From: Bacteroidales bacterium
Lineage (GTDB): Bacteria; Bacteroidota; Bacteroidia; Bacteroidales; VadinHA17
DNA length: 64,000 bases
Direction: 5' to 3'
Assembly (NCBI GenBank): GCA_029932855.1
Contig: JAOZPG010000003.1
Span: forward strand, 1-64,000
Shown: one piece after another, positions 1-64,000 of the stretch
Numbering within the stretch: position 1 is the stretch's first letter
How the letters are laid out: every line of letters begins with the position of its first letter
Program-made: the position numbers and the translations under genes
The notes under the pieces: generated by a model
What the model saw: only the letters and a program-made list of their open reading frames with translations
Told to the model about the DNA's origin: nothing
Database searches by the model: none

Positions 1-57
1 AGACTGTAACTCTGCTGGCGTACGCCTTCGTAGGTTCGAATCCTGCTCTCCCCACCA
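1..57 (+). tRNA. tRNA-Tyr (anticodon GTA), 3' part
   Basis: The window opens inside a tRNA. The anticodon loop CTGTAAC carries GTA, followed by a long variable arm as expected for a bacterial type II tRNA-Tyr, a T arm with GGTTCGAATCC, the 3' acceptor strand and an encoded CCA at 55-57. The 5' half lies before the window. It leads a tRNA cluster ahead of tuf. Confidence 0.9.
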
Positions 58-68
58 ATAGGAGATTT

Positions 69-141
69 GCGGGAGTAGCTCAGTTGGTAGAGCATCAGCC
101 TTCCAAGCTGAGGGTCGCGGATTCGAATTCCGTCTCCCGCT
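69..141 (+). tRNA. tRNA-Gly (anticodon TCC)
   Basis: A complete cloverleaf can be drawn: acceptor GCGGGAG pairs with CTCCCGC, the D arm reads AGCTCAGTTGG, the anticodon loop CTTCCAA gives TCC, and the T arm contains TTCGAAT. The discriminator is T, normal for Gly. CCA is not encoded, unlike the neighbouring tRNA-Tyr. Confidence 0.95.
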
Positions 142-148
142 CAATCAA

Positions 149-220
<72 letters not shown>

Positions 221-328
221 CAAGGATGTTTAAAGAACATTGCTTAAATAGATATAGGAAAAATAGGTTTACTTTAAATAAGAGAAACAAAATAAATAAA
301 GAATCTGTTAATTAATAATTATTGAATT

Positions 329-1516
329 ATGGCTAAAGAAAAATTTGATAGGTCAAAACCGCATGTTAACATTGGTACGATCGGTCACGTTGATCATGGT
401 AAGACAACCCTGACTGCTGCTATTACTATGGTACTTGCCAAGCAAGGACTGGCAACTGTTAAGGATTTTGATTCCATTGATAATGCTCCTGAAGAAAAAG
501 AAAGGGGTATTACTATTAATACTGCACACGTAGAATACGAAACAGCAAACAGGCATTACGCACACGTTGACTGTCCTGGTCACGCTGACTATGTTAAGAA
601 CATGGTTACAGGTGCTGCACAGATGGACGGCGCTATTGTGGTTGTTGCTGCAACTGATGGTCCTATGCCTCAGACTCGTGAGCATATCCTCCTGGCACGC
701 CAGGTGAATGTGCCTAAGATCGTTGTTTTTATGAACAAGGTTGATATGGTTGATGACGAAGAGCTTTTAGAACTTGTTGAAATGGAGATCAGGGAACTTC
801 TTGACTTCTACGAGTTTGACGGTGATAACACTCCTGTTATTCAGGGTTCTGCACTTGGTGCAATGAATGGTGAAGAAAAATGGGAGAAAAAGGTTATAGA
901 GCTTATGGAAGCTGTTGATTCATATATTCCTATTCCTCCAAGGGATATTGAAAAACCTTTCCTTCTTCCTGTTGAAGATGTGTTCTCAATTACAGGTCGT
1001 GGTACAGTAGCTACAGGTAGAATTGAAACTGGTATTGTTAATACAGGTGATGAGCTTGAACTCATTGGTCTGGGTGCCAACAAGAGAAAAACTGTTTGCA
1101 CAGGTGTTGAGATGTTCCGTAAGATACTCGATAGGGGTGAGGCCGGTGATAATGTTGGTCTTCTGCTTAGGGGTGTTGACAAAAATGAAATTAAAAGAGG
1201 TATGGTTCTTGCTCCACAGGGTTCCATCACTCCTCACACCAAGTTTAAGGCTGAGGTTTATGTACTTAAGAAAGAAGAAGGTGGTCGCCACACTCCTTTC
1301 CATAATAATTACCGCCCTCAGTTTTATGTTCGTACTCTTGATGTTACAGGTGAGGTTCAGCTTCCTGAAGGAACTGAAATGGTAATGCCCGGTGATAACG
1401 TAACAATCACTGTAGAGCTTATCTATCCTGTGGCTATTAATAAGGGATTACGTTTTGCTATTCGTGAAGGTGGCAGGACAGTAGGAGCCGGACAGGTAAT
1501 TGATCTGATAGATTAA
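329..1516 (+). CDS. tuf: Elongation factor Tu
   Basis: This is the GTPase that delivers aminoacyl-tRNA to the ribosomal A site in the cytoplasm. At 395 residues it has family length. Near the N-terminus are the P-loop GHVDHGKT, the effector segment with RGITI, DCPGH (G3) and NKVD (G4); two beta-barrel domains follow. The start [14 protein letters not shown] is typical for Bacteroidota. It lies in a tRNA-tuf-tRNA-secE-nusG-rplKAJL-rpoBC order, the conserved transcription and translation block. No irregularity is visible. Confidence 0.99.
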
Positions 1517-1544
1517 TTATTAGAGAGATGAAATGAAAGGATAT

Positions 1545-1569
1545 GGGTTGATTATTTTGTGATTAACCC
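1545..1569 (+). terminator. Possible hairpin between tuf and tRNA-Trp
   Basis: GGGTTGAT and ATTAACCC can pair (one G-U) around a 9-nt loop. The following bases TGCCTTGTTTCTTT are only moderately T-rich, so this may be a weak terminator or a processing signal for the downstream tRNA rather than a true intrinsic terminator. Confidence 0.3.
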
Positions 1570-1602
1570 TGCCTTGTTTCTTTATAGATTCTTTTGAGAG
1601 AC

Positions 1603-1675
1603 ACGGGTGTAGCTCAGTTGGTAGAGCACTGGTCTCCAAAACCAGGTGTCGGGCGTTCGAGTCGCTCCTCCCGTG
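1603..1675 (+). tRNA. tRNA-Trp (anticodon CCA)
   Basis: Acceptor ACGGGTG pairs with CTCCCGT with one T-T mismatch. The D arm is AGCTCAGTTGG, the anticodon loop CTCCAAA gives CCA, the T arm contains TTCGAGT and the discriminator is G as in other tRNA-Trp. It lies directly upstream of secE, a common arrangement. CCA is not encoded. Confidence 0.95.
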
Positions 1676-1689
1676 CAAAATTGCTGATA

Positions 1690-1881
1690 ATGAAGATAAA
1701 GACTTATTTTAAGGAATCCTATAACGAGCTTGTTCATAAAGTAACCTGGCCTACCTGGCCGGAGCTGCAGAACAGTGCAATAGTTGTGATGATCGCATCT
1801 TTAATATTTGCTATTATCATTTTTGCCATGGATTTCTCGTTTGAGAGGATCATGAAATTTATTTACGGATTGTTTTATTAA
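1690..1881 (+). CDS. secE: Preprotein translocase subunit SecE
   Basis: This is the small essential membrane subunit of the SecYEG protein-export channel. The 63-residue form has the amphipathic segment ending in VTWPTWPE (the SecE signature around W-P-T) and one transmembrane helix, about residues 30-50. The reading frame stays open upstream through tRNA-Trp, but that part encodes tRNA sequence. The ATG at 1690 is therefore the start, giving the length of minimal one-helix SecE proteins. nusG follows 10 bp later. Confidence 0.95.
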   Translation: MKIKTYFKESYNELVHKVTWPTWPELQNSAIVVMIASLIFAIIIFAMDFSFERIMKFIYGLFY

Positions 1882-1891
1882 AAAAGGGTAG

Positions 1892-2440
1892 ATGAGCGAA
1901 AATTCCTTTAAATGGTATGTCCTTAAATCTATAGGCGGAAAAGAGAAAAGGGTTAAGGAATATATCGAGAGTGAAATATCCAGGCTTAACCTGCAGGATT
2001 ATATTAAGCAGGTTTTGATCCCTACTGAAAAGGTTTACCAGATACGATCGGGTAAAAAGATCAGTAAGGAGAGGAATTTTTTCCCCGGCTATATTCTTAT
2101 CGAGGCTATTCTTGTTGGTGAGGTTCCCCTTATCTTAAGGGAGGTTCCGAATGTTATGGGATTTCTCGGTGCAACCAAGGGGGGTGAGCCTGAGCCTTTA
2201 AGACAATCTGAGGTAAACAGGATACTTGGGAAGGTTGATGAACTTGCAAGTAGTGAAGAAGAAATCAATATCCCGTTTTTTGTGGGAGAAACAGTTAAGG
2301 TTGTTGACGGACCTTTTAACTCTTTCTCCGGAACAATTGAAGAAGTTAATGATGAAAAGAAAAAGCTTAAGGTGATGGTTAAGATATTTGGTCGTAAAAC
2401 GCCACTTGAATTAAGCTTTATGCAGGTAGAAAAAGAATAA
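1892..2440 (+). CDS. nusG: Transcription termination/antitermination factor NusG
   Basis: NusG binds the RNA polymerase clamp, raises processivity and links transcription to Rho or ribosomes. The 182 residues contain an N-terminal NGN domain ([20 protein letters not shown] at the start, the FFPGYILIE core near residue 65) and a C-terminal KOW domain ([19 protein letters not shown], about residues 130-150). It follows secE and precedes rplK, as in most bacteria. Confidence 0.98.
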
Positions 2441-2542
2441 AATAAATTGAATTAAAAAATTACCGGGAGTTGTAATATTCATAATGCTTCCTGAATAATA
2501 ACCGGTAGTACAATCAAATAAATAGTAGAAACCAAATCAGTT

Positions 2543-2980
2543 ATGGCTAAAGAAGTTGCTGGATTAATTAAGTTGCAGATTCGTGGTGGTGCAGCAAACC
2601 CTTCTCCTCCTGTTGGACCCGCTTTAGGAGCAAAAGGAGTGAATATTATGGAGTTCTGTAAGCAGTTTAATGCCAGGACCCAGGAACAGATGGGTAAAGT
2701 CATTCCGGTGATTATTACTGTTTATGCAGACAAGTCGTTTGATTTTGTAACAAAGACTCCCCCTGTGGCAGTTCAGTTATTAGAGGCCGCTAAGAAAAAG
2801 TCGGGCTCAGCCGAACCAAACAGGGTGAAAGTTGCTTCAGTAAGCTGGGAACAGGTTAAAACAATTGCTGAAGACAAAATGCCCGATCTGAATGCATTTA
2901 CGGTTGAATCGGCAATGAAAATGGTAGCTGGAACCGCCAGAAGTATGGGAATAACTGTAAAAGGTGAATTCCCTGGTTAA
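2543..2980 (+). CDS. rplK: 50S ribosomal protein L11
   Basis: L11 forms the GTPase-associated centre of the large subunit with L10 and L7/L12. The 145-residue protein has the family start [20 protein letters not shown], the PPVGPALG turn and a C-terminal RNA-binding domain ending in [12 protein letters not shown]. Position and length are standard. It is the first gene of the rplKAJL cluster. Confidence 0.99.
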
Positions 2981-3003
2981 ATAACTAAATGCGTTTTATA
3001 ACG

Positions 3004-3699
3004 ATGACAAAGATTACTAAGAACAGGAAAGCAGCTTTAGAGAAGATAGAAGAAGCTAGGCATTATAAGCTATCTGAAGCATCCGCTTTGGTAAAGGAGG
3101 TGAGTAGCACCAAGTTTGATGCATCTGTAGATATAGATGTGCGGTTGGGTGTTGATCCCCGGAAATCAAACCAGATGGTTCGCGGAGTAGTTACTCTTCC
3201 TAATGGAACAGGAAAAGAAACCAAGGTATTGGTTATATGTACTCCTGATAAAGAGGAAGAAGCCAAAAATGCAGGTGCTGATTATGTCGGATTGGACGAC
3301 TATGTTGAAAAGATAAAGAAAGGTTGGACCGATTTTGACGTTATGATCACCATGCCTCCGGTTATGGGTAAAGTAGGTGCACTGGGTAGGATACTGGGTC
3401 CAAGGGGACTTATGCCTAATCCAAAAACAGGTACTGTTACCATGGAGATAGCGAAAGCCGTTGCAGAAGTTAAGCAGGGTAAGATTGATTTTAGAGTAGA
3501 TAAATTTGGTATCATACATTCTGCAATTGGAAAAGTCTCATTCGAGTCTGGGAAGATTGAAGAAAATGTGCGCGAATTTATTTCAGTAATCAATAAACTT
3601 AAGCCTACTGCTGCAAAGGGGACCTATATTAAGAGTGTCTTTCTCTCAAGCACTATGAGCCCTGGGATCAGGATTGATACCAAGGCTTTCGATGAATAA
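3004..3699 (+). CDS. rplA: 50S ribosomal protein L1
   Basis: L1 builds the mobile L1 stalk that handles E-site tRNA, and in many bacteria represses its own operon. The protein is 231 residues from the ATG at 3004. An upstream in-frame ATG at 2989 would add five residues (MRFIT), but [15 protein letters not shown] matches how L1 proteins begin. The signature [18 protein letters not shown] is intact. The gene lies 23 bp after rplK. Confidence 0.97.
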
Positions 3700-3723
3700 T
3701 TAATCGATCTAATTGGTAGAAAA

Positions 3724-4245
3724 ATGATACGTGAAGAAAAAAATCAAAGTATTGACAGTCTTACCAGAAGTATTAATGAGTCAAATCATTTCTACCTGGC
3801 AGATATTTCTAATCTTAATGCCGGTGATACCAGCAAGCTGAGAAGAAAGTGTCATGAGAAGAATGTTAAACTGATGGTTGTTAAGAACACTTTCCTGAAA
3901 AAAGCCCTGGAAAAGGCAGAAGGAGATTATGAAGAACTTTACGAAGTTCTGAATTATTCCACTTCTGTGATTTTTTCAGAACTTGGAAATACTCCCGCTA
4001 AACTTATTAAGGAGTTTCGTAAGAAAAGTGACCGTCCGATACTGAAAGCTGCATTCGTTGAAGAATCGGTTTATATAGGTGATGAAATGCTGGATACTCT
4101 TTCAATGCTTAAGTCTAAGGAAGAGTTGATCGCTGATATAATTGCATTATTGCAATCACCGATGAAAACAGTAATGTCTCAGCTCCAGTCAGGAGGGCAG
4201 ACCCTTTCAGGTGTTCTTAAAACATTATCAGAAAAAGAAAATTAA
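3724..4245 (+). CDS. rplJ: 50S ribosomal protein L10
   Basis: L10 anchors L7/L12 dimers to 23S rRNA at the ribosomal stalk. The 173 residues match family length. The N-terminal RNA-binding part contains KLRRKCHEKNVKLMVVKNT, and the C-terminal helix (TLSGVLKTLSEKEN) is the L7/L12 docking helix. It lies 24 bp after rplA and 30 bp before rplL. Confidence 0.97.
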   Translation: MIREEKNQSIDSLTRSINESNHFYLADISNLNAGDTSKLRRKCHEKNVKLMVVKNTFLKKALEKAEGDYEELYEVLNYSTSVIFSELGNTPAKLIKEFRKKSDRPILKAAFVEESVYIGDEMLDTLSMLKSKEELIADIIALLQSPMKTVMSQLQSGGQTLSGVLKTLSEKEN

Positions 4246-4275
4246 TTTTTAAAAAACAATCAAAATCATAGGAAA

Positions 4276-4653
4276 ATGGCAGATTTAAAAAAACTTGCAG
4301 AAGAATTGGTTAATTTGACTGTAAAAGATGTAAACGAACTGGCTGATATTCTTAAGGATGAGTATGGTATCGAGCCAGCTGCAGCTGCAGTAGCAGTTGC
4401 CGCTCCTGCAGCCGATGGCGAAGCAGGTGCAGCTGAAGAGAAATCAGAATTTGATGTAATCCTTAAGGCTCCGGGTGGAGCAAAGTTGCAGATCGTTAAG
4501 CTGGTTAAGGAATTAACAGGCTTAGGACTGAAAGAAGCAAAAGGCGTGGTTGATTCCGCACCGGCTCCTATTAAAGAAGGAATTGGTAAAGAAGAAGCAG
4601 AATCTCTGAAGACTCAACTTGAAGAAGCTGGAGCTGAAGTTGAGCTTAAGTAA
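4276..4653 (+). CDS. rplL: 50S ribosomal protein L7/L12
   Basis: This is the multicopy stalk protein that recruits translational GTPases. The 125 residues show an N-terminal dimerisation region, an Ala-rich hinge ([14 protein letters not shown], about residues 33-46) and the C-terminal factor-binding domain with [13 protein letters not shown] strong hairpin with a T tract follows before rpoB. Confidence 0.99.
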
Positions 4654-4675
4654 CATATCATTTATGAACTCTTTG

Positions 4676-4714
4676 GGTTTAGAATCTTGTTAACTCAGGA
4701 TTCTAAACCTTTTT
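4676..4714 (+). terminator. rplL-rpoB intergenic attenuator/terminator
   Basis: An 11-bp perfect inverted repeat (GGTTTAGAATC at 4676-4686 and GATTCTAAACC at 4699-4709) with a 12-nt loop is followed by TTTTT. It has the form of an intrinsic terminator 22 bp after rplL and 41 bp before rpoB. Because rpoBC follows in the same direction with no obvious promoter, partial termination that sets the ratio of ribosomal proteins to polymerase is likely, as known for the rplL-rpoB interval of E. coli. That role is inferred here. Confidence 0.75.
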
Positions 4715-4755
4715 GGCAATATTATACTTTAGGTTTTAAATACTAAGCTTTTCTA

Positions 4756-7700
4756 ATGGCTTCAACAAAACAACTCGAGCGGATAAATTTCGCGACATCA
4801 CAAAGTCAACTGGAATATCCTGATTTCCTTGAGATACAACTGAAATCGTTTACGGATTTTTTTCAGATTGAGACAACACCTGAAGACAGAAAAGCAGAAG
4901 GTTTACACCAGGTCTTCAGCGAGAATTTTCCAATTTCTGATACCAGGAATAACTTTGTGCTTGAATTTATAGATTACTCTCTTGACCCACCTCGTTATAC
5001 TATTGATGAATGTATAGAGAGAGGCCTTACTTACAGCATTCCGCTGAAGGCAAAACTCAGGCTCTATTGTACAGATCCTGAACATGAAGATTTTGAGACC
5101 CAGGTGCAGGAGGTTTACCTTGGTACTGTGCCATATATGACAGAAAGAGGCACCTTTGTGGTAAATGGTGCCGAGCGTGTTGTGGTGTCACAGTTGCACA
5201 GGTCTCCCGGCGTATTCTTTGGGCAGAGCCTGCATGCAAATGGTACTAAGCTTTATTCTGCAAGGATAATCCCTTTCAAAGGTTCATGGATTGAATTTGC
5301 CACAGACATTAATAATGTGATGTATGCTTATATCGACAGGAAAAAGAAGCTGCCGGTAACCACATTATTGAGGGCAATAGGATTTGAAAGTGATAAAGAT
5401 ATTCTCGAGATATTTAACCTGGCAGAAGAGGTTAAAGTAACAAAAACAGGACTTAAGAAAGTTGTAGGCCGGAAGCTGGCAGCAAGGGTCCTTAAATCAT
5501 GGCTTGAGGATTTCGTGGATGAAGATACCGGTGAGGTGGTTTCTATAGAAAGGAATGAGGTTATCCTTGACAGGGAGACCTTACTCGAGAGCAGCCATAT
5601 TGAACAAATAGTTGAATCGGGCTCAAAGACCATACTTTTACACAAGGAAGATCAGAGCATGTCGGATTATGCAATTATATACAATACATTGCATAAAGAC
5701 CCGTGTAACTCTGAGAAAGAAGCTGTACTTCATATATACAGGCAGCTGAGAAATTCCGAACCGCCCGATGAAGCAACCGCAAGAGACGTAATAGATAAGC
5801 TGTTCTTCTCAGTTAAAAGATATAACCTTGGAGATGTTGGGCGTTATCGCCTGAATAAGAAACTTGGCCTTAATACCGATATGGACATTAAGGTGCTTAC
5901 CAGGGAAGATATAATTGAAATTATTAAGTACCTAATAGAACTCCTGAACTCAAAGGCTGATGTGGATGATATTGACCACCTCAGTAACAGGAGGGTAAGG
6001 ACAGTTGGAGAGCAGCTGTTTAACCAGTTTGGGGTAGGTCTTGCCCGTATGGCCAGGACTATCAGGGAAAGAATGAACGTGAGGGATAATGAGGTGTTTG
6101 CTCCTATAGACCTTATTAACTCTAAAACCCTTTCGTCGGTTATCAATTCATTTTTTGGGACCAACCAGCTGTCACAGTTCATGGACCAGACCAACCCGCT
6201 GGCTGAAATGACTCATAAAAGAAGAATGTCGGCACTGGGACCAGGAGGTCTTTCAAGGGAAAGAGCCGGTTTCGAGGTAAGAGACGTTCACTATACACAT
6301 TATGGAAGGCTTTGTCCTATTGAAACACCTGAAGGTCCGAATATTGGTCTTATCTCATCCTTATGTGTGTTTGCCAAGATCAATGAGCTTGGTTTTATTG
6401 AAACTCCATACAGGAAAGTTAAGGAAGGAAAGATAGATCTTGATAATAAAAATATAGTTTTCTTAAGTGCCGAGGAGGAAGAGGAGAAAATAATCGCACA
6501 GGCAAATGCTCCTTTCAATGAAAATGACGGAGCCTTTGTAAACGAGAAAGTAAAATCAAGGTACCTTGGAGACTTTCCTCACTCGGAAGCTAAGGATGTT
6601 GACCTTATGGACGTTGCTCCTAACCAGATCGCTTCCATTGCTGCTTCACTTATTCCTTTCCTTGAGCATGATGATGCTAACCGTGCCCTCATGGGTTCCA
6701 ATATGATGAGGCAGGCTGTGCCTCTTTTGAATCCTGAAGCACCTATTGTGGGGACAGGAATTGAAAGGACAATGGTAAAGGATTCCAGGATTTTGCTTGT
6801 TGCGGAAGGTGAAGGTGTGGTTGATTATGTTGATGCCAACGAGATTGTGGTTCGTTATTCAAGAACAGATGAAGAGAAATTTATTTCTTTTGATGATGAT
6901 ATCAAGCGATATAAACTTTCGAAATTCAGGAAAACCAACCAGAATACTTCTGTAATTATTAAGCCTGTTGTTGAGAAAGGCGAAAAGGTTGTTAAAGGAC
7001 AGCCTCTTACAGAGGGCTATGCAACCCAGAACGGAGAGCTTGCTTTGGGCAGGAACCTGAAAGTGGCATTTATGCCATGGAAGGGATATAACTTTGAGGA
7101 TGCAATTGTAATATCTGAGAAAGTTGTAAGGGAAGATATATTTACATCTATACATATCGATGAGTACCAACTGGAGGTCAGGGATACCAAGCGTGGTCTT
7201 GAAGAACTTACATCGGATATACCTAATGTTAGCGAAGAAGCCACAAAGAACCTGGATGAGAACGGACTTATACGTATTGGTGCTCATGTTAAACCCGGTG
7301 ATATACTGATTGGTAAGATCACACCTAAGGGAGAATCTGATCCCTCACCTGAAGAAAAGCTTCTCAGGGCTATCTTTGGTGATAAGGCCGGTGACGTAAA
7401 AGATGCTTCCCTGAAAGCAGGTCCGTCGCTGCATGGTGTGGTAATAAATAAGAAGCTTTTCTCACGTTCAATTAAAGACAGGAGGACTAAGTCATCGGAG
7501 AAACCGATAGTTGAAAGGATAGAGGCTGAATTCAGGAAAGTGGTTGAAGAGCTTTCTGCAAAGCTTGTTGATAAGCTCTTTGTTCTTGTTAACGGCAAGA
7601 CATCGCAGGGTGTTAAGAATTATCTGAGTGAAGACCTGATAAAGAAGGGTGTTAAGTTTACCCTTAAAGCTTTGCAGGAAATAGACTACATGAATGTGAA

Positions 7701-8574
7701 TCCTAACAGGTGGACCACAGACAAGAAAAAGAATGAAACAATAAAGGCCCTGCTTTATAACTATATGCTTAAGTACAAAGAACTTGACGGTATATATAAG
7801 CGCAGGAAATACAATATTATTATTGGAGATGAATTACCTGCAGGTATTATACAGCTTGCCAAGGTATATATTGCCAAGAAGAGAAAGGTGAAAGTAGGGG
7901 ATAAGATGGCTGGCCGTCATGGTAATAAAGGTATTGTTGCCAAGATAGTAAGGGCTGAAGATATGCCTTTCCTTGAAGATGGTACGCCTGTTGACATTGT
8001 TCTGAATCCGCTTGGTGTGCCTTCAAGGATGAACCTGGGACAGATATATGAGTCTGTGCTTGGCTGGGCAGGATTGAAGCTGGGACTTAAGTTCTCAACT
8101 CCTATTTTCGACGGAGCCAGTCTTGAGCAGATAACCGATTATACACGTAAAGCAGGACTTCCTGATTATGGAAGATCTTATCTTTATGACGGAGGTACGG
8201 GCGAGAGATTCGACCAGCCTGCAACCGTAGGTGTTATTTATATGCTTAAACTGGGCCATATGGTTGATGACAAGATGCATGCCCGTTCAATAGGACCATA
8301 TTCCCTTATTACACAGCAGCCGCTTGGCGGTAAGGCCCAGTTTGGTGGCCAGAGATTTGGTGAGATGGAAGTGTGGGCACTTGAAGCATTCGGTGCAGCC
8401 AATATATTACAGGAGATACTTACTGTGAAATCGGATGATGTTATCGGTCGTGCCAAAACATACGAATCTATAGTGAAAGGTGAGAATCTGCCAACACCGG
8501 GAATACCGGAATCACTTAATGTATTGCTTCATGAATTAAGAGGACTGGGACTTAATCTCCAGCTAACCTCTTAG
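4756..8574 (+). CDS. rpoB: DNA-directed RNA polymerase subunit beta
   Basis: This is the beta subunit of RNA polymerase, forming half of the active-site cleft. Its 1272 residues fit Bacteroidota. The rifampicin pocket [16 protein letters not shown]...[13 protein letters not shown] has the usual D, H and S residues that are altered in resistant mutants, so nothing points to rifampicin resistance. The GRHGNKG loop and a C-terminal clamp segment are present. rpoC follows after 51 bp. Confidence 0.99.
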
Positions 8575-8625
8575 TACGAAAGATGAAGTTTACTTTTTTA
8601 GGTATAAAAATATAATAGTTTAGAT

Positions 8626-11600
8626 ATGTCCTTTAGAAAAGACACCAAAGTAAAAAGCGATTTTACAAAGATCACAATAGGCCTGGCTTCACCCGAAGAT
8701 ATACTTGAAAGATCGAAAGGGGAGGTTTTAAAGCCTGAAACAATTAACTACAGGACTTATAAGCCTGAAAGGGATGGATTATTTTGTGAGAGGATATTCG
8801 GGCCTGTGAAAGATTACGAATGTCACTGCGGGAAATATAAGAGAATACGCTATAAAGGTATTGTTTGCGACCGTTGCGGGGTTGAGGTGACTGAGAAAAA
8901 AGTAAGGCGCGAAAGAATGGGTCATATTGCACTTGTTGTACCTGTGGCTCATATATGGTATTTTAAATCATTACCAAATAAGATAGGGTATTTGCTTGGT
9001 CTTCCAACCAAGAAGCTGGATACTATTATTTATTATGAACGCTATGTAGTAATTAACCCTGGCATTAAGCAGGCTGATGGGATAAATTATCTTGATTTTC
9101 TTACAGAGGAGGAATACCTTGATATTCTGGAGGGATTGCCAAAGGAGAATCAGCACCTCGATGATAATGACCCCGATAAGTTTATTGCCGATATGGGAGC
9201 CAATGCACTTCTCAAGTTATTGTCAAGGCTCGACCTGGATGGTATGGCTTACTCACTGAGAGACCAGGCAAATAATGAAACCTCACAGCAAAGGAAAAAT
9301 GAAGCATTAAAAAGGCTACAGGTTGTTGAAGCTTTTCGTGCATCGGCAAAGGTCAACAAGCCTGAATGGATGATAATTAAAGTAGTGCCGGTTATTCCAC
9401 CGGAACTGCGTCCACTGGTTCCGCTTGATGGTGGCCGTTTTGCTACTTCCGACCTGAATGATCTTTATCGCAGGGTGATTATAAGGAATAACAGGCTGAA
9501 AAGACTTATTGAGATCAAAGCACCGGAAGTTATCCTTAGGAATGAAAAGAGAATGCTGCAGGAAGCAGTTGATTCCTTATTTGATAACTCAAGGAAAGTC
9601 AATGCTGTAAAGACTGAAGCTAACAGGCCTCTTAAGTCGTTGAGTGATAGTCTTAAAGGTAAGCAAGGGAGATTTCGTCAGAACCTGCTGGGTAAAAGGG
9701 TTGACTATTCAGCAAGGTCGGTAATTGTTGTTGGTCCGGAACTGAACCTTCATGAATGCGGATTACCCAAGGATATGGCTGCCGAGCTATATAAACCTTT
9801 TATAATACGTAAACTTATTGAAAGGGGAATTGTAAAGACTGTTAAATCAGCTAAGAAACTGGTTGATCAGAAAGATCCTGTAGTATGGGATATACTTGAG
9901 AATATTCTTAAAGGGCATCCTGTTTTGCTTAACAGGGCTCCGACCCTTCACCGTTTAGGCATACAGGCATTCCAGCCAAAGCTTATTGAAGGTAAGGCCA
10001 TACAGTTACACCCCCTGGTTTGTACTGCTTTCAACGCCGACTTCGACGGTGACCAGATGGCTGTTCACCTTCCCCTGGGAAATGCTGCCGTACTGGAAGC
10101 ACAGTTGTTGATGCTTGCTTCACACAATATCCTTAATCCTGCCAACGGTGCACCTATTGCTGTTCCGTCACAGGACATGGTTCTTGGGCTTTATTATATT
10201 ACCAAGGCAAAGAAGAGTACAGCAAAAGAAAAAGTGCTGGGTGAAGGACTTAGTTTTTACTCAGCGGAGGAAGTTACCATAGCATATAACGAGAAGATGG
10301 TTGACCTGCACGCTATAATTAAAGTAAAGGTTGATGATATTGAGGATGGTAAGAAAGTAAACAAGCTTGTTGAAACTACTGTTGGAAGGGTATTGTTCAA
10401 TGAGCATGTACCTGAAGAACTTGGTTACCTGAATGAGCTGCTTACCAAGAAATCCCTGAGGGATATTATTGGAAGGGTACTGAAGCAGGCAGGAACAAAT
10501 GTAGCTGCCAAATTCCTTGATGACATTAAGAATTTGGGATATAAGATGGCATTCAGGGGTGGTCTTTCGTTTAACCTTGATGATGTTATTATCCCTGAAG
10601 CTAAAGAGACTCTTGTTAATGAGGGTTATAAGCAGGTTGATGAGGTGATGAATAATTACAATATGGGCTTCATTACAAATAATGAAAGATATAACCAGGT
10701 TATTGATGTATGGACTCATACCAATGCAAAGCTTACCCAAACACTTATGAATCAGCTGTCATCAGACAAGCAGGGATTTAACCCTGTATATATGATGCTT
10801 GATTCAGGTGCTCGGGGGTCAAAAGAGCAGATACGTCAGCTTTCAGGTATGAGGGGACTGATGGCCAAACCGCAAAAGTCGGGATCAACAGGTTCGGAGA
10901 TCATTGAAAACCCGATTCTTTCGAACTTTAAAGAGGGACTTTCAGTTCTTGAGTACTTTATCTCTACACACGGTGCCCGTAAGGGTCTTGCCGATACTGC
11001 CCTGAAGACTGCCGATGCCGGTTATCTTACACGTCGTCTGGTGGATGTTTCCCAGGATGTTATTATTAACGAAGACGATTGTGGTACATTAAGGGGACTT
11101 ATTGCAACTGCAATTAAGAAGAATGAGGAGGTTGTTGAGACTCTTGGTGAAAGGATACTTGGCCGTACGACTGTTCATGATGTTTACCATCCTGAGAGCG
11201 GTAAGTTACTGGTTGCATCGGGAGAAGAGATAACAGAGATTATAGCAAAAGAGATAGAGGAATCATCAATAGAGAGAGTAGAGATCAGGTCTGTGCTTAC
11301 ATGTGAGTCAAAGAGGGGAGTATGTTCCAAGTGTTACGGACGTAACCTGGCAACAGGACGCATGGTACAGAAAGGTGAGGCAGTTGGTGTTATTGCTGCA
11401 CAGTCTATAGGTGAACCGGGTACACAGCTTACACTGCGAACATTCCACGTTGGTGGTACCGCAAGTAATATTATGGCAGAGTCAAGCATAGTCACCAGGC
11501 ATAATGGTATTATAGAAATAGAAGAATTCCGTGCTATAGAGAAGACGAATGAGGCTGGCAAGAAGGTTCAGGTTGTAATAGGTCGTCTGGCGGAACTAAG

Positions 11601-12927
11601 AATAATCGACCCTGAGACAAATGTAGTATTGAGCACACATAATATTCCTTATGGTGCAACAGTTTACATCAAGAGTGGTTCCAAAGTAAAAAAGGGAGAT
11701 CTTATTTGCGACTGGGATCCTTATAATGCTGTAATTGTTTCAGAGATCAACGGTAAAACCAAATTTGACAGTCTTATTGAAGGTATTACGTACAGGGAAG
11801 AAACCGATGAGCAGACAGGCTTCAGGGAAAAGGTAATTACCGAAACACGTGATAAGACCAAAAACCCACTTATCAAGGTTGAGGGAAGCAAGAATGACGG
11901 AATAAAGAGTTACAACCTTCCTGTAGGAGCCCACCTGATGATTGATGAAAACAAGCAGGTGAAAAAGGGAGATATTCTTGTTAAAATTCCGCGTGCAATT
12001 GGTAAATCCGGTGATATAACCGGTGGTCTGCCAAGGGTTACAGAGTTGTTTGAAGCAAGGAACCCATCTAACCCGGCCGTTGTTTCAGAGATAGATGGTG
12101 AGGTTTCATTTGGTAAAATAAAAAGGGGTAACCGGGAGATAATTATAACAAGCAGGACAGAACAGGTAAAAAAATACCTTGTTCCCCTCTCACGACAGTT
12201 CCTTGTGCAGGAGAATGATTTTGTAAGGGCAGGAACACCGCTTTCCGACGGGGCTATAACCCCGGCAGATATTCTTGCTATAAAAGGTCCCACAGAGGTT
12301 CAGGAATATATAGTAAATGAGGTTCAGGAAGTTTACAGGTTGCAGGGTGTGAAGATAAATGATAAGCACTTTGAAGTAATTGTAAGACAGATGATGAGGA
12401 AGGTTACTATAGATGATCCGGGAGACACTAAATTTCTTGAGAAACAGGTCGTTGACAAGTGGGAGTTCATGAATGAGAATGATTGGATATATGATCAGAA
12501 ATATATTGTTGATCCGGGTGATTCTGAAAATCTGAAGGCCGGACAGATAATAACAGCCAGGAAAATGCGCGATGAGAATTCAGTTCTTAAGAGAAAAGAT
12601 TTGAAGCTTGCCGTAGCCAGGGATGCTGTGCCTGCAACTTCTAACACTGTATTGCAGGGAATCACAAAGGCTGCACTTCAGACAAGGAGCTTTATGTCTG
12701 CTGCCTCATTCCAGGAAACCACAAAGGTTCTTAACGAAGCAGCTATATTTGGCAAGGAAGATAAGCTGGAAGGACTGAAAGAGAATGTTATTGTAGGACA
12801 CCTGATACCCGCAGGTACAGGTACAAGGGGCTATTCCGACATGGTTGTAGGATCACAGGAAGAGTATGATGCAATGATGAAAGCCAGGCAGGAAGAAGAG
12901 GGTATAATACTAAAAGAAGAAGAATAA
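8626..12927 (+). CDS. rpoC: DNA-directed RNA polymerase subunit beta'
   Basis: This is the catalytic subunit of RNA polymerase, 1433 residues. The N-terminal zinc site (CHCGKYKR with CDRCGVEV), the Mg2+-binding [12 protein letters not shown] motif (about residues 470-480) and the second zinc site ([13 protein letters not shown]) are all present. The C-terminal tail is acidic ([13 protein letters not shown]). The DUF3467 gene begins 4 bp after the stop, so the two are probably cotranscribed. Confidence 0.99.
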
Positions 12928-12931
12928 AATC

Positions 12932-13258
12932 ATGGAAGACAATAAAAAACCAAATCAGGGACAGATTAGTATTGAGCTTAATGAAGAAGTGGCACAGGGC
13001 GTTTATTCAAACCTGGCGGTTATTACACATTCAAGCTCAGAGTTTGTTGTTGATTTTGTAAGGGTAATGCCCGGTGTTCCGAAAGCTCAGGTAAAATCGA
13101 GAATAGTACTCACGCCGGAGCATGCCAAAAGGCTTATGCTTGCCCTGAAGGATAATATCGGCAAGTTTGAATCGGTACATGGTGCTATCAAGGATGTTAA
13201 AGGTTCAGGCGGACCGGTCATTCCGATGAATTTCGGTGGTCCGACAGCCCAGGCTTAA
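12932..13258 (+). CDS. DUF3467 domain protein
   Basis: A 108-residue protein matching the DUF3467 family, which in Bacteroidota often follows rpoC. It shows the typical segments FVVDFVRVMPG and LTPEHAKRLMLALKDNI. There is no signal peptide or membrane helix, so it is cytoplasmic. The 4-bp gap to rpoC suggests translational coupling and a polymerase- or expression-linked role, but no function is established. A hairpin with a T run follows the gene. Confidence 0.9.
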   Translation: MEDNKKPNQGQISIELNEEVAQGVYSNLAVITHSSSEFVVDFVRVMPGVPKAQVKSRIVLTPEHAKRLMLALKDNIGKFESVHGAIKDVKGSGGPVIPMNFGGPTAQA

Positions 13259-13310
13259 ATTGTGCCGGTTTAACTTTAGAGTCAACTTAATTACATAGAT
13301 TCTTATATTT

Positions 13311-13348
13311 AAAGATCCCCGTTTGCATTTGCAGGCTGGGATTTTTTT
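13311..13348 (+). terminator. Probable terminator of the rpoBC operon
   Basis: AAAGATCCC and GGGATTTTTTT can pair around about 18 nt and end in seven T residues, 50 bp after the DUF3467 stop. The G-C stem is short, so strength is uncertain, but the position at the end of the long ribosomal/polymerase operon supports it. Confidence 0.45.
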
Positions 13349-13357
13349 GTATCTTAG
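13328..13357 (+). promoter_or_regulatory. Candidate Bacteroidota promoter for the T9SS cargo gene
   Basis: TTTG at 13328-13331, then 18 nt, then TATCTTAG at 13350-13357, one base away from the Bacteroidota -7 box TAnnTTTG. It overlaps the preceding terminator and lies 36 bp before the start codon. The match is imperfect. Confidence 0.35.
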
Positions 13358-13392
13358 CTAGTAGGAGACCGGCCTTTACTCACTAATTCATC

Positions 13393-14850
13393 ATGAAAAA
13401 AGCCTTATACCTGCTTGTCTTTATATACTTATCTTCCTCTTTTTCCTCTGACCTGTATTCGCAAGACTGGAATTTACTAAACAGTAAGTTTTCATATAAC
13501 TACTCGGTTAATAATAACAGAAGCATAATTACAGTTAGGGTTGACTCCTTAAACATTATTGAAACAGATACTGTTTATTTTCTGAATCGTATTGTAGTGG
13601 ATTGTGATACCTGTGAGCTTTCATATGATCATATGAAATATGCCTGGTATGACCAGCCTCAATTCCTGCAGGAACAGGTTAGGATAACCGGGAATTCGTT
13701 TCTTTTTAGTTATCCCGGGCAGTTTATAATTAAAATAAATGAAAAAACTGCCGGATCCTGGCTGTTTGATGAAAATAATAATATCCAGGCAACAGTAATG
13801 GAAGAAACGGAAGGCTATGTATTTGGTGAGAATGATTCAATAAAGATCATAGGTTTATCGACCGGCGATTCAATAATAATATCAAAAAATTATGGAATAG
13901 TAAAGTTTGGTTCTATATATGAAGATCATATATATAAGCTTATTGGCATAAATAATATTGCAGGTGAGTCAATACCCGGCTTATATGATATTATGGATTT
14001 CAATGTTGGCGATATATTCGAATTTCATGGTGAGAGTTGGGTGACCGAATCTGACAGTAAATTATTTATAGAACAAATTAAAATATTGTCGAGGTATGAA
14101 TCCAATGACACTATTGAGTATGATATTTACGGTCAGTATTACGAAAGGAATTATAGTGCTCCCATATCTCACTGGGACCCTCATTATCATGACTACAACA
14201 AAAAATTGAGATATATAAATTCTTCTGGTCATCCGCTAAACAAGTCTAATAATCAACTGCTTAGTGTGGATTATGTTTATCATGACGGGTATAACCCTTT
14301 TTTTGATTTTAAATATTCAAAATTGAAATGCTACAGGGATGAAAAGGGTCAAATAGTTAAATCACTGGGTTCATCTGAGTCATGGGATTATTTCAATGTA
14401 TATGATAGCGCCAATAAAATCCTGGATAGAATTAAATTTCCAATGGAGGCTCAGGAAATAAGTTATGCACCGGGACTGGGAGAGATATATTATGATATCA
14501 GGGGTTTTGAATGGTGGTCAAACGCCAGGCTGGAGGGTTATGTAAAAGGAAATGATACAGTGGGGACTATTAGCGATTATGTGAGATTATTATCCTTAAA
14601 TGTGACAGGCATTGAAAGTTCAGTTCACTTATTCCCAAATCCGGTCAGGGATGTTTCTGTTCTGGAACTACCCGGGAAAGAAACAAGTTTTTTAGTCCGA
14701 ATATTCAATATTCACGGCAAGGAAGTTTTTAACAGCACTTTAAAAGGATCATTAAAACTATACAGGAATCATTTTAAACCAGGGATATACATTTATAAAG
14801 TAAGCAATCAATCGACTCAAATATATACTGGAAAATTTGCTGTAGAATAA
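13393..14850 (+). CDS. T9SS type A sorting domain protein (secreted, unknown function)
   Basis: A 485-residue protein with an N-terminal signal peptide (KKALYLLVFIYLSSS, cleavage near FSSDLYSQD). The C-terminal domain of about 80 residues starts near VHLFPNPVRDVSVLELPG and includes NIHGKEVFN and GIYIYKVSNQ, hallmarks of the type A sorting signal of the type IX secretion system. The protein should cross the outer membrane and be anchored at or released from the cell surface. The central 370 residues match nothing I recognise; they are rich in Tyr, Asp and Asn. The gene stands alone between the rpoBC operon and the etf operon and looks AT-rich. Confidence 0.85.
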   Translation: MKKALYLLVFIYLSSSFSSDLYSQDWNLLNSKFSYNYSVNNNRSIITVRVDSLNIIETDTVYFLNRIVVDCDTCELSYDHMKYAWYDQPQFLQEQVRITGNSFLFSYPGQFIIKINEKTAGSWLFDENNNIQATVMEETEGYVFGENDSIKIIGLSTGDSIIISKNYGIVKFGSIYEDHIYKLIGINNIAGESIPGLYDIMDFNVGDIFEFHGESWVTESDSKLFIEQIKILSRYESNDTIEYDIYGQYYERNYSAPISHWDPHYHDYNKKLRYINSSGHPLNKSNNQLLSVDYVYHDGYNPFFDFKYSKLKCYRDEKGQIVKSLGSSESWDYFNVYDSANKILDRIKFPMEAQEISYAPGLGEIYYDIRGFEWWSNARLEGYVKGNDTVGTISDYVRLLSLNVTGIESSVHLFPNPVRDVSVLELPGKETSFLVRIFNIHGKEVFNSTLKGSLKLYRNHFKPGIYIYKVSNQSTQIYTGKFAVE

Positions 14851-14853
14851 GCT

Positions 14854-14911
14854 GCCAGGGAAAGGCAATTCATTACTGTTCTATTTGATGCCTCTGATTA
14901 TACAGCCTGGC
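14854..14911 (+). other. Nested inverted repeats in the 14851-15165 gap
   Basis: The 315-bp gap between the T9SS cargo gene and etfB contains an outer pair GCCAGG (14854-14859)/CCTGGC (14906-14911) and an inner pair AGGCA (14863-14867)/TGCCT (14889-14893). The sequence then runs into GGGGATTTTATT. It could be the terminator of the upstream gene or a small structured RNA. The rest of the gap is AT-rich with no open frame and ends in a promoter-like box. Confidence 0.3.
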
Positions 14912-15111
14912 GGGGATTTTATTCATACTCATTAACTATTTTAATTCTTTGTCAAGTCGTCTTTTCCCCAAAATTGAAAGCTGGTATAACCGCAAAATAT
15001 TCATAGGTTTTTTAAGCCATTTTTGTTTTGTTAAATCCATATTAAATAATCTAATTAGAGAGTTACAATTAATCCTTGTTAATTTTTATAAAAGCTGTAG
15101 TATAATTTTTT

Positions 15112-15119
15112 TATATTTG
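15112..15119 (+). promoter_or_regulatory. Candidate -7 box upstream of etfB
   Basis: TATATTTG fits the Bacteroidota -7 consensus TAnnTTTG and lies 46 bp before the etfB start. No clear TTG is found 19-21 nt upstream, so only half of the promoter is supported. Confidence 0.3.
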
Positions 15120-15165
15120 TCCGTTTAATAAACCATAACAATATTCACTATAAAAATCAATATCA

Positions 15166-15918
15166 ATGAAGATATTTGTTTGCCTGGCAAATGTGCCGGA
15201 TACCACAACAAAAGTTAAATTCAGCGATAACAATCAGCAATTTGATGATACAGGTGTGCAGTGGGTAATAAACCCATGGGACGAGCTGGCTCTTACCAGG
15301 GCCATGGAGCTTAAAGAAGACAGCGGGAATAATGTAGATGAGGTAACTGTTCTTACAGTTGGCGGGCTTAATACAGAGCCAACAATCAGAAAAGCCCTGG
15401 CTATTGGTGCTGACAATGCAGTCAGGATAGATGCGGAGCCTGCTGACAGCTATGTTGTAGCTTATTTGTTATCGGAATATCTTAAAAGCTATGAAGGCGG
15501 GTATATTGTGCTTGCCGGGATTGAAGCCAGTGACTATAATGGTTCGGCTGTTGGGGGAATGCTTTCGGAGTTCCTTGATGTACCATCTGTTTCTGCGGTG
15601 TCTGCCCTGAATATTGAAGGCGATAAGGTTAGTCTCCTGCGCGAAATAGACGGAGGGTCTGAGCAGGTAATAGCTGGTGTCCCCTTTGTTGCTATTGTTC
15701 AGAAAGGCATTGCCAAAGAACCGAGGATACCTGCAATGCGGGGTATTATGATGGCAAGAAAAAAGCCGCTTGAGGTCATTAAGGGAGAGGCTCCTGAAGC
15801 CCTGGCAGAAATGGCTGATTTTGAACTGCCACAGGTCAAGCCTCCATGTAAAATGATAGAGCCTGAAAATGCACGTGAACTTATCAGCCTGCTTCAGAAC
15901 GAGGCAAAAGTGCTTTAA
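15166..15918 (+). CDS. etfB: Electron transfer flavoprotein subunit beta
   Basis: A cytoplasmic subunit that binds AMP or FAD and, with EtfA, carries electrons from acyl-CoA dehydrogenases. The 250 residues start MKIFVCLANVPDTTTKVKF and include INPWDELALTRAMELKE and the VLAGIEASDYNGSAVGGML segment typical of the family. It is first in a five-gene run with etfA, two iron-sulfur proteins and an acyl-CoA dehydrogenase. Whether this ETF bifurcates electrons cannot be decided by eye. Confidence 0.95.
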   Translation: MKIFVCLANVPDTTTKVKFSDNNQQFDDTGVQWVINPWDELALTRAMELKEDSGNNVDEVTVLTVGGLNTEPTIRKALAIGADNAVRIDAEPADSYVVAYLLSEYLKSYEGGYIVLAGIEASDYNGSAVGGMLSEFLDVPSVSAVSALNIEGDKVSLLREIDGGSEQVIAGVPFVAIVQKGIAKEPRIPAMRGIMMARKKPLEVIKGEAPEALAEMADFELPQVKPPCKMIEPENARELISLLQNEAKVL

Positions 15919-15955
15919 TAATTAAAAAAATACAGAATACTAAAAATATACAGAT

Positions 15956-16924
15956 ATGTCAGTATTAGTTTTTGCAGAATCATGGGATGGCAGATTTAAG
16001 AAGTCATCTTTCGAGCTTGTATCTTATGCCAGAGCCATGGCTGAGTCGGAAGGAACACAAACAGTAGTTCTTTCAATTGGACGGGTTGAAAAGGATGAAC
16101 TTATTAAGCTTGGAAAATACGGAGCAGACAAGATAATAAGTGTTTCATCTGAAGATTTTAAGGGGCTTGATAACCAGGTTTATACACGCCTGATCACTGA
16201 AGTTTCAGAAAAAGAGGATGCAGCTATCATTGTGCTGGCACATAATAATACGGGGAAGGCCCTTGCCCCCAGGCTTTCTGTAAGGTTAAAGGCCGGACTG
16301 GTTTCAGCAGCTGTAAGCCTGCCGGTATCTTATAGTCCTTTTGTCCTGACCAAGAAGGTGTTTACAGGTAAAGGCTTTGTGCATCAGACAATTAAGACAG
16401 ACAGGAAGATAGTTAGTCTTGCAGCTAACTCATTTGAGCTTAAAGAAACAAACAGCAGTCCCGAAATAATTGATTATAGTCCTGAAACTAATGCCGGGGA
16501 GGGCGGGACAAGCATTAGCGATGTTCAGAAGCAGAGCGGTAAGCTTATATTAACAGATGCCGACATTGTAGTATCAGGAGGCCGCGGCATGAAGTCAGCC
16601 GATAACTGGGGCCCGATTGAGGAACTTGCCGACCTTCTTGGTGCGGCTACAGCATGTTCACGCCCGGTGTCGGATGAAGGCTGGAGGCCTCACCATGAGC
16701 ATACCGGACAGACAGGTAAGATCATTGCTCCTAATCTTTATATTGCTGCAGGAATTTCAGGTGCCATTCAACATCTGGCAGGTGTTAGTTCATCGAAATA
16801 TATAGTTGCCATAAATACCGATAAAGATGCTCCTATCTTTGAAGCAGCAGATTATGGTATTGTTGGTGATGCTTTAAAAGTTCTGCCCGAACTTATTGAG
16901 GCAGTTAAAGAGATGAAAGCTTAA
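15956..16924 (+). CDS. etfA: Electron transfer flavoprotein subunit alpha
   Basis: The FAD-carrying partner of EtfB, 322 residues. The C-terminal FAD domain shows VSGGRGMKSADNWG, CSRPVSDEGWRP, HTGQTGKIIAPNLYIAAG and ISGAIQHLAGV in the family order (about residues 205-280). The N-terminal domain begins MSVLVFAESWDGRFKK. It lies 37 bp after etfB and 17 bp before the membrane iron-sulfur gene, consistent with one operon. Confidence 0.95.
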   Translation: MSVLVFAESWDGRFKKSSFELVSYARAMAESEGTQTVVLSIGRVEKDELIKLGKYGADKIISVSSEDFKGLDNQVYTRLITEVSEKEDAAIIVLAHNNTGKALAPRLSVRLKAGLVSAAVSLPVSYSPFVLTKKVFTGKGFVHQTIKTDRKIVSLAANSFELKETNSSPEIIDYSPETNAGEGGTSISDVQKQSGKLILTDADIVVSGGRGMKSADNWGPIEELADLLGAATACSRPVSDEGWRPHHEHTGQTGKIIAPNLYIAAGISGAIQHLAGVSSSKYIVAINTDKDAPIFEAADYGIVGDALKVLPELIEAVKEMKA

Positions 16925-16941
16925 GCAGGGGGCAATATCCT

Positions 16942-18249
16942 ATGATAAAACAAATAGCCTTTACTATTACCCTGCTGTTAACAATTGCTGTTTTTAGCTA
17001 TACCTTAAGGGGACTTATAAAAAAGTTTAAGCTTACCAGGCCAAAAACTATTGGCTCACCGGGAAAACGTTTGCTTATTACACTGAAGGTTGCCCTGCTT
17101 CAACAAACAATTTTTCGCAAGCCGGTAATAGGACTGATGCATGCCCTGGTATTCTGGGGATTCCTGATGATACTTTTTGGCAGCGCCGAAATGATTGTTG
17201 ACGGTTTATCTGGTACTGAAAGGGCTTTTAGTAAACTGGGTGTATTTTATAATATTATTATTGCTGCAGGTGATGTGTTTGCATTACTGATACTGGTAAT
17301 TATTGTGGCCTTTATCTTCAGGCGTGTATTCATGCATATAAGAAGGTTCGAGGGTATAGAGATGAAGAAATGGTCGCATACCGATGCCAATATTGCCCTT
17401 ACACTTATTCTTTTATTAATGGTCTCACTCCTGGGAATGAATTCATTTTATTTGCTTGGTGCACATGATATAAAAGGAATATACCCGGCAAGCGGGATTA
17501 TCTCAGGCTGGTTCTCAGGCATGAACCCGGAAAATATTCATTTAATGCATGAGCTTAACTGGTGGGTACATATAGTGCTGATCTTTGTCTTTGCCAATTA
17601 CCTGCCTTATTCGAAGCATTTTCATGTTTTTCTATCTGTGCCAAATGTTTATCTCAGTAAGCTGGGTGCTCTTGCCAGGATAGATACAATGGAGGATATT
17701 ACCAGGGAGGTTAAGTTGATGCTTGATCCACAGGCTGCCTTGCCCGATACGGTGGGGGATGAGCCAATAGAGCGTTTTGGACTTAAGGATGTAGAGGATG
17801 TTAACTGGGTAAATTACTTTAATTCTTTGTCATGCACTCAGTGTGGGAGGTGTACGGCTGTTTGTCCTGCTAACATTACAGGAAAGAAATTATCGCCCCG
17901 GAAGCTGATGATGAACCTGCGTAGCAGGATGGATGAGAAGGCGCCCGGACTGATAAATGAAGGAGCAGATTATAATGATAATAAATCGCTCTTAAGGGAT
18001 TATATATCTGAAGAGGAGATATGGGCCTGTACCCTTTGTAATGCCTGTGCCAATGAGTGCCCGATTAATATCGACCAGCCAGCACTGATAATACAGATGA
18101 GGAGATACCTGGTAATGGAAGAATCGGCAGCACCTGCAGAGCTGAATGCAATTTTTTCAAATATCGAAAATAACGGGGCCCCCTGGCAGTTTTCCCAGGA
18201 TGATAGAATGAACTGGACAGAAGGTCTTACAATGAATGTTGAAAAATAA
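16942..18249 (+). CDS. Membrane iron-sulfur protein, EMO-like (NarI-like domain plus two 4Fe-4S motifs)
   Basis: A 435-residue protein. The N-terminal 240 residues contain about six hydrophobic segments with conserved His residues (HALVFWGF, HELNWWVH), resembling the heme-binding NarI/HdrE-type membrane domain. The C-terminal part has two 4Fe-4S motifs, CTQCGRCTAVCP and CTLCNACANECP. This matches the membrane half of ETF:menaquinone oxidoreductases (DUF224 type), the CCG half being supplied by the next gene. The predicted role is passing electrons from the ETF to menaquinone; this is inferred from architecture and neighbours. Confidence 0.8.
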   Translation: MIKQIAFTITLLLTIAVFSYTLRGLIKKFKLTRPKTIGSPGKRLLITLKVALLQQTIFRKPVIGLMHALVFWGFLMILFGSAEMIVDGLSGTERAFSKLGVFYNIIIAAGDVFALLILVIIVAFIFRRVFMHIRRFEGIEMKKWSHTDANIALTLILLLMVSLLGMNSFYLLGAHDIKGIYPASGIISGWFSGMNPENIHLMHELNWWVHIVLIFVFANYLPYSKHFHVFLSVPNVYLSKLGALARIDTMEDITREVKLMLDPQAALPDTVGDEPIERFGLKDVEDVNWVNYFNSLSCTQCGRCTAVCPANITGKKLSPRKLMMNLRSRMDEKAPGLINEGADYNDNKSLLRDYISEEEIWACTLCNACANECPINIDQPALIIQMRRYLVMEESAAPAELNAIFSNIENNGAPWQFSQDDRMNWTEGLTMNVEK

Positions 18250-18288
18250 TAATCCGGCTGCCGGTATAAACGGGAAGCTGATATTAAT

Positions 18289-19089
18289 ATGGAAGAAAAA
18301 ATTAAAGAAATAAAAGTTCCTTTGATGGCCGATCTGGCAGCCCGCGGGGAGGTGCCGGAATACCTGTTTTGGGTTGGAAGTGCCGGGGCTTTTGATGACC
18401 GTTATAAGAAAGTAACAAGGGCTTTTGTGAAGATACTCGAGTACCTGAAGATTAATTATGCCGTGCTTGGTACAGAGGAATCATCAAGCGGGGATATTGC
18501 CCGCCGGACCGGTAATGAGATGCTTTTCCAGATGCAGGCACTTATGAATATTGAGATCATGAACGGATACGGGGTAAAGAAAATTCTCACATGTGATCCG
18601 CATGCTTTTAATACTTTTAAGAATGAATATCCCGACCTGGGAGGGAAATACAAACTGGTTCATCATACACAGTTCCTGTTTGAGCAGATAACAAAGGGCC
18701 GGCTGAAAATGCCCGGTTCTGAACTTGGCGGGAAGAAGCTTGTTTATCATGATCCATGTTATCTTGGAAGGGCCAACGGAGTATATGAAGAGCCAAGGGC
18801 TGTCCTTGATTCACTTGGTGTGAAAAGGGTGGAAATGCCGAGAAACAGGAGCTTTGCCCTGTGCTGTGGCGCAGGCGGGGGACAGATGTTCAAGGAGGCA
18901 GAGAAGGGAGATAAGGAAATCTTTATAGAACGAACTGAAGAGGCTGTGGCTACGGGGGCTGAACTGATAGCAACTGCCTGTCCGTATTGTATGGTTATGC
19001 TTACAGACGGCATCAAATACTTAAACCGTGAGGAAGGAATAAAAAATTACGATATAGCCGAATTGGTAGCTATGTCACTGAATCTGTAG
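18289..19089 (+). CDS. CCG-domain (HdrB/GlpC-like) iron-sulfur protein
   Basis: A 266-residue protein with two CCG-type units. The second is intact: DPCYLG (Cys157), LCCGAGGG (Cys192-193) and CPYC (231, 234), ligands of a noncubane 4Fe-4S cluster in HdrB-type proteins. The first has lost most Cys: WVGSAGAFD has Ser31 where family members usually have Cys, EESSSGD has Ser at 65-67, and TCDPHAFN keeps only Cys102. It lies 39 bp after the membrane subunit and 27 bp before the acyl-CoA dehydrogenase. Together with the preceding gene it would make a split ETF:menaquinone oxidoreductase. Confidence 0.8.
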   Translation: MEEKIKEIKVPLMADLAARGEVPEYLFWVGSAGAFDDRYKKVTRAFVKILEYLKINYAVLGTEESSSGDIARRTGNEMLFQMQALMNIEIMNGYGVKKILTCDPHAFNTFKNEYPDLGGKYKLVHHTQFLFEQITKGRLKMPGSELGGKKLVYHDPCYLGRANGVYEEPRAVLDSLGVKRVEMPRNRSFALCCGAGGGQMFKEAEKGDKEIFIERTEEAVATGAELIATACPYCMVMLTDGIKYLNREEGIKNYDIAELVAMSLNL

Positions 19090-19116
19090 TAGAAAAAATC
19101 AAAAAAAAATAGTATT

Positions 19117-20901
19117 ATGGAGAAAAGAGCTTCTATTAAGGGAGGAGAATTTATTGTTAAGGATATAACTGCTGATGAGGTATTTATTCCTGAGGAATTT
19201 GATGAAGAACAGCAACTTATTGCGCAAACATGTGATGATTTTATAGAAACTGAGGTCTTGCCCAATCTTGACAGGGTTGATTCGCAGGAAGAGGGCTATA
19301 TGCGAAGCCTGCTGGAGAAAGCTGGTGAACTGGGCTTATTGGGTATCTCTGTTCCTGAGCAGTTTGATGGTTTTGGCCAGTCATTTGTAACAACCCAGCT
19401 GACATCTGAAAGAATGGGGGCTGGTTATTCTTTTTCTGTTGCTTATTCCTGTCATACGGGAATTGGTTCCATGCCTATATTGTACTATGGCAACGAGGAA
19501 CAGAAGCAAAAGTATCTTCCTAAGCTCTCTACGGGGGAATGGATCGGGGCCTACTGTCTTACCGAGCCGGGTGCCGGGTCGGATGCAAATGCGGGGACAA
19601 CAAAAGCTGTGCTGAGCGAGGATGGAAAGAATTATATTCTTAACGGACAGAAGATGTGGATCACCAATGCCGGTTTTGCGGATGTATTTACTGTTTTTGC
19701 AAAAATTGATAACGACCGTGTTTTAAGTGCTTTTATTGTTGAGAGATCATTCCCTGGGATATCTTTTAATCCTGAAGAGAAAAAAATGGGAATAAAAGGA
19801 TCATCAACCAGGCAGATATTTTTCAATGACTGTGTGGTACCTGCTGAAAACATGCTGGGGAAAAGGGGAAAAGGATTCCGTATTGCATTGCAGATACTGC
19901 ACATGGGTCGTATTAAACTCGGTGGTAATGTGATTGGAGCTGCAAAGTATTCTATCAATCAGTCTGTAAATTATGCAAATGAAAGAAAACAGTTTGGATC
20001 GCTGATCTCATCATTCGGGTCTATAAAGCAAAAACTGGCCGAACAGGTTATAAAAACATTTGCCAATGAATCGGCTGTTTACAGGGCAAGTAAGGATGTG
20101 GATGAAGCCGTTAAACAAAATACTGATGACACTATATCGAAGGAGCAGGCACTTGTAGATGCATATGGGCAATTTGCTGTTGAGGCAGCCATACTAAAAG
20201 TGTTTGGTTCTGAAGCTCTGAGTTATGTTGTTGATGAGAATGTACAGATACTTGGCGGAATGGGCTATTCTGCAGAGATGGGTGCTGAAAGGGCTTACAG
20301 GGACTCCAGGATAAACAGGATATTTGAAGGCACAAATGAGATAAACAGAATACTGGTAATTGATACCCTTCTGAAAAGAGGTGCCAGGAAAGAATTCGAC
20401 CTCTTTGGTGAGGCAGAGAAAATAGTTGCCGGCCTGGATAAGTATATGGGAGAAAAGCCGGGATCAACGGATTATTATGAAAGGAAGAGATTTTATGTTT
20501 CTAATTTCAAGAAGCTTGCCCTTGTGCTGATTAATGCTGTTTCAGCAAGGTTCCAGAGGAAACTTGTTTATGAACAGGAGATACTCAATAACCTATCAGA
20601 TATAATCATGAACATTTATGTTGCTGAATCAATACTTCTTAGGGTTCAAAAGCTCGAATCAATGAATGTGCCTGCAGGCATTGAAGTGTACAGGGATATA
20701 CTGGATGTTTTTCTTTTCGATGCATCTGAGCTGATGAGAAAAGCCTCCAGGGATATTGTATATTCGGCTGAAGCAGATGGAAACACAGATAAGTACCTGG
20801 AAGCGATTGATCATTTCAGCAAGTCTGAGGGTGTGAATACCAGGGATGCAAGGAGAAGGATAGCCGATAAGCTTATAGATGATAATAAGTATAAATTCTA
20901 A
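19117..20901 (+). CDS. Acyl-CoA dehydrogenase family protein (long form)
   Basis: An FAD enzyme that oxidises an acyl-CoA to the 2-enoyl-CoA and hands electrons to ETF. At 594 residues it has a C-terminal helical extension of about 170 residues beyond the usual 380-400, as in VLCAD/ACAD9-like proteins. Visible motifs are YCLTEPGAGSDAN, MWITNAGFAD, ERKQFGSLI, QILGGMGYSAE and IFEGTNEINR, whose first Glu is the likely catalytic base. It is last in the etf operon, so it is the probable electron donor. Chain-length preference is unknown. Confidence 0.93.
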   Translation: MEKRASIKGGEFIVKDITADEVFIPEEFDEEQQLIAQTCDDFIETEVLPNLDRVDSQEEGYMRSLLEKAGELGLLGISVPEQFDGFGQSFVTTQLTSERMGAGYSFSVAYSCHTGIGSMPILYYGNEEQKQKYLPKLSTGEWIGAYCLTEPGAGSDANAGTTKAVLSEDGKNYILNGQKMWITNAGFADVFTVFAKIDNDRVLSAFIVERSFPGISFNPEEKKMGIKGSSTRQIFFNDCVVPAENMLGKRGKGFRIALQILHMGRIKLGGNVIGAAKYSINQSVNYANERKQFGSLISSFGSIKQKLAEQVIKTFANESAVYRASKDVDEAVKQNTDDTISKEQALVDAYGQFAVEAAILKVFGSEALSYVVDENVQILGGMGYSAEMGAERAYRDSRINRIFEGTNEINRILVIDTLLKRGARKEFDLFGEAEKIVAGLDKYMGEKPGSTDYYERKRFYVSNFKKLALVLINAVSARFQRKLVYEQEILNNLSDIIMNIYVAESILLRVQKLESMNVPAGIEVYRDILDVFLFDASELMRKASRDIVYSAEADGNTDKYLEAIDHFSKSEGVNTRDARRRIADKLIDDNKYKF

Positions 20902-20931
20902 AATACAGGATAAAAGACTTATCTTTGAATT

Positions 20932-21318
20932 ATGATGAAGTTGCTTAAGAAAATAGGTCTTATATTATTTCTCTCGCTCTTTTTTATTAATAATGGGTGT
21001 AAGAAAGAGAAATGTGGTTGTGAGGGGGAGGTTGTTTTTGAACTGACCGGAGTGGCCGGTTATTTTAATTATAATGAAGAGACCAAGTTTGCTTCATTTT
21101 CCGATGCGGATTCACAGAATTCTTATTATTCGGCCCAGTTTACAATATGTGATCCTTATGATGTATGGGATATGATAACTCAATATCCTATGGAAAAGCA
21201 GGTACTTGTATGGGGTCGTGTCTCGGATGATTGTATGAAGCAAATGAGTTATATGTACAATAATCTTTATGTGCTTCGTGTTGATAGTGTGGCGCTGGAT
21301 CCTATAAATAACAAATAA
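20932..21318 (+). CDS. Small lipoprotein of unknown function
   Basis: A 128-residue protein with a hydrophobic N-terminus followed by a lipobox-like NNGC, so it is likely lipidated at Cys23. The mature part is Cys-rich at its start (CKKEKCGCEGE) and then has Tyr- and Asp-rich segments (YNEETKFASFSDADSQ). It shows no recognisable domain. It lies 30 bp after the acyl-CoA dehydrogenase gene and is followed by a strong terminator. Confidence 0.75.
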   Translation: MMKLLKKIGLILFLSLFFINNGCKKEKCGCEGEVVFELTGVAGYFNYNEETKFASFSDADSQNSYYSAQFTICDPYDVWDMITQYPMEKQVLVWGRVSDDCMKQMSYMYNNLYVLRVDSVALDPINNK

Positions 21319-21338
21319 TAATAGCCTGAATTATTATT

Positions 21339-21366
21339 AAAAGCCTTGTTTTCAAGGCTTTTTTTG
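21339..21366 (+). terminator. Intrinsic terminator
   Basis: AAAAGCCTTG, a TTTT loop, CAAGGC and then nine T residues form a short, compact hairpin with a U tract 20 bp after the lipoprotein gene. It ends the etf/acyl-CoA dehydrogenase/lipoprotein transcription unit. Confidence 0.9.
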
Positions 21367-21436
21367 GTTTTAATCCGTAATTTTCAATTATTTTTAGATT
21401 TCTGTTTATGGGATAATTATGGAGATAAGGGAGTAT

Positions 21437-22219
21437 ATGAAAATTGTTATGCTAGGTGCCGGGAATGTGGGTAGTTATATGTCCAGAGCACTTGATACCG
21501 CAGGGTATAAGATACTCCAGTGTTATAGCAGGACAGGGAAGTCTGCAAGAGAATTATCCGGGCTTGTCGGATGTGAAGCTTGCACCGACACAAGAGATGT
21601 CAGAAGGGATGCAGATCTTTATATTATTGCTCTAAGCGATGATGCAGTTGTAGGCTTTATAAATAGTTTTTCTTTTCCTAAAAATGCTATGGCGGTTCAT
21701 ACCAGCGGAAGCCTTGATATGAGCTTATTTAAAGACAGGATAGATAATTATGGCGTTTTTTATCCTGTACAGACTATTAATAAGCAGGCTAAAGTTGATC
21801 CTGGCAGTATCCCCATATGTATTGAGGCCAGTAATAATGAGATGCTTGAGTTTCTTGCTGTGCTGGCAGGGCAGATTGGTTCGGATCATTACCACCTTAG
21901 CTCACACCAAAGACATGTATTGCACCTGGCAGCTGTTTTTTCAAATAATTTTGTAAATCATCTTTATTATATTGCTGCTGATCTGATGGAGAAACATGAT
22001 CTTCCGTTTGACTTGCTCCTGCCTCTTATTGAGGAGACAGCGCAGAGGGTACAAAAAGAACATCCGGCTGATCTGCAAACCGGTCCGGCAAAAAGAAACG
22101 ATAAAATGATTATTAAGGAGCATCTTGAGTTCCTGTCGGATAATGAGCAGTATAAAAGGATATATTCAGAATTAAGCAAAAGCATTTTAATACTGAGAGA
22201 TAAGCATAGAGATAAGTAA
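21437..22219 (+). CDS. Rossmann-like and DUF2520 domain protein
   Basis: About 260 residues. The N-terminal Rossmann fold begins MKIVMLGAGNVGSYMS (GxGxxG dinucleotide motif), and the C-terminal DUF2520 helical domain contains SSHQRHVLHLAAVFSNNFVNH. The family resembles NADP-dependent reductases of the pyrroline-5-carboxylate reductase type, but its substrate is unknown. An ATG at 21419 would add six residues; the internal ATG at 21437 fits the family start better and has AGGGAG upstream. A KdsC-like gene follows 53 bp later in the same direction. Confidence 0.85.
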   Translation: MKIVMLGAGNVGSYMSRALDTAGYKILQCYSRTGKSARELSGLVGCEACTDTRDVRRDADLYIIALSDDAVVGFINSFSFPKNAMAVHTSGSLDMSLFKDRIDNYGVFYPVQTINKQAKVDPGSIPICIEASNNEMLEFLAVLAGQIGSDHYHLSSHQRHVLHLAAVFSNNFVNHLYYIAADLMEKHDLPFDLLLPLIEETAQRVQKEHPADLQTGPAKRNDKMIIKEHLEFLSDNEQYKRIYSELSKSILILRDKHRDK

Positions 22220-22272
22220 TGACAGGCTGAAGCAGGTCCGGCAGGGATGAATAGCCTTAATAAATTTATATA

Positions 22273-22794
22273 ATGAGCAACTTTAAAGAGGAATTAAGAA
22301 AAGTAAAAGCATTTGCCTTTGATGTGGACGGGGTCCTTTCAAGTCATATTTTAACACTACATCCCAGTGGCGAGCCTATGCGAACGGTGAATATTAAGGA
22401 TGGTTATGCTTTGCAACTGGCCGTCAGGAAAGATTACCCGGTTGCCGTGATTACCGGGGGAAACACTGAAGCAGTAAAGAAACGTTTTGTTAGCCTGGGA
22501 ATAAAAGATATTTATCTTGCCTCATCAGATAAGAAAAAGGATTTTGCCCGTTTCCTTGCCAGGCATGACCTGCATGCTTCATCGGTACTCTATATGGGCG
22601 ATGACCTGCCCGATTATGAAGTAATGAATATGGTGGGCTTCCCTACCTGTCCGGCCGATGCTGTGGTGGAGATTAAGCAAATAGCCAGGTATATATCAAA
22701 CCTTAACGGGGGAGATGGTTGTGTGAGGGATATTATCGAACAGGTGCTGAGGCTTCATAATAAATGGATGGACGGAGATGCCTTTAACTGGTAG
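22273..22794 (+). CDS. HAD-family phosphatase, KdsC-like
   Basis: A 173-residue HAD hydrolase without a cap domain. The catalytic loop FDVDGVLSS (residues 16-24) has both Asp, the second motif is VITGGN, and the third is MGDDLPDYE. Length and motifs fit 3-deoxy-D-manno-octulosonate 8-phosphate phosphatase (YrbI/KdsC), which makes free Kdo for lipopolysaccharide. In family members the loop often reads DVDGVLTDG; here SSH follows. The Kdo role is likely but not proven. Confidence 0.85.
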   Translation: MSNFKEELRKVKAFAFDVDGVLSSHILTLHPSGEPMRTVNIKDGYALQLAVRKDYPVAVITGGNTEAVKKRFVSLGIKDIYLASSDKKKDFARFLARHDLHASSVLYMGDDLPDYEVMNMVGFPTCPADAVVEIKQIARYISNLNGGDGCVRDIIEQVLRLHNKWMDGDAFNW

Positions 22795-22874
22795 ATACAT
22801 AAACCAAAGCCTATAATCAGGAAAAGAAACATGATCCGGGAGTTATAGTAACCGGGATTAAAATATAATACTAA

Positions 22875-23855
22875 ATGAAAGCATTTTTTCAGTTAATAAG
22901 GTGGCCAAATCTTTTAATAATAATTGTTACCCAGTATCTGATGCGTTATGCAATTATTGATAGTATGCTTGATAGTATATATGTAATGCGGGGCTCAGAT
23001 ATTGTTAAGGTTCCGGAAATGGAACTGCAACTGTCATCTCTGCAATTCCTGATCCTTGTTATGTCGACGGTATTATTGACGGCAGCAGGATATGTAATAA
23101 ATGATTATTTCGATACAAAGACCGATAAGCTGAACCGTCCCGATCGTGTAATTGTTGGCAGGTCAATATCCCGCAGGGCTGCAATGACCATACATCTTTT
23201 TTTTAATGGTGTAGGCGTATTGCTTGGATTCTATCTGTCATGGTCTATAGGAATGTTTTTTCTGGGATTTGTGTTTCTTTTGGTATCGGGACTCTTATGG
23301 TTTTATTCTACCACTTATAAAAGGCAGTTTCTTATTGGGAATTTACTTGTAGCTATTCTTACCGGACTGGTCCCATTTATGGTAGCCCTGTTTGAGCTGC
23401 CAATGATTATCAGGGAATATAATTCATTGATTCTTGAATATGGATTTAAGCTAAACCATATACTTTTCTGGATAGGAGGTTTTTCCTTTTTTGCTTTTAT
23501 AACAACACTTATCAGGGAACTGGTTAAGGATATGGAGGATTTTGAGGGCGACAAGGCTTATGGAAGAAGGAGCTTGCCGGTTGTGGTGGGACTGAATATG
23601 ACCAGGGTGCTGGTATCTGTGCTTGTGGCCTTGTGTATTATAGCTTTGTTCCTGGTAGTTATACTTTATTTGAGCGATACGATAACTTTCGTTTATATGA
23701 TAGTCGCCTTGCTTCTCCCTATGTTGCTGTTTATATACAGGTTGTGGAAAGCTGATTCTGCAACAGGCTATCACTCTGCAAGCAGGCTTATTAAAATAAT
23801 TATGCTTGCAGGCCTGTCATATTCAATCCTGGCATATTTTATTATACAATATTAG
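22875..23855 (+). CDS. UbiA-family prenyltransferase
   Basis: A 326-residue integral membrane enzyme with about eight hydrophobic segments. The two Asp-rich Mg2+/prenyl-diphosphate motifs are NDYFDTKTDKLNRP (near residue 75) and DMEDFEGDKAYG (near residue 220). Bacteroidota homologues are often labelled geranylgeranylglycerol-phosphate geranylgeranyltransferase, but the acceptor cannot be read from sequence. maf starts 12 bp downstream. A second, different UbiA protein is at 62463-63335. Confidence 0.85.
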   Translation: MKAFFQLIRWPNLLIIIVTQYLMRYAIIDSMLDSIYVMRGSDIVKVPEMELQLSSLQFLILVMSTVLLTAAGYVINDYFDTKTDKLNRPDRVIVGRSISRRAAMTIHLFFNGVGVLLGFYLSWSIGMFFLGFVFLLVSGLLWFYSTTYKRQFLIGNLLVAILTGLVPFMVALFELPMIIREYNSLILEYGFKLNHILFWIGGFSFFAFITTLIRELVKDMEDFEGDKAYGRRSLPVVVGLNMTRVLVSVLVALCIIALFLVVILYLSDTITFVYMIVALLLPMLLFIYRLWKADSATGYHSASRLIKIIMLAGLSYSILAYFIIQY

Positions 23856-23867
23856 TCACACAAAATT

Positions 23868-24437
23868 ATGCTTAACTGGAAAATTCTGCTTGCTTCGCAA
23901 TCCCCCAGGAGAAGGAGCCTGATCCAGGGTCTGGATATGCCTGTGGAACTTGTTGACCCACCTGGTACTGATGAGTCTTTCCCTGTCGGTATGGATCCAT
24001 ACAAGGTGCCGCTACTCCTGGCAGACAGGAAGTCTCTTAGTTACAAAGGAGAGATAAATGAGAATGAAGTGCTTGTTACTGCCGATACTATAGTCTTGTG
24101 TAAGGGAAAGATAATTAATAAGCCGGCTAACAGCGATGCTGCAAGGGAAATGCTGAGAAGCATCTCCGGATGCTGGCACACTGTTATTACAGCTGTATGC
24201 CTGAAAACAAGGGACAAGAACAAGAGCTTTTCTTCAACTACAGAGGTTTACATTAATAATCTTGATGATGATGAGATAGATTATTATGTAGATAAATATC
24301 AGCCCCTTGATAAAGCAGGTGCTTATGGAATACAGGAATGGATAGGATATATAGGAGTGGAGAGGATCAAGGGCTCTTTTTTCAATGTAATGGGACTTCC
24401 CCTTCACAGCCTGTACAGAGAATTGAAAACATTATAA
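23868..24437 (+). CDS. maf: Maf-family nucleotide pyrophosphatase
   Basis: A cytoplasmic house-cleaning enzyme that hydrolyses non-canonical or methylated NTPs to NMPs. The 189 residues show LLASQSPRRRSLIQG at the start, TADTIVLCKGKIINKP in the middle and PLDKAGAYGIQEWI near residue 145, the conserved Maf blocks. The dTTP/UTP and m7GTP subtypes cannot be separated with confidence. It lies 12 bp after the prenyltransferase gene. Confidence 0.93.
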   Translation: MLNWKILLASQSPRRRSLIQGLDMPVELVDPPGTDESFPVGMDPYKVPLLLADRKSLSYKGEINENEVLVTADTIVLCKGKIINKPANSDAAREMLRSISGCWHTVITAVCLKTRDKNKSFSSTTEVYINNLDDDEIDYYVDKYQPLDKAGAYGIQEWIGYIGVERIKGSFFNVMGLPLHSLYRELKTL

Positions 24438-24504
24438 GCTAATAAGTAAAGCCTCATAGCTTTACATGGATAGTTAGGATATGCATAACTAATAAATATA
24501 TATA

Positions 24505-26670
24505 ATGAGAAAAATAGTAGTAATAATAATGATCATTCAGCTTGGCAGTCCTGTTTTTATGGCAAGGGCAGATGAAGGGATGTGGATTCCTATGCTTGTT
24601 GACAAGCTGAATATCAGGGATATGCAGGAGAAAGGCTTTAAGCTCACAGCAGAGGATATATACAGCGTAAACAAGGCCAGTATGAAAGATGCAGTTATGA
24701 TCTTTGGGAGAGGCTGTACAGGAGAACTGATATCTGGCAGGGGATTATTGATCACCAATCATCATTGCGGCCTGGGGAATATACAGCAGCATTCCACACT
24801 TGAGCATGATTACCTGAGAAAAGGCTTTTGGGCAATGTCGGCCGGAGAGGAACTGACAAACCCCGGCCTGACAGTCAGGTTCCTGAAATGGATGGAGGAT
24901 GTAAGCATAAAGGTCACAGATGGAGTAAATGATAATATGACCGGGAAGGACAGGAAGGAATTAATTCACAGGAATATTGATAAAATAATTGAGGAAGCAA
25001 TTAAAGGAACTCATTTCTCGGCCCATGTGGAACCATTTTTTGCCGGTAACCAGTATTTTCTCTTTGTTGAAGAAACATTCCCTGATGTCAGACTTGTTGG
25101 AGCACCCCCTTTCTCTATTGGTAGTTTTGGCGGTGACACGGATAACTGGATGTGGCCCCGGCATGGAGGTGATTTTTCATTATTCAGGATATATGCCGGT
25201 AAGGATAACCTGCCTGCTGAGTATTCTGCCGAAAATGTCCCTTATAAGCCTGCTGCTTTTTTCCCGGTCTCTTTAAAAGGATATGAACCGGGAGATTTTA
25301 CCATGGTCTTTGGATACCCGGGAAGTACTGCCAGTTATGTTCATTCATCACATATCAAGATGCTTACAAACTATGTGTATCCTGCCCTTATAGAGATAAG
25401 GGGGAAAAAGCTGGAAATAATAAAGGCAGATATGGAACTGAGTCCCGAAATCAGGATACAGTATGCTACAAAAGCTGCCAGGTTGAGTAATTCATGGAAA
25501 AGATGGAGGGGAGAAATACGGGGACTTGAAAAATTAAATGCCATAGATAAAAAGATGGAGTTTGAGAAAGGATTTGGGGAGTGGGTGGAGATGGAGGCCG
25601 GCAGGAAAGTAAAATACGGGAAGCTCCTTGAAGATTTTGAGAGACTATATGAAGAGTATTCTGAATATTACCTGGCCAGGTATTATAGCAATGAAGTATT
25701 CTCCGGCGGGGGTGCCGAACTGGTATATTTCTCAGGGCGGTTTAAAAAGCTGTTCAGATTGCTTGAGACAGCTACGGAAGAAGAAATAACGATTGAAGCA
25801 GCCGGTCTTAAGTCTGCCGTGGAGTCGTTTTTCAGGAACTATAACCAGCCAACAGACGAGAAACTTTTTGCCCTGCTGATGGAGATGTTTGATAAGACCA
25901 TTGACAAAAGTTTTCATCCTTCGTTTTATATTGATATGCATTCAAAGTATAAGGATGATTTTAATAAATATACGGGAGATGTATATAAGAAGACAAGATA
26001 TACAGATAAGGCCGGTCTTATGGCCTTTTTGGATAATCCCGGCTTATCCGGGGCAAAAAAGCTGATAAATGATCCGGTATATGAGATTAACCAGAGTGCC
26101 GGCCTTTTATATAATACTAAAATATTGCCCGAGTATAAGAGGCTTGGTGATGAGCTGGCTAAACTTAACAGGCTTTATATGGCTGCAATGATGGAGTATG
26201 AGAAAGACAGGTGCTTTTACCCGGATGCGAACTTTACGCTCAGGTTGTCATACGGGAAAGTAAGTGCCTATAAAGCAAGGGATGCTGTTTTTTATAAGCA
26301 TTATTCAAGCCTCAGGGGAGTAATTGAAAAACTTGACCCGGAAATATATGACTATGATGTTCCCGAAAAGCTTATTCAATTATATGAAGAAAAAGATTAT
26401 GGCCGCTATGGCAGCAATGATATTCTTCATGTGAACTTTATTGCAACAAATCATACCACAGGGGGAAATTCCGGTAGTCCCGTGCTTAATGCTGAAGGAC
26501 AGCTGATAGGTGTGAATTTCGACAGGGTATGGGAAGGTGTAATGAGCGATATTATGTTTAATCCCGGACAGTGCAGGAATATATCCCTTGATATTCGTTA
26601 TGCCCTGTTTATTATTGATAAGTTTGCCGGCGCAGGCTACCTGCTTGATGAAATGGAAATAGTGGAGTGA
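24505..26670 (+). CDS. S46 family dipeptidyl-peptidase, DPP11-like
   Basis: A secreted or periplasmic serine exopeptidase that removes dipeptides from peptide N-termini. The 721 residues include a signal peptide (KIVVIIMIIQLGSPVFMARA), the catalytic His region ITNHHCGLGNIQ (around residue 86) and the catalytic Ser in GGNSGSPVLNAEG (around residue 655). An Arg lies 18 residues after that Ser (NFDRVWEG), the position that in Porphyromonas DPP11 confers preference for acidic P1 residues, whereas DPP7 has Gly. An Asp/Glu-specific DPP11 is therefore more likely. It supplies peptides for fermentation. Confidence 0.9.
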   Translation: MRKIVVIIMIIQLGSPVFMARADEGMWIPMLVDKLNIRDMQEKGFKLTAEDIYSVNKASMKDAVMIFGRGCTGELISGRGLLITNHHCGLGNIQQHSTLEHDYLRKGFWAMSAGEELTNPGLTVRFLKWMEDVSIKVTDGVNDNMTGKDRKELIHRNIDKIIEEAIKGTHFSAHVEPFFAGNQYFLFVEETFPDVRLVGAPPFSIGSFGGDTDNWMWPRHGGDFSLFRIYAGKDNLPAEYSAENVPYKPAAFFPVSLKGYEPGDFTMVFGYPGSTASYVHSSHIKMLTNYVYPALIEIRGKKLEIIKADMELSPEIRIQYATKAARLSNSWKRWRGEIRGLEKLNAIDKKMEFEKGFGEWVEMEAGRKVKYGKLLEDFERLYEEYSEYYLARYYSNEVFSGGGAELVYFSGRFKKLFRLLETATEEEITIEAAGLKSAVESFFRNYNQPTDEKLFALLMEMFDKTIDKSFHPSFYIDMHSKYKDDFNKYTGDVYKKTRYTDKAGLMAFLDNPGLSGAKKLINDPVYEINQSAGLLYNTKILPEYKRLGDELAKLNRLYMAAMMEYEKDRCFYPDANFTLRLSYGKVSAYKARDAVFYKHYSSLRGVIEKLDPEIYDYDVPEKLIQLYEEKDYGRYGSNDILHVNFIATNHTTGGNSGSPVLNAEGQLIGVNFDRVWEGVMSDIMFNPGQCRNISLDIRYALFIIDKFAGAGYLLDEMEIVE

Positions 26671-26752
26671 TAGTTAAATTATAGAGATGACTATTATTAC
26701 CCCGACAGAGACATCCTTTTTATATATGAGAGTTTCTAAATTGTAATAAATA

Positions 26753-28897
26753 ATGAAGTACCTGAAGATTATCCTTACGATATTACTTACACATTCTCTT
26801 ATTTTACTTTCCGCACAGGAGCAAAAGCCCCTGTTAAAAGCATACAATGCAAGCGGGAAAATATTGCTGGATGGATTTCTTGATGAGGCTGACTGGCAGG
26901 GAGCTTCAGGCCTGGAGTCGCTTACAATGGTTGAACCTGTAACAGGAATGGATGCCTCTGTAGGAACAACTGTAAGGATATTGATGGATGATAACAATAT
27001 TTACCTGGGAGTAATATGTTATGATGATCCCGAAAATATAGTTGCTTACTCAAAAGCACGTGACTCTGAGTTGAGAGGGGAAGATTATATAAAGTTTGTT
27101 TTTGATACTTATCTGGATAACAGGTCGGGTTTTATTTTTGCGGTAAATCCTTATGGTGCCAGGTATGATGCTTTAGTGGCTTATTTTGGAGAGAGGGAGA
27201 ACCAGAACTGGGATGCTGTGTGGGATGCCAGGGTGAGGATGCATGATAAAGGATGGACGGCTGAAATAATGATACCTGTAAAAACCCTGACATTCGATAA
27301 GGACCTGAGGACATGGGGTTTTAATATAGAGAGAAGGATACAGCGCAAAATGGAAACAGATCGCTGGACTGGTGTTAGCAAGGATATAAGACTGGGACAG
27401 ACCGCAAATGCCGGTTTATTGACAGGTCTGCCCGATTTTAACCTTGGAATAGGACTTATTGTGCAGGGATCTGCAAATGTGAATTTTAGTAAAAGCCTTG
27501 ATGAGGGCTCCTCGCAGAGCTGGCAGCCCAGTCTTGATATTACAGAAAAGTTTACACCCGATATTACGGCCCAGCTGACTGTGAATACCGATTTTGCAGA
27601 AACAGAAGTTGATTCAAGAAGGACAAATCTTACAAGGTTTCCATTGTTTTATCCTGAGAAGCGCAGTTTCTTTCTCCAGGGAGCAGACCTCTATGAGTTC
27701 GGGGGACTGGGGCGCGATTTTATGCCATATTTTTCCAGGAGGATAGGACTTGTTGAAGGCCAGCCCGTGCCCCTGCTTGCAGGTGGAAAGTTAGACGGGA
27801 ATATAGGGAATACAAAGTTCGGGGGACTGGTAACACACATGGGTGCAGTGGATTCACTGACCGGCCCTACAACACTGGGGGTTGCAAGGATAAAGCAAAA
27901 TATATTCAAGGAATCAAGCATTGGGCTCTTATCAACTGTTGGAGACCCTTATGGCAGGGCAGGCAGCTATACGGGAGGGGTAGATTTTACATATAAAACC
28001 TCATCACTCTGGGGAAATAAGAACTTCCTTGTAGGGGGATGGGCATTGATAAATGGTCGCGACAGCCTTATAGGTGATAAGTCCTCATTCGGTTTTTCCA
28101 TGGACTACCCCAATGACACATGGGATATATATTTGAGTTTCAAGAGGATAGGTGATGCTTTTGATCCTTCTCTGGGATTTGTGCCAAGGAGAGGTGTGAA
28201 GATGTTCAGGATGGGGCTTGATTATATGCCCCGGCCGGATTGGGATATAATAAGACAGTTCTTTTTTGAGTCTTCCTTTAGCTATGTTACAAATCTTGAT
28301 AATGAATGGGAGAGCTATCGCTTATTTACTGCTCCCGTACATTTTAAGCTGGAGAGCGCTGACAGGTTTGAATTTAATATTTCTCCTGCCGGGGAACAGC
28401 TTGTAGAAGCTTTTGAAATATCAGACGGTGTAATACTTGAGCCCGGTAAATATAACTGGCTACGTTACCGTCTGGAATTTGAAACAGCAAGTAAACGAAA
28501 GCTTAACGGGCAGATAACATGGTGGTTTGGTGAATTCTATGATGGCAGTCTCGACCAGGTGGAGCTGAATCTGAACCTGAGGCCTTTCTCATTTATAAAT
28601 TTTGAGTTTAGTTACGAAAAAAATATTGCAAGGCTTCCTGAAGGTGATTTTACCCAGGAGCTCTGGGCAGGTCGTGCACTTTTTAACTTTTCCTCAGACC
28701 TGCAGATTTCATCTTTTATCCAATATGATAATGAGAGCAGGAATCTGGGCACAAATACCAGGTTCAGGTGGACTTTTAGTCCCAGGGGAGACCTGTATAT
28801 AGTGTATAACCATAACCTTCTGAATGATATTACAGAGCGATGGTCTTACCAGTCTAACCAGTTGATATTTAAATTTACATATGCACTCTGGGTATAG
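26753..28897 (+). CDS. CBM9-like and DUF5916 domain protein
   Basis: A 714-residue protein with a signal peptide (LKIILTILLTHSLILLSAQ). The N-terminal 200 residues resemble a family 9 carbohydrate-binding fold (KILLDGFLDEADWQ...VRILMDDNNIYLGVICYD). The C-terminal DUF5916 region has TDFAETEVDSRRTNLTRFPL and FPEKRSFFLQG-like sequence, then many amphipathic beta strands ending in FTYALWV, suggesting an outer-membrane barrel. Ligand and function are unknown. Confidence 0.8.
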   Translation: MKYLKIILTILLTHSLILLSAQEQKPLLKAYNASGKILLDGFLDEADWQGASGLESLTMVEPVTGMDASVGTTVRILMDDNNIYLGVICYDDPENIVAYSKARDSELRGEDYIKFVFDTYLDNRSGFIFAVNPYGARYDALVAYFGERENQNWDAVWDARVRMHDKGWTAEIMIPVKTLTFDKDLRTWGFNIERRIQRKMETDRWTGVSKDIRLGQTANAGLLTGLPDFNLGIGLIVQGSANVNFSKSLDEGSSQSWQPSLDITEKFTPDITAQLTVNTDFAETEVDSRRTNLTRFPLFYPEKRSFFLQGADLYEFGGLGRDFMPYFSRRIGLVEGQPVPLLAGGKLDGNIGNTKFGGLVTHMGAVDSLTGPTTLGVARIKQNIFKESSIGLLSTVGDPYGRAGSYTGGVDFTYKTSSLWGNKNFLVGGWALINGRDSLIGDKSSFGFSMDYPNDTWDIYLSFKRIGDAFDPSLGFVPRRGVKMFRMGLDYMPRPDWDIIRQFFFESSFSYVTNLDNEWESYRLFTAPVHFKLESADRFEFNISPAGEQLVEAFEISDGVILEPGKYNWLRYRLEFETASKRKLNGQITWWFGEFYDGSLDQVELNLNLRPFSFINFEFSYEKNIARLPEGDFTQELWAGRALFNFSSDLQISSFIQYDNESRNLGTNTRFRWTFSPRGDLYIVYNHNLLNDITERWSYQSNQLIFKFTYALWV

Positions 28898-28947
28898 AAA
28901 TTGATAGTAAATTAGCAGGAATCATGTGCTATAATATATAAATAATC

Positions 28948-29658
28948 ATGACCGGAGAAATACAACTGCTTGCAATAACTGCCGCTTCTGTAGCTTTGTT
29001 TCATACCCTTTTGGGTCCCGATCATTATTTGCCATTTATAGTAATGTCGAGATCGGGGAAATGGTCGCTGGCAAAAACCCTGTGGATTACGGCAGCCAGT
29101 GGCCTGGGTCATGTATTAAGTTCAGTTGTGCTTGGCATTATTGGAATAGCACTTGGTGTAGGGGTAAACAAAATGTCGGGGATAGAAGAGGGGAGGGGGA
29201 ACTTTGCTGCATGGATGCTTATTGCTTTCGGACTGGCATATATGATATGGGGAATACGCAGAGTTTACAGGAACAGGCCACACACACATATACATGTTCA
29301 CAGTGATGGTACATTGCATGATCATCCTCATTCACATAACAGTGTTCATAGCCATGTACATAAGGAAGGAAAAAAGAATCTTACTCCCTGGATACTTTTT
29401 ACAATTTTTGTGCTGGGTCCGTGCGAACCACTGATACCCATATTGATGTATCCGGCCGCAGAGGGTGATTTTACAGGCTTATTCCTGGTTACTTCCATAT
29501 TTTCGCTTATCACAATACTTAGCATGCTGGCAGTAGTAATAGTCGGTTATTTTGGTTTGAACTTCCTTCCCCTGGGCAAGCTTGAGAAATATACCCACGC
29601 CCTGGCCGGCGGTACAATAATGCTAAGTGGTATTGCAATTATCTTCATGGGGCTTTAA
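28948..29658 (+). CDS. His-rich metal transporter-like membrane protein
   Basis: A 236-residue protein with about six hydrophobic segments and a cytoplasmic-type His-rich loop near residues 110-135 (HTHIHVHSDGTLHDHPHSH). It has LLGPDHYLPF near the start and LGPCEPLIPI in the second half, resembling NicO/RcnA/UreH-type nickel or cobalt transporters. The [NiFe] hydrogenase about 5 kb away suggests Ni2+ handling, but direction and metal are unproven. It is convergent with gatD, the two stops being 17 bp apart. Confidence 0.7.
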   Translation: MTGEIQLLAITAASVALFHTLLGPDHYLPFIVMSRSGKWSLAKTLWITAASGLGHVLSSVVLGIIGIALGVGVNKMSGIEEGRGNFAAWMLIAFGLAYMIWGIRRVYRNRPHTHIHVHSDGTLHDHPHSHNSVHSHVHKEGKKNLTPWILFTIFVLGPCEPLIPILMYPAAEGDFTGLFLVTSIFSLITILSMLAVVIVGYFGLNFLPLGKLEKYTHALAGGTIMLSGIAIIFMGL

Positions 29659-29675
29659 AAACTGCAAAAGATAAG

Positions 29676-31061
29676 CTATTTATGCACCCTTCTTACAAAG
29701 TCGTCAACCTCGGGTATACCTCCCTGGTAAACAAGGTAGCCATTATATGGTTCTCGTTTGGTAATCTCGTCATTAATTGGTGTAAGCATCATCTTTTTAA
29801 CCTTTTCAGGCTCATTTGTCTGGCCCAGTATCCAGCTTAGTTTTACCCATGCTACCTCGGGCAGCATATTCCCTGCGGGGATGATCCCTCTGGCCATCAT
29901 ATCCCTTCCGGTGTCATATACAAACATATGTACGTATCCCCACAGTGTCTGAAGGGTCATATACATATGAACTCCTTTTTCCCTTGCCCTGTCTATGGCA
30001 GGGTAAAGTTCTTTGTTTACATGGCCCAGTCCGGTGCCTACGAATATTATTCCCTTGTATCCTTTATCTACCATAGCATCCAATACATCGGGCCGCATTC
30101 CCGGGTAATAATAGAGCATGCTTACATCCTTGCTGAAGTAGGGGAGTATCTTTACCTTCCTGTCATTCCTCCTCTTGTTATAGCTGGTTTTAATCAGGTC
30201 TATCTTCTCTCTGCTTACCATTGCCAGGGGTGTGTCGCCTATGGTACGGAAGGTTGACCTGTATGATGAATGCATCTTCCTCACCCTTGTTCCTTTATGC
30301 AGCAGGCCATAATCATCAGACGTAGGGCCGAACATACATACCATTACCTCGGCTATATCCGATTGGCCGGCTGCTTTCATGGCATGCATAAGATTGAGGG
30401 CTGCATCAGAACTGGGCCTGTCTGAAGACCTTTGGGAACCGACCAGTACTACTGGCACAGGCAGGTCCTGACACATGAAGGACAGGGCAGCTCCTGTATG
30501 ATGAAGGGTGTCTGTACCGTGACCTATAACAATGCCATCAACACCTTTTTCAATTTCTTTGCCAATGGCTTTTGCCAGTGCTATATATTGTTTGGGCCCC
30601 ATATTTTCGCTGAACACTGCAAATACTTTTTCTGTTTCCAGGTTGCAAATATCAGCAAGTTCTGGTACAGCTCCATAGAGCTCTCCCGGCGAGAAGGCAG
30701 GTATTACCGCACCTGTCCTGTAGTCAAGCCTGGATGCAATGGTGCCCCCGGTACCGAATAACTTTACCCTGGGAAGTCCGGGGGTGACAGGGAATTCCTT
30801 TTCAGGTATCTTATAGCTTGCCTTTTTATAACCAGTTTCCTTCATCTTGCTTATAGTATCTACGGCAATTCCTATATTATAACCTGTGATTATTTTAATA
30901 ACAATATGTTTATCATCATCATTCTCGGCCCGTGGCAAAACCGTTCCCCTGAATTCTCCCCTTGTGGTTATCACTTCAGCCTGTCCCCATACTCTTACCC
31001 GGTATTTTTTCAGTATTTCCAGTGCCTCTCCGCGGTATCCTTGAAATATATCATTATCCAT
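29676..31061 (-). CDS. gatD: Glu-tRNA(Gln) amidotransferase subunit D (archaeal type)
   Basis: GatD is an asparaginase-like subunit that releases ammonia from Gln or Asn for the GatE reaction. The 461 residues comprise an N-terminal SH3-like domain (about 1-95) and then an L-asparaginase fold: FGTGGTIASRLDYRTG (first catalytic Thr), VIGHGTDTLHHTGAAL (second Thr and Asp), and VGSQRSSDRPSSDAALNL with conserved Ser/Asp residues. The N-terminal domain distinguishes it from plain asparaginase. Its start overlaps the gatE stop by 8 bp (ATGGATAA), so the two are translationally coupled. GatDE is known as an archaeal enzyme. Confidence 0.9.
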   Translation of the reverse strand: MDNDIFQGYRGEALEILKKYRVRVWGQAEVITTRGEFRGTVLPRAENDDDKHIVIKIITGYNIGIAVDTISKMKETGYKKASYKIPEKEFPVTPGLPRVKLFGTGGTIASRLDYRTGAVIPAFSPGELYGAVPELADICNLETEKVFAVFSENMGPKQYIALAKAIGKEIEKGVDGIVIGHGTDTLHHTGAALSFMCQDLPVPVVLVGSQRSSDRPSSDAALNLMHAMKAAGQSDIAEVMVCMFGPTSDDYGLLHKGTRVRKMHSSYRSTFRTIGDTPLAMVSREKIDLIKTSYNKRRNDRKVKILPYFSKDVSMLYYYPGMRPDVLDAMVDKGYKGIIFVGTGLGHVNKELYPAIDRAREKGVHMYMTLQTLWGYVHMFVYDTGRDMMARGIIPAGNMLPEVAWVKLSWILGQTNEPEKVKKMMLTPINDEITKREPYNGYLVYQGGIPEVDDFVRRVHK

Positions 31062-33009
31062 TTGTCTGGGCCTCCCTGATTTTATTGCTTAAGTCATGTA
31101 GTTTGATGTTGCCTGTGGATAATTTCCTCAGCTGTCCCATTATCCAGTTATGTTCATTGTCCGGGTTGCTATTTATAGCTGTTTCCCGGAATTTTGTTAT
31201 AAGTAATGGTATCCTGCTGAATATATGTTCTTTATCGGTCTTTTTAAACTTAAGGCTTTCCAGAACTGAGTCAAAATCCATTTTCGGATGTTCAAGTAGA
31301 AGAGGAAGCATCTTTTCGGCAAGCTTAAGATCTATCTTTTTCTTTAGCAGGTAGGCAAATAATTCAAAAATCCTTTGTGTATGGAGCTTTTCCGGGCCAT
31401 GAATCCTGCTTTCATAGAATTTGATTGTTTGTCCTATAAACCTGCCGGCATATCCGGGATCTGTGCCCAGCTCTTCAATGATGCTTTCCAGCAAAGGGAA
31501 CAGGTTTTTTGAGAAAATATAAGTGTAGCTGTCTTCAGGAATTTGCCATGATCTTAGTTTAGAATATCTGTTAATGATATATGATGGAAGAGCCTTGCCC
31601 CTTTCTTCAATATATTCAGAACTAAGAGGAATTGGTATTGTATCCGTATCGGGGTACATACGGTCTGCTCCTGGTAATACCCTTTCAAATACAGTAGTGC
31701 CATCTGCCAGTGCTTTACGTGTTTCCCCGGGTACTCCGGTAAAGGCCATGATGCATCTTTCTTCAATTGTTTCAATGGCAGTTTTTATATCCTGCTCAGG
31801 TCCCCAGAAAATGAGTTGGGCATCTTCTTCACCCGATCCCAGGACTTCCCTTATTTGTTTCCAGTCTTTAGCTCCAAGTTTGTTTTCCAGATCTTCAGAA
31901 TGTATCATGTTAGGCTTTTCAAGACAGGCAATAACTTTAAGCCTGTCTGAGATCTCATCTGCAAATACTTTTCCGGGCTGGGTGAAGTGCGACATAATAG
32001 CTTTGAATCCGGGAAGGTTAACTGCTGTCATCTTTTCGCCGGGTTTTTCAATAAGTATATTTATCTTGTTATCAAGAGGCTTATGACTTATCTTAAACTT
32101 TTCAGCTGTTGTGAACCTTTTCTTTAAGAGGGACATGATTCTTAGCAATGCCCATTGTCTGAAAGCCTCATTATGAGTAAGTTCGGGTATCCACTTACTA
32201 TGTGCTACTCCTTTTATCTCAACCCTCGATCCTCCTTTACAGCTTACATTTACATCCTGCCTTCCTGCTCCCATTCCTGTTCTTACCTTGTTTGTGCTCC
32301 TGTTCAGGAACCTTATATAATCACAGGCCTGTCTTGCTTCATCCGGGTTTATGCAGTCGGGGTAAGTTACTGTCTCAATAAGCGGCATCCCCAGCCTGTC
32401 GGTCTTGAAGACCCTTATATGTCCTTTATCTGATATCTCCCGGCATGAGTCCTCCTCAATGCTGAGCTGGATCAGGCGGATCTTCTTATGCGGAAGTTCT
32501 ATCTCCCCTTCAACACCCAGTATGGCTGTTCTCTGGAAACCTGTAGGGATACTGCCATCGAGATATTGTTTGCGTGTAATATGCACTTCCCCGACAATGT
32601 TCAGCTTTGACAGGAGGGATATCTCAATTGCTATATCCAGTGCTTCATTATTCATGGGAAAAGGAGGCGTATCATCTACTTCATAGGTGCAGGCCGTATT
32701 GTTCTTTATGCGGTAAAGTATTTCTTTCCTGGTCTTGAACTCCATAAGGGCTGTGCCATCGTATTCACCGAGCTCACTTAGTGTCGGCCTCATGTGTCTT
32801 ACAAGCTCTGCATCGTAATCATTATCCTTGTTATATATACCAGCCGGGCAATGACAGAATAATTTTTCGCTGGTAAGCAACTGTTGGTGCACTTCAAGTC
32901 CCGACATAAAACCTATCTTATCGTATGTTTCCTGTCTTGCTTTTAGCCTGGACACGTAGCCGGTGGCTCTTTTTGTTGACTGGTAGTTTTTTGCAGGATT
33001 TAATTTCAT
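31054..33009 (-). CDS. gatE: Glu-tRNA(Gln) amidotransferase subunit E (archaeal type)
   Basis: GatE binds Glu-tRNA(Gln), activates the glutamyl group with ATP and converts it to Gln-tRNA(Gln). The 651 residues match full-length archaeal GatE, including the mid-protein AspRS-like insert (about residues 290-420) that bacterial GatB lacks. Shared motifs are GLEVHQQLLTSEKLFC near the start and DGSIPTGFQRTA, and the C-terminal tail has GatB/YqeY-like helices ending IREAQTNG. It heads a two-gene operon with gatD. The presence of an insert-containing GatE with GatD argues against a misread GatB. Confidence 0.9.
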   Translation of the reverse strand: MKLNPAKNYQSTKRATGYVSRLKARQETYDKIGFMSGLEVHQQLLTSEKLFCHCPAGIYNKDNDYDAELVRHMRPTLSELGEYDGTALMEFKTRKEILYRIKNNTACTYEVDDTPPFPMNNEALDIAIEISLLSKLNIVGEVHITRKQYLDGSIPTGFQRTAILGVEGEIELPHKKIRLIQLSIEEDSCREISDKGHIRVFKTDRLGMPLIETVTYPDCINPDEARQACDYIRFLNRSTNKVRTGMGAGRQDVNVSCKGGSRVEIKGVAHSKWIPELTHNEAFRQWALLRIMSLLKKRFTTAEKFKISHKPLDNKINILIEKPGEKMTAVNLPGFKAIMSHFTQPGKVFADEISDRLKVIACLEKPNMIHSEDLENKLGAKDWKQIREVLGSGEEDAQLIFWGPEQDIKTAIETIEERCIMAFTGVPGETRKALADGTTVFERVLPGADRMYPDTDTIPIPLSSEYIEERGKALPSYIINRYSKLRSWQIPEDSYTYIFSKNLFPLLESIIEELGTDPGYAGRFIGQTIKFYESRIHGPEKLHTQRIFELFAYLLKKKIDLKLAEKMLPLLLEHPKMDFDSVLESLKFKKTDKEHIFSRIPLLITKFRETAINSNPDNEHNWIMGQLRKLSTGNIKLHDLSNKIREAQTNG

Positions 33010-33265
33010 TTTTTATTGTCGGAAGCTTCTTATTGAGAGGGTGAATTATTAATCACTAAATTTATAAAAAATGGCATGACTTGGCTTATAGAATAGTTTA
33101 TATTTTTCATCCTGGCAATACTTAATTACAATTCATGTTATTAGCCGGTTTGTGAATCTAAGTATAATTGAAGAAAAACAGTTTTGCACTTTAATAATTT
33201 TCCCTGTGGCAATCGATTATTTTATCACTGCTTATAATAGCAATGGTTTCTTCAGGGTGACAAGC

Positions 33266-33301
33266 AAAAAAAATCGTTTCACAATTAAGTAAAACGATTT
33301 T
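33266..33301 (-). terminator. Minus-strand terminator in the 33010-33457 gap
   Basis: A 10-bp perfect stem (AAAATCGTTT at 33270-33279 and AAACGATTTT at 33292-33301) reads on the minus strand as a hairpin followed by a run of eight T. It would stop transcription coming from the RRM gene before gatE. The rest of this 448-bp gap is AT-rich and holds no gene; the gatE promoter must lie in 33010-33265, but no TAnnTTTG box is obvious there. Confidence 0.65.
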
Positions 33302-33403
33302 CTAATATAATTTTAAGAGAACCTTTTAATGGTCTCCATAAATAGAAATCATACTATAACAATATAGCATTAAAACTATATGTTTATACAATATCAATAA
33401 GTC

Positions 33404-33421
33404 CACCGGAGTTTTCCGGTG
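33404..33421. repeat. Short perfect inverted repeat after the RRM gene
   Basis: CACCGGA, GTTT, TCCGGTG: a 7-bp G+C-rich stem with a 4-nt loop, 37 bp beyond the stop of the RRM gene. It is not followed by a T run on either strand, so it may be a transcript-stabilising 3' hairpin rather than a terminator. Confidence 0.4.
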
Positions 33422-33457
33422 CTAATTGATCAGCCCTGAAAAATTTTAATTGGATTA

Positions 33458-33709
33458 TTATCTTTCAGTACGGGGCTTAGCTTCATTAACTCTCATGTTA
33501 CGACCTTTAAGATCGCTTTCATTCAATGAGCTAATAGCTTCGCTTGCTTCCGCATCGTTAGGCATTTCAACAAAGCCGAAACCTTTTGAGCGACCTGAGT
33601 ACTTGTCAGTGATAATGCTAACATTTTCAACATCACCAAATTCACCAAAAACATTTTTCAAGTCATCTTCTGAAACACTGTAAGGCAGGTTTCCTACGTA
33701 AATATTCAT
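33458..33709 (-). CDS. RRM-domain RNA-binding protein
   Basis: An 83-residue single RNA recognition motif protein. RNP2 is IYVGNLPYSV at the start and RNP1 is SKGFGFVEM (about residues 40-48), with the aromatic residues that stack on RNA bases. The frame opens eight codons further up, but MNIYVGNLPYS is the usual start of this bacterial family. Small RRM proteins are common in Bacteroidota, where they are proposed to be global RNA-binding regulators. It stands alone with about 115 bp to the hox operon end. Confidence 0.93.
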   Translation of the reverse strand: MNIYVGNLPYSVSEDDLKNVFGEFGDVENVSIITDKYSGRSKGFGFVEMPNDAEASEAISSLNESDLKGRNMRVNEAKPRTER

Positions 33710-33849
33710 AAAAAAAAATTTAAAACTGTACACTTAATCATAAAAACCTTCAATTAACAAGTGTACCAATCAATTAAAAGCCATAAATCTGCGCCAAATA
33801 TACTATAATATTATCTAAATGCTCAAAAAACGGCAAATTATTATGAATA

Positions 33850-34347
33850 TCAGGCAGTTTTGTTAAGTATTCCGGCTAGTTTCCCGGGATTCAGGATGAT
33901 GGACCTGGCCTGCTCAATGGCCTGATTGAGATTGTTTTGAGCTTTTTTACTAAGGCCTTCACTGAATTGCCACTCATATCCCTTAATATGTATCAGGTAT
34001 GTTTCGGGTTTCTTGTTATAAATTTTTTTGCACAGATCGAGTACAAAAGCCGGGGATACTGCATGCATACTGAATTCTATCTTTGAATCTGAGGGACTAA
34101 GCATGCTAAGGCTTATATTGTCTATATCTTCTTCCGAGGCATCCGCAAAGATAACTATATCATAATTTGATATTATCTCGGCATCTTCTATATTCAGCTG
34201 GTAGTTGGTTTCGCAGTAAACATTCCCTATGCCTGTTTTTTCTGTCCATGCTTCTATTTCTTCTGCCAGTTTTATTCCCAGTCCGTCATCATACCTGCCG
34301 GGGTTGCCATAGCCATAGATCAGTATTTTTTTGTCAGTTTTTGTCAT
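33850..34347 (-). CDS. hoxW: Hydrogenase maturation protease
   Basis: A nickel-dependent endopeptidase that clips the C-terminal peptide of the hydrogenase large subunit once the metal centre is inserted. The 165 residues begin with ILIYGYGNPGRYDDGLG, the family signature with the first metal-binding Asp (YDDG), and a second acidic site is near FADASEED. It lies 35 bp after hoxH in the same operon, so HoxH is its expected substrate. Confidence 0.88.
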   Translation of the reverse strand: MTKTDKKILIYGYGNPGRYDDGLGIKLAEEIEAWTEKTGIGNVYCETNYQLNIEDAEIISNYDIVIFADASEEDIDNISLSMLSPSDSKIEFSMHAVSPAFVLDLCKKIYNKKPETYLIHIKGYEWQFSEGLSKKAQNNLNQAIEQARSIILNPGKLAGILNKTA

Positions 34348-34382
34348 AGAAAGCGATATAGAAGAAATGTTAGCAGCTAAAC

Positions 34383-35837
34383 TTAGCCGGAATATTTTTT
34401 ATCAATAATATTAGAATCCTTATCTACCAGTGATATCTCAAGAGGCATCTTCCCCAGGGCATGCGTGGCACAGCTCAGGCATGGGTCATATGCCCTTATT
34501 GCAACCTCAACAGCATTAAGCATTCCCTCTGAGATAACTGCATGGCCGTTCAGGTACTTTTTAGCAACAGATTCCACAGCCAGGTTCATGGGAATATTAT
34601 TGTTAGTTGTTGAAACAATAAGGTTTGCCATTTCTATCTGGTCGTTCCGGTTAATGCGGTAATGATGAAACAATGTGCCACGGGGCGCTTCAAGCAGGCC
34701 CACTCCTTCAAGGGTCTTATTGCCCTTAACCACGAGATCATTACCCATTATATCATCATCGTTCAATAATTCTTTCATCATTTCTGCTGAATGAAGGATC
34801 TCTATTAGTCTTGCCCAGTGCATATGCATTGACATTCCATTAGGCTTACCATTAGTATATGCCCTGAATAGTTCATGTTCTTTTTGTGCAAGTGGTGTAG
34901 GTATAAAATCTACTGTATTCATCCTTGCCAGCGGGCCAACCCTGTACCAGCCGTCCTGTTTACCTATTTCTTTAAGGAATGGGAATTTCATATAAGTCCA
35001 GTTTTTCACTTCTTCCCCTATGTAGCTGGCATAGTCCTGGTAATCAATGTCGTGAAGTATCTTCTTTCCTTCAGAATCCACAGCCCTCAGAACCCCGTGG
35101 TAAAGGTCCATTGCCCCGTCTTTTCTAACCAGACTGAGATGAGAGGAGGGGAAGCTGGCAAAATCGTCAATCAGTTCCCTGTTTGCCTTATGATATCCCT
35201 TGAAAAACTCAAGAGCCCCCAGCGACCATTCTATCATTTTATCAATATTAAGAGGGTCTTCTCCTTTCAGGAAGCTGTCTCTTTCTTCTTTGCTAAGGCT
35301 TTTGTTTATTCCTCCGGGGATGGCTCCGGTACCATGTATCTTTTTTCCTGCAGTAGCCTGAATTATTTCCTGTCCAAACTTTCTCATCATTACACCCTGT
35401 ACGGCAAGATCTTTATGTTCAAGTGCCACTCCAATGATATTCCTGATGTTGGGATCTGCATTAATGCCAAAGAGCAGGTCGGGTGATGCCAGGTGAAAGA
35501 AGTGAAGGGCATGCGACTGGAATATTTGTCCGTAATGCATAAGCCTTCTCATTTTTTCTCCTGTGGGACTAAGGCCGTCACCTGTTCCTGCACCCACAAT
35601 CATGTCCATTGCTTTTGCTGCTGCCAGGTGGTGGCTCACGGGACAAATTCCGCAGAGCCTCTGAACCAGTACCGGTGCCTCCCAGTAGGGCCTTCCCTGT
35701 ATAAATCTTTCAAATCCCCTGAATTCCACAATGTGAAGCCTGCTTTGAACAACCTGGTTATCATCATCCATGTGGATGGTTACTTTTCCATGGCCTTCCA
35801 CCCTGGTTACCGGTTCTATAGTTATTTTCTTTGGCAT
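34383..35837 (-). CDS. hoxH: [NiFe] hydrogenase large subunit HoxH
   Basis: The catalytic subunit that oxidises or makes H2 at a NiFe(CN)2CO centre. The 484 residues show the L1 motif RLCGICPVSHH (about residue 60) and the L2 motif DPCLSCATH near the C-terminus, giving the four Cys ligands. A 25-residue extension after the L2 His is the part expected to be removed by HoxW. L1 and L2 spelling and the gene order fit group 3 cytoplasmic NAD-coupled hydrogenases. It lies 11 bp after hoxY. Confidence 0.93.
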   Translation of the reverse strand: MPKKITIEPVTRVEGHGKVTIHMDDDNQVVQSRLHIVEFRGFERFIQGRPYWEAPVLVQRLCGICPVSHHLAAAKAMDMIVGAGTGDGLSPTGEKMRRLMHYGQIFQSHALHFFHLASPDLLFGINADPNIRNIIGVALEHKDLAVQGVMMRKFGQEIIQATAGKKIHGTGAIPGGINKSLSKEERDSFLKGEDPLNIDKMIEWSLGALEFFKGYHKANRELIDDFASFPSSHLSLVRKDGAMDLYHGVLRAVDSEGKKILHDIDYQDYASYIGEEVKNWTYMKFPFLKEIGKQDGWYRVGPLARMNTVDFIPTPLAQKEHELFRAYTNGKPNGMSMHMHWARLIEILHSAEMMKELLNDDDIMGNDLVVKGNKTLEGVGLLEAPRGTLFHHYRINRNDQIEMANLIVSTTNNNIPMNLAVESVAKKYLNGHAVISEGMLNAVEVAIRAYDPCLSCATHALGKMPLEISLVDKDSNIIDKKYSG

Positions 35838-35848
35838 TTTCCTGGTTT

Positions 35849-36394
35849 TTAGTCGTACTTAATTAGTTCGTAAGGCAAGTCAATATCTACATCAAGTATC
35901 AGTGCGTGCAGTACCTCCCATATCAGGTCGGCACGGGGAGGGCATCCCGGGAGATGGTAATCCATTTTTACAATTTCATGACATGGATATACTTTGTCAA
36001 GAATAATAGGCAATTCTTCATCATTGGGAAGTATCCCTTCTTCATTCACCGTTGACGGACCCGACAGGTATGCCTCTGCAAGACATTCTTTAACAGGGAT
36101 ATCGTTTCGCATTGCAGGAAGGCCACCCATAATGGCACATTCACCAAATGAGACAAGTATTTTGCATTTTTTCCTGAACTCCTTGAGTATATGAATATTT
36201 TCAGTGTTGCAGCATCCTCCTTCAATAAGGCCTATGTCGCAGTCTTTTGTAAAGCTTTTTATATCATCTATCGGCGACTTGTTAAACTCAACAAGTTCGA
36301 TAAGATCCAGTATCCTTTCATCGATGTCGAGAAAAGACATGTGGCAGCCAAAGCAGCCTGCCAGTGATGTGGTTGCTATTACAGGTTTACTCAT
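35849..36394 (-). CDS. hoxY: [NiFe] hydrogenase small subunit HoxY
   Basis: The electron-relay subunit carrying the proximal 4Fe-4S cluster. At 181 residues it is short, with no twin-arginine signal, so the enzyme is cytoplasmic. The Cys ligands appear as GCFGC (14, 17), EGGCC, GECA and LPGCPPR, in the order typical of HoxY. It overlaps the end of hoxU by 8 bp, indicating coupled translation. Confidence 0.92.
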   Translation of the reverse strand: MSKPVIATTSLAGCFGCHMSFLDIDERILDLIELVEFNKSPIDDIKSFTKDCDIGLIEGGCCNTENIHILKEFRKKCKILVSFGECAIMGGLPAMRNDIPVKECLAEAYLSGPSTVNEEGILPNDEELPIILDKVYPCHEIVKMDYHLPGCPPRADLIWEVLHALILDVDIDLPYELIKYD

Positions 36395-37145
36395 GATGTG
36401 CCTCCTTCATAGCTTTTAGGTTAATTGAATTATCCAGGCTGATAGCTTCTTTGTCAAACTTTCTTTGTCCTATGGGTGTTTTAAATCCTGTTTCCTTAAC
36501 CAGGATGGATCCCACGGGACAAATGTCCATTGCCTTTTGTGCCAGTTCATCCGACAGCTCTTTTCCCAGCCTGTCATCCAGTTTTATCTTTACTTTTTTT
36601 GCTCTCTGGTTAAATGCAAAAATACTTCTGCCCTGGCTGCCGGCAGGCAAGTCTTTTTCATCCTTAATTATCCTTATACATCTTTTGCACAGTATACACC
36701 TGTTGTGATCATGATATATTTTGGGGTGGCTGGCATCAACATCTCTTTCATTGAACTGGTAGGGGAACCTGGGGGCCATTATCCCGAACCTGTATGCAAG
36801 AGCTTGTAGCTCACAGTTACCGCTTTTTTCACATGCAGGGCAATAATGATTGCCTTCTGTAAAAAGCAGCTCTATAACCGAGCTTCTCAGGTCATTCAGC
36901 TCAGCCGTATCAACTTCAATTTCCATTCCTTCAGCCACAGGTGTTGTACAGGCTGTAAGGTGGCGCTTGTTTACCTTTACCGTACATACCCGGCATGAGC
37001 CTGCAGGCTTTACTCCTTCATAGTGGCAGAGCGTAGGAATAAAAATACCATTCTCGCGGGCTGCATTAATGATGCTTACCCCGGTTGTTGCAGTACATTC
37101 TTTGTTATCAATGGTAAAATGGGCTATTTTCTTTTCCATGTTCAT
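36387..37145 (-). CDS. hoxU: Hydrogenase diaphorase iron-sulfur subunit HoxU
   Basis: This corresponds to the N-terminal part of NuoG and wires the hydrogenase to the NAD-reducing flavoprotein. The 252 residues hold a 2Fe-2S ferredoxin domain (CHYEGVKPAGSCRVC with a further Cys), an N5-type ligand set HYCPACEKSGNC, and an N4-type set CILCKRC plus CPVGSI near residue 210. All ligand sets look complete. It lies 4 bp after the hoxF stop. Confidence 0.9.
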   Translation of the reverse strand: MNMEKKIAHFTIDNKECTATTGVSIINAARENGIFIPTLCHYEGVKPAGSCRVCTVKVNKRHLTACTTPVAEGMEIEVDTAELNDLRSSVIELLFTEGNHYCPACEKSGNCELQALAYRFGIMAPRFPYQFNERDVDASHPKIYHDHNRCILCKRCIRIIKDEKDLPAGSQGRSIFAFNQRAKKVKIKLDDRLGKELSDELAQKAMDICPVGSILVKETGFKTPIGQRKFDKEAISLDNSINLKAMKEAHHE

Positions 37146-37149
37146 TTAT

Positions 37150-38946
37150 TTAAATATTGGGTATCCTGTCTACAAATTCACATGACTCCCTGATTGCATC
37201 ATCCAGGCAGAATCCCGATTCAAATTCAATATCTTTCTTTAACCTTTCCCTGTACAGGTGCCTGAAATTCTTAAGGCTGGTGATTATAGGGTTTGCTGCA
37301 GTATGTCCTAATCCACAACGATTTATGGGCATCATTTTAGCCCAGTTGTTTATATCGTCGAAATCTTTGTTTGTAGCTTTTCCTTCAAGAATTTTTTCAA
37401 GTTTCTGTTTTAAAAGTGTGGGTATATTTCTGCATGGTACACATGAACCGCATGATTCTTCAATAAAGAATTCCATGAAGTTAAGAACCACATCTTTTAG
37501 CAGGTCCCTTCTGTTGTCAATCACTATCATAGAACCTCCGGTGGCAAGGTCGGAATAACAAACGTTTCTGTCAAACTGTTCAGGACCTATCAGGGCTCCG
37601 GATGGTCCGCCAACCTGTACGGCCTGTGTGTTGCGGGCTCCTACCATTTCAAGTAATGTCCTTACTGTAAAGCCCCATTCAAGTTCATATATGCCCGGGA
37701 ACAAACAGTCGCCTGAAACACTCAGTATCTTTGTACCTGTTGATTCTTTGGTGCCTAGTTTCTGATACCATTCCCCCCCGTTTTGTATTATGCGAACAGC
37801 AGCTATCAGTGTTTCAACATTATTTACTACAGTGGGGAATCCTAAATATCCTTTTTCCACAGGGAAAGGAGGCCTGTTTCTGGGTTCTCCGCGCTTACCT
37901 TCTGCAGATTCAATAAGTGCCGATTCCTCACCACAAACATATGCTCCCGCACCCAGTTGTATCCTTATGTCAAATTCAAAATCCTTAATACCCCCGGGAT
38001 TTTTCCCAAGACTATTATTCTTTCTCATCTTATCCAGAACATCTACGAGGTATTTCCTTAGGTACCTGTACTCATACCTTAAATAGAGTATTCCTTCAGA
38101 GGCTCCTATTGCATAGGCGGCTATCACCATTCCTTCAAAAACCATCCCGGGTTTTTCAGTTAGTATTACCCTGTCTTTGAAAGTTCCCGGCTCACCTTCA
38201 TCGGCATTACAGAATACATATTTCTTTTCTCCTTTGGCTTTCCTGGCAAATTCCCACTTGATACCTGTTGGAAATCCGGCGCCTCCTCTTCCCCTGAGGT
38301 GCGATTTTTTAAGTTCGTTAATAACATCCTGTGGACTCATTAGAGCTACCTGCTTTTTCAGGGTTTTTCCTGGAATATATTCCTGCCCCAGAATCGGACC
38401 GGTTCTTTTAAGCGAATTACGAACACAGCTTTTTATCAGTGGAGATGAGTTCATGCTATCTCCGAAAGTATTTGCAAACATATCATCCACCTTCATTCCC
38501 AGGCGCATATCCCTTATCAGTTCCCTAACCCTGTATGTTGTAAGGTTGGTAAATACTTTCCCGTTGATGAGGGCAGCAGGCTCCTGATCGCTCATTCCTA
38601 TACAAGAGGTTTCAAAAAGTCCTATATCATCCTTTACTTCGCCGAATTCGCAGCCCAGCTCATCTTTGAAGGCCTGGGCAACAAATTCCCTTCCTTTCAT
38701 ATTTGCTACAACACTGTTGTTCAGGCATATGGAATACTTTCCCCTGGGTTTAGTGGAATAAAAATGGTAAAAGGAGATAGTCTGCTCAACATCAGCAGAT
38801 GACATATTCAGCTCATCGGCTATTATATCAACCTTATCCATGGGGATATAATTGGTCTTATGCTGTATATCATACAATATATCCATTAACCTGGTCTTGT
38901 CATGCTTATACTTATCGAGGATGCCGTGAATTTCTTGTGTTGTCAT
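37150..38946 (-). CDS. hoxF: Hydrogenase diaphorase flavoprotein HoxF (NuoE-NuoF fusion)
   Basis: The NAD(H)- and FMN-binding subunit that couples H2 turnover to NAD+/NADH. The 598 residues consist of a NuoE-like domain (1-150) and a NuoF-like domain with GRGGAGFPTGIKW, NADEGEPGTFKDR and the 4Fe-4S ligands ESCGSCVPCRN and RCGLG. In the NuoE-like part only Cys74 and Cys115 of the usual C-x4-C and C-x3-C pairs are kept (Val79 and Ser119 replace the partners), so a normal 2Fe-2S cluster there is doubtful. It is first in the hoxFUYHW operon, with a Rex-like site 30 bp upstream. Confidence 0.9.
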   Translation of the reverse strand: MTTQEIHGILDKYKHDKTRLMDILYDIQHKTNYIPMDKVDIIADELNMSSADVEQTISFYHFYSTKPRGKYSICLNNSVVANMKGREFVAQAFKDELGCEFGEVKDDIGLFETSCIGMSDQEPAALINGKVFTNLTTYRVRELIRDMRLGMKVDDMFANTFGDSMNSSPLIKSCVRNSLKRTGPILGQEYIPGKTLKKQVALMSPQDVINELKKSHLRGRGGAGFPTGIKWEFARKAKGEKKYVFCNADEGEPGTFKDRVILTEKPGMVFEGMVIAAYAIGASEGILYLRYEYRYLRKYLVDVLDKMRKNNSLGKNPGGIKDFEFDIRIQLGAGAYVCGEESALIESAEGKRGEPRNRPPFPVEKGYLGFPTVVNNVETLIAAVRIIQNGGEWYQKLGTKESTGTKILSVSGDCLFPGIYELEWGFTVRTLLEMVGARNTQAVQVGGPSGALIGPEQFDRNVCYSDLATGGSMIVIDNRRDLLKDVVLNFMEFFIEESCGSCVPCRNIPTLLKQKLEKILEGKATNKDFDDINNWAKMMPINRCGLGHTAANPIITSLKNFRHLYRERLKKDIEFESGFCLDDAIRESCEFVDRIPNI

Positions 38947-38975
38947 AATCCTGAATTTGATGCAAAATCAAAGTA

Positions 38976-38993
38976 CTGTGAAAGTATTAACAG
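38976..38993 (-). promoter_or_regulatory. Rex-like operator upstream of hoxF
   Basis: CTGTGAAAGTATTAACAG is an 18-bp imperfect palindrome (TGTGAA-N4-TTAACA) with the spacing of Rex operators (TTGTGAA-N4-TTCACAA and its TTGTTAA variants). It begins 30 bp before the hoxF start codon. A rex gene is 5 kb away in the same locus. The rest of the 384-bp hoxF-hypF gap is AT-rich with no gene, and must also hold the hypF promoter, which I could not place. Confidence 0.6.
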
Positions 38994-39330
38994 TAAAAGT
39001 ATCAGCTTTTATTTATTTGACAAAAACTTGAGAGCAGATTTCCTGATTTTTAATAAACATGCGATGATATTTGTCATAAACAGCTCATTAACACTTTGAA
39101 ATACAAGGAAATAAAAGTTTAAATCGGGCTCGTATTTTTTTTATGATTATTGTCATTGTAATAGTAATATATAAATCAGCATTGCTGGTGAAGAAGTGAC
39201 AGCAGTGACTTGCAGAAAATCGGAAGGAAATACTGTTTCAGATTTGTTTAAGTATAAGGATTCTCTTTCCTTTAGGGAAGTGATAATGTCAATGCTTTAA
39301 GTTTTTATATAAAACAGCAAACCGGGTATT

Positions 39331-41610
39331 TTGAAAACAGGCAGGAGAATACATTTAAAAGGACTGGTACAGGGAGTGGGCTTCAGACCCTTTGTATATC
39401 GTATTGCCCTTGAGAATGAGCTGACAGGGACAGTTGAGAACAGGAATGACGGGGTGGTGATATATGCAGAAGGTGAGCCTGAGAATATTGATAAATTTCT
39501 AAAGGATCTGGAGCTGAAAGCTCCTCCTGCTTCAAAAGTTCTTTCTATGAATGTTGAGAAATCAGACCTCTCCGGTTTTAATGCATTCATTATAAAGGAA
39601 AGCAGCAGTGTGTCGGCTGAGGTCACTCTTGTAAGTCCGGATATTGCAGTATGTGACGATTGCCTTGAGGATATGAAGTCCCAGCCTCACAGGCTTGACT
39701 ATCCTTTTATAAATTGCACAAATTGCGGTCCCCGTTTTACAATTATAAAAGATCTTCCTTATGACAGGCCTTCTACTACCATGTCGGTCTTTAAAATGTG
39801 TGATAAATGTGCCGGAGAATACTCGGATGTAAGTAACCGGAGGTTTCATGCTCAGCCTGTTGCCTGTAATAATTGTGGCCCGCATTACAGCCTTTATTAT
39901 AATTCTGAAAGAATAAACCGGCTTGACGATATTCTTGCTGCTATGAGCTCTTTTCTTAAGGAGGGTAAAGTTATTGCCGTTAAGGGCCTGGGTGGTTATT
40001 TCCTGGCCTGTGATGCTTTTAACCCTGATGCGGTAAACAGTCTGCGTGATGGGAAAAGAAGAGAAGGAAAACCGTTTGCTGTTATGTTCTCCTCGCTTGA
40101 ATCAATTCAGAAACATGCCTGGATGAATGACACTGAAAGGAAATGGCTGCAGTCATGGAGAAGGCCTGTGGTTTTGCTTGACGGTAAAAAGGGGGATGAG
40201 TTAAAGGGCGTACAGGAACTTGCAGGAGGAGTAAGCTCCGGGCTTCCCGGCATTGGAGCCATGCTGCCATATATGCCTTTTCATTACCTTCTGTTTGAGA
40301 GGAGCGGACTGGATGCCATAGTGCTTACCAGTGGGAACTTCTCGGATGAACCTATTTTAATAAGTGATGATATGGCACTTAATGAATTCCTTGCTGCTTA
40401 TGATGCGGTACTGTGCTATGACCGTGAGATATATAACAGGGTGGATGATTCAGTGGGGATGGTGGTTAATGACAGGGAAAGGATAATCCGCAGGTCGCGT
40501 GGATATGTGCCTTCCCCGGTTGAACTGGATATTGATGTGGACGGGATAATTGCTGCAGGTGCAGAACTTGTTAATTCATTTTGCCTTGGCAAGGGCTCCC
40601 AGGCTTTTCTTAGTCAGCATATTGGCGATTTGAAGAATCTTGAGACATATGAGTTTTATAAAGAATCCATGGCCAGGTTTATAAAGCTTTTCAGAATTAC
40701 TCCCAAAATGATAGTTTGCGATATGCACCCCGATTATCTTTCATCGAAATATGCTGCCCGGGCGGGACTTCCGCTTATGGAGGTGCAACATCATCATGCT
40801 CATATAGCATCATGTATGGCAGAACACAGGCTTGATGAAAAAGTAATTGGAATAGCTTTCGACGGAGTGGGGCTTGGTGATGATGGTAATATATGGGGCG
40901 GGGAGTTTTTGTTATGTGACTATGAAAACTACCGCAGGCTATATCATTTTGAGTATGTGATGATGCCCGGGGGAGACAAGGCAACCCTTAATCCGTGGAG
41001 GATGGCTGTGTCGTATCTTTTTAATACTTTCGGTGCCGGTATTACCGGGCCTGATCTTCCTTTTCTCAGCCGGATTGACAGGAATGAATTAAGACTGGTA
41101 AGAGACATGCTGAACAAGGGGATAAACACTCCTTTCACTTCCAGTGCCGGGAGGCTTTTTGATGCAGTGGCAGCCCTTACAGGAATATGCAGCAGCACCT
41201 CGTTTCATGCTGAAGCCCCAATGAGGCTTGAGGCAGCAATAGTTACTGATGTGCAGGAGGGGCATTATGATTACAAAATAAGCGGAGGGGAGATTTCATT
41301 TAGCCCCATGATTAAGCAGATAGTTGAGGATATTGGCCAGGGCATAGCAGCAGGAGTTATATCAGCAAAATTTCATAATACAATAATTGAACTTATTGTA
41401 GAAATAAGTATAAGTATAAGGGAGCAGGAAAAGCTGAACAAACTTGTTTTATCCGGGGGCAGTTTCCAGAACCGTTATATACTTGGAAAGGCAGAGAAGA
41501 GGCTTGAGGCAGAAGGATTTATGGTTTACACGCCCTCCATGATCCCCTCAAATGACGGTGGAATCTCACTCGGACAGCTGCTTATAGCCGCAAAAAGAAG
41601 GAAACATTAA
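39331..41610 (+). CDS. hypF: Carbamoyltransferase HypF
   Basis: HypF makes the thiocarbamoyl group on HypE from carbamoyl phosphate, the source of the CN ligands of the NiFe centre. The 759 residues contain an acylphosphatase domain (GLVQGVGFRPFVYR), two zinc fingers (CDDCLEDM with CTNCGPRF, CDKCAGEY with CNNCGPHY), a YrdC-like domain and a Kae1-like domain with MEVQHHHAHIASCMAEH. The start is a TTG; no ATG fits before the acylphosphatase domain. Its 3' end overlaps the convergent zinc-ribbon gene by 4 bp. Confidence 0.95.
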   Translation: MKTGRRIHLKGLVQGVGFRPFVYRIALENELTGTVENRNDGVVIYAEGEPENIDKFLKDLELKAPPASKVLSMNVEKSDLSGFNAFIIKESSSVSAEVTLVSPDIAVCDDCLEDMKSQPHRLDYPFINCTNCGPRFTIIKDLPYDRPSTTMSVFKMCDKCAGEYSDVSNRRFHAQPVACNNCGPHYSLYYNSERINRLDDILAAMSSFLKEGKVIAVKGLGGYFLACDAFNPDAVNSLRDGKRREGKPFAVMFSSLESIQKHAWMNDTERKWLQSWRRPVVLLDGKKGDELKGVQELAGGVSSGLPGIGAMLPYMPFHYLLFERSGLDAIVLTSGNFSDEPILISDDMALNEFLAAYDAVLCYDREIYNRVDDSVGMVVNDRERIIRRSRGYVPSPVELDIDVDGIIAAGAELVNSFCLGKGSQAFLSQHIGDLKNLETYEFYKESMARFIKLFRITPKMIVCDMHPDYLSSKYAARAGLPLMEVQHHHAHIASCMAEHRLDEKVIGIAFDGVGLGDDGNIWGGEFLLCDYENYRRLYHFEYVMMPGGDKATLNPWRMAVSYLFNTFGAGITGPDLPFLSRIDRNELRLVRDMLNKGINTPFTSSAGRLFDAVAALTGICSSTSFHAEAPMRLEAAIVTDVQEGHYDYKISGGEISFSPMIKQIVEDIGQGIAAGVISAKFHNTIIELIVEISISIREQEKLNKLVLSGGSFQNRYILGKAEKRLEAEGFMVYTPSMIPSNDGGISLGQLLIAAKRRKH

Positions 41611-42011
41611 AAATATCCAAACTCATTATACATCTTCCTGAGGCCATCGGAAACATTTTCGAAGTTCAGGTAATGCTTGTTACAGGCTTTTCTTGTACAC
41701 ATATAAATACGACCTCCTTTTTCCATGGAAAGGGGTACCATGGGTGCATCACATTCTTCACAATGGTTTTTGCTTGTAAGCTCCTCGTTGCAGTGTGGAC
41801 AAAAGAAATGTATAAGCTCATTATCAACTAATTCAATATCTGCTTCAGAGTCATAGCATCCGTAATATGAACAAAGCCGTATCTTGCCTTTTTCATTATT
41901 GTGCTCTATATTAAGCAGTATTGTCGGTTTGCCATGTAAAGTATGGTAGGGATCCATAAGTGATTTTTTACACCTGGGGCATTTTACTTTTAAGGCTACA
42001 AATTTCTCCAT
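41607..42011 (-). CDS. Uncharacterised multi-zinc-ribbon protein in the hyp locus
   Basis: A 134-residue soluble protein with paired Cys along its length: CPRC (near 14), C-x5-C in LCSYYGC, CPHC (near 91), CEEC (near 102) and MCTRKAC (near 115). At least two zinc ribbons are likely. I do not recognise a named family. It sits on the minus strand between hypF and hypA, with a perfect Rex-like palindrome touching its start codon, so a link to hydrogenase assembly or redox control is plausible but only by position. Confidence 0.7.
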   Translation of the reverse strand: MEKFVALKVKCPRCKKSLMDPYHTLHGKPTILLNIEHNNEKGKIRLCSYYGCYDSEADIELVDNELIHFFCPHCNEELTSKNHCEECDAPMVPLSMEKGGRIYMCTRKACNKHYLNFENVSDGLRKMYNEFGYF

Positions 42012-42029
42012 GTGTTAAATAATTAACAG
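42012..42029. promoter_or_regulatory. Rex-like palindrome between the zinc-ribbon gene and hypA
   Basis: GTGTTAAATAATTAACAG contains a perfect 16-bp palindrome TGTTAA-ATAA-TTAACA, the same spacing and right half (ATTAACAG) as the site before hoxF. It touches the start codon of the minus-strand zinc-ribbon gene and is 233 bp before hypA, so either could be controlled. The remaining 42030-42261 is AT-rich with a G+C-richer patch at 42160-42205; no known riboswitch is recognised. Confidence 0.5.
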
Positions 42030-42261
42030 TTTGTTTAAAATTAAGGAAAAATTTAGATATATAGCAGAGATTTTTAAGATTTTAATAATATTTCTTCCGG
42101 AAAGACATTATTACATAATATATAAGACGAATTCTGTATTTATAACATAAATATTTGATCCGGCGCCTGAAAGATGATACCGGGCAAGCTGATAAAAGTC
42201 ACGGTGAGTTAATTGAAATTGGATTAATTTTATTGCAGATATTGTATAAATAACTTTTTGT

Positions 42262-42603
42262 ATGCATGAACTGTCAATAGCAATGAGCATAGTGGAGATT
42301 GCCACTGATCATGCTCTTAAAGATGGGGCTGAGATTGTTACAGAGATTGAAATCGAGGTGGGTGATCTTTCCGGAGTGGAAACCGAAGCCCTCGATTTTG
42401 CCATGGAAGCTGCTATAAAGGATACTATTTGCAGGCATGCCAAATGGAATATAGTTCATATTGGGGCAAAGGCATTTTGTCCGGAAAAGAAAAAGGAATA
42501 TGATGTTTCAGACCTGTATTCAAGCTGTCCCTTTTGCGGAGAATACGGTCATGAATTAAAACAGGGAAAGGAGATGAGGGTTAAATCCTTGATAGTTGAG
42601 TAA
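42262..42603 (+). CDS. hypA: Hydrogenase nickel incorporation protein HypA
   Basis: A nickel metallochaperone that, with HypB, delivers Ni2+ to the hydrogenase large subunit. The 113 residues begin MHELSIAMSI; His2 and the N-terminus bind nickel. The zinc loop normally has two CxxC pairs; here the second is CPFC (near residue 93), but the first reads CPEKKKEY, with Lys in place of the second Cys, leaving three Cys. The gene is 102 bp before hypB. Its stop region is duplicated just downstream. Confidence 0.9.
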   Translation: MHELSIAMSIVEIATDHALKDGAEIVTEIEIEVGDLSGVETEALDFAMEAAIKDTICRHAKWNIVHIGAKAFCPEKKKEYDVSDLYSSCPFCGEYGHELKQGKEMRVKSLIVE

Positions 42604-42623
42604 GATGCCTGTTAGTTGAGTAA
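42593..42623 (+). repeat. Direct repeat spanning the hypA stop
   Basis: TAGTTGAGTAA occurs at 42593-42603 and again at 42613-42623. The first copy contains the last codons and the stop of hypA, the second lies just outside the gene. The flanks (AGATG and AAATG) are also similar, so a duplication of about 20 bp is likely. Confidence 0.7.
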
Positions 42624-42705
42624 AATGGAAAATGTTTCTTTGAGTTAATATTTTTAAGTCTTCTCGGGGAGAGTAGTGATTTTTATTAATTAAAAATTAT
42701 TTATT

Positions 42706-43500
42706 ATGTGTGATACATGCGGATGCGGACATGATGAAGTAATAATAAGGAAAGCAGGCGATGAGGGACATGTGCATCATCATCACAGTCATGAGCACAA
42801 GCATTCCCATAATGATGCTCATTCTCACAGCCATGCCAATGATGGCAGGGAGCTTATAGTGGAAGAGGACATTCTGCAAAAGAATAATCTGCTGGCTGAA
42901 CGAAACAGGGGCTATTTTGAAGCCAGGAATATTATTGCCATAAACCTGGTTAGTTCCCCGGGTTCGGGAAAAACAAGCCTTCTGGAAAGGACAATAAAGG
43001 ATATGAAGGATAAGAATAATTTCTATGTAATTGAGGGGGACCAGCAGACAATGAATGATGCCAATCGTATTAGCAAGACAGGCGTACAGGCTGTTCAGAT
43101 AAATACAGGGCAGGGTTGCCACCTGGATTCTTCAATGATAAGGAAGTCTCTTGACCAGATAGAGATTAAGCAGGAAGGTGGTTTCCTGATGATAGAAAAT
43201 GTTGGTAACCTGGTATGCCCTGCGCTTTTTGACCTTGGTGAGTCAAAAAGAGTGGTTATTATGAGTGTAACAGAGGGAGAAGACAAACCTGTGAAATACC
43301 CCGAAATGTTCAGTACTGCCGATCTGTGCCTGATCAATAAGACAGACCTGCTTCCATATCTTGATTACGACCTGCCATTATCCCTTAAGTATGCCAGGCA
43401 GGTAAACCCTGACCTGGAATTTATTGAATTATCGGTTCGCTCGGGGGAAAACATGGATAAATGGTATTCATGGCTGGAAAAACTTAAACCCCAGACTTAA
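42706..43500 (+). CDS. hypB: Hydrogenase nickel incorporation GTPase HypB
   Basis: A SIMIBI GTPase that powers nickel insertion. The 264 residues have an N-terminal CDTCGCGHDE metal site and a His-rich stretch (HVHHHHSHEHKHSHNDAHSH) able to store nickel, then the P-loop SSPGSGKTSLLE, an ENVGNLVCPALFDLGE segment (with a zinc/nickel Cys) and NKTDLL. Length is normal. It follows hypA in one unit, and rex is 191 bp downstream. Confidence 0.96.
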   Translation: MCDTCGCGHDEVIIRKAGDEGHVHHHHSHEHKHSHNDAHSHSHANDGRELIVEEDILQKNNLLAERNRGYFEARNIIAINLVSSPGSGKTSLLERTIKDMKDKNNFYVIEGDQQTMNDANRISKTGVQAVQINTGQGCHLDSSMIRKSLDQIEIKQEGGFLMIENVGNLVCPALFDLGESKRVVIMSVTEGEDKPVKYPEMFSTADLCLINKTDLLPYLDYDLPLSLKYARQVNPDLEFIELSVRSGENMDKWYSWLEKLKPQT

Positions 43501-43622
43501 GATACATTCTTTGAGAACCGGAAAAACTTAAAACCCTGACTTAAGGCTCATTCTTGAGCATTAGTGAAAACATATCTTCTGGTTCCATGTATCTTCTGGT
43601 ACCGGTGAAAATATATTTTCAG
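43476..43622 (+). repeat. Degenerate direct repeats over the hypB 3' end
   Basis: GGAAAAACTTAAACCCCAGA at 43476, which ends hypB, recurs with few changes at 43520 (offset 44 bp), together with the stop region CTTAAG and a CATTCTT block. A second set follows: TATCTTCTGGT at 43573 and 43590, and GTGAAAACATAT at 43564 echoed by GTGAAAATATAT at 43606. None is evenly spaced, so this is duplication debris rather than an array. Confidence 0.65.
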
Positions 43623-43662
43623 GACTTAAAGTCCCGGATTTTTCTTTTAGCTTAAGTTATCT

Positions 43663-43685
43663 TAAATTTGTGAATCAATTCACAC
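43663..43685 (+). promoter_or_regulatory. rex promoter -7 box with overlapping Rex operator
   Basis: TAAATTTG (43663-43670) fits the Bacteroidota -7 box. It runs into TTGTGAATCAATTCACAC (43668-43685), a near-perfect Rex operator whose core TGTGAATCAATTCACA is an exact palindrome. Binding here would block the rex promoter, 6 bp before the start codon, giving autoregulation. No clear -33 TTG is seen. Confidence 0.8.
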
Positions 43686-43691
43686 TTTATT

Positions 43692-44318
43692 ATGACAAAA
43701 CTTCCCGGAAAGACTATTGAGCGGCTTAGCCAGTACAGGCGTAGTTTACTGGTCTGTGTGGAGAATGGTAAGGATTATATTTTCTCGCATGAGCTTGCAG
43801 AATTGCATCATATTACTCCTGTGCAGGTGAGGCGCGACCTCATGTTACTGGCTTATTCCAGTGTTTACAGGAAGGGCTATCCTGTAAGACAACTTATAGA
43901 GGCAATTGGCACTAAGCTGGAAAGCCCCGAAGGACAGAATGTAGCCATAATGGGAATGGGTAATCTTGGTAGCGCTTTAAGCCAGTATCTTGCAAGCGTG
44001 CGTCCGAAACTGAAGGTTGTGGCAGGCTTTGATGTGGATAGTTCAAAAAGCGGAAAGATCATTAGCGGGGTAAAATGTCATGCTCTTTCAGAGCTTAAAA
44101 GTATTATTGATTCTGAAAATATTTCAATAGGAATCATGACTGTTCCCCAGAGTGCAGCTATTGAGGCCTGTGAGTTATTATGTAAAGCAGGGATAAAAGG
44201 AATACTGAATTTTACTCATGTCTCACTGACTGTTCCTGATAATGTATTTCTGGAGGAATATGATATGATCACTTCACTTGAAAAAGTGGCATATTTTGTA
44301 AAGCAGTCCGAAGAATAA
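43692..44318 (+). CDS. rex: Redox-sensing transcriptional repressor Rex
   Basis: Rex senses the NADH/NAD+ ratio and releases DNA when NADH is high, switching on fermentation and hydrogen genes. The 208 residues have an N-terminal winged helix (TIERLSQYRRSLL, ITPVQVRRDLMLL, about 1-75) and a Rossmann domain with IMGMGNLGSALS (near residue 88). A C-terminal helix allows domain swapping. The neighbouring hox and hyp genes are obvious targets, and Rex-type palindromes lie before hoxF, before the zinc-ribbon gene and before rex itself. Confidence 0.95.
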   Translation: MTKLPGKTIERLSQYRRSLLVCVENGKDYIFSHELAELHHITPVQVRRDLMLLAYSSVYRKGYPVRQLIEAIGTKLESPEGQNVAIMGMGNLGSALSQYLASVRPKLKVVAGFDVDSSKSGKIISGVKCHALSELKSIIDSENISIGIMTVPQSAAIEACELLCKAGIKGILNFTHVSLTVPDNVFLEEYDMITSLEKVAYFVKQSEE

Positions 44319-44323
44319 AAAAG

Positions 44324-44381
44324 CTGCCATGAACTCTCATGGTAGTAAACAACAAGGGCTTGTCCCTGTTGAGACAAGCCC
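44324..44381. terminator. Double hairpin between convergent rex and barrel gene
   Basis: Two stems: CTGCCATGA/TCATGGTAG (44324-44345, one mismatch, 4-nt loop) and GGGCTTGTC/GACAAGCCC (44356-44364 with 44373-44381, perfect). They lie between the rex stop and the stop of the convergent outer-membrane gene and probably end both transcripts, although long T runs are missing. Confidence 0.6.
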
Positions 44382-44404
44382 ATGAAATCACAATAAAAAG
44401 AGTT

Positions 44405-44854
44405 TTAAAAGAAAAATCTTGCACCAAGACCCAGGTCAATATCGAAGTCGATAGCAGGAACAACCATCAGTCCGGGTACAACTTCAACAAAAATATCAAT
44501 TGGCACAGAATCAAACATATAATCCAGGCCTATCGGAACCCTTGCGCCTATAGCAATATCATTTCCAAGTCCCAGTTTAGCTCCAAGGCCATAATATAGG
44601 GGCAGTTGTCCTTTTGAAACAGAGATCAGGTTAAAGTTGTGCAAGAGGAAATCAGCATGAACCCCAATCCAGTCGGCATCAAAATTCCAGGCTACTGCAG
44701 CATCCAGTGCGGTAGTTTCACCAGTCCACATCTTAAGTGAAAGGCCTGTGGGATTTCCTGTAATAAGACCAACACCAAATCCTGAGCTTTGAGCTGAAAT
44801 ATTTGTAGTTACAAATAATGCGACTACTGCAAGAAGTGTAATTTTTTTCTTCAT
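44405..44854 (-). CDS. Small outer-membrane beta-barrel protein, paralogue A
   Basis: A 149-residue protein from the ATG at 44854 with a signal peptide (KKKITLLAVVALFVTTNISA, cut before QSSG). About eight amphipathic strands follow, ending in GLGARFFF; a terminal aromatic is typical of barrels assembled by BamA. An upstream ATG at 44890 would add 12 polar residues before the signal peptide and is less likely. It is closely similar to the neighbour at 45056-45511. Function unknown. Confidence 0.7.
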   Translation of the reverse strand: MKKKITLLAVVALFVTTNISAQSSGFGVGLITGNPTGLSLKMWTGETTALDAAVAWNFDADWIGVHADFLLHNFNLISVSKGQLPLYYGLGAKLGLGNDIAIGARVPIGLDYMFDSVPIDIFVEVVPGLMVVPAIDFDIDLGLGARFFF

Positions 44855-45055
44855 AGTTTTCTGTTTGTAGATTAAATTAGATTGGTGCAAAAATACCGAA
44901 TACTTTATGTTTTACAACATATTTTGACAGAATACAGAAATATTAAAACAAATAGGTCTTTGTAGTTTGCTAGATATCAAATTGTTTCTGAAGTTTTAAA
45001 CTTTATTTCAGGGAATTTCAGGGAATTCTCAGGCGAATCCCTAAATGGGCCGGTC

Positions 45056-45511
45056 TTAAAAGTAATATCTCGCTCCCAGTCCGCCGTCAATATCAAAGGC
45101 AGTGGCTGGAAGGAGTCTTATTCCCGGAGCCACTTCAACAAAAATGTCGAGGGGCAAGGAATCAAACATATAATCGAGGCCGAATGGAACACGTATTCCA
45201 AATATCAGATCATTGGCAATTCCCAGTTTAGCTCCCAGTCCGAAATACACAGGCAGCCTTCCTTCGTCAACCGGAATAAGATTAAATTTATGAACAAGCA
45301 TATCGCTATGGATAATGAAATAACTGGCCTGGTCAATAATTGACCATGACATGGCTGCGTCGACTGCTGTGATCTCACCTGTCCACATTTTCAGGCTGAG
45401 ACCGGATTGAGTCCCGAATATTACTCCGGCACCTATGCCCGAGTCCTGGGCAGAAAGCCCGGAGTTTAACAAAAGGACTAAAACAGCGATAATTGTAAGT
45501 TTCTTTTTCAT
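45056..45511 (-). CDS. Small outer-membrane beta-barrel protein, paralogue B
   Basis: A 151-residue tandem paralogue of the protein at 44405-44854. Shared blocks include GLSLKMWTGE, YFGLGAKLG against YYGLGAKLG, FGLDYMFDS against IGLDYMFDS, and DIFVEV, with an aromatic end (GLGARYYF). The signal peptide is KKKLTIIAVLVLLLNSGLSA. The 200-bp spacing and same strand point to a local duplication followed by divergence. No known function. Confidence 0.7.
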   Translation of the reverse strand: MKKKLTIIAVLVLLLNSGLSAQDSGIGAGVIFGTQSGLSLKMWTGEITAVDAAMSWSIIDQASYFIIHSDMLVHKFNLIPVDEGRLPVYFGLGAKLGIANDLIFGIRVPFGLDYMFDSLPLDIFVEVAPGIRLLPATAFDIDGGLGARYYF

Positions 45512-45622
45512 GGGTTTAAGTTTATTGATCTCTTTGTTTATGCAGCTTTAATTATTTTATTCAGTTGCCAGGCTTTGCCTGTTGATATGTTTTGCCGGGG
45601 CAGAGCTATGCTTTTAGTATAA

Positions 45623-45641
45623 TTGTTGACAAATTTCACAA
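45623..45641 (+). promoter_or_regulatory. Weak Rex-like site upstream of the ADP-forming synthetase
   Basis: TTGTTGACAAATTTCACAA has a perfect right Rex half (TTCACAA) and an imperfect left half (TTGTTGA), with five instead of four central bases. It is 133 bp before the start of the acyl-CoA synthetase gene and equally could serve the divergent barrel gene. Low confidence. Confidence 0.25.
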
Positions 45642-45773
45642 AAAATGTCAAACCATAAAACTTTTTTATTGTTAACTTTCCTCCTCAAATGAAAGAAATT
45701 CCTAAAGCTTCGATAAAATCACAAAGCAAGCTTACCGGCAGTTTGCCTTGTTTAGAACAATAAATTTAAAGAA

Positions 45774-47828
45774 ATGATAAATCAGCAGCTCTTAGACCCA
45801 AAAAGTATCGTAGTTATTGGTGGTTCGGAAGATGTGTCTAAACCCGGAGGCAAGGTCCTGGAAAATATTCTTAGCGGAGGCTATAAGGGTAAATTATATG
45901 TGGTAAATCCAAAAGCAGACATGATACAGGGTGTTGAAAGCTACAGGGATCCGGTCCTGTTGCCACAGGTAGAACTTGCAATTCTTGCCATTCCTGCGAA
46001 ATTTTGTACTCCAACTATTGATTTGCTGGCAAAGAAAAAGGGATGCAAAGCATTTATTGTTGTTTCTGCCGGTTTTGGAGAGGAAAATGAAGAGGGAAAG
46101 CTACTGGAAGACCAGATGCTGTCGGTTGTTAATGAGGCCGGGGCCTGCCTGATAGGTCCCAACTGTATAGGCTTTATGAACAGCAATTATTTCGGGGTTT
46201 TTACTACTCCTTTACCTAAACCTGATTCCAGGGGGGTTGATTTTATTTCCGGTTCGGGAGCCACAGCGGTATTTATTATGGAGTCGGGGATAAAGCAGGG
46301 CCTGACTTTTTCTTCGGTGTATTCGGTTGGAAATGCTGCACAGACAGGTGTGGAGGATGTGCTTGAATATATGGATAATGAATACAGGCATGGTGTGAGT
46401 CCGGGTATAAAACTGCTGTATATTGAAAATATTGCTGATCCGAAAAAGCTGCTGAAGCATTCTTCTTCCCTTATTTCCAAGGGATGCAAAATAGCAGCAC
46501 TTAAGGCAGGTAGGACCGAGGCGGGCAGCAGGGCTGCCTCTTCTCATACGGGTGCGCTGTCATCATCAGACACGGCTGTTAATGCCTTGTTTAAGAAGGC
46601 AGGTATTGTTCGTTGTTACAGCCGGAGCGAGTTGACAAATGTTGCATGTGTGTTCAGGCATAAAAAGCCGGGCGGGAGAAATATTGCTGTTATAACCCAT
46701 GCAGGGGGACCGGCGGTAATGATCACTGATACTCTTACAGATGAAGGATTCAATGTTCCTCACTTAAGTGGTGAAAAAGCAGAAGCCCTTCTCGAAAAGT
46801 TGCATCCCGGATCTTCGGTGGCCAACCCTATTGATGTGCTTGCCACCGGGACTGCCTGGCAGATAGGACAGATAATTGATGCCTGCGAGAATGATTTCGG
46901 GGAGATAGATGCTATGGTAGTAATACATGGTAGTCCCGGCCTTACTTCTGTGGAGGATGTGTACAGGATGATACATGATAAAATGAGAAGCTGCAGCAAA
47001 GCTATTTATCCGGTTTTGCCCTCGGTGATCAATGCAGAAAAGGAAACAGCATTATTCATGGAATGGGGAAATGTGTTTTTCCCCGACGAGGTTGATTTTG
47101 CCAGGGCTTTTTCATTGATCTGCAATAGTCCGCCACCGGCTATATCAGCTGAGTCTTCCGTAACAATTGACAGGGAAAGAATTAGACAGATTGCAGGAGA
47201 TGCAGGGGGTGGATATCTCGATCCGCAGCAGCTGGGGGCTATGCTGGATGCTGCCGGTATTCCAAGGGTGAAAGAAAAAATTGCAGCTTCTGAGGCTGAG
47301 CTGCCGGAAGTGATCAGGGAGATAGCTTTTCCTGTGGTTATGAAGGTAGTTGGCCCTGTGCATAAATCTGATGTGGGAGGGGTTATTCTAGATGTGAATA
47401 CAGAAGATGAACTTAAAGCTGGTTTTTCAGAACTTATGAAAATACCCGGTACCAGCGCGGTTCTTATACAAACATATAGTTCGGGTATTGAGCTTTTTGC
47501 AGGGATCAAAAAGGAGGGCAATTTTGGGCATATTATCATGTTTGGCCTTGGAGGTGTGTTGATAGAAGTAATAAAGGATGTGAGTAGCAGGCTTGTACCC
47601 CTGGGCAGGGAAGAGGCAAGGCAAATGATAAGGACATTAAAGGGATACAAGGTAATAAGAGGCACAAGGGGTCAAAAAGGAGTGAATGAGGAAGTACTTG
47701 TTGAGATATTGTTGCGCCTGTCTATGCTTGCAGAGGCAGCACCGGAGATAGAAGAAATGGATATGAATCCTCTTTTTGGCAATAGTGAAAAGGTATTTGC
47801 AGTGGATGCAAGGATTAGACTGGCCTGA
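45774..47828 (+). CDS. Acetate/acyl-CoA ligase (ADP-forming), fused alpha-beta
   Basis: This enzyme converts acyl-CoA, ADP and phosphate to acid, CoA and ATP, conserving energy in fermentation. The 684 residues carry the alpha part (CoA-binding domain IVVIGGSEDVSKPGGKV, then GPNCIGFMN, and RAASSHTGALSSSD with the candidate phospho-His) and the beta part with an ATP-grasp fold (PVVMKVVGPVHKSDVGGV, FGLGGVLIEVIKDVSSR, EMDMNPLF). Substrate could be acetyl-, branched-chain or aryl-acetyl-CoA. The oxidoreductase genes 2-5 kb downstream would supply its acyl-CoA. Confidence 0.93.
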   Translation: MINQQLLDPKSIVVIGGSEDVSKPGGKVLENILSGGYKGKLYVVNPKADMIQGVESYRDPVLLPQVELAILAIPAKFCTPTIDLLAKKKGCKAFIVVSAGFGEENEEGKLLEDQMLSVVNEAGACLIGPNCIGFMNSNYFGVFTTPLPKPDSRGVDFISGSGATAVFIMESGIKQGLTFSSVYSVGNAAQTGVEDVLEYMDNEYRHGVSPGIKLLYIENIADPKKLLKHSSSLISKGCKIAALKAGRTEAGSRAASSHTGALSSSDTAVNALFKKAGIVRCYSRSELTNVACVFRHKKPGGRNIAVITHAGGPAVMITDTLTDEGFNVPHLSGEKAEALLEKLHPGSSVANPIDVLATGTAWQIGQIIDACENDFGEIDAMVVIHGSPGLTSVEDVYRMIHDKMRSCSKAIYPVLPSVINAEKETALFMEWGNVFFPDEVDFARAFSLICNSPPPAISAESSVTIDRERIRQIAGDAGGGYLDPQQLGAMLDAAGIPRVKEKIAASEAELPEVIREIAFPVVMKVVGPVHKSDVGGVILDVNTEDELKAGFSELMKIPGTSAVLIQTYSSGIELFAGIKKEGNFGHIIMFGLGGVLIEVIKDVSSRLVPLGREEARQMIRTLKGYKVIRGTRGQKGVNEEVLVEILLRLSMLAEAAPEIEEMDMNPLFGNSEKVFAVDARIRLA

Positions 47829-47852
47829 GTTGAGGCTATGTTATTTAACAAG

Positions 47853-47881
47853 TTTGTTACAAGGAAATAATTTTATATTTG
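47853..47881 (+). promoter_or_regulatory. Candidate promoter of the flavodoxin gene
   Basis: TTTG (47853-47856), 17 nt, TATATTTG (47874-47881) fits the Bacteroidota promoter pattern with a slightly short spacer, 47 bp before the flavodoxin start. A 14-bp palindrome TAACAAGTTTGTTA (47846-47859) covers the upstream element. Confidence 0.45.
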
Positions 47882-47928
47882 TAAGAAAGAATTTAATACG
47901 AATTTCTAAACAACTTAAATTATTATAT

Positions 47929-48450
47929 ATGAGTAAAACAGGTCTTTTTTATGGTCCCATGGGAGGCTCGGTTGAAAGAATTGCGAAGAAAATTCAGGAC
48001 AAGCTGGGAGAGGATAAGATAGACCTGGTCCCTGTGAGAGATGCCGCTGCCAGGGATTTTGACAACTATAAATTCATAATAATGGGCATTTCTACCATTG
48101 GTGCACATACATGGAATCATGACACTCCTTCAAAGGACTGGGACTTGTTTATCAAAGAGCTTAAGAAAGTGGATTACAGTAATAAGACTTTTGCCCTTTA
48201 TGGCCTTGGGGATCATGTTAGTTATGCAAATCATTTTGTTGATTCTCTGGGAATTCTTGCCAGGGAATTGTTGTCTCAGGGGGCAAAGATCACAGGATAC
48301 TGCGATACTGATGATTATGAGTTTAATGAATCGCAGGCTGTAATTGACGGTAAATTTATCGGCCTGCCACTTGATGAGGATTTTACTCCCCATGAAACAG
48401 ATAGCAGGCTTGATAAATGGTTAAGTCGTTTAATGGAAGAGTTTGTATAG
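47929..48450 (+). CDS. Flavodoxin
   Basis: A small FMN electron carrier that can replace ferredoxin when iron is scarce. The 173 residues from the ATG at 47929 start MSKTGLFYGPMGGSVERIAK, where the phosphate-binding loop is GPMGGSVE rather than the commoner G-S-T-G-N-T. The flavin-contacting loops ISTIGAHTWN and YGLGDHVSYANHFVD follow, and length fits long-chain flavodoxins. The frame extends upstream to 47776 over the end of the previous gene, which is not plausible coding. A strong terminator follows. Confidence 0.92.
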   Translation: MSKTGLFYGPMGGSVERIAKKIQDKLGEDKIDLVPVRDAAARDFDNYKFIIMGISTIGAHTWNHDTPSKDWDLFIKELKKVDYSNKTFALYGLGDHVSYANHFVDSLGILARELLSQGAKITGYCDTDDYEFNESQAVIDGKFIGLPLDEDFTPHETDSRLDKWLSRLMEEFV

Positions 48451-48466
48451 ATAATTGTATAATAAC

Positions 48467-48494
48467 AGCGGTCAGAAAATGACCGTTTTTTTTT
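48467..48494 (+). terminator. Intrinsic terminator after flavodoxin
   Basis: CGGTCA, loop GAAAA, TGACCG, then nine T residues: a clean hairpin and U tract 18 bp after the flavodoxin stop and just before the aminotransferase start. Confidence 0.9.
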
Positions 48495-48504
48495 ACTTTT
48501 TAAT

Positions 48505-49830
48505 ATGACACAAGCAGACAGGAAAACGCCTATAGATATGGGTGTCGTTGACAAGATTAAGGCTCAAAGCGGGCTTAGGAAGGTTGGTGGGGGGACTATC
48601 AGGGAGATAGTCAGGCTGGTGAACAGGATAGAGGAAGCTACAGGTGAGAAATTTATAAGGATGGAAATGGGAGTTCCCGGGCTTCATCCTGCACAGGCCG
48701 GTATAGAAGCAGAGATAGAAGCTCTCAGGAGGGGGGTAGCTTCAAAATACCCGATGATAGAAGGAGTTAAGGAGCTGAAGGAAGAGATATCACGCTTTGT
48801 TAAACTGTTTCTGAACCTGGATGTTGATCCCCAGGGATGCATATCTACTGTTGGTTCAATGATGGGTTCAATGGCTGCGTTTCTTGTTGCAAACAGGAAT
48901 GATCATACCAAGGAGGGTACCCTCTTTATAGACCCGGGGTTCCCGGTACAAAAGCAACAGGTGAGAGTGCTCGGACATGATTATTGTTCGTTTGATATTT
49001 ATGACTACAGGGGAGAAAAACTTAGGGCCAAGCTGCTTAGTTATTTAAAAACAGGCAAGGTATCAAGCATACTGTATTCCAATCCCAATAATCCCTCATG
49101 GATATGTTTCACCGAAGAGGAACTTAGCATTATAGGAGAACTGGCAAATGAATATGATGTTATTGTTATAGAAGATCTGGCTTACTTTGGGATGGATTTT
49201 AGAAAAGACTATTCAAGTCCGGGAAAACCCCCATATCAGCCAACAGTAGCTAATTATACCGATAACTATCTTTTACTTATCTCAAGTTCCAAGGCTTTCA
49301 GTTATGCCGGACAAAGAGTAGGGATGATGGTTATATCAGATGCGCTTTATTCAAGACAATATCCCGACCTGAAAAGGTATTATACTTCCGATGGTTTCGG
49401 TTATTCAATTATTTACGGAGCACTCTATGCTTTGTCGGCGGGAGTTACTCATTCGGCACAGTATGGGCTGGCAGGTATTTTAAAGGAGGTGAATAGCGGA
49501 AGATATAAATACAGGGATGATGTACTGGAATATGGCGAAAGGGCGAAGATTATGAAGAAAATATTCACAGACAGCGGATTTGATATAGTGTATGATAAGG
49601 ATATTGATGAGCCCATAGCAGATGGTTTTTATTTTACTTTTTCATACCGGGGATTCAGTGGGGTTGACCTGATTGAGGAACTGCTGTATTACGGGATAAG
49701 TGCAATCTCACTTGATATTACCGGGAGTAGCAGGACAGAAGGTGTGAGAGCTTGTGTGTCACAGATACATAAGAAGGATTTTGATATCTTGCAGCAGCGT
49801 TTGGAACATTTTAATAAAGATCACAAATAA
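48505..49830 (+). CDS. Pyridoxal-phosphate aminotransferase, class I/II
   Basis: A fold-type I aminotransferase of 441 residues. The PLP lysine is in ISSSKAFSYAGQRVG (near residue 260), preceded by the cofactor-contacting YSNPNNPSW and VIEDLAYFGMD. These are the aspartate-aminotransferase-like motifs. The amino acid served is unknown. It sits between the flavodoxin and the 2-oxoacid:ferredoxin oxidoreductase, so it probably makes the 2-oxoacids that enzyme decarboxylates. Its start lies right after the terminator, so its promoter is not clear. Confidence 0.9.
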   Translation: MTQADRKTPIDMGVVDKIKAQSGLRKVGGGTIREIVRLVNRIEEATGEKFIRMEMGVPGLHPAQAGIEAEIEALRRGVASKYPMIEGVKELKEEISRFVKLFLNLDVDPQGCISTVGSMMGSMAAFLVANRNDHTKEGTLFIDPGFPVQKQQVRVLGHDYCSFDIYDYRGEKLRAKLLSYLKTGKVSSILYSNPNNPSWICFTEEELSIIGELANEYDVIVIEDLAYFGMDFRKDYSSPGKPPYQPTVANYTDNYLLLISSSKAFSYAGQRVGMMVISDALYSRQYPDLKRYYTSDGFGYSIIYGALYALSAGVTHSAQYGLAGILKEVNSGRYKYRDDVLEYGERAKIMKKIFTDSGFDIVYDKDIDEPIADGFYFTFSYRGFSGVDLIEELLYYGISAISLDITGSSRTEGVRACVSQIHKKDFDILQQRLEHFNKDHK

Positions 49831-49872
49831 TCTTTACTGATACATATCATGCATAATCAAGTATAAAATTTC

Positions 49873-49880
49873 TATTTTTG
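49873..49880 (+). promoter_or_regulatory. Candidate -7 box upstream of the oxidoreductase operon
   Basis: TATTTTTG matches TAnnTTTG, 36 bp before the ferredoxin-subunit start. No TTG is found at the right distance upstream, so support is partial. Confidence 0.35.
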
Positions 49881-49916
49881 ATTTTCAGATTCTGTTAAAA
49901 AAATTATATATATAAA

Positions 49917-50144
49917 ATGGCAAAAGTTAGAGGTACTATAGTTGTGGATATCGAAAAGTGCAAGGGTTGTGAAATTTGTGTAGGAGCCTGTCCCACATCA
50001 GTAATATCCATGAGTACGGAAGTAAACGCTAAGGGTTATCAATATGCATACCTGAATGATCCTGATGGTTGTACAGGCTGTACAAATTGTGCTATTGTTT
50101 GTCCCGATGGTGTGATTACAGTTTACCGGGCAAAAGTAAAATGA
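49917..50144 (+). CDS. 2-oxoacid:ferredoxin oxidoreductase, ferredoxin-like delta subunit
   Basis: A 75-residue protein with two 4Fe-4S motifs, CKGCEICVGACP and CTGCTNCAIVCP, arranged as in the delta subunits of VOR/KOR enzymes. It takes electrons from the TPP site to free ferredoxin. It is first in a four-gene run in delta-alpha-beta-gamma order with gaps of 21, 3 and 40 bp. Confidence 0.92.
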   Translation: MAKVRGTIVVDIEKCKGCEICVGACPTSVISMSTEVNAKGYQYAYLNDPDGCTGCTNCAIVCPDGVITVYRAKVK

Positions 50145-50165
50145 TATTAAAATCAAACTCATATA

Positions 50166-51233
50166 ATGGAAGAATATAAATTAATGAAGGGTAACGAGGC
50201 TATTGCTGAGGCGGCAATTCTTGCCGGAACTGATGGCTATTTTGGTTATCCTATTACTCCCCAGAGTGAGGTGATGGAGTACCTTACAATGGAAAAGCCT
50301 GAGGAAAGAACAGGTATGGTAGTATTACAGGCTGAGAGTGAAGTTGCTTCAATAAATATGCTTTACGGTGCAGCCGGATCGGGGAAGAAGGTAATGACGT
50401 CTTCTTCTTCTCCCGGAATAAGTCTTATGCAGGAAGGGATTTCATATCTGGCAGGTGCTGAATTGCCATGTCTTATTGTTAATGTTGCAAGGGGAGGCCC
50501 GGGTCTTGGGACTATTCAGCCGGGACAGGCTGATTATTTCCAGGCAACCAAGGGCGGGGGACATGGAGATTATCATCTTATTGTACTTGCTCCGGCCTCG
50601 GTTCAGGAAATGGCTGATTTTGTTTCCATGGCTTATGACCTGGCCTTTAAATACAGGAACCCGGTAATGATACTTTCAGACGGAGCCATAGGGCAAATGA
50701 TGGAGAAAGTAAAATTTAAGAAGCAGCAGGAAAGGATGAAGACTCAGCCCGGCTGGGCCACGGTTGGAAAAACTCCCGACAGGGAACCAAATATTATTAC
50801 ATCCCTGGATCTTGATCCTGCAAGACATGAAAGATTCAATATCAAGCTACAGAAGAAATATGAAAAAATTCAGAAGGAAGAGGTGTTATTTGAGGAAATA
50901 GCCTGTGATGATATTGATTATGCTTTTGTTGCTTACGGAACAAGTGCCAGGATATGTCAGAAATCCATTGAGCTGGCCAGAGAAGAGGGAATAAAGGTGG
51001 GCCTTTTCAGGCCTATAAGTCTGTGGCCTTTCCCATATAAGGAGGTAGGAAAAATTGCAGACAGGCTAAAAGGAATACTATCGGTAGAACTAAGTGCCGG
51101 ACAGATGGTGGAGGATGTGCGTCTGGCTGTAAATGGAAAGATAAAAGTAGAGCATTACGGGAGAATGGGAGGGATGATCCCTACTCCCGAGGAGATTGTT
51201 CTCGCATTGAAAAAACAAATAATCGGAGGGTAA
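50166..51233 (+). CDS. 2-oxoacid:ferredoxin oxidoreductase subunit alpha
   Basis: This subunit oxidatively decarboxylates a 2-oxoacid to the acyl-CoA with the beta subunit. The 355 residues start MEEYKLMKGNEAIAEAAILAG and include GYPITPQSEVMEYL, VVLQAESEVASINMLYGAAG and SSPGISLMQEGISYLAGAELP, the alpha-subunit TPP-interacting region. The four-subunit layout fits 2-oxoisovalerate (VOR) or 2-oxoglutarate (KOR) enzymes; the substrate cannot be settled by eye. The neighbouring aminotransferase and ADP-forming synthetase favour amino-acid-derived oxoacids. Confidence 0.92.
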   Translation: MEEYKLMKGNEAIAEAAILAGTDGYFGYPITPQSEVMEYLTMEKPEERTGMVVLQAESEVASINMLYGAAGSGKKVMTSSSSPGISLMQEGISYLAGAELPCLIVNVARGGPGLGTIQPGQADYFQATKGGGHGDYHLIVLAPASVQEMADFVSMAYDLAFKYRNPVMILSDGAIGQMMEKVKFKKQQERMKTQPGWATVGKTPDREPNIITSLDLDPARHERFNIKLQKKYEKIQKEEVLFEEIACDDIDYAFVAYGTSARICQKSIELAREEGIKVGLFRPISLWPFPYKEVGKIADRLKGILSVELSAGQMVEDVRLAVNGKIKVEHYGRMGGMIPTPEEIVLALKKQIIGG

Positions 51234-51236
51234 TAA

Positions 51237-52019
51237 ATGGCTGATCAAATATTAAATAAAGAGCTTATTAAGCCTGAAAACCTGGTATATAAGAAAACGA
51301 AGATTCTTAATGATAATGTAATGCATTATTGCCCGGGTTGCGGTCACGGTACTGCGCACAGGCTGATAGCGGAGGTGATTGAAGAAATGGATATACAGAG
51401 CGATGTAATTGGCATTGCGCCTGTTGGCTGTTCGGTGCTTATGTATAATTATTTCAATATAGATATGCAGGAAGCATCTCATGGCAGGGCACCTGCTGTG
51501 GCTACAGGAGTTAAAAGACTATGGCCTGATAAAACAGTCTTTACCTATCAGGGTGACGGTGACCTGGCTGCAATCGGGACTGCTGAAACCATTCATGCCT
51601 GCAACAGGGGAGAGAATATTACTATATTTTTTATAAATAATGGTATATACGGTATGACCGGTGGACAAATGGCTCCTACAACTCTGGAAGGTATGAAATC
51701 TTCAACTACTCCTTATGGACGTAATATAGCCATGATGGGTAACCCCCTTAAGATAACAGAACTGGTTGCTCAGCTGCCGGGAACATGCTATGTTACCAGG
51801 CAGGCTGTACATACACCTTCTAGTGTCAGAAAAACAAAGAAGGCTATAAGAAAAGCCCTGGAATACCAGAAGAAGAATATAGGGACTTCTTTTATAGAGG
51901 TGGTGTCTAACTGTAATTCCGGATGGAAGATGCCACCGGTACAGGCCAATGAATGGATGGAGGAGAATATGTTTCCCTTCTTCCAGCTGGGTGATATTAA
52001 AGTGCCTGAAGAGGACTGA
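51237..52019 (+). CDS. 2-oxoacid:ferredoxin oxidoreductase subunit beta
   Basis: The TPP-binding subunit, 260 residues. It shows MHYCPGCGHGTAHRL near residue 30, the TPP motif QGDGDLAAIGTAETIHA ending in FFINNGIYGMTGGQM, and the Gly/Cys segment APVGCSVLMYNYF. It starts 3 bp after the alpha-subunit stop, so translation is coupled. Motif order and length fit VOR/KOR beta subunits. Confidence 0.93.
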   Translation: MADQILNKELIKPENLVYKKTKILNDNVMHYCPGCGHGTAHRLIAEVIEEMDIQSDVIGIAPVGCSVLMYNYFNIDMQEASHGRAPAVATGVKRLWPDKTVFTYQGDGDLAAIGTAETIHACNRGENITIFFINNGIYGMTGGQMAPTTLEGMKSSTTPYGRNIAMMGNPLKITELVAQLPGTCYVTRQAVHTPSSVRKTKKAIRKALEYQKKNIGTSFIEVVSNCNSGWKMPPVQANEWMEENMFPFFQLGDIKVPEED

Positions 52020-52059
52020 TAAAAACATAAGAAAAACTTTTTCAATACAATAAGAAATT

Positions 52060-52611
52060 ATGACTGAAGAATTAATAATAGCAGGCTTTGGAGGTCAAGG
52101 TGTATTATCTATGGGTAAGATATTGTGTTATTCAGGGGTTATGCAAGACCAGGAAGTGAGCTGGATGCCTTCGTATGGTCCGGAAATGAGGGGTGGAACA
52201 GCAAATGTTACCGTTATATTAAGCGATAACAGGATAAGTTCTCCCATACTTAATGCTTTTGATTCGGCAATTATCCTTAACCAGCAGTCTATGGATAAGT
52301 TTGAACAAACAGTTAAACCTGGGGGTGTATTGATATTTGACGGGAACGGGATCACAAGGGAGCCTGAAAGGAAGGATATTAATATCTACAGGGCAGATGC
52401 TGCAGCCGAAGCTTCAAAAATGGAGAGTGCCAAAACCTTTAATATGATTATGCTTGGAGCTTACCTGAAAGTAAAACCCCTGGTTAAGGTAGAGAATGTA
52501 CTCAAAGGACTGGAGAAATCACTTCCGGCCAGGTATCACCATCTCTTAGGCCTTAACGAAAAAGCACTGCAACGTGGTTTTGAGATTGTTCAGGAGATAC
52601 ATATCCTTTAG
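52060..52611 (+). CDS. 2-oxoacid:ferredoxin oxidoreductase subunit gamma
   Basis: The 183-residue gamma subunit that helps bind CoA and the oxoacid. The N-terminus ELIIAGFGGQGVLSMGKIL and MPSYGPEMRGGTANVTVIL are the family hallmarks. It is last in the operon. 141 bp with no recognised signal separate it from the DUF481 gene. Confidence 0.93.
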   Translation: MTEELIIAGFGGQGVLSMGKILCYSGVMQDQEVSWMPSYGPEMRGGTANVTVILSDNRISSPILNAFDSAIILNQQSMDKFEQTVKPGGVLIFDGNGITREPERKDINIYRADAAAEASKMESAKTFNMIMLGAYLKVKPLVKVENVLKGLEKSLPARYHHLLGLNEKALQRGFEIVQEIHIL

Positions 52612-52752
52612 TTTTTTCTTCTAATTAATTATTCATTTTCCTATTGTTTGTTATTTCCAGGGACCGGGATATGATAATGTTTCTCATGATGTTCCCATCT
52701 ATTATGTCTAAGTCTTATATTGTAAGATTATAAGGGAGATTATTTAATCCAA

Positions 52753-53856
52753 ATGGAAGATTATTATATCATAAGTAAAAAAAAATCCACTTTTCCAGTC
52801 TTTAACAAAATTGCATATTTTTGGAAAAAACTGATTATTATGCCAGGATACTTTCTTGTGGTTCTGATGCTTATACCTAATTCTGATGCATTTGCTCAGA
52901 CCGATTCTGTATGGTTCAGTAACGGAGATTTAATAGTAGGAGAGATTAAGTCAATGGAAGAAGGTGTTCTTATAATTGAAACAGATTACAGTGACAGTGA
53001 TTTTAAGACAGACTGGAATAAGGTGATCAGGCTTAAGAGCACTGAGTCTTTCATGATTAGCCTGGATGATGGGAGGAGGCTTAACGGCAACCTTTTTCCT
53101 GTTTCCGGGGATAGCTCAAAAGTTTTGATCCGGACAGAAGAGGAGGATGTTATTACAGATTATCTCGATATGGTATATATAAACCTGGTAAATAAAGACC
53201 TGCTTGGGCGACTGGATGCTTCCATAGATATAGGTCTTACCCTGACCAAGGCAAATAAGCTCAGGCAATATACCAGTCGCAGTTATATAGGCTATACTGC
53301 AGACACCTGGAGTTTAAGCTCTTTATATAATATGGTTAAGTCTGTACGTGACAGTGTTGATGCCACCAAGCGCACAGATGCCAATATTGACTTTAAACTG
53401 TTCTTAAAGAGAGACTGGTTTATTAACATTTCATTTGATTATCTTCAGAATGAAGAAATGGACCTGAAAATGCGATCTAATGTAAAAGCAGGTTTAGGGA
53501 ATTATCTAATACATAACTATAAAATGAGTTTCGGTGTAAGTGCAGGGACTGCCTGGTTATTTGAAAATTATTTTACTGCTTCTGAAGAATCAAGAAACAG
53601 TGCTGAAGCTTATTTGGGTTTTGACATAAATATGTTCAATACCGGGGACATTAGCATATTGTCAGCATTCTATGCATATCCCAGTATAACTGAAAGAGGA
53701 AGAATAAGAACTGATTTTAATATTGATATTAAATATGATCTTCCAATGGATTTTTATGTTAAACTGGGCTATACTTACAACTTTGATAATCAGCCTGTTG
53801 CGGGTGCTTCGGGGACAGATTATATTATGCAGACCTCTTTTGGCTGGGAGCTGTAA
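52753..53856 (+). CDS. DUF481-type outer-membrane protein
   Basis: A 367-residue protein with a hydrophobic signal segment (about residues 27-48, ending DAFAQ). Two Sm-like repeats then follow: FSNGDLIVGEIKSMEEGVL and LDDGRRLNGNLFPVSGDSS. The remainder is a DUF481 beta-barrel (YTADTWSLSSLYNMVKS...), ending in TSFGWEL. The start is uncertain: the ATG at 52753 gives a long n-region with KK before the hydrophobic core, whereas the ATG at 52840 would leave no positive charge. Function unknown; it would sit in the outer membrane. Confidence 0.75.
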   Translation: MEDYYIISKKKSTFPVFNKIAYFWKKLIIMPGYFLVVLMLIPNSDAFAQTDSVWFSNGDLIVGEIKSMEEGVLIIETDYSDSDFKTDWNKVIRLKSTESFMISLDDGRRLNGNLFPVSGDSSKVLIRTEEEDVITDYLDMVYINLVNKDLLGRLDASIDIGLTLTKANKLRQYTSRSYIGYTADTWSLSSLYNMVKSVRDSVDATKRTDANIDFKLFLKRDWFINISFDYLQNEEMDLKMRSNVKAGLGNYLIHNYKMSFGVSAGTAWLFENYFTASEESRNSAEAYLGFDINMFNTGDISILSAFYAYPSITERGRIRTDFNIDIKYDLPMDFYVKLGYTYNFDNQPVAGASGTDYIMQTSFGWEL

Positions 53857-53903
53857 TCCCTTGTCGTTTTTTTCTGATTTGTAGAAAACTGTATCTGCAG
53901 CTT

Positions 53904-54488
53904 TTATTTTTCATAGAAGTGCATTTCTTCAATATAAATATTTACTTTCTCAGGAAGAAAATGGCTTATGTCTTTACCTTCTTTAATTGCATTTCTAATA
54001 AAAGCTGAGGATATTTCCATTATAGGGGCCCTGGTGATAACAATGCTTCCGGGTTTTTTAGAGATGCTTGTATTGATCATTGTATCTCCCGGCCTGGGAT
54101 AAACATATATCTGGTGCTCTTCAATAATACGTTCAAAGTTTTTCCACTTATGAATACTGTTAAGATTATCAGATCCCATAATAAGTACAAAGTTGCGGTC
54201 GGGATATCTTTCCTTAAGATAAGCAAGGCTGTTTATTGTATATGAGGGATGCGGCAGGCCAAATTCAATGTCAGATACCCTGTATCCGGGACTGTCTCCA
54301 ATGGCCATTCTGACCATCTCCAGGCGCTGTCGGTCAGCCAGTAAACTTGCTTTTTTCTTTAAGGGGTTGTGGGGACTTACAATGAACCAGCATTCATCCA
54401 GGTCGGTAAAAGACAGCATATAATTGGCAATAGCCATATGGCCTATATGGATTGGATTAAAGGATCCGAAGAATAGTCCGGTTTTCAT
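53904..54488 (-). CDS. nadD: Nicotinate-nucleotide adenylyltransferase
   Basis: NadD joins nicotinate mononucleotide and ATP to deamido-NAD in NAD synthesis. The 194 residues start KTGLFFGSFNPIHIGHMAIA with the nucleotidyltransferase HxGH motif, and end with an ISSAFIRNAIKEGKDISHFL segment, the ISxTxxR-like ATP motif. It is the last of the minus-strand run yicC-like, gmk, nadD, a frequent Bacteroidota gene order. Confidence 0.95.
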   Translation of the reverse strand: MKTGLFFGSFNPIHIGHMAIANYMLSFTDLDECWFIVSPHNPLKKKASLLADRQRLEMVRMAIGDSPGYRVSDIEFGLPHPSYTINSLAYLKERYPDRNFVLIMGSDNLNSIHKWKNFERIIEEHQIYVYPRPGDTMINTSISKKPGSIVITRAPIMEISSAFIRNAIKEGKDISHFLPEKVNIYIEEMHFYEK

Positions 54489-54556
54489 TGATTTAATAGT
54501 ATTATAATAATGTAATTCATCAGGCCTTACACAAGATGCTTATGCCGGTTTGTTGT

Positions 54557-55129
54557 TTAGTTTGCCAAATAAGATCTTACCAGGCTTTTTGCTTCACTTT
54601 TGGCTTTCTCCAGGTCTGTATTCACAATTATCGCATCAAACTTCGGGGAATAACCCAGCTCTTTGACAGCTTTCCCAATTCGTTTTTCAATTTCAGTATC
54701 CTTTTCGGTTGATCTGTTCATCAGTCTTTTTTCCAGCTCTTCAACCGAGGGAGGCATTATAAATATTGAAAGACATCTTTCCGGAAGCTTTTCTTTCAGT
54801 TTCAGACCCCCAACAACATCTACATCAAATATTACATGTTTCCCTGAATTCCATATCTTTTCAAGCTCTGAAAGCAGTGTGCCATAGTATGATCCCGGAT
54901 AGACCTCTTCCCATTCCAGGAACTCCTTATTATCTATTTTTTCCCTGAACTCATCCTTGCTGATAAAATAGTAATCTTTTCCATTTTTTTCGCCTGGCCT
55001 GGGAGCCCTGCTACATGCTGAAACGGAAAACTCAAGGTTCAGTCCGGCACCCAGAAGATAACGTACAATTGTGGTTTTTCCTGCTCCTGAGGGTGCCGAT
55101 ACTACAATAAGTTTTCCCCTGTTTGTCAT
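54557..55129 (-). CDS. gmk: Guanylate kinase
   Basis: Gmk phosphorylates GMP to GDP with ATP. The 190 residues show the P-loop SAPSGAGKTTIVRYLL at the start, SVSACSRAPRPGEKNGKDYYF (GMP-binding Ser, Arg and Tyr) and the lid EKRLMNRSTEK. Length and order are standard. It begins 3 bp after the YicC-family gene, an arrangement conserved widely in bacteria. Confidence 0.96.
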   Translation of the reverse strand: MTNRGKLIVVSAPSGAGKTTIVRYLLGAGLNLEFSVSACSRAPRPGEKNGKDYYFISKDEFREKIDNKEFLEWEEVYPGSYYGTLLSELEKIWNSGKHVIFDVDVVGGLKLKEKLPERCLSIFIMPPSVEELEKRLMNRSTEKDTEIEKRIGKAVKELGYSPKFDAIIVNTDLEKAKSEAKSLVRSYLAN

Positions 55130-55132
55130 TTT

Positions 55133-56005
55133 CTATAACACGTTAAGTGTTTGTTCCCTTATTTTTTCAAGCTCGTCTTTCATCTTAACAACCAGTTTCT
55201 GTATTTCATGATCATTGGCTTTAGAGCCAAGGGTATTGATTTCGCGACCTATTTCCTGGATTATAAATCCCAGTTTCTTACCAACAGGCTCATCAGAAGA
55301 AATATTCTCGAGAAAATAATCCAAATGATTGACAAGCCTTGTTTTTTCTTCGGTAATATCAAGTTTCTCAAGATAGTAAATCAATTCCTGTTCAAACCTG
55401 TTTGTGTCTATATCAACACTGTTCAGGTCTTTGATTTTTTCATCAAGCCTGCTTCTCAGTTTTTCAATTCGTGCTTTCTCGAATTTAGACAGCTTTTTCA
55501 GGTATTCAGCTATTAGCTTAATGCGTTTTATCAGGTCTTTTTCTAATGATGTCCCCTCCTGTGAGCGAAAAGACAGGGTATCTTCAACAGCTTTTTCTAT
55601 ATGTGACCTGATTTCATTCCAGTGCTCCGGTTTTAATTCTTTTCTCTGGCTTTTAAGTACATCCGGCAATTTCATTATTAACTGCAGGATGTTTTCCTCT
55701 GAAGCATTATCCAAATAAGTATTAAGTTCCTTTATTTGTTTATAATATCCTGAAACAACATCTTTATTAATAAGGGGGACTTGCTGTTCCTGAAGCTCTT
55801 CATAGAAAATATTGATTTCAACTTTACCTCTTTGTAGCCTGCTGCCCAGCAGTCCTCTTATCTCCAGTTCTTTTTCCCTGAGCATAGCAGGGCATTTGCA
55901 AACAATATCCAGTTGTTTCGAGTTAAGGCATCTTATCTCAATGTTCAGACGTATTCTGTCATTTTCTACAGAAACTTTCCCGAAACCTGTCATTGATTTT
56001 AGCAT
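55133..56005 (-). CDS. YicC family endoribonuclease-like protein
   Basis: A 290-residue YicC/YloC protein. The N-terminal start LKSMTGFGKVSVENDRIRL and the C-terminal DUF1732 segment with KKLGFIIQEIGREINTLGSKAND are diagnostic. Family members have been shown to act as endoribonucleases in E. coli and Bacillus. The middle is a long coiled-coil-like Glu/Lys-rich region. It is cotranscribed with gmk. Confidence 0.93.
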   Translation of the reverse strand: MLKSMTGFGKVSVENDRIRLNIEIRCLNSKQLDIVCKCPAMLREKELEIRGLLGSRLQRGKVEINIFYEELQEQQVPLINKDVVSGYYKQIKELNTYLDNASEENILQLIMKLPDVLKSQRKELKPEHWNEIRSHIEKAVEDTLSFRSQEGTSLEKDLIKRIKLIAEYLKKLSKFEKARIEKLRSRLDEKIKDLNSVDIDTNRFEQELIYYLEKLDITEEKTRLVNHLDYFLENISSDEPVGKKLGFIIQEIGREINTLGSKANDHEIQKLVVKMKDELEKIREQTLNVL

Positions 56006-56077
56006 ATGGCTTGTGTTTTCTTTCAGGTAAAGGTAGGAAGATAAATGATAAAAGCCATGAAGGAATTTAGGGTATTA

Positions 56078-57436
56078 TTAAGCTTTTCCGGTATTATTGC
56101 CCGGGTATTTTACTACAGCCTTGTTCTTATACCTGCCCGATTTATAATAAAGAAAAGATAATAAGGTTCCTGTGAGCATTCCTATGGGCACAGCCCACCA
56201 TATACCTGTTTCCCCTATCTTTCGGGAGAGCAGCCATGCTATGGGTATTCTCATTATCCAGAGGGAAAAGAAAGTTATAAACATGGGTATAAGTGTATCT
56301 CCTGCTCCTCTAAGTACCCCGTTAAGTGAGAACATTACAGAGAAAACAATATAAAACATGCTAACTATGCTGAGGTATTCATAGCCTATTCTTATAACCT
56401 CGGGATCTTTGGTAAATAAAGACATAAGGACTTTTCCGAATATTAGCAGTACTGTAGTTACGAAGATTGAAACAACGCTTGACATTGCAAGGGTTGACAT
56501 CAGGCCTTTTTTAACCCTGGCAAGCTTATTGGCTCCTATGTTCTGTCCTGTAAAGCTGGCAAGGGCAGCAGAAAAGTTCATGGCAGGCATCACTGCAAGG
56601 GAATCAAGCCTGACAGCAACCGAATAGCCGGCAATTACATCGGTACCGAAGCTATTTACTATACCCATAATGGTAACCATTCCCAGTGCAACAACTGTTT
56701 GCTGTATTCCTGAGGGGAGGCCTATCCTGAAGCTTTTCATAAACAGCTCACGGTCAAAGACCATAGACCTGAGCCTTAACTGTATTACTTCGTGAGTACT
56801 GTTAAGGTAGTATATTGTACTGAAAAAGGCTCCTGTCTGTGAAATAACCGTTGCCCATGCGGCTCCTTCTATTCCCCAGTCAAAAACTGCAACAAAGAGG
56901 ATATCAAAAATAATGTTGAACAGTGTGGCTGCTATCAGAAAGTAAAGGGGAGTTTTTGAATCTCCCAGTCCCCTTAGTACAGCGCTTGTTCCGTTGAACC
57001 CAAAAAAGAAAATCATTCCTAACAGGTAGATGTTGAGGTAACTAAGGGCTTGGGGCATGATCTCTTCAGGCAGCTGCATTAATTTAAAGATACCTTCACT
57101 GAAGTAAATGCCTGTGGCGGTTATAACCAGGGAGGCAATGAAGACGAATATATAAAAAGTGCTGATGGTTCTTTTTACCCTTTCAATGTCTTTGGCGCCA
57201 AAATACTGCGAAATAATTATCATTGCCCCGCTGGCAATACCTATGATAAGGGAAATAAGGGTGAAAACAATGGGGAAAGATGCTCCTACAGCTGCCAGGG
57301 CCTCCTTTCCCAGGAAATTACCTACAATGATGCTGTCAACAATATTATAAAGTTGCTGAAACACATTACCTATGAGCATAGGCATGGCAAAATTGAAAAT
57401 AAGCTTGCTTTCTTTCCCGACGGTAAGGTCTTTCAT
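56078..57436 (-). CDS. MATE family efflux transporter
   Basis: A 452-residue membrane protein with about 12 hydrophobic segments in two similar halves. It starts KDLTVGKESKLIFNFAMPML and has GNVFQQLYNIVDSIIVG in helix 1 and FTGQNIGANKLARVKKGL in the second half, typical of NorM/DinF-type drug:Na+ or H+ antiporters. Substrate unknown. It stands alone, with 72 bp to the YicC gene start. Confidence 0.92.
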   Translation of the reverse strand: MKDLTVGKESKLIFNFAMPMLIGNVFQQLYNIVDSIIVGNFLGKEALAAVGASFPIVFTLISLIIGIASGAMIIISQYFGAKDIERVKRTISTFYIFVFIASLVITATGIYFSEGIFKLMQLPEEIMPQALSYLNIYLLGMIFFFGFNGTSAVLRGLGDSKTPLYFLIAATLFNIIFDILFVAVFDWGIEGAAWATVISQTGAFFSTIYYLNSTHEVIQLRLRSMVFDRELFMKSFRIGLPSGIQQTVVALGMVTIMGIVNSFGTDVIAGYSVAVRLDSLAVMPAMNFSAALASFTGQNIGANKLARVKKGLMSTLAMSSVVSIFVTTVLLIFGKVLMSLFTKDPEVIRIGYEYLSIVSMFYIVFSVMFSLNGVLRGAGDTLIPMFITFFSLWIMRIPIAWLLSRKIGETGIWWAVPIGMLTGTLLSFLYYKSGRYKNKAVVKYPGNNTGKA

Positions 57437-57624
57437 TCTGGCAAAATATCCTGCGAAATTGAAGAAATAATTCCTGTGAACAAAATGATTGTCAATAATT
57501 TTGGCTTATAGTCGTACTGCTTCGATTCCGGTCCCGGGCAAAAAAAATCTCAAATCGTTTGAATATTTTGGTAAGCTACGATAAAAATATTTATTTTAAC
57601 ATAAGTAAAACTTAAATCAATGTC

Positions 57625-58527
57625 ATGAAGAAATATCCGGTCATTATTGTGGCTTTGATCATTCTGTTCAGGATCCCTGCCAGCGTGTATTCGCAGGAGC
57701 TGAATGATACAAGTTTAAAATGGATGATAGAAACAACTGACGGTAATGAGTTTGTTGGACAGATAGTTTTAGAAGATTCTACAGGGCTTATTCTTCTGAC
57801 TGATGATTTCGGGGAAATAAATATTGCTTTGAGCTTAATAAAGATGAAAAGGGAGATAAAGGCTTCAAGCATTATTGAGGGGGAACACTGGTTCGCCAAT
57901 CCTCATTCTACCAGGTATTTTTACGGGCCAAACGGATATGGACTGAATAAGGGAGAAGCTTATTATCAGAATACATGGATAATGTTCAATCAGCTAAGCT
58001 ATGGAATAACAGATTTCTTTTCTATGGGAGTGGGCATGATGCCCCTGTTTCTTTTCGCAGGAAGCTCAACCCCTGTATGGATTACACCTAAGTTATCTGT
58101 TCCTGTGGTAAAAGATAAATTCAATATTGGGGGAGGGGTGATGTATGCCCATATCCTGGGAGACGGAGGCAGTTTTGGCATCAGCTATGCTACGTTTAGT
58201 ATAGGTAACAGGGATAATAACCTGAGTTTTGGGATGGGACAGAGTTTTACAGAATCGGGATTCTCAGACAGGCCCACATTTATGCTGAGCGGGATGAAAA
58301 GGGTGGGGAGGAAGACTTACCTGCTGACAGAGAATTATTACCTGAGTATGGGTATTGATCCCGGATGGTCATTTGGAATACTCTCCATTGGTGCCCGAAG
58401 TGTACAAAAACGATTAGCTATTGATTACGGACTGATTATCCCTGTTGGAAAAGAGATAGAGATGTTCTTTGCCATTCCCTGGCTGGGTATCACAATCCCT
58501 TTTGGAAATATACAGCGGGATAACTGA
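57625..58527 (+). CDS. Secreted protein with Sm-like N-terminus and beta-barrel
   Basis: A 300-residue protein with a signal peptide (KKYPVIIVALIILFRIPASV, cleaved near YSQE). The next 50 residues (ETTDGNEFVGQIVLEDSTG) resemble the Sm-like repeat of the DUF481 protein at 52753. The remaining residues are Gly- and aromatic-rich amphipathic strands ending IPFGNIQRDN, suggesting an outer-membrane barrel. I do not recognise a named family. Confidence 0.65.
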   Translation: MKKYPVIIVALIILFRIPASVYSQELNDTSLKWMIETTDGNEFVGQIVLEDSTGLILLTDDFGEINIALSLIKMKREIKASSIIEGEHWFANPHSTRYFYGPNGYGLNKGEAYYQNTWIMFNQLSYGITDFFSMGVGMMPLFLFAGSSTPVWITPKLSVPVVKDKFNIGGGVMYAHILGDGGSFGISYATFSIGNRDNNLSFGMGQSFTESGFSDRPTFMLSGMKRVGRKTYLLTENYYLSMGIDPGWSFGILSIGARSVQKRLAIDYGLIIPVGKEIEMFFAIPWLGITIPFGNIQRDN

Positions 58528-58563
58528 TGCTTTGCTTATGAACCGGAAAAGGGAGTTGTAGCA

Positions 58564-59937
58564 CTAAAGCCTTTCAAGATCAACGGTAAAATGCCTTAAT
58601 ATAGGGGCTTCCTTAACAATTTTAACCCCCCTGCGTATCTTATCCCTTCTTTCGTAAATATTCTTCAGGGCAGCCGCTACTACGTCCATATGATTCTGGC
58701 TGTATGTTCTTCGTGGAATGGCCAGGCGCACCAGTTCCAGTTCAGGGAACCTGTTTTTCCTGCTTACAGGATCACGGTCGGCCATTATGGCTCCCAGTTC
58801 TACACCTCTTATTCCTGCTTCAAGGTATAATTCAATTGCCAGGCTTTGTGCAGGGAATTCCTCACGTGGGATATGGGGAAGAAATTCTGTTGCATTGACG
58901 AATATGGCATGACCGCCATAGGGTTTCAGGAGAGGTATGCCATAAGAGGATAATCTTTCACCCAGATAAGCTACCTGTTTAATCCTTGATTCCAGGTAGG
59001 TGAATTCGCTTGCTTCATCCAGTCCCTGTGCCAGGGCATTCATGTCTCTTCCGGCCATTCCTCCATATGTTAAAAAGCCTTCAAACATTATATTGAACAC
59101 CGATGCTTTTTCATAAATATCTTTATCATTAAATGCCATAAAGCCTCCTATATTTACCAGGCCGTCTTTTTTGCTGCTCATGGTCATGCCATCGGCATAT
59201 TTATACATTTCACGAACTATCTCTTTTATGCTTTTATCTTTCCATGCTTCTTCCCTGGTTTTTATGAAATATGCATTTTCTGCAAAACGTGCAGAGTCAA
59301 ATATCACTTTTGTACTGTATTTCTTTGCAAGCTTATGCACAGCTTTCATGTTTTCAATGCTTACAGGTTGTCCCCCTGTAGTATTACATGTAATTGTGAC
59401 AATAATAAATGGTACTTTCTTATAGTTGTCTTTAAGTGCATTTTCCAGCTTTTGCAGGTCGAGATTACCTTTAAAATCATTTATAATGTCAGGATCGAAA
59501 GCTTCCCTTACCGTACAGTCAAGGGCTTCTGCTTTCCGGAATTCAATATGACCTTTGGTAGTGTCGAAATGGGCATTCCCGGGGATTATATCACCTTCCT
59601 TTATCAGTGCTGAAAATAATACGTTTTCTGCAGCCCTGCCCTGGTGCGTTGGCAGGAAATACTCAAAGCCTGTAAGGCTCCTGACCATTTCTTTCAGGCG
59701 AAAGAAGGAATCCGATCCGGCATAACTTTCGTCGCCTTCCATTATTGCTGCCCATTGTTTATCGCTCATGGCACCTGTCCCCGAGTCGGTTAACAGGTCT
59801 ATAAATACCTGTTTGCTTCTTAGTTTAAAAAGGTTATAGTTTGCTTCTTTAAGCCATTTTTGTCTTTCTTTGGCAGAACTTTTATGTATTTGTTCTACCA
59901 TTTTTATCTTATAAGGTTCAGAATACGGGATATTCAT
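58564..59937 (-). CDS. tnaA: Tryptophanase
   Basis: A PLP enzyme splitting tryptophan into indole, pyruvate and ammonia. The 457 residues contain IDLLTDSGTGAMSDKQW, THQGRAAEN, FDSARFAENAYFIK and the PLP lysine in MSSKKDGLVNIGG. At the position of Arg381 of tyrosine phenol-lyase this protein has Leu (GIRGVELGAIM), as in tryptophanases (Ile/Val), so indole-forming activity is preferred over phenol-forming. It is monocistronic; no TnaC-like leader was found in the 270-bp upstream gap. It converges on the 57625 gene with 36 bp between the stops. Confidence 0.88.
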   Translation of the reverse strand: MNIPYSEPYKIKMVEQIHKSSAKERQKWLKEANYNLFKLRSKQVFIDLLTDSGTGAMSDKQWAAIMEGDESYAGSDSFFRLKEMVRSLTGFEYFLPTHQGRAAENVLFSALIKEGDIIPGNAHFDTTKGHIEFRKAEALDCTVREAFDPDIINDFKGNLDLQKLENALKDNYKKVPFIIVTITCNTTGGQPVSIENMKAVHKLAKKYSTKVIFDSARFAENAYFIKTREEAWKDKSIKEIVREMYKYADGMTMSSKKDGLVNIGGFMAFNDKDIYEKASVFNIMFEGFLTYGGMAGRDMNALAQGLDEASEFTYLESRIKQVAYLGERLSSYGIPLLKPYGGHAIFVNATEFLPHIPREEFPAQSLAIELYLEAGIRGVELGAIMADRDPVSRKNRFPELELVRLAIPRRTYSQNHMDVVAAALKNIYERRDKIRRGVKIVKEAPILRHFTVDLERL

Positions 59938-60032
59938 TGTTACAAATTTTAATGATTAGATATTCTTACAGAGCCGGGCAGGAGCCATATAAATAAAACA
60001 GGATAATAAGAAAAAGAAAGCTCCTTTTAAAA

Positions 60033-60063
60033 TTTGAAAATGGAATACTTGTCTCTATTTTTG
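60033..60063 (+). promoter_or_regulatory. Bacteroidota promoter for the DUF3078 gene
   Basis: TTTG at 60033-60036, a 19-nt spacer and TATTTTTG at 60056-60063 exactly match the Bacteroidota pattern TTTG-N19-TAnnTTTG. The start codon is 145 bp downstream, so the transcript would have a leader of about 135 nt. Confidence 0.6.
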
Positions 60064-60207
60064 ATGTTCATATAGAGATGAAGGATCCGGTATGAAAAAG
60101 CAGTGTTGGTTTTCATGATTTAAGCTGAGTGTAAAGATAAAAGTTTTTTAAGAATTGAAAAAACATAGAAATATTTATTGGCAGGATTTTTGTAAAGATC
60201 TGATCTG

Positions 60208-61959
60208 ATGTTGCGAAGGATAACAAAGATATTATTGTTCATTCTAATGCCTGTTATAGCTATTGCCAATACAGACAGCCTGTCGGCTCAGCCTGTAGAC
60301 AGTATATTGGTACATCCTTCAAATATTTTTCTGTTTGAACAGGCAGATAGTCTTATGCTGCCTGATTCGCTTATGAGCGTAGACGACAGCCTGTTAACCA
60401 ACGCTTACAGTTCATCCGACAGTATCAATAAGGCCATGGATATACTGAAGGACTTTTATATGAGAAAGGGTATATGGAAAGAAGACAATGCCTCAGTTAA
60501 AGATGCGATAGGACGATTGCTGGAATATATTGAAAATGGGCCCCTTGATCCCAGCCTTAATCTTTTAAGAAATTATCCCTTTAATATAAGTGAACCGGAT
60601 GCAGGACAGCTTGTAACAGACAGTGTGTCTGCCGGGTTTGCAGGGCATGCAAGTGATACAACTCTTGTAACAGACAGTCTAAGCTTAAAGAAGATAGCTC
60701 CTATGGGCGGGGAGAAGAAAGTTGATCCTCTTAAGTTGGTGGCATCAGACAGTATTATGTCTGTTAGAATTGACAGTCTTATTGCCAGGGAAGAAAAGAG
60801 AAAAAGCTATATGGCAGTAAATGATTCTGTAAAAGCTGCTCTCGACTATATATTGAATTATGTTAAGACGGATACTGTAAGGATATGGCTATCCAATACT
60901 GAAGGAGATTCACTTGAGCTGCTTATGAGTGCAGGTATGCAGACCAGTCAGAGGTTCTGGATAAAGAATAAAATGCGTGATTCCGTGGGATTGTGGCTTA
61001 ATGCGCTGGATAATGACAGGCTATTGATAGTTATGGAAGACGGAGTGCTTATAAACAGGCTAAGAGGCCGGAAAAAACGCAATACAGATATTTCAATAAG
61101 TAATTATATAGATCCGGGTTTCAGAAGTGTGAAGTTGAGGGAAATAAAACCAGATCCATGGGAGTTCAGGGGTGTGGGACAGTTTTTAATATCCCAGGTT
61201 TTTACAAAAAACTGGGCAAAAGGAGGAGAAAGCTCTGTATCATCTCTTTTAAAAGGAGATGTACACCTCGATTATAAGCTTGAAAAGTTTAAGTATGAGA
61301 ACCTGTTCAGGGCAAAATTTGGTATTATTAAACACAGGGATGAAAGGGTCAGGAAGAATGAGGACTTTTGGGAGTTTAGTACTACAGCAGGCTTTAAGGC
61401 TTACAGGCAATGGTATTATAGTTTTGGTTTTAACCTGAAGAGCCAGTTTGCTCCCGGTTATAATTATCCTGATGACTCAACAAAAGTTTCAGGATTGTTT
61501 TCTCCGGGTTACCTGTATACCACTGCCGGATTTGAATATAATCCTGATAAAACAATATTCCTTACTTTTTCACCACTTACCTACAGATCGACATTTGTTA
61601 CGGATACAGTTAATATCAATCATTCCAAGTTTGGTATTCCGCTTAATAAGAAATTAAAATCAGAGCTTGGTGTGCTTATTAAGCTAACACATACTCATAA
61701 GTTTAGTGAGGATGTGAATATTGAGAACCGGCTCCAATTGTTTGCTGATTACCAGGGGTTTAAAAAGATTGATTTTGACTGGGAAATGAACCTGAGGATA
61801 GCACTGGGTCCCTTTTTTACGGTCAACCTCACAAGTCATGTTTTATATAATACAGATATTAAATTTCCGGTATTGGATGACAGTGGCACAGAAATAGACA
61901 GAAAGCCAAAGATACAATTCAGGGAATGGCTGGGTTTTGGTATCGCTTACAAGTTTTAA
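60208..61959 (+). CDS. DUF3078 domain outer-membrane protein
   Basis: A 583-residue protein with a signal peptide (RITKILLFILMPVIAIA). The first 300 residues are Asp/Ser-rich with repeated D-S-(I/L) segments. The last 250 residues are the DUF3078 barrel, with FTKNWAKGGESSVSSLLKG and LFSPGYLYTTAGFEY, ending in an aromatic (GFGIAYKF). It is likely an outer-membrane protein of the Bacteroidota envelope; function unknown. Confidence 0.85.
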   Translation: MLRRITKILLFILMPVIAIANTDSLSAQPVDSILVHPSNIFLFEQADSLMLPDSLMSVDDSLLTNAYSSSDSINKAMDILKDFYMRKGIWKEDNASVKDAIGRLLEYIENGPLDPSLNLLRNYPFNISEPDAGQLVTDSVSAGFAGHASDTTLVTDSLSLKKIAPMGGEKKVDPLKLVASDSIMSVRIDSLIAREEKRKSYMAVNDSVKAALDYILNYVKTDTVRIWLSNTEGDSLELLMSAGMQTSQRFWIKNKMRDSVGLWLNALDNDRLLIVMEDGVLINRLRGRKKRNTDISISNYIDPGFRSVKLREIKPDPWEFRGVGQFLISQVFTKNWAKGGESSVSSLLKGDVHLDYKLEKFKYENLFRAKFGIIKHRDERVRKNEDFWEFSTTAGFKAYRQWYYSFGFNLKSQFAPGYNYPDDSTKVSGLFSPGYLYTTAGFEYNPDKTIFLTFSPLTYRSTFVTDTVNINHSKFGIPLNKKLKSELGVLIKLTHTHKFSEDVNIENRLQLFADYQGFKKIDFDWEMNLRIALGPFFTVNLTSHVLYNTDIKFPVLDDSGTEIDRKPKIQFREWLGFGIAYKF

Positions 61960-62073
61960 AAGCTCAGGTTTTGTTTTAATGCCTGATTGAAAAGATCAAA
62001 CTACAGTTCAGTATTGGTGAGTCTGGAGACAATGGGAATGGTAGAGATTGAAAAAGGAATAAGAAAAAAATCA

Positions 62074-62120
62074 TAAAAAAAAGGCTGTTCAATTAATTGA
62101 AGCAGCCTTTTAATTTTTTT
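62074..62120. terminator. Bidirectional terminator
   Basis: AAGGCTG (62081-62087) pairs with CAGCCTT (62103-62109) around the palindrome TTCAATTAATTGAA. A runs precede it and T runs follow it, so it works on both strands, between the convergent DUF3078 and acidic lipoprotein genes. Confidence 0.85.
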
Positions 62121-62136
62121 TGACTTTTTCCTAAGT

Positions 62137-62367
62137 TTAATGTACTTCTCCTTCTTCAGCTTCTTCTTCAGCAGTTTCGGCAGCTTCTTCAGCTTCTTCG
62201 GCCTCTTCGGCAACTTCTTCAGCTTCTTCAGCAACTTCCTCAACAGTTTCTTCTGCAGGTGCTACTTCCTCAGTAGCTTCAGTAGCTTTGGGATTTTGTG
62301 AACAAGAGTTCAGGCTAATAAATCCAACAAAAGCAAATAAGATTAGGATTAATGAGAGTTTTTTCAT
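62137..62367 (-). CDS. Acidic Glu/Ala-repeat lipoprotein
   Basis: A 76-residue protein with a lipoprotein signal (FAFVGFISLNSC, lipidated Cys22). The mature part is almost only Glu, Ala, Val and Thr, with EEAEEVAEEAEE-type heptad-like repeats. It is expected to form an acidic helix tethered to a membrane. Low-complexity composition prevents family assignment; such short acidic lipoproteins occur in Bacteroidota. The codon repeat AGAAGCTGAAGA-like on the coding strand could vary by slippage. Confidence 0.65.
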   Translation of the reverse strand: MKKLSLILILFAFVGFISLNSCSQNPKATEATEEVAPAEETVEEVAEEAEEVAEEAEEAEEAAETAEEEAEEGEVH

Positions 62368-62462
62368 GGTAAAAGTTAGTTTTTAGGGATTAAACATATT
62401 ATTTTGCAATATAAAACTACTAATAATATTGATTATTTCGCTATTGAAATGAAATAAATTTA

Positions 62463-63335
62463 TTAAGTGTACAGATCAAGAATAGTAAATAATGCAAATA
62501 ATATGCTCGCAATGCCGTTAGTAGTGAAAAAAGCGAGCTTAACTTTGCTAAGATCATGGGGCTTGACCAGCAGGTGCTGGTAGAAAAGAAGGAGAATAAA
62601 TATTCCTGCTCCTATCAGGTAAGAAAGTCCCCCGTTTCCCTCGATTCCGGCCCATATCACCAATATCGCAGTTAGCACATGAAGCATGAGTGACAGGTTC
62701 AAAGCTTTCCTTTTGCCAATAAGCACGGGGATTGATTTTAAGTCTTCATTCCTGTCGAATTGTGTGTCCTGCAATGCATAAATAATATCAAAGCCGCTTA
62801 CCCAGCTAAAGACTATAAATGAATATATCAGGGGTAGCAGGTTAAAGCTGGCAGTAACTGACAGATATGCACCAATGGGGGCCAGCGACAGTCCCAGTCC
62901 CAGTATGAAATGACAGAGGGCAGTGATCTTTTTTGTAAGACTGTAGCCCAGTACAACAAACAGGACCACCGGCGATAACTTAAATACCAAAGGATTAATA
63001 AAGTATGTTGCAGCGATGAATAAAATTGAATTTATTATTACAAAGAGCAAAGCTGACCTGGATTTAATGATACCTGCAGGTATCTCTCTTAATGCTGTGC
63101 GTGGGTTCTTAATATCTATTTCCTTGTCTGCATAACGGTTAAAGGCCATTGCGGCATTCCTTGCAAAGACCATACAAAGGAGTATGAGGATTAATAATTT
63201 TACAGACAGACCTTCCTCAAAATTACCTGAAGCCAGAAAGAATCCTATAAGGGCAAAAGGCATTGCAAATACAGTGTGACTGAATTTTACGAGTGACATA
63301 TAGCGCCGGGCTGATTGAAGTGATTGTTTTAGCAT
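62463..63335 (-). CDS. UbiA-family prenyltransferase, MqnP-like
   Basis: A 290-residue membrane enzyme with about eight helices. The first Asp motif reads AFNRYADKEIDIKNPRT and the second YALQDTQFDRNEDLKSIP, with the start SHTVFAMPFALIGFFLA typical of the subgroup labelled 4-hydroxybenzoate polyprenyltransferase-like or MqnP. In Bacteroidota using the futalosine route this makes a menaquinone precursor, which fits a quinone-linked ETF system. The macrodomain gene is 8 bp upstream. Confidence 0.8.
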   Translation of the reverse strand: MLKQSLQSARRYMSLVKFSHTVFAMPFALIGFFLASGNFEEGLSVKLLILILLCMVFARNAAMAFNRYADKEIDIKNPRTALREIPAGIIKSRSALLFVIINSILFIAATYFINPLVFKLSPVVLFVVLGYSLTKKITALCHFILGLGLSLAPIGAYLSVTASFNLLPLIYSFIVFSWVSGFDIIYALQDTQFDRNEDLKSIPVLIGKRKALNLSLMLHVLTAILVIWAGIEGNGGLSYLIGAGIFILLLFYQHLLVKPHDLSKVKLAFFTTNGIASILFALFTILDLYT

Positions 63336-63343
63336 TTAGGCGG

Positions 63344-63850
63344 CTATCCGGTTAAATTCTTATAGATGTTGTAATTTTCTTCATCAAAGATGCTGAATAT
63401 TATCTCATTTATTTCAGTATGCTCTTCGAGAAATGACTTAACCTCTCTTAATGCAATCTCTGCGGCTTTTTCTTTTGGAAAACCGTATATGCCTGTGCTG
63501 ATATTGGGAAAAGCAATACTCTTAAGCTTTTCATTCAAGGCCAGCTGCAGGCTGTTCCTGTAAGCAGATGCCAGCAGTTTTTCTTCATTATTATTGCCAC
63601 CCTTCCATACAGGACCTACAGCATGGATGACATGCTTTGCAGGCAGCCTGTATCCTCCGGTAATCTTTGCCTCACCTGTTTTACATCCTTTAAGTGTTCG
63701 GCATTCTTTAAGCAGGCCGGGACCTGCAGCACGGTGAATCGCACCGTCCACTCCTCCTCCGCCAAGCAGGCTCTTGTTGGCAGCATTTACTATGGCATCA
63801 ACATCAAGACTTGTAATATCGGCCTTTCTGATAATGATCTTTTTCATCAT
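63344..63850 (-). CDS. Macrodomain protein (ADP-ribose hydrolase-like)
   Basis: A 168-residue single macrodomain. [35 protein letters not shown] and [15 protein letters not shown] are the ADP-ribose-binding motifs of the MacroD/YmdB type, with the Asn and Asp used in O-acetyl-ADP-ribose deacylation. Its ATG follows the pheT stop directly (TAA then ATG), so it is translationally linked to pheT; the MqnP-like gene is 8 bp downstream. Confidence 0.9.
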
Positions 63851-64000
63851 TTATCGTATCTGTGCACCCAGTTTTTCTTCATACAGTCTGATAAGCCTGT
63901 TCATGAGGCCGTCAATATGTTTATCTGTAAGGGTCTTTCCCGGGTCCTGGAGAATAAAGCTGATAGCATATGATTTTTTCCCTTTTTCAAGTTTTTCACC
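63851..64000 (-). CDS. pheT: Phenylalanyl-tRNA synthetase beta subunit, C-terminal end
   Basis: This frame runs off the window edge. The last 49 residues include SYAISFILQDPGKTLTDK and end LIRLYEEKLGAQIR, the FDX-ACB anticodon-binding fold at the end of PheT. The stop codon at 63851-63853 directly precedes the macrodomain start. The bulk of the gene lies beyond 64000. Confidence 0.85.
   Translation of the reverse strand, partial: GEKLEKGKKSYAISFILQDPGKTLTDKHIDGLMNRLIRLYEEKLGAQIR

Follow-up and report, generated by a model that had tools for sequence, protein, structure and literature searches.

The two-subunit amidotransferase GatDE is the textbook archaea-only enzyme, making glutamine on its tRNA. 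What, then, does an apparent gatE-gatD pair do in the genome of a Bacteroidales bacterium (VadinHA17) that also encodes a glutaminyl-tRNA synthetase (GlnRS)? A preliminary description of this DNA, made from the letters alone, had called GatDE an archaeal enzyme, in agreement with reviews up to 2022, which restrict it to archaea (PMC9499178, PMC8007984). Co-evolution of GatDE with archaeal tRNAGln has been argued, and this co-evolution is held to have excluded GlnRS from archaea (PMC9499178). In a survey of how bacteria charge Glx tRNAs, Bacteroidetes were recorded as GlnRS-positive and GatCAB-negative, and GatDE was not counted (PMC3927822). No paper reporting a bacterial GatDE was found in the literature searched, subscription journals lying mostly outside the search. 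Database annotation probably records the bacterial enzyme silently, since NCBIfam models would name GatD and GatE. Our preferred reading, to which we assign a probability of about 0.6, is that the operon encodes a working GatDE that acts as an auxiliary Glu-tRNAGln amidotransferase beside GlnRS.

The gatE-gatD locus

The window is the whole stretch of DNA analysed, 64,000 nucleotides (positions 1 to 64,000 of contig JAOZPG010000003.1). The locus has the following features.

31054-33009, minus strand: gatE, amidotransferase subunit, 651 aa (NF003107 and TIGR00134 above cut-off, model matches, region conservation)
29676-31061, minus strand: gatD, asparaginase-like ammonia-producing subunit, 461 aa (TIGR02153; PF18195, PF00710 and PF17763)
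31054-31061, minus strand: 8 bp shared by the end of gatE and the start of gatD (ORF coordinates)
32926-33009, minus strand: extension at the GatE N-terminus that contains the motif NY..(7)..GYV.R (alignment)

Both reading frames are full length and overlap by 8 bp, as first described, and the overlap points to probable translational coupling of the two genes. In NCBIfam profile searches, GatE scored 466.6 bits against NF003107 (cut-off 456) and 406.6 bits against TIGR00134 (cut-off 319.6), and fell far under the cut-off of every GatB model; GatD scored 504 bits against TIGR02153 (cut-off 324). The extra N-terminal domain ascribed to GatD at the outset is a Pfam match to PF18195 (GatD_N), which precedes the asparaginase domains PF00710 and PF17763. 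The nearest solved relatives by sequence are the archaeal GatE and GatD of Methanothermobacter thermautotrophicus (2d6f) and Pyrococcus abyssi (1zq1). The initial assignment to GatDE, rather than to GatB plus a plain asparaginase, agrees with the curated cut-offs, the GatD_N domain and the AspRS-like insert described below, which together rule out the alternative identification.

GatD adjoined GatE in 107 of 110 loci. Wherever both ORFs were called (98 loci), the genes were adjacent and co-oriented, and the median distance between them was 14.5 bp (at most 100 bp in 86 of the 98). Other neighbours varied between loci while the pair itself was constant, and no partner gene beside it was common to more than 13 loci. 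The two genes are thus kept together while their neighbourhoods change, so selection acts on the pair jointly; its retention in more than 100 loci also rules out a chance ORF.

Several other features of the window were recorded. A cluster for an NAD-linked [NiFe] hydrogenase occupies 33850-38946 (minus strand) and consists of a large subunit, a small subunit, a HoxU-like protein and a 598-aa protein in which NuoE-like and NuoF-like parts are fused. A 165-aa ORF beside it resembles a maturation protease and had no Pfam match. A membrane protein with a PF13386 (DsbD_2) domain and a histidine-rich loop is encoded at 28948-29658 (plus strand), convergent with gatD, and could be a metal (nickel) transporter for the nearby hydrogenase. 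A perfect Bacteroidota promoter consensus lies at 33795-33827 (minus strand), upstream of an RRM protein gene (33458-33733); across the window, matches to this consensus were no more frequent than expected by chance.

Fold, domains and conserved residues

An AlphaFold model of GatE (mean pLDDT 84, pTM 0.78) matched archaeal GatE (2d6f_D) with a Z score of 30.6 over 489 residues, compared with at most 23.6 for any GatB. The AspRS-like insert, only guessed at before, is present: residues of about 302-430 of the model align with the insert of bacterial AspRS (Z 10.2 to 6wom_A). A match to GatB lacking this insert, the outcome that had been named as contradicting the assignment, was checked for, and the archaeal GatE fold was favoured. 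With approximate limits, the domains of GatE are as follows.

Residues about 1-28: N-terminal helical extension
Residues 29-285 and 426-480: cradle
Residues about 302-430: AspRS-like insert
Residues about 481-535: helical domain
Residues about 536-651: tail

Residues 478-651 of the model form a helical and YqeY-like unit, along which GatB chains align as far as residue 651 and which also matches the N-terminal domain of human GlnRS (Z 9.2). The Pfam GatB_Yqey model scored 25.8 on the tail, just short of its cut-off of 27, indicating that the tail has diverged. GatE of the Bacteroidia type retains the NY..(7)..GYV.R extension; archaeal GatE lacks it, and in the other bacterial type it differs.

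The two-subunit organisation of archaeal GatDE (2D6F from M. thermautotrophicus, 1ZQ1 from P. abyssi) is also found here. Common to both are a GatD with an N-terminal domain and an asparaginase fold, and a GatE with a cradle, an AspRS-like insert, a helical and tail region and the catalytic residues. Each of the 100 aligned GatD sequences had T-T-D-K at the tetrad (T107, T183, D184, K262), and GatE residues E39, H41, E185 and E186 were invariant in all 112. Bacterial and archaeal copies are 30-36% identical for GatE and 44-49% for GatD, whereas archaeal copies are 50-58% identical among themselves (50-56% for the three archaeal GatE sequences). Unlike the archaeal enzymes, bacterial GatDE carries extra segments at the GatE N-terminus and the GatD C-terminus, the latter a conserved tail of about 20 aa that is absent from the two archaeal copies compared, and its helical and tail domains have diverged. 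GatB of bacterial GatCAB shares the cradle and tail plan of GatE (Z up to 23.6) but lacks the AspRS-like insert, and the amide-freeing subunit of GatCAB is an amidase, in contrast to the asparaginase-like GatD. By every structural test of membership the enzyme is a GatDE; its genomic setting differs from that of the archaeal pathway.

In the course of these comparisons we noted that the archaeal gatE on a large plasmid of Natrinema thermotolerans (CP031304.1, L155:6001-7484) changes frame midway and carries no annotation, reflecting either an assembly error or a pseudogene.

Divergence of GatE is unevenly distributed. Between the two bacterial types the cradle is 65% identical, and between bacterial classes the helical domain and tail are 19% and 13% identical; the corresponding values for P. 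abyssi and Natrinema GatE are 58% (cradle), 42% (helical) and 33% (tail). The helical and tail domains of GatB bind the D-loop, anchor the tRNA and are essential (PMC4027206). Such strong divergence of these domains implies that tRNA specificity may have changed. It is therefore conceivable, though we consider it unlikely, that GatDE has been repurposed, with GatE amidating something other than Glu-tRNAGln for translation, such as another charged tRNA or a charged tRNA for non-ribosomal use. In addition to helical and tail domains that diverge far more in bacterial GatE than between archaea, a long stem leading to the GatE clade of Bacteroidia (1.59, versus 0.46 for GatD), the bacteria-specific extensions of both subunits and the near-constant presence of GlnRS are consistent with a new substrate. 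However, conservation is high in the cradle and active site, with 81 GatE positions common to bacteria and archaea, and no conserved partner gene adjoins the pair. Synthesis of Asn-tRNA was rejected as such a role, as AsnRS is present in the host and this product is therefore not needed either.

Distribution among bacteria

A search with GatE against one genome per species found 158 relatives. The best 80 of these 158 came almost entirely from Bacteroidales or Bacteroidetes records, had 59-68% identity to the query and included the isolates Ancylomarina salipaludis and Perlabentimonas gracilis. Of 393 species sampled from the host's order, 163 had a GatD above cut-off, but only one of five sampled members of its own family did. 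A sample of 395 genomes from across the phylum contained 30 with GatE above cut-off, 28 of which carried a second type found in other classes (41-57% identical). Both types occurred in a second phylum, that of a GatE-bearing MAG labelled Neomarinimicrobiota (Fidelibacterota), where 25 of 149 genomes passed. Among the 14 genomes of a control set, four passed the GatE cut-off, which is the number of archaea included.

An isolated recent import from archaea into a single chromosome, as first envisaged, does not fit these counts in the order, the phylum and the second phylum. Contamination of a single MAG is likewise ruled out by the 163 species of the order and by the isolates. One GatD scan of IMG/VR revealed no GatDE on phage-like contigs. 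We also observed GatDE of the Bacteroidia type in MAGs whose label or placement is outside Bacteroidia (Ignavibacteria, Aminicenantes; L033/L047, L098 and L099), which represent either lateral transfer or mis-binned contigs.

Descent and transfer

Across 20 genomes, distances between GatE sequences correlated with those between glutamyl-tRNA synthetases (GluRS) with a Mantel coefficient of 0.86, and those of GatD with 0.85; within 13 Bacteroidia, the coefficient was 0.80 for each subunit (p = 0.0005, the smallest value possible with 2000 permutations). Long residence of GatDE and mostly vertical descent with losses would give such distances. In the GatE tree, where long branches meet at the root, bacterial sequences formed a deep group of their own, separate from the three archaeal GatE sequences; the archaeal sample comprised these three and two GatD, of which two were partial sequences from PDB alignments and the third came from the frame-shifted record. 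Rooting of the GatD tree was uninformative because its outgroup branch is extremely long. A strictly archaeal recent donor is disfavoured by an identity of only 30-36% to archaeal GatE and by the separate grouping, as judged with three archaeal GatE. On sequence grounds, bacterial GatDE may be nested among unsampled archaea, and the source and direction of transfer are to be read in that light.

A clade from the second phylum (10 genomes and L109) was nested in the Bacteroidia type, beside Ancylomarina, which implies lateral transfer between bacterial phyla. Thus, lateral transfer as such, proposed in the preliminary description, was seen between bacterial phyla, and the bacterial copies stood apart from the archaeal ones. 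Routine vertical inheritance across Bacteroidota, the opposite expectation, was borne out in half: the pair is common and old, but patchy. This patchiness within families, along with the nested clade, would also suit a gene pair of little function, either a dispensable remnant or a selfish passenger, kept by transfer between bacteria. We consider such an explanation very improbable, given that the catalytic residues and the pairing are all kept in about 100 loci, that both subunits track GluRS in their distances and that no mobile-element context was noticed around the genes.

Charging enzymes and tRNAs

The host genome (2.62 Mb, 96% complete) contains a full GlnRS (TIGR00440, 752 bits), one bacterial GluRS (TIGR00464), and AspRS, LysRS and AsnRS assigned by length and sequence. 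No match to GatA or an amidase was detected in this genome, nor any GatB other than the GatE studied here. The host therefore has a direct charging enzyme for each possible tRNA substrate of GatCAB or GatDE. The statement that bacteria use GatCAB or GlnRS, from which the inquiry had started, holds for GlnRS, and yet GatDE stands beside it; of the genes whose presence was in question, glnS was found, gatA and gatB were not, and GluRS is of the bacterial type.

A single tRNAGln(UUG) with a U1-A72 pair and a single tRNAGlu(UUC) with a G1-U72 pair were found in the host, and U1-A72 was likewise present in every tRNAGln gene that was recovered across 29 GatDE genomes. In contrast, archaea lack GlnRS and have A1-U72 in tRNAGln, and their GatDE is said to recognise A1-U72 together with the D-loop (PMC9499178). 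With tRNAAsn and tRNAGln, GatCAB depends on the U1-A72 pair (PMC9976931); GatDE here would face the same pair in tRNAGln. The archaeal route to Gln-tRNA, suggested earlier, is contradicted by GlnRS and by the U1-A72 pair. Since GlnRS is also present, GatDE is not the sole route to Gln-tRNA.

Two features of the tRNAGln genes were noted in passing. The host tRNAGln(UUG) (L133:1500-1573, contig C33) has a body closest to the tRNAGln(CUG) of relatives (96% to that of G525), and the tRNAGln(UUG) gene of several relatives has a shorter D-loop, unlike that of the host; either the anticodon has changed or the usual UUG gene is missing from the MAG. In G745, G461, G408, G402 and G736 (L188-L192), tRNAGln(CUG) lies about 85-133 bp downstream of glnS, which suggests joint expression.

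GlnRS accompanied GatD in 76 of 79 near-complete (at least 96%) genomes of the order, and GatDE in 60 of 73 genomes of a mixed set that included incomplete MAGs. GatA was above cut-off in 24 of 80 GatDE genomes, mostly from other classes. With GlnRS in the host and in these 76 genomes, there is no evident need for Gln-tRNAGln synthesis by GatDE. That GatDE is instead the main source of Gln-tRNAGln, in archaeal style, with a non-discriminating GluRS and a secondary or missing GlnRS, appears improbable. Six GatDE MAGs (G397, G399, G416, G432, G436 and G511) did have GluRS with no match to GlnRS, and in G397 and G399 no GatA was above cut-off either; however, the completeness of these two is not stated, and GlnRS is present in G613, a congener of G511. 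Two 99% complete GatDE genomes, G314 and G287, also lacked GlnRS, but had GatA and GatB, so that their GluRS must charge tRNAGln unless a GlnRS was missed. We do not claim that any bacterium relies on GatDE alone.

The host GluRS carries Arg358 of the discriminating Thermus thermophilus enzyme. The same residue occurs in GluRS of G314 and G287, and hence Arg358 is not decisive for discrimination; as a marker, it fails to distinguish GlnRS-bearing genomes from those lacking the enzyme. Results of GluRS mutations on discrimination vary between species (PMC3927822).

Proposed function of bacterial GatDE

Given that the cell also has GlnRS, the role of GatDE is likely auxiliary. Extrapolated from archaeal GatDE and from genomic context, its activity, substrate, tRNA recognition and role would be as follows. 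Glu-tRNAGln would arise by mischarging by GluRS. GatD would free ammonia from glutamine or asparagine by means of its Thr-Thr-Asp-Lys tetrad, and GatE would use ATP to activate the Glu side chain on tRNAGln, whose amidation would yield Gln-tRNAGln. To tell tRNAGln (U1-A72) from tRNAGlu (G1-U72), GatE might use the first base pair together with the D-arm. The benefit could be proofreading, or an additional source of Gln-tRNAGln at times of low free glutamine.

This reading is favoured by the family cut-offs, the fold match, the intact catalytic residues, the constant pairing and the U1-A72 tRNAGln, and by the lack of a GatA or GatB in the host that might carry out the amidation instead. Arguing against it, besides GlnRS and the diverged helical and tail domains, are Arg358, since a discriminating GluRS would make little Glu-tRNAGln (although the residue is not decisive here), and the frequent absence of the pair in relatives. 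A partial parallel is offered by Bdellovibrio, Deinococcus and Thermus, for which PMC4206432 places GatCAB beside GlnRS and AsnRS; here it is GatDE that stands beside the direct enzymes.

Implications

Bacteroidota have been taken to be GlnRS-only organisms; GatDE changes this view and raises the question of the purpose of a second route to Gln-tRNA. Bacteria that stably maintain GatDE, GlnRS and a bacterial-type tRNAGln make the co-evolution argument directly testable, and cultured hosts exist in A. salipaludis and P. gracilis. We see an even chance that Bacteroidota and at least one other phylum harbour a distinct bacterial GatDE lineage beside GlnRS, acting on U1-A72 tRNAGln or another tRNA, and serving quality control or regulated amidation rather than primary synthesis of Gln-tRNA. 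If true, such a lineage would contradict the view that GatDE is exclusively archaeal and excludes GlnRS.
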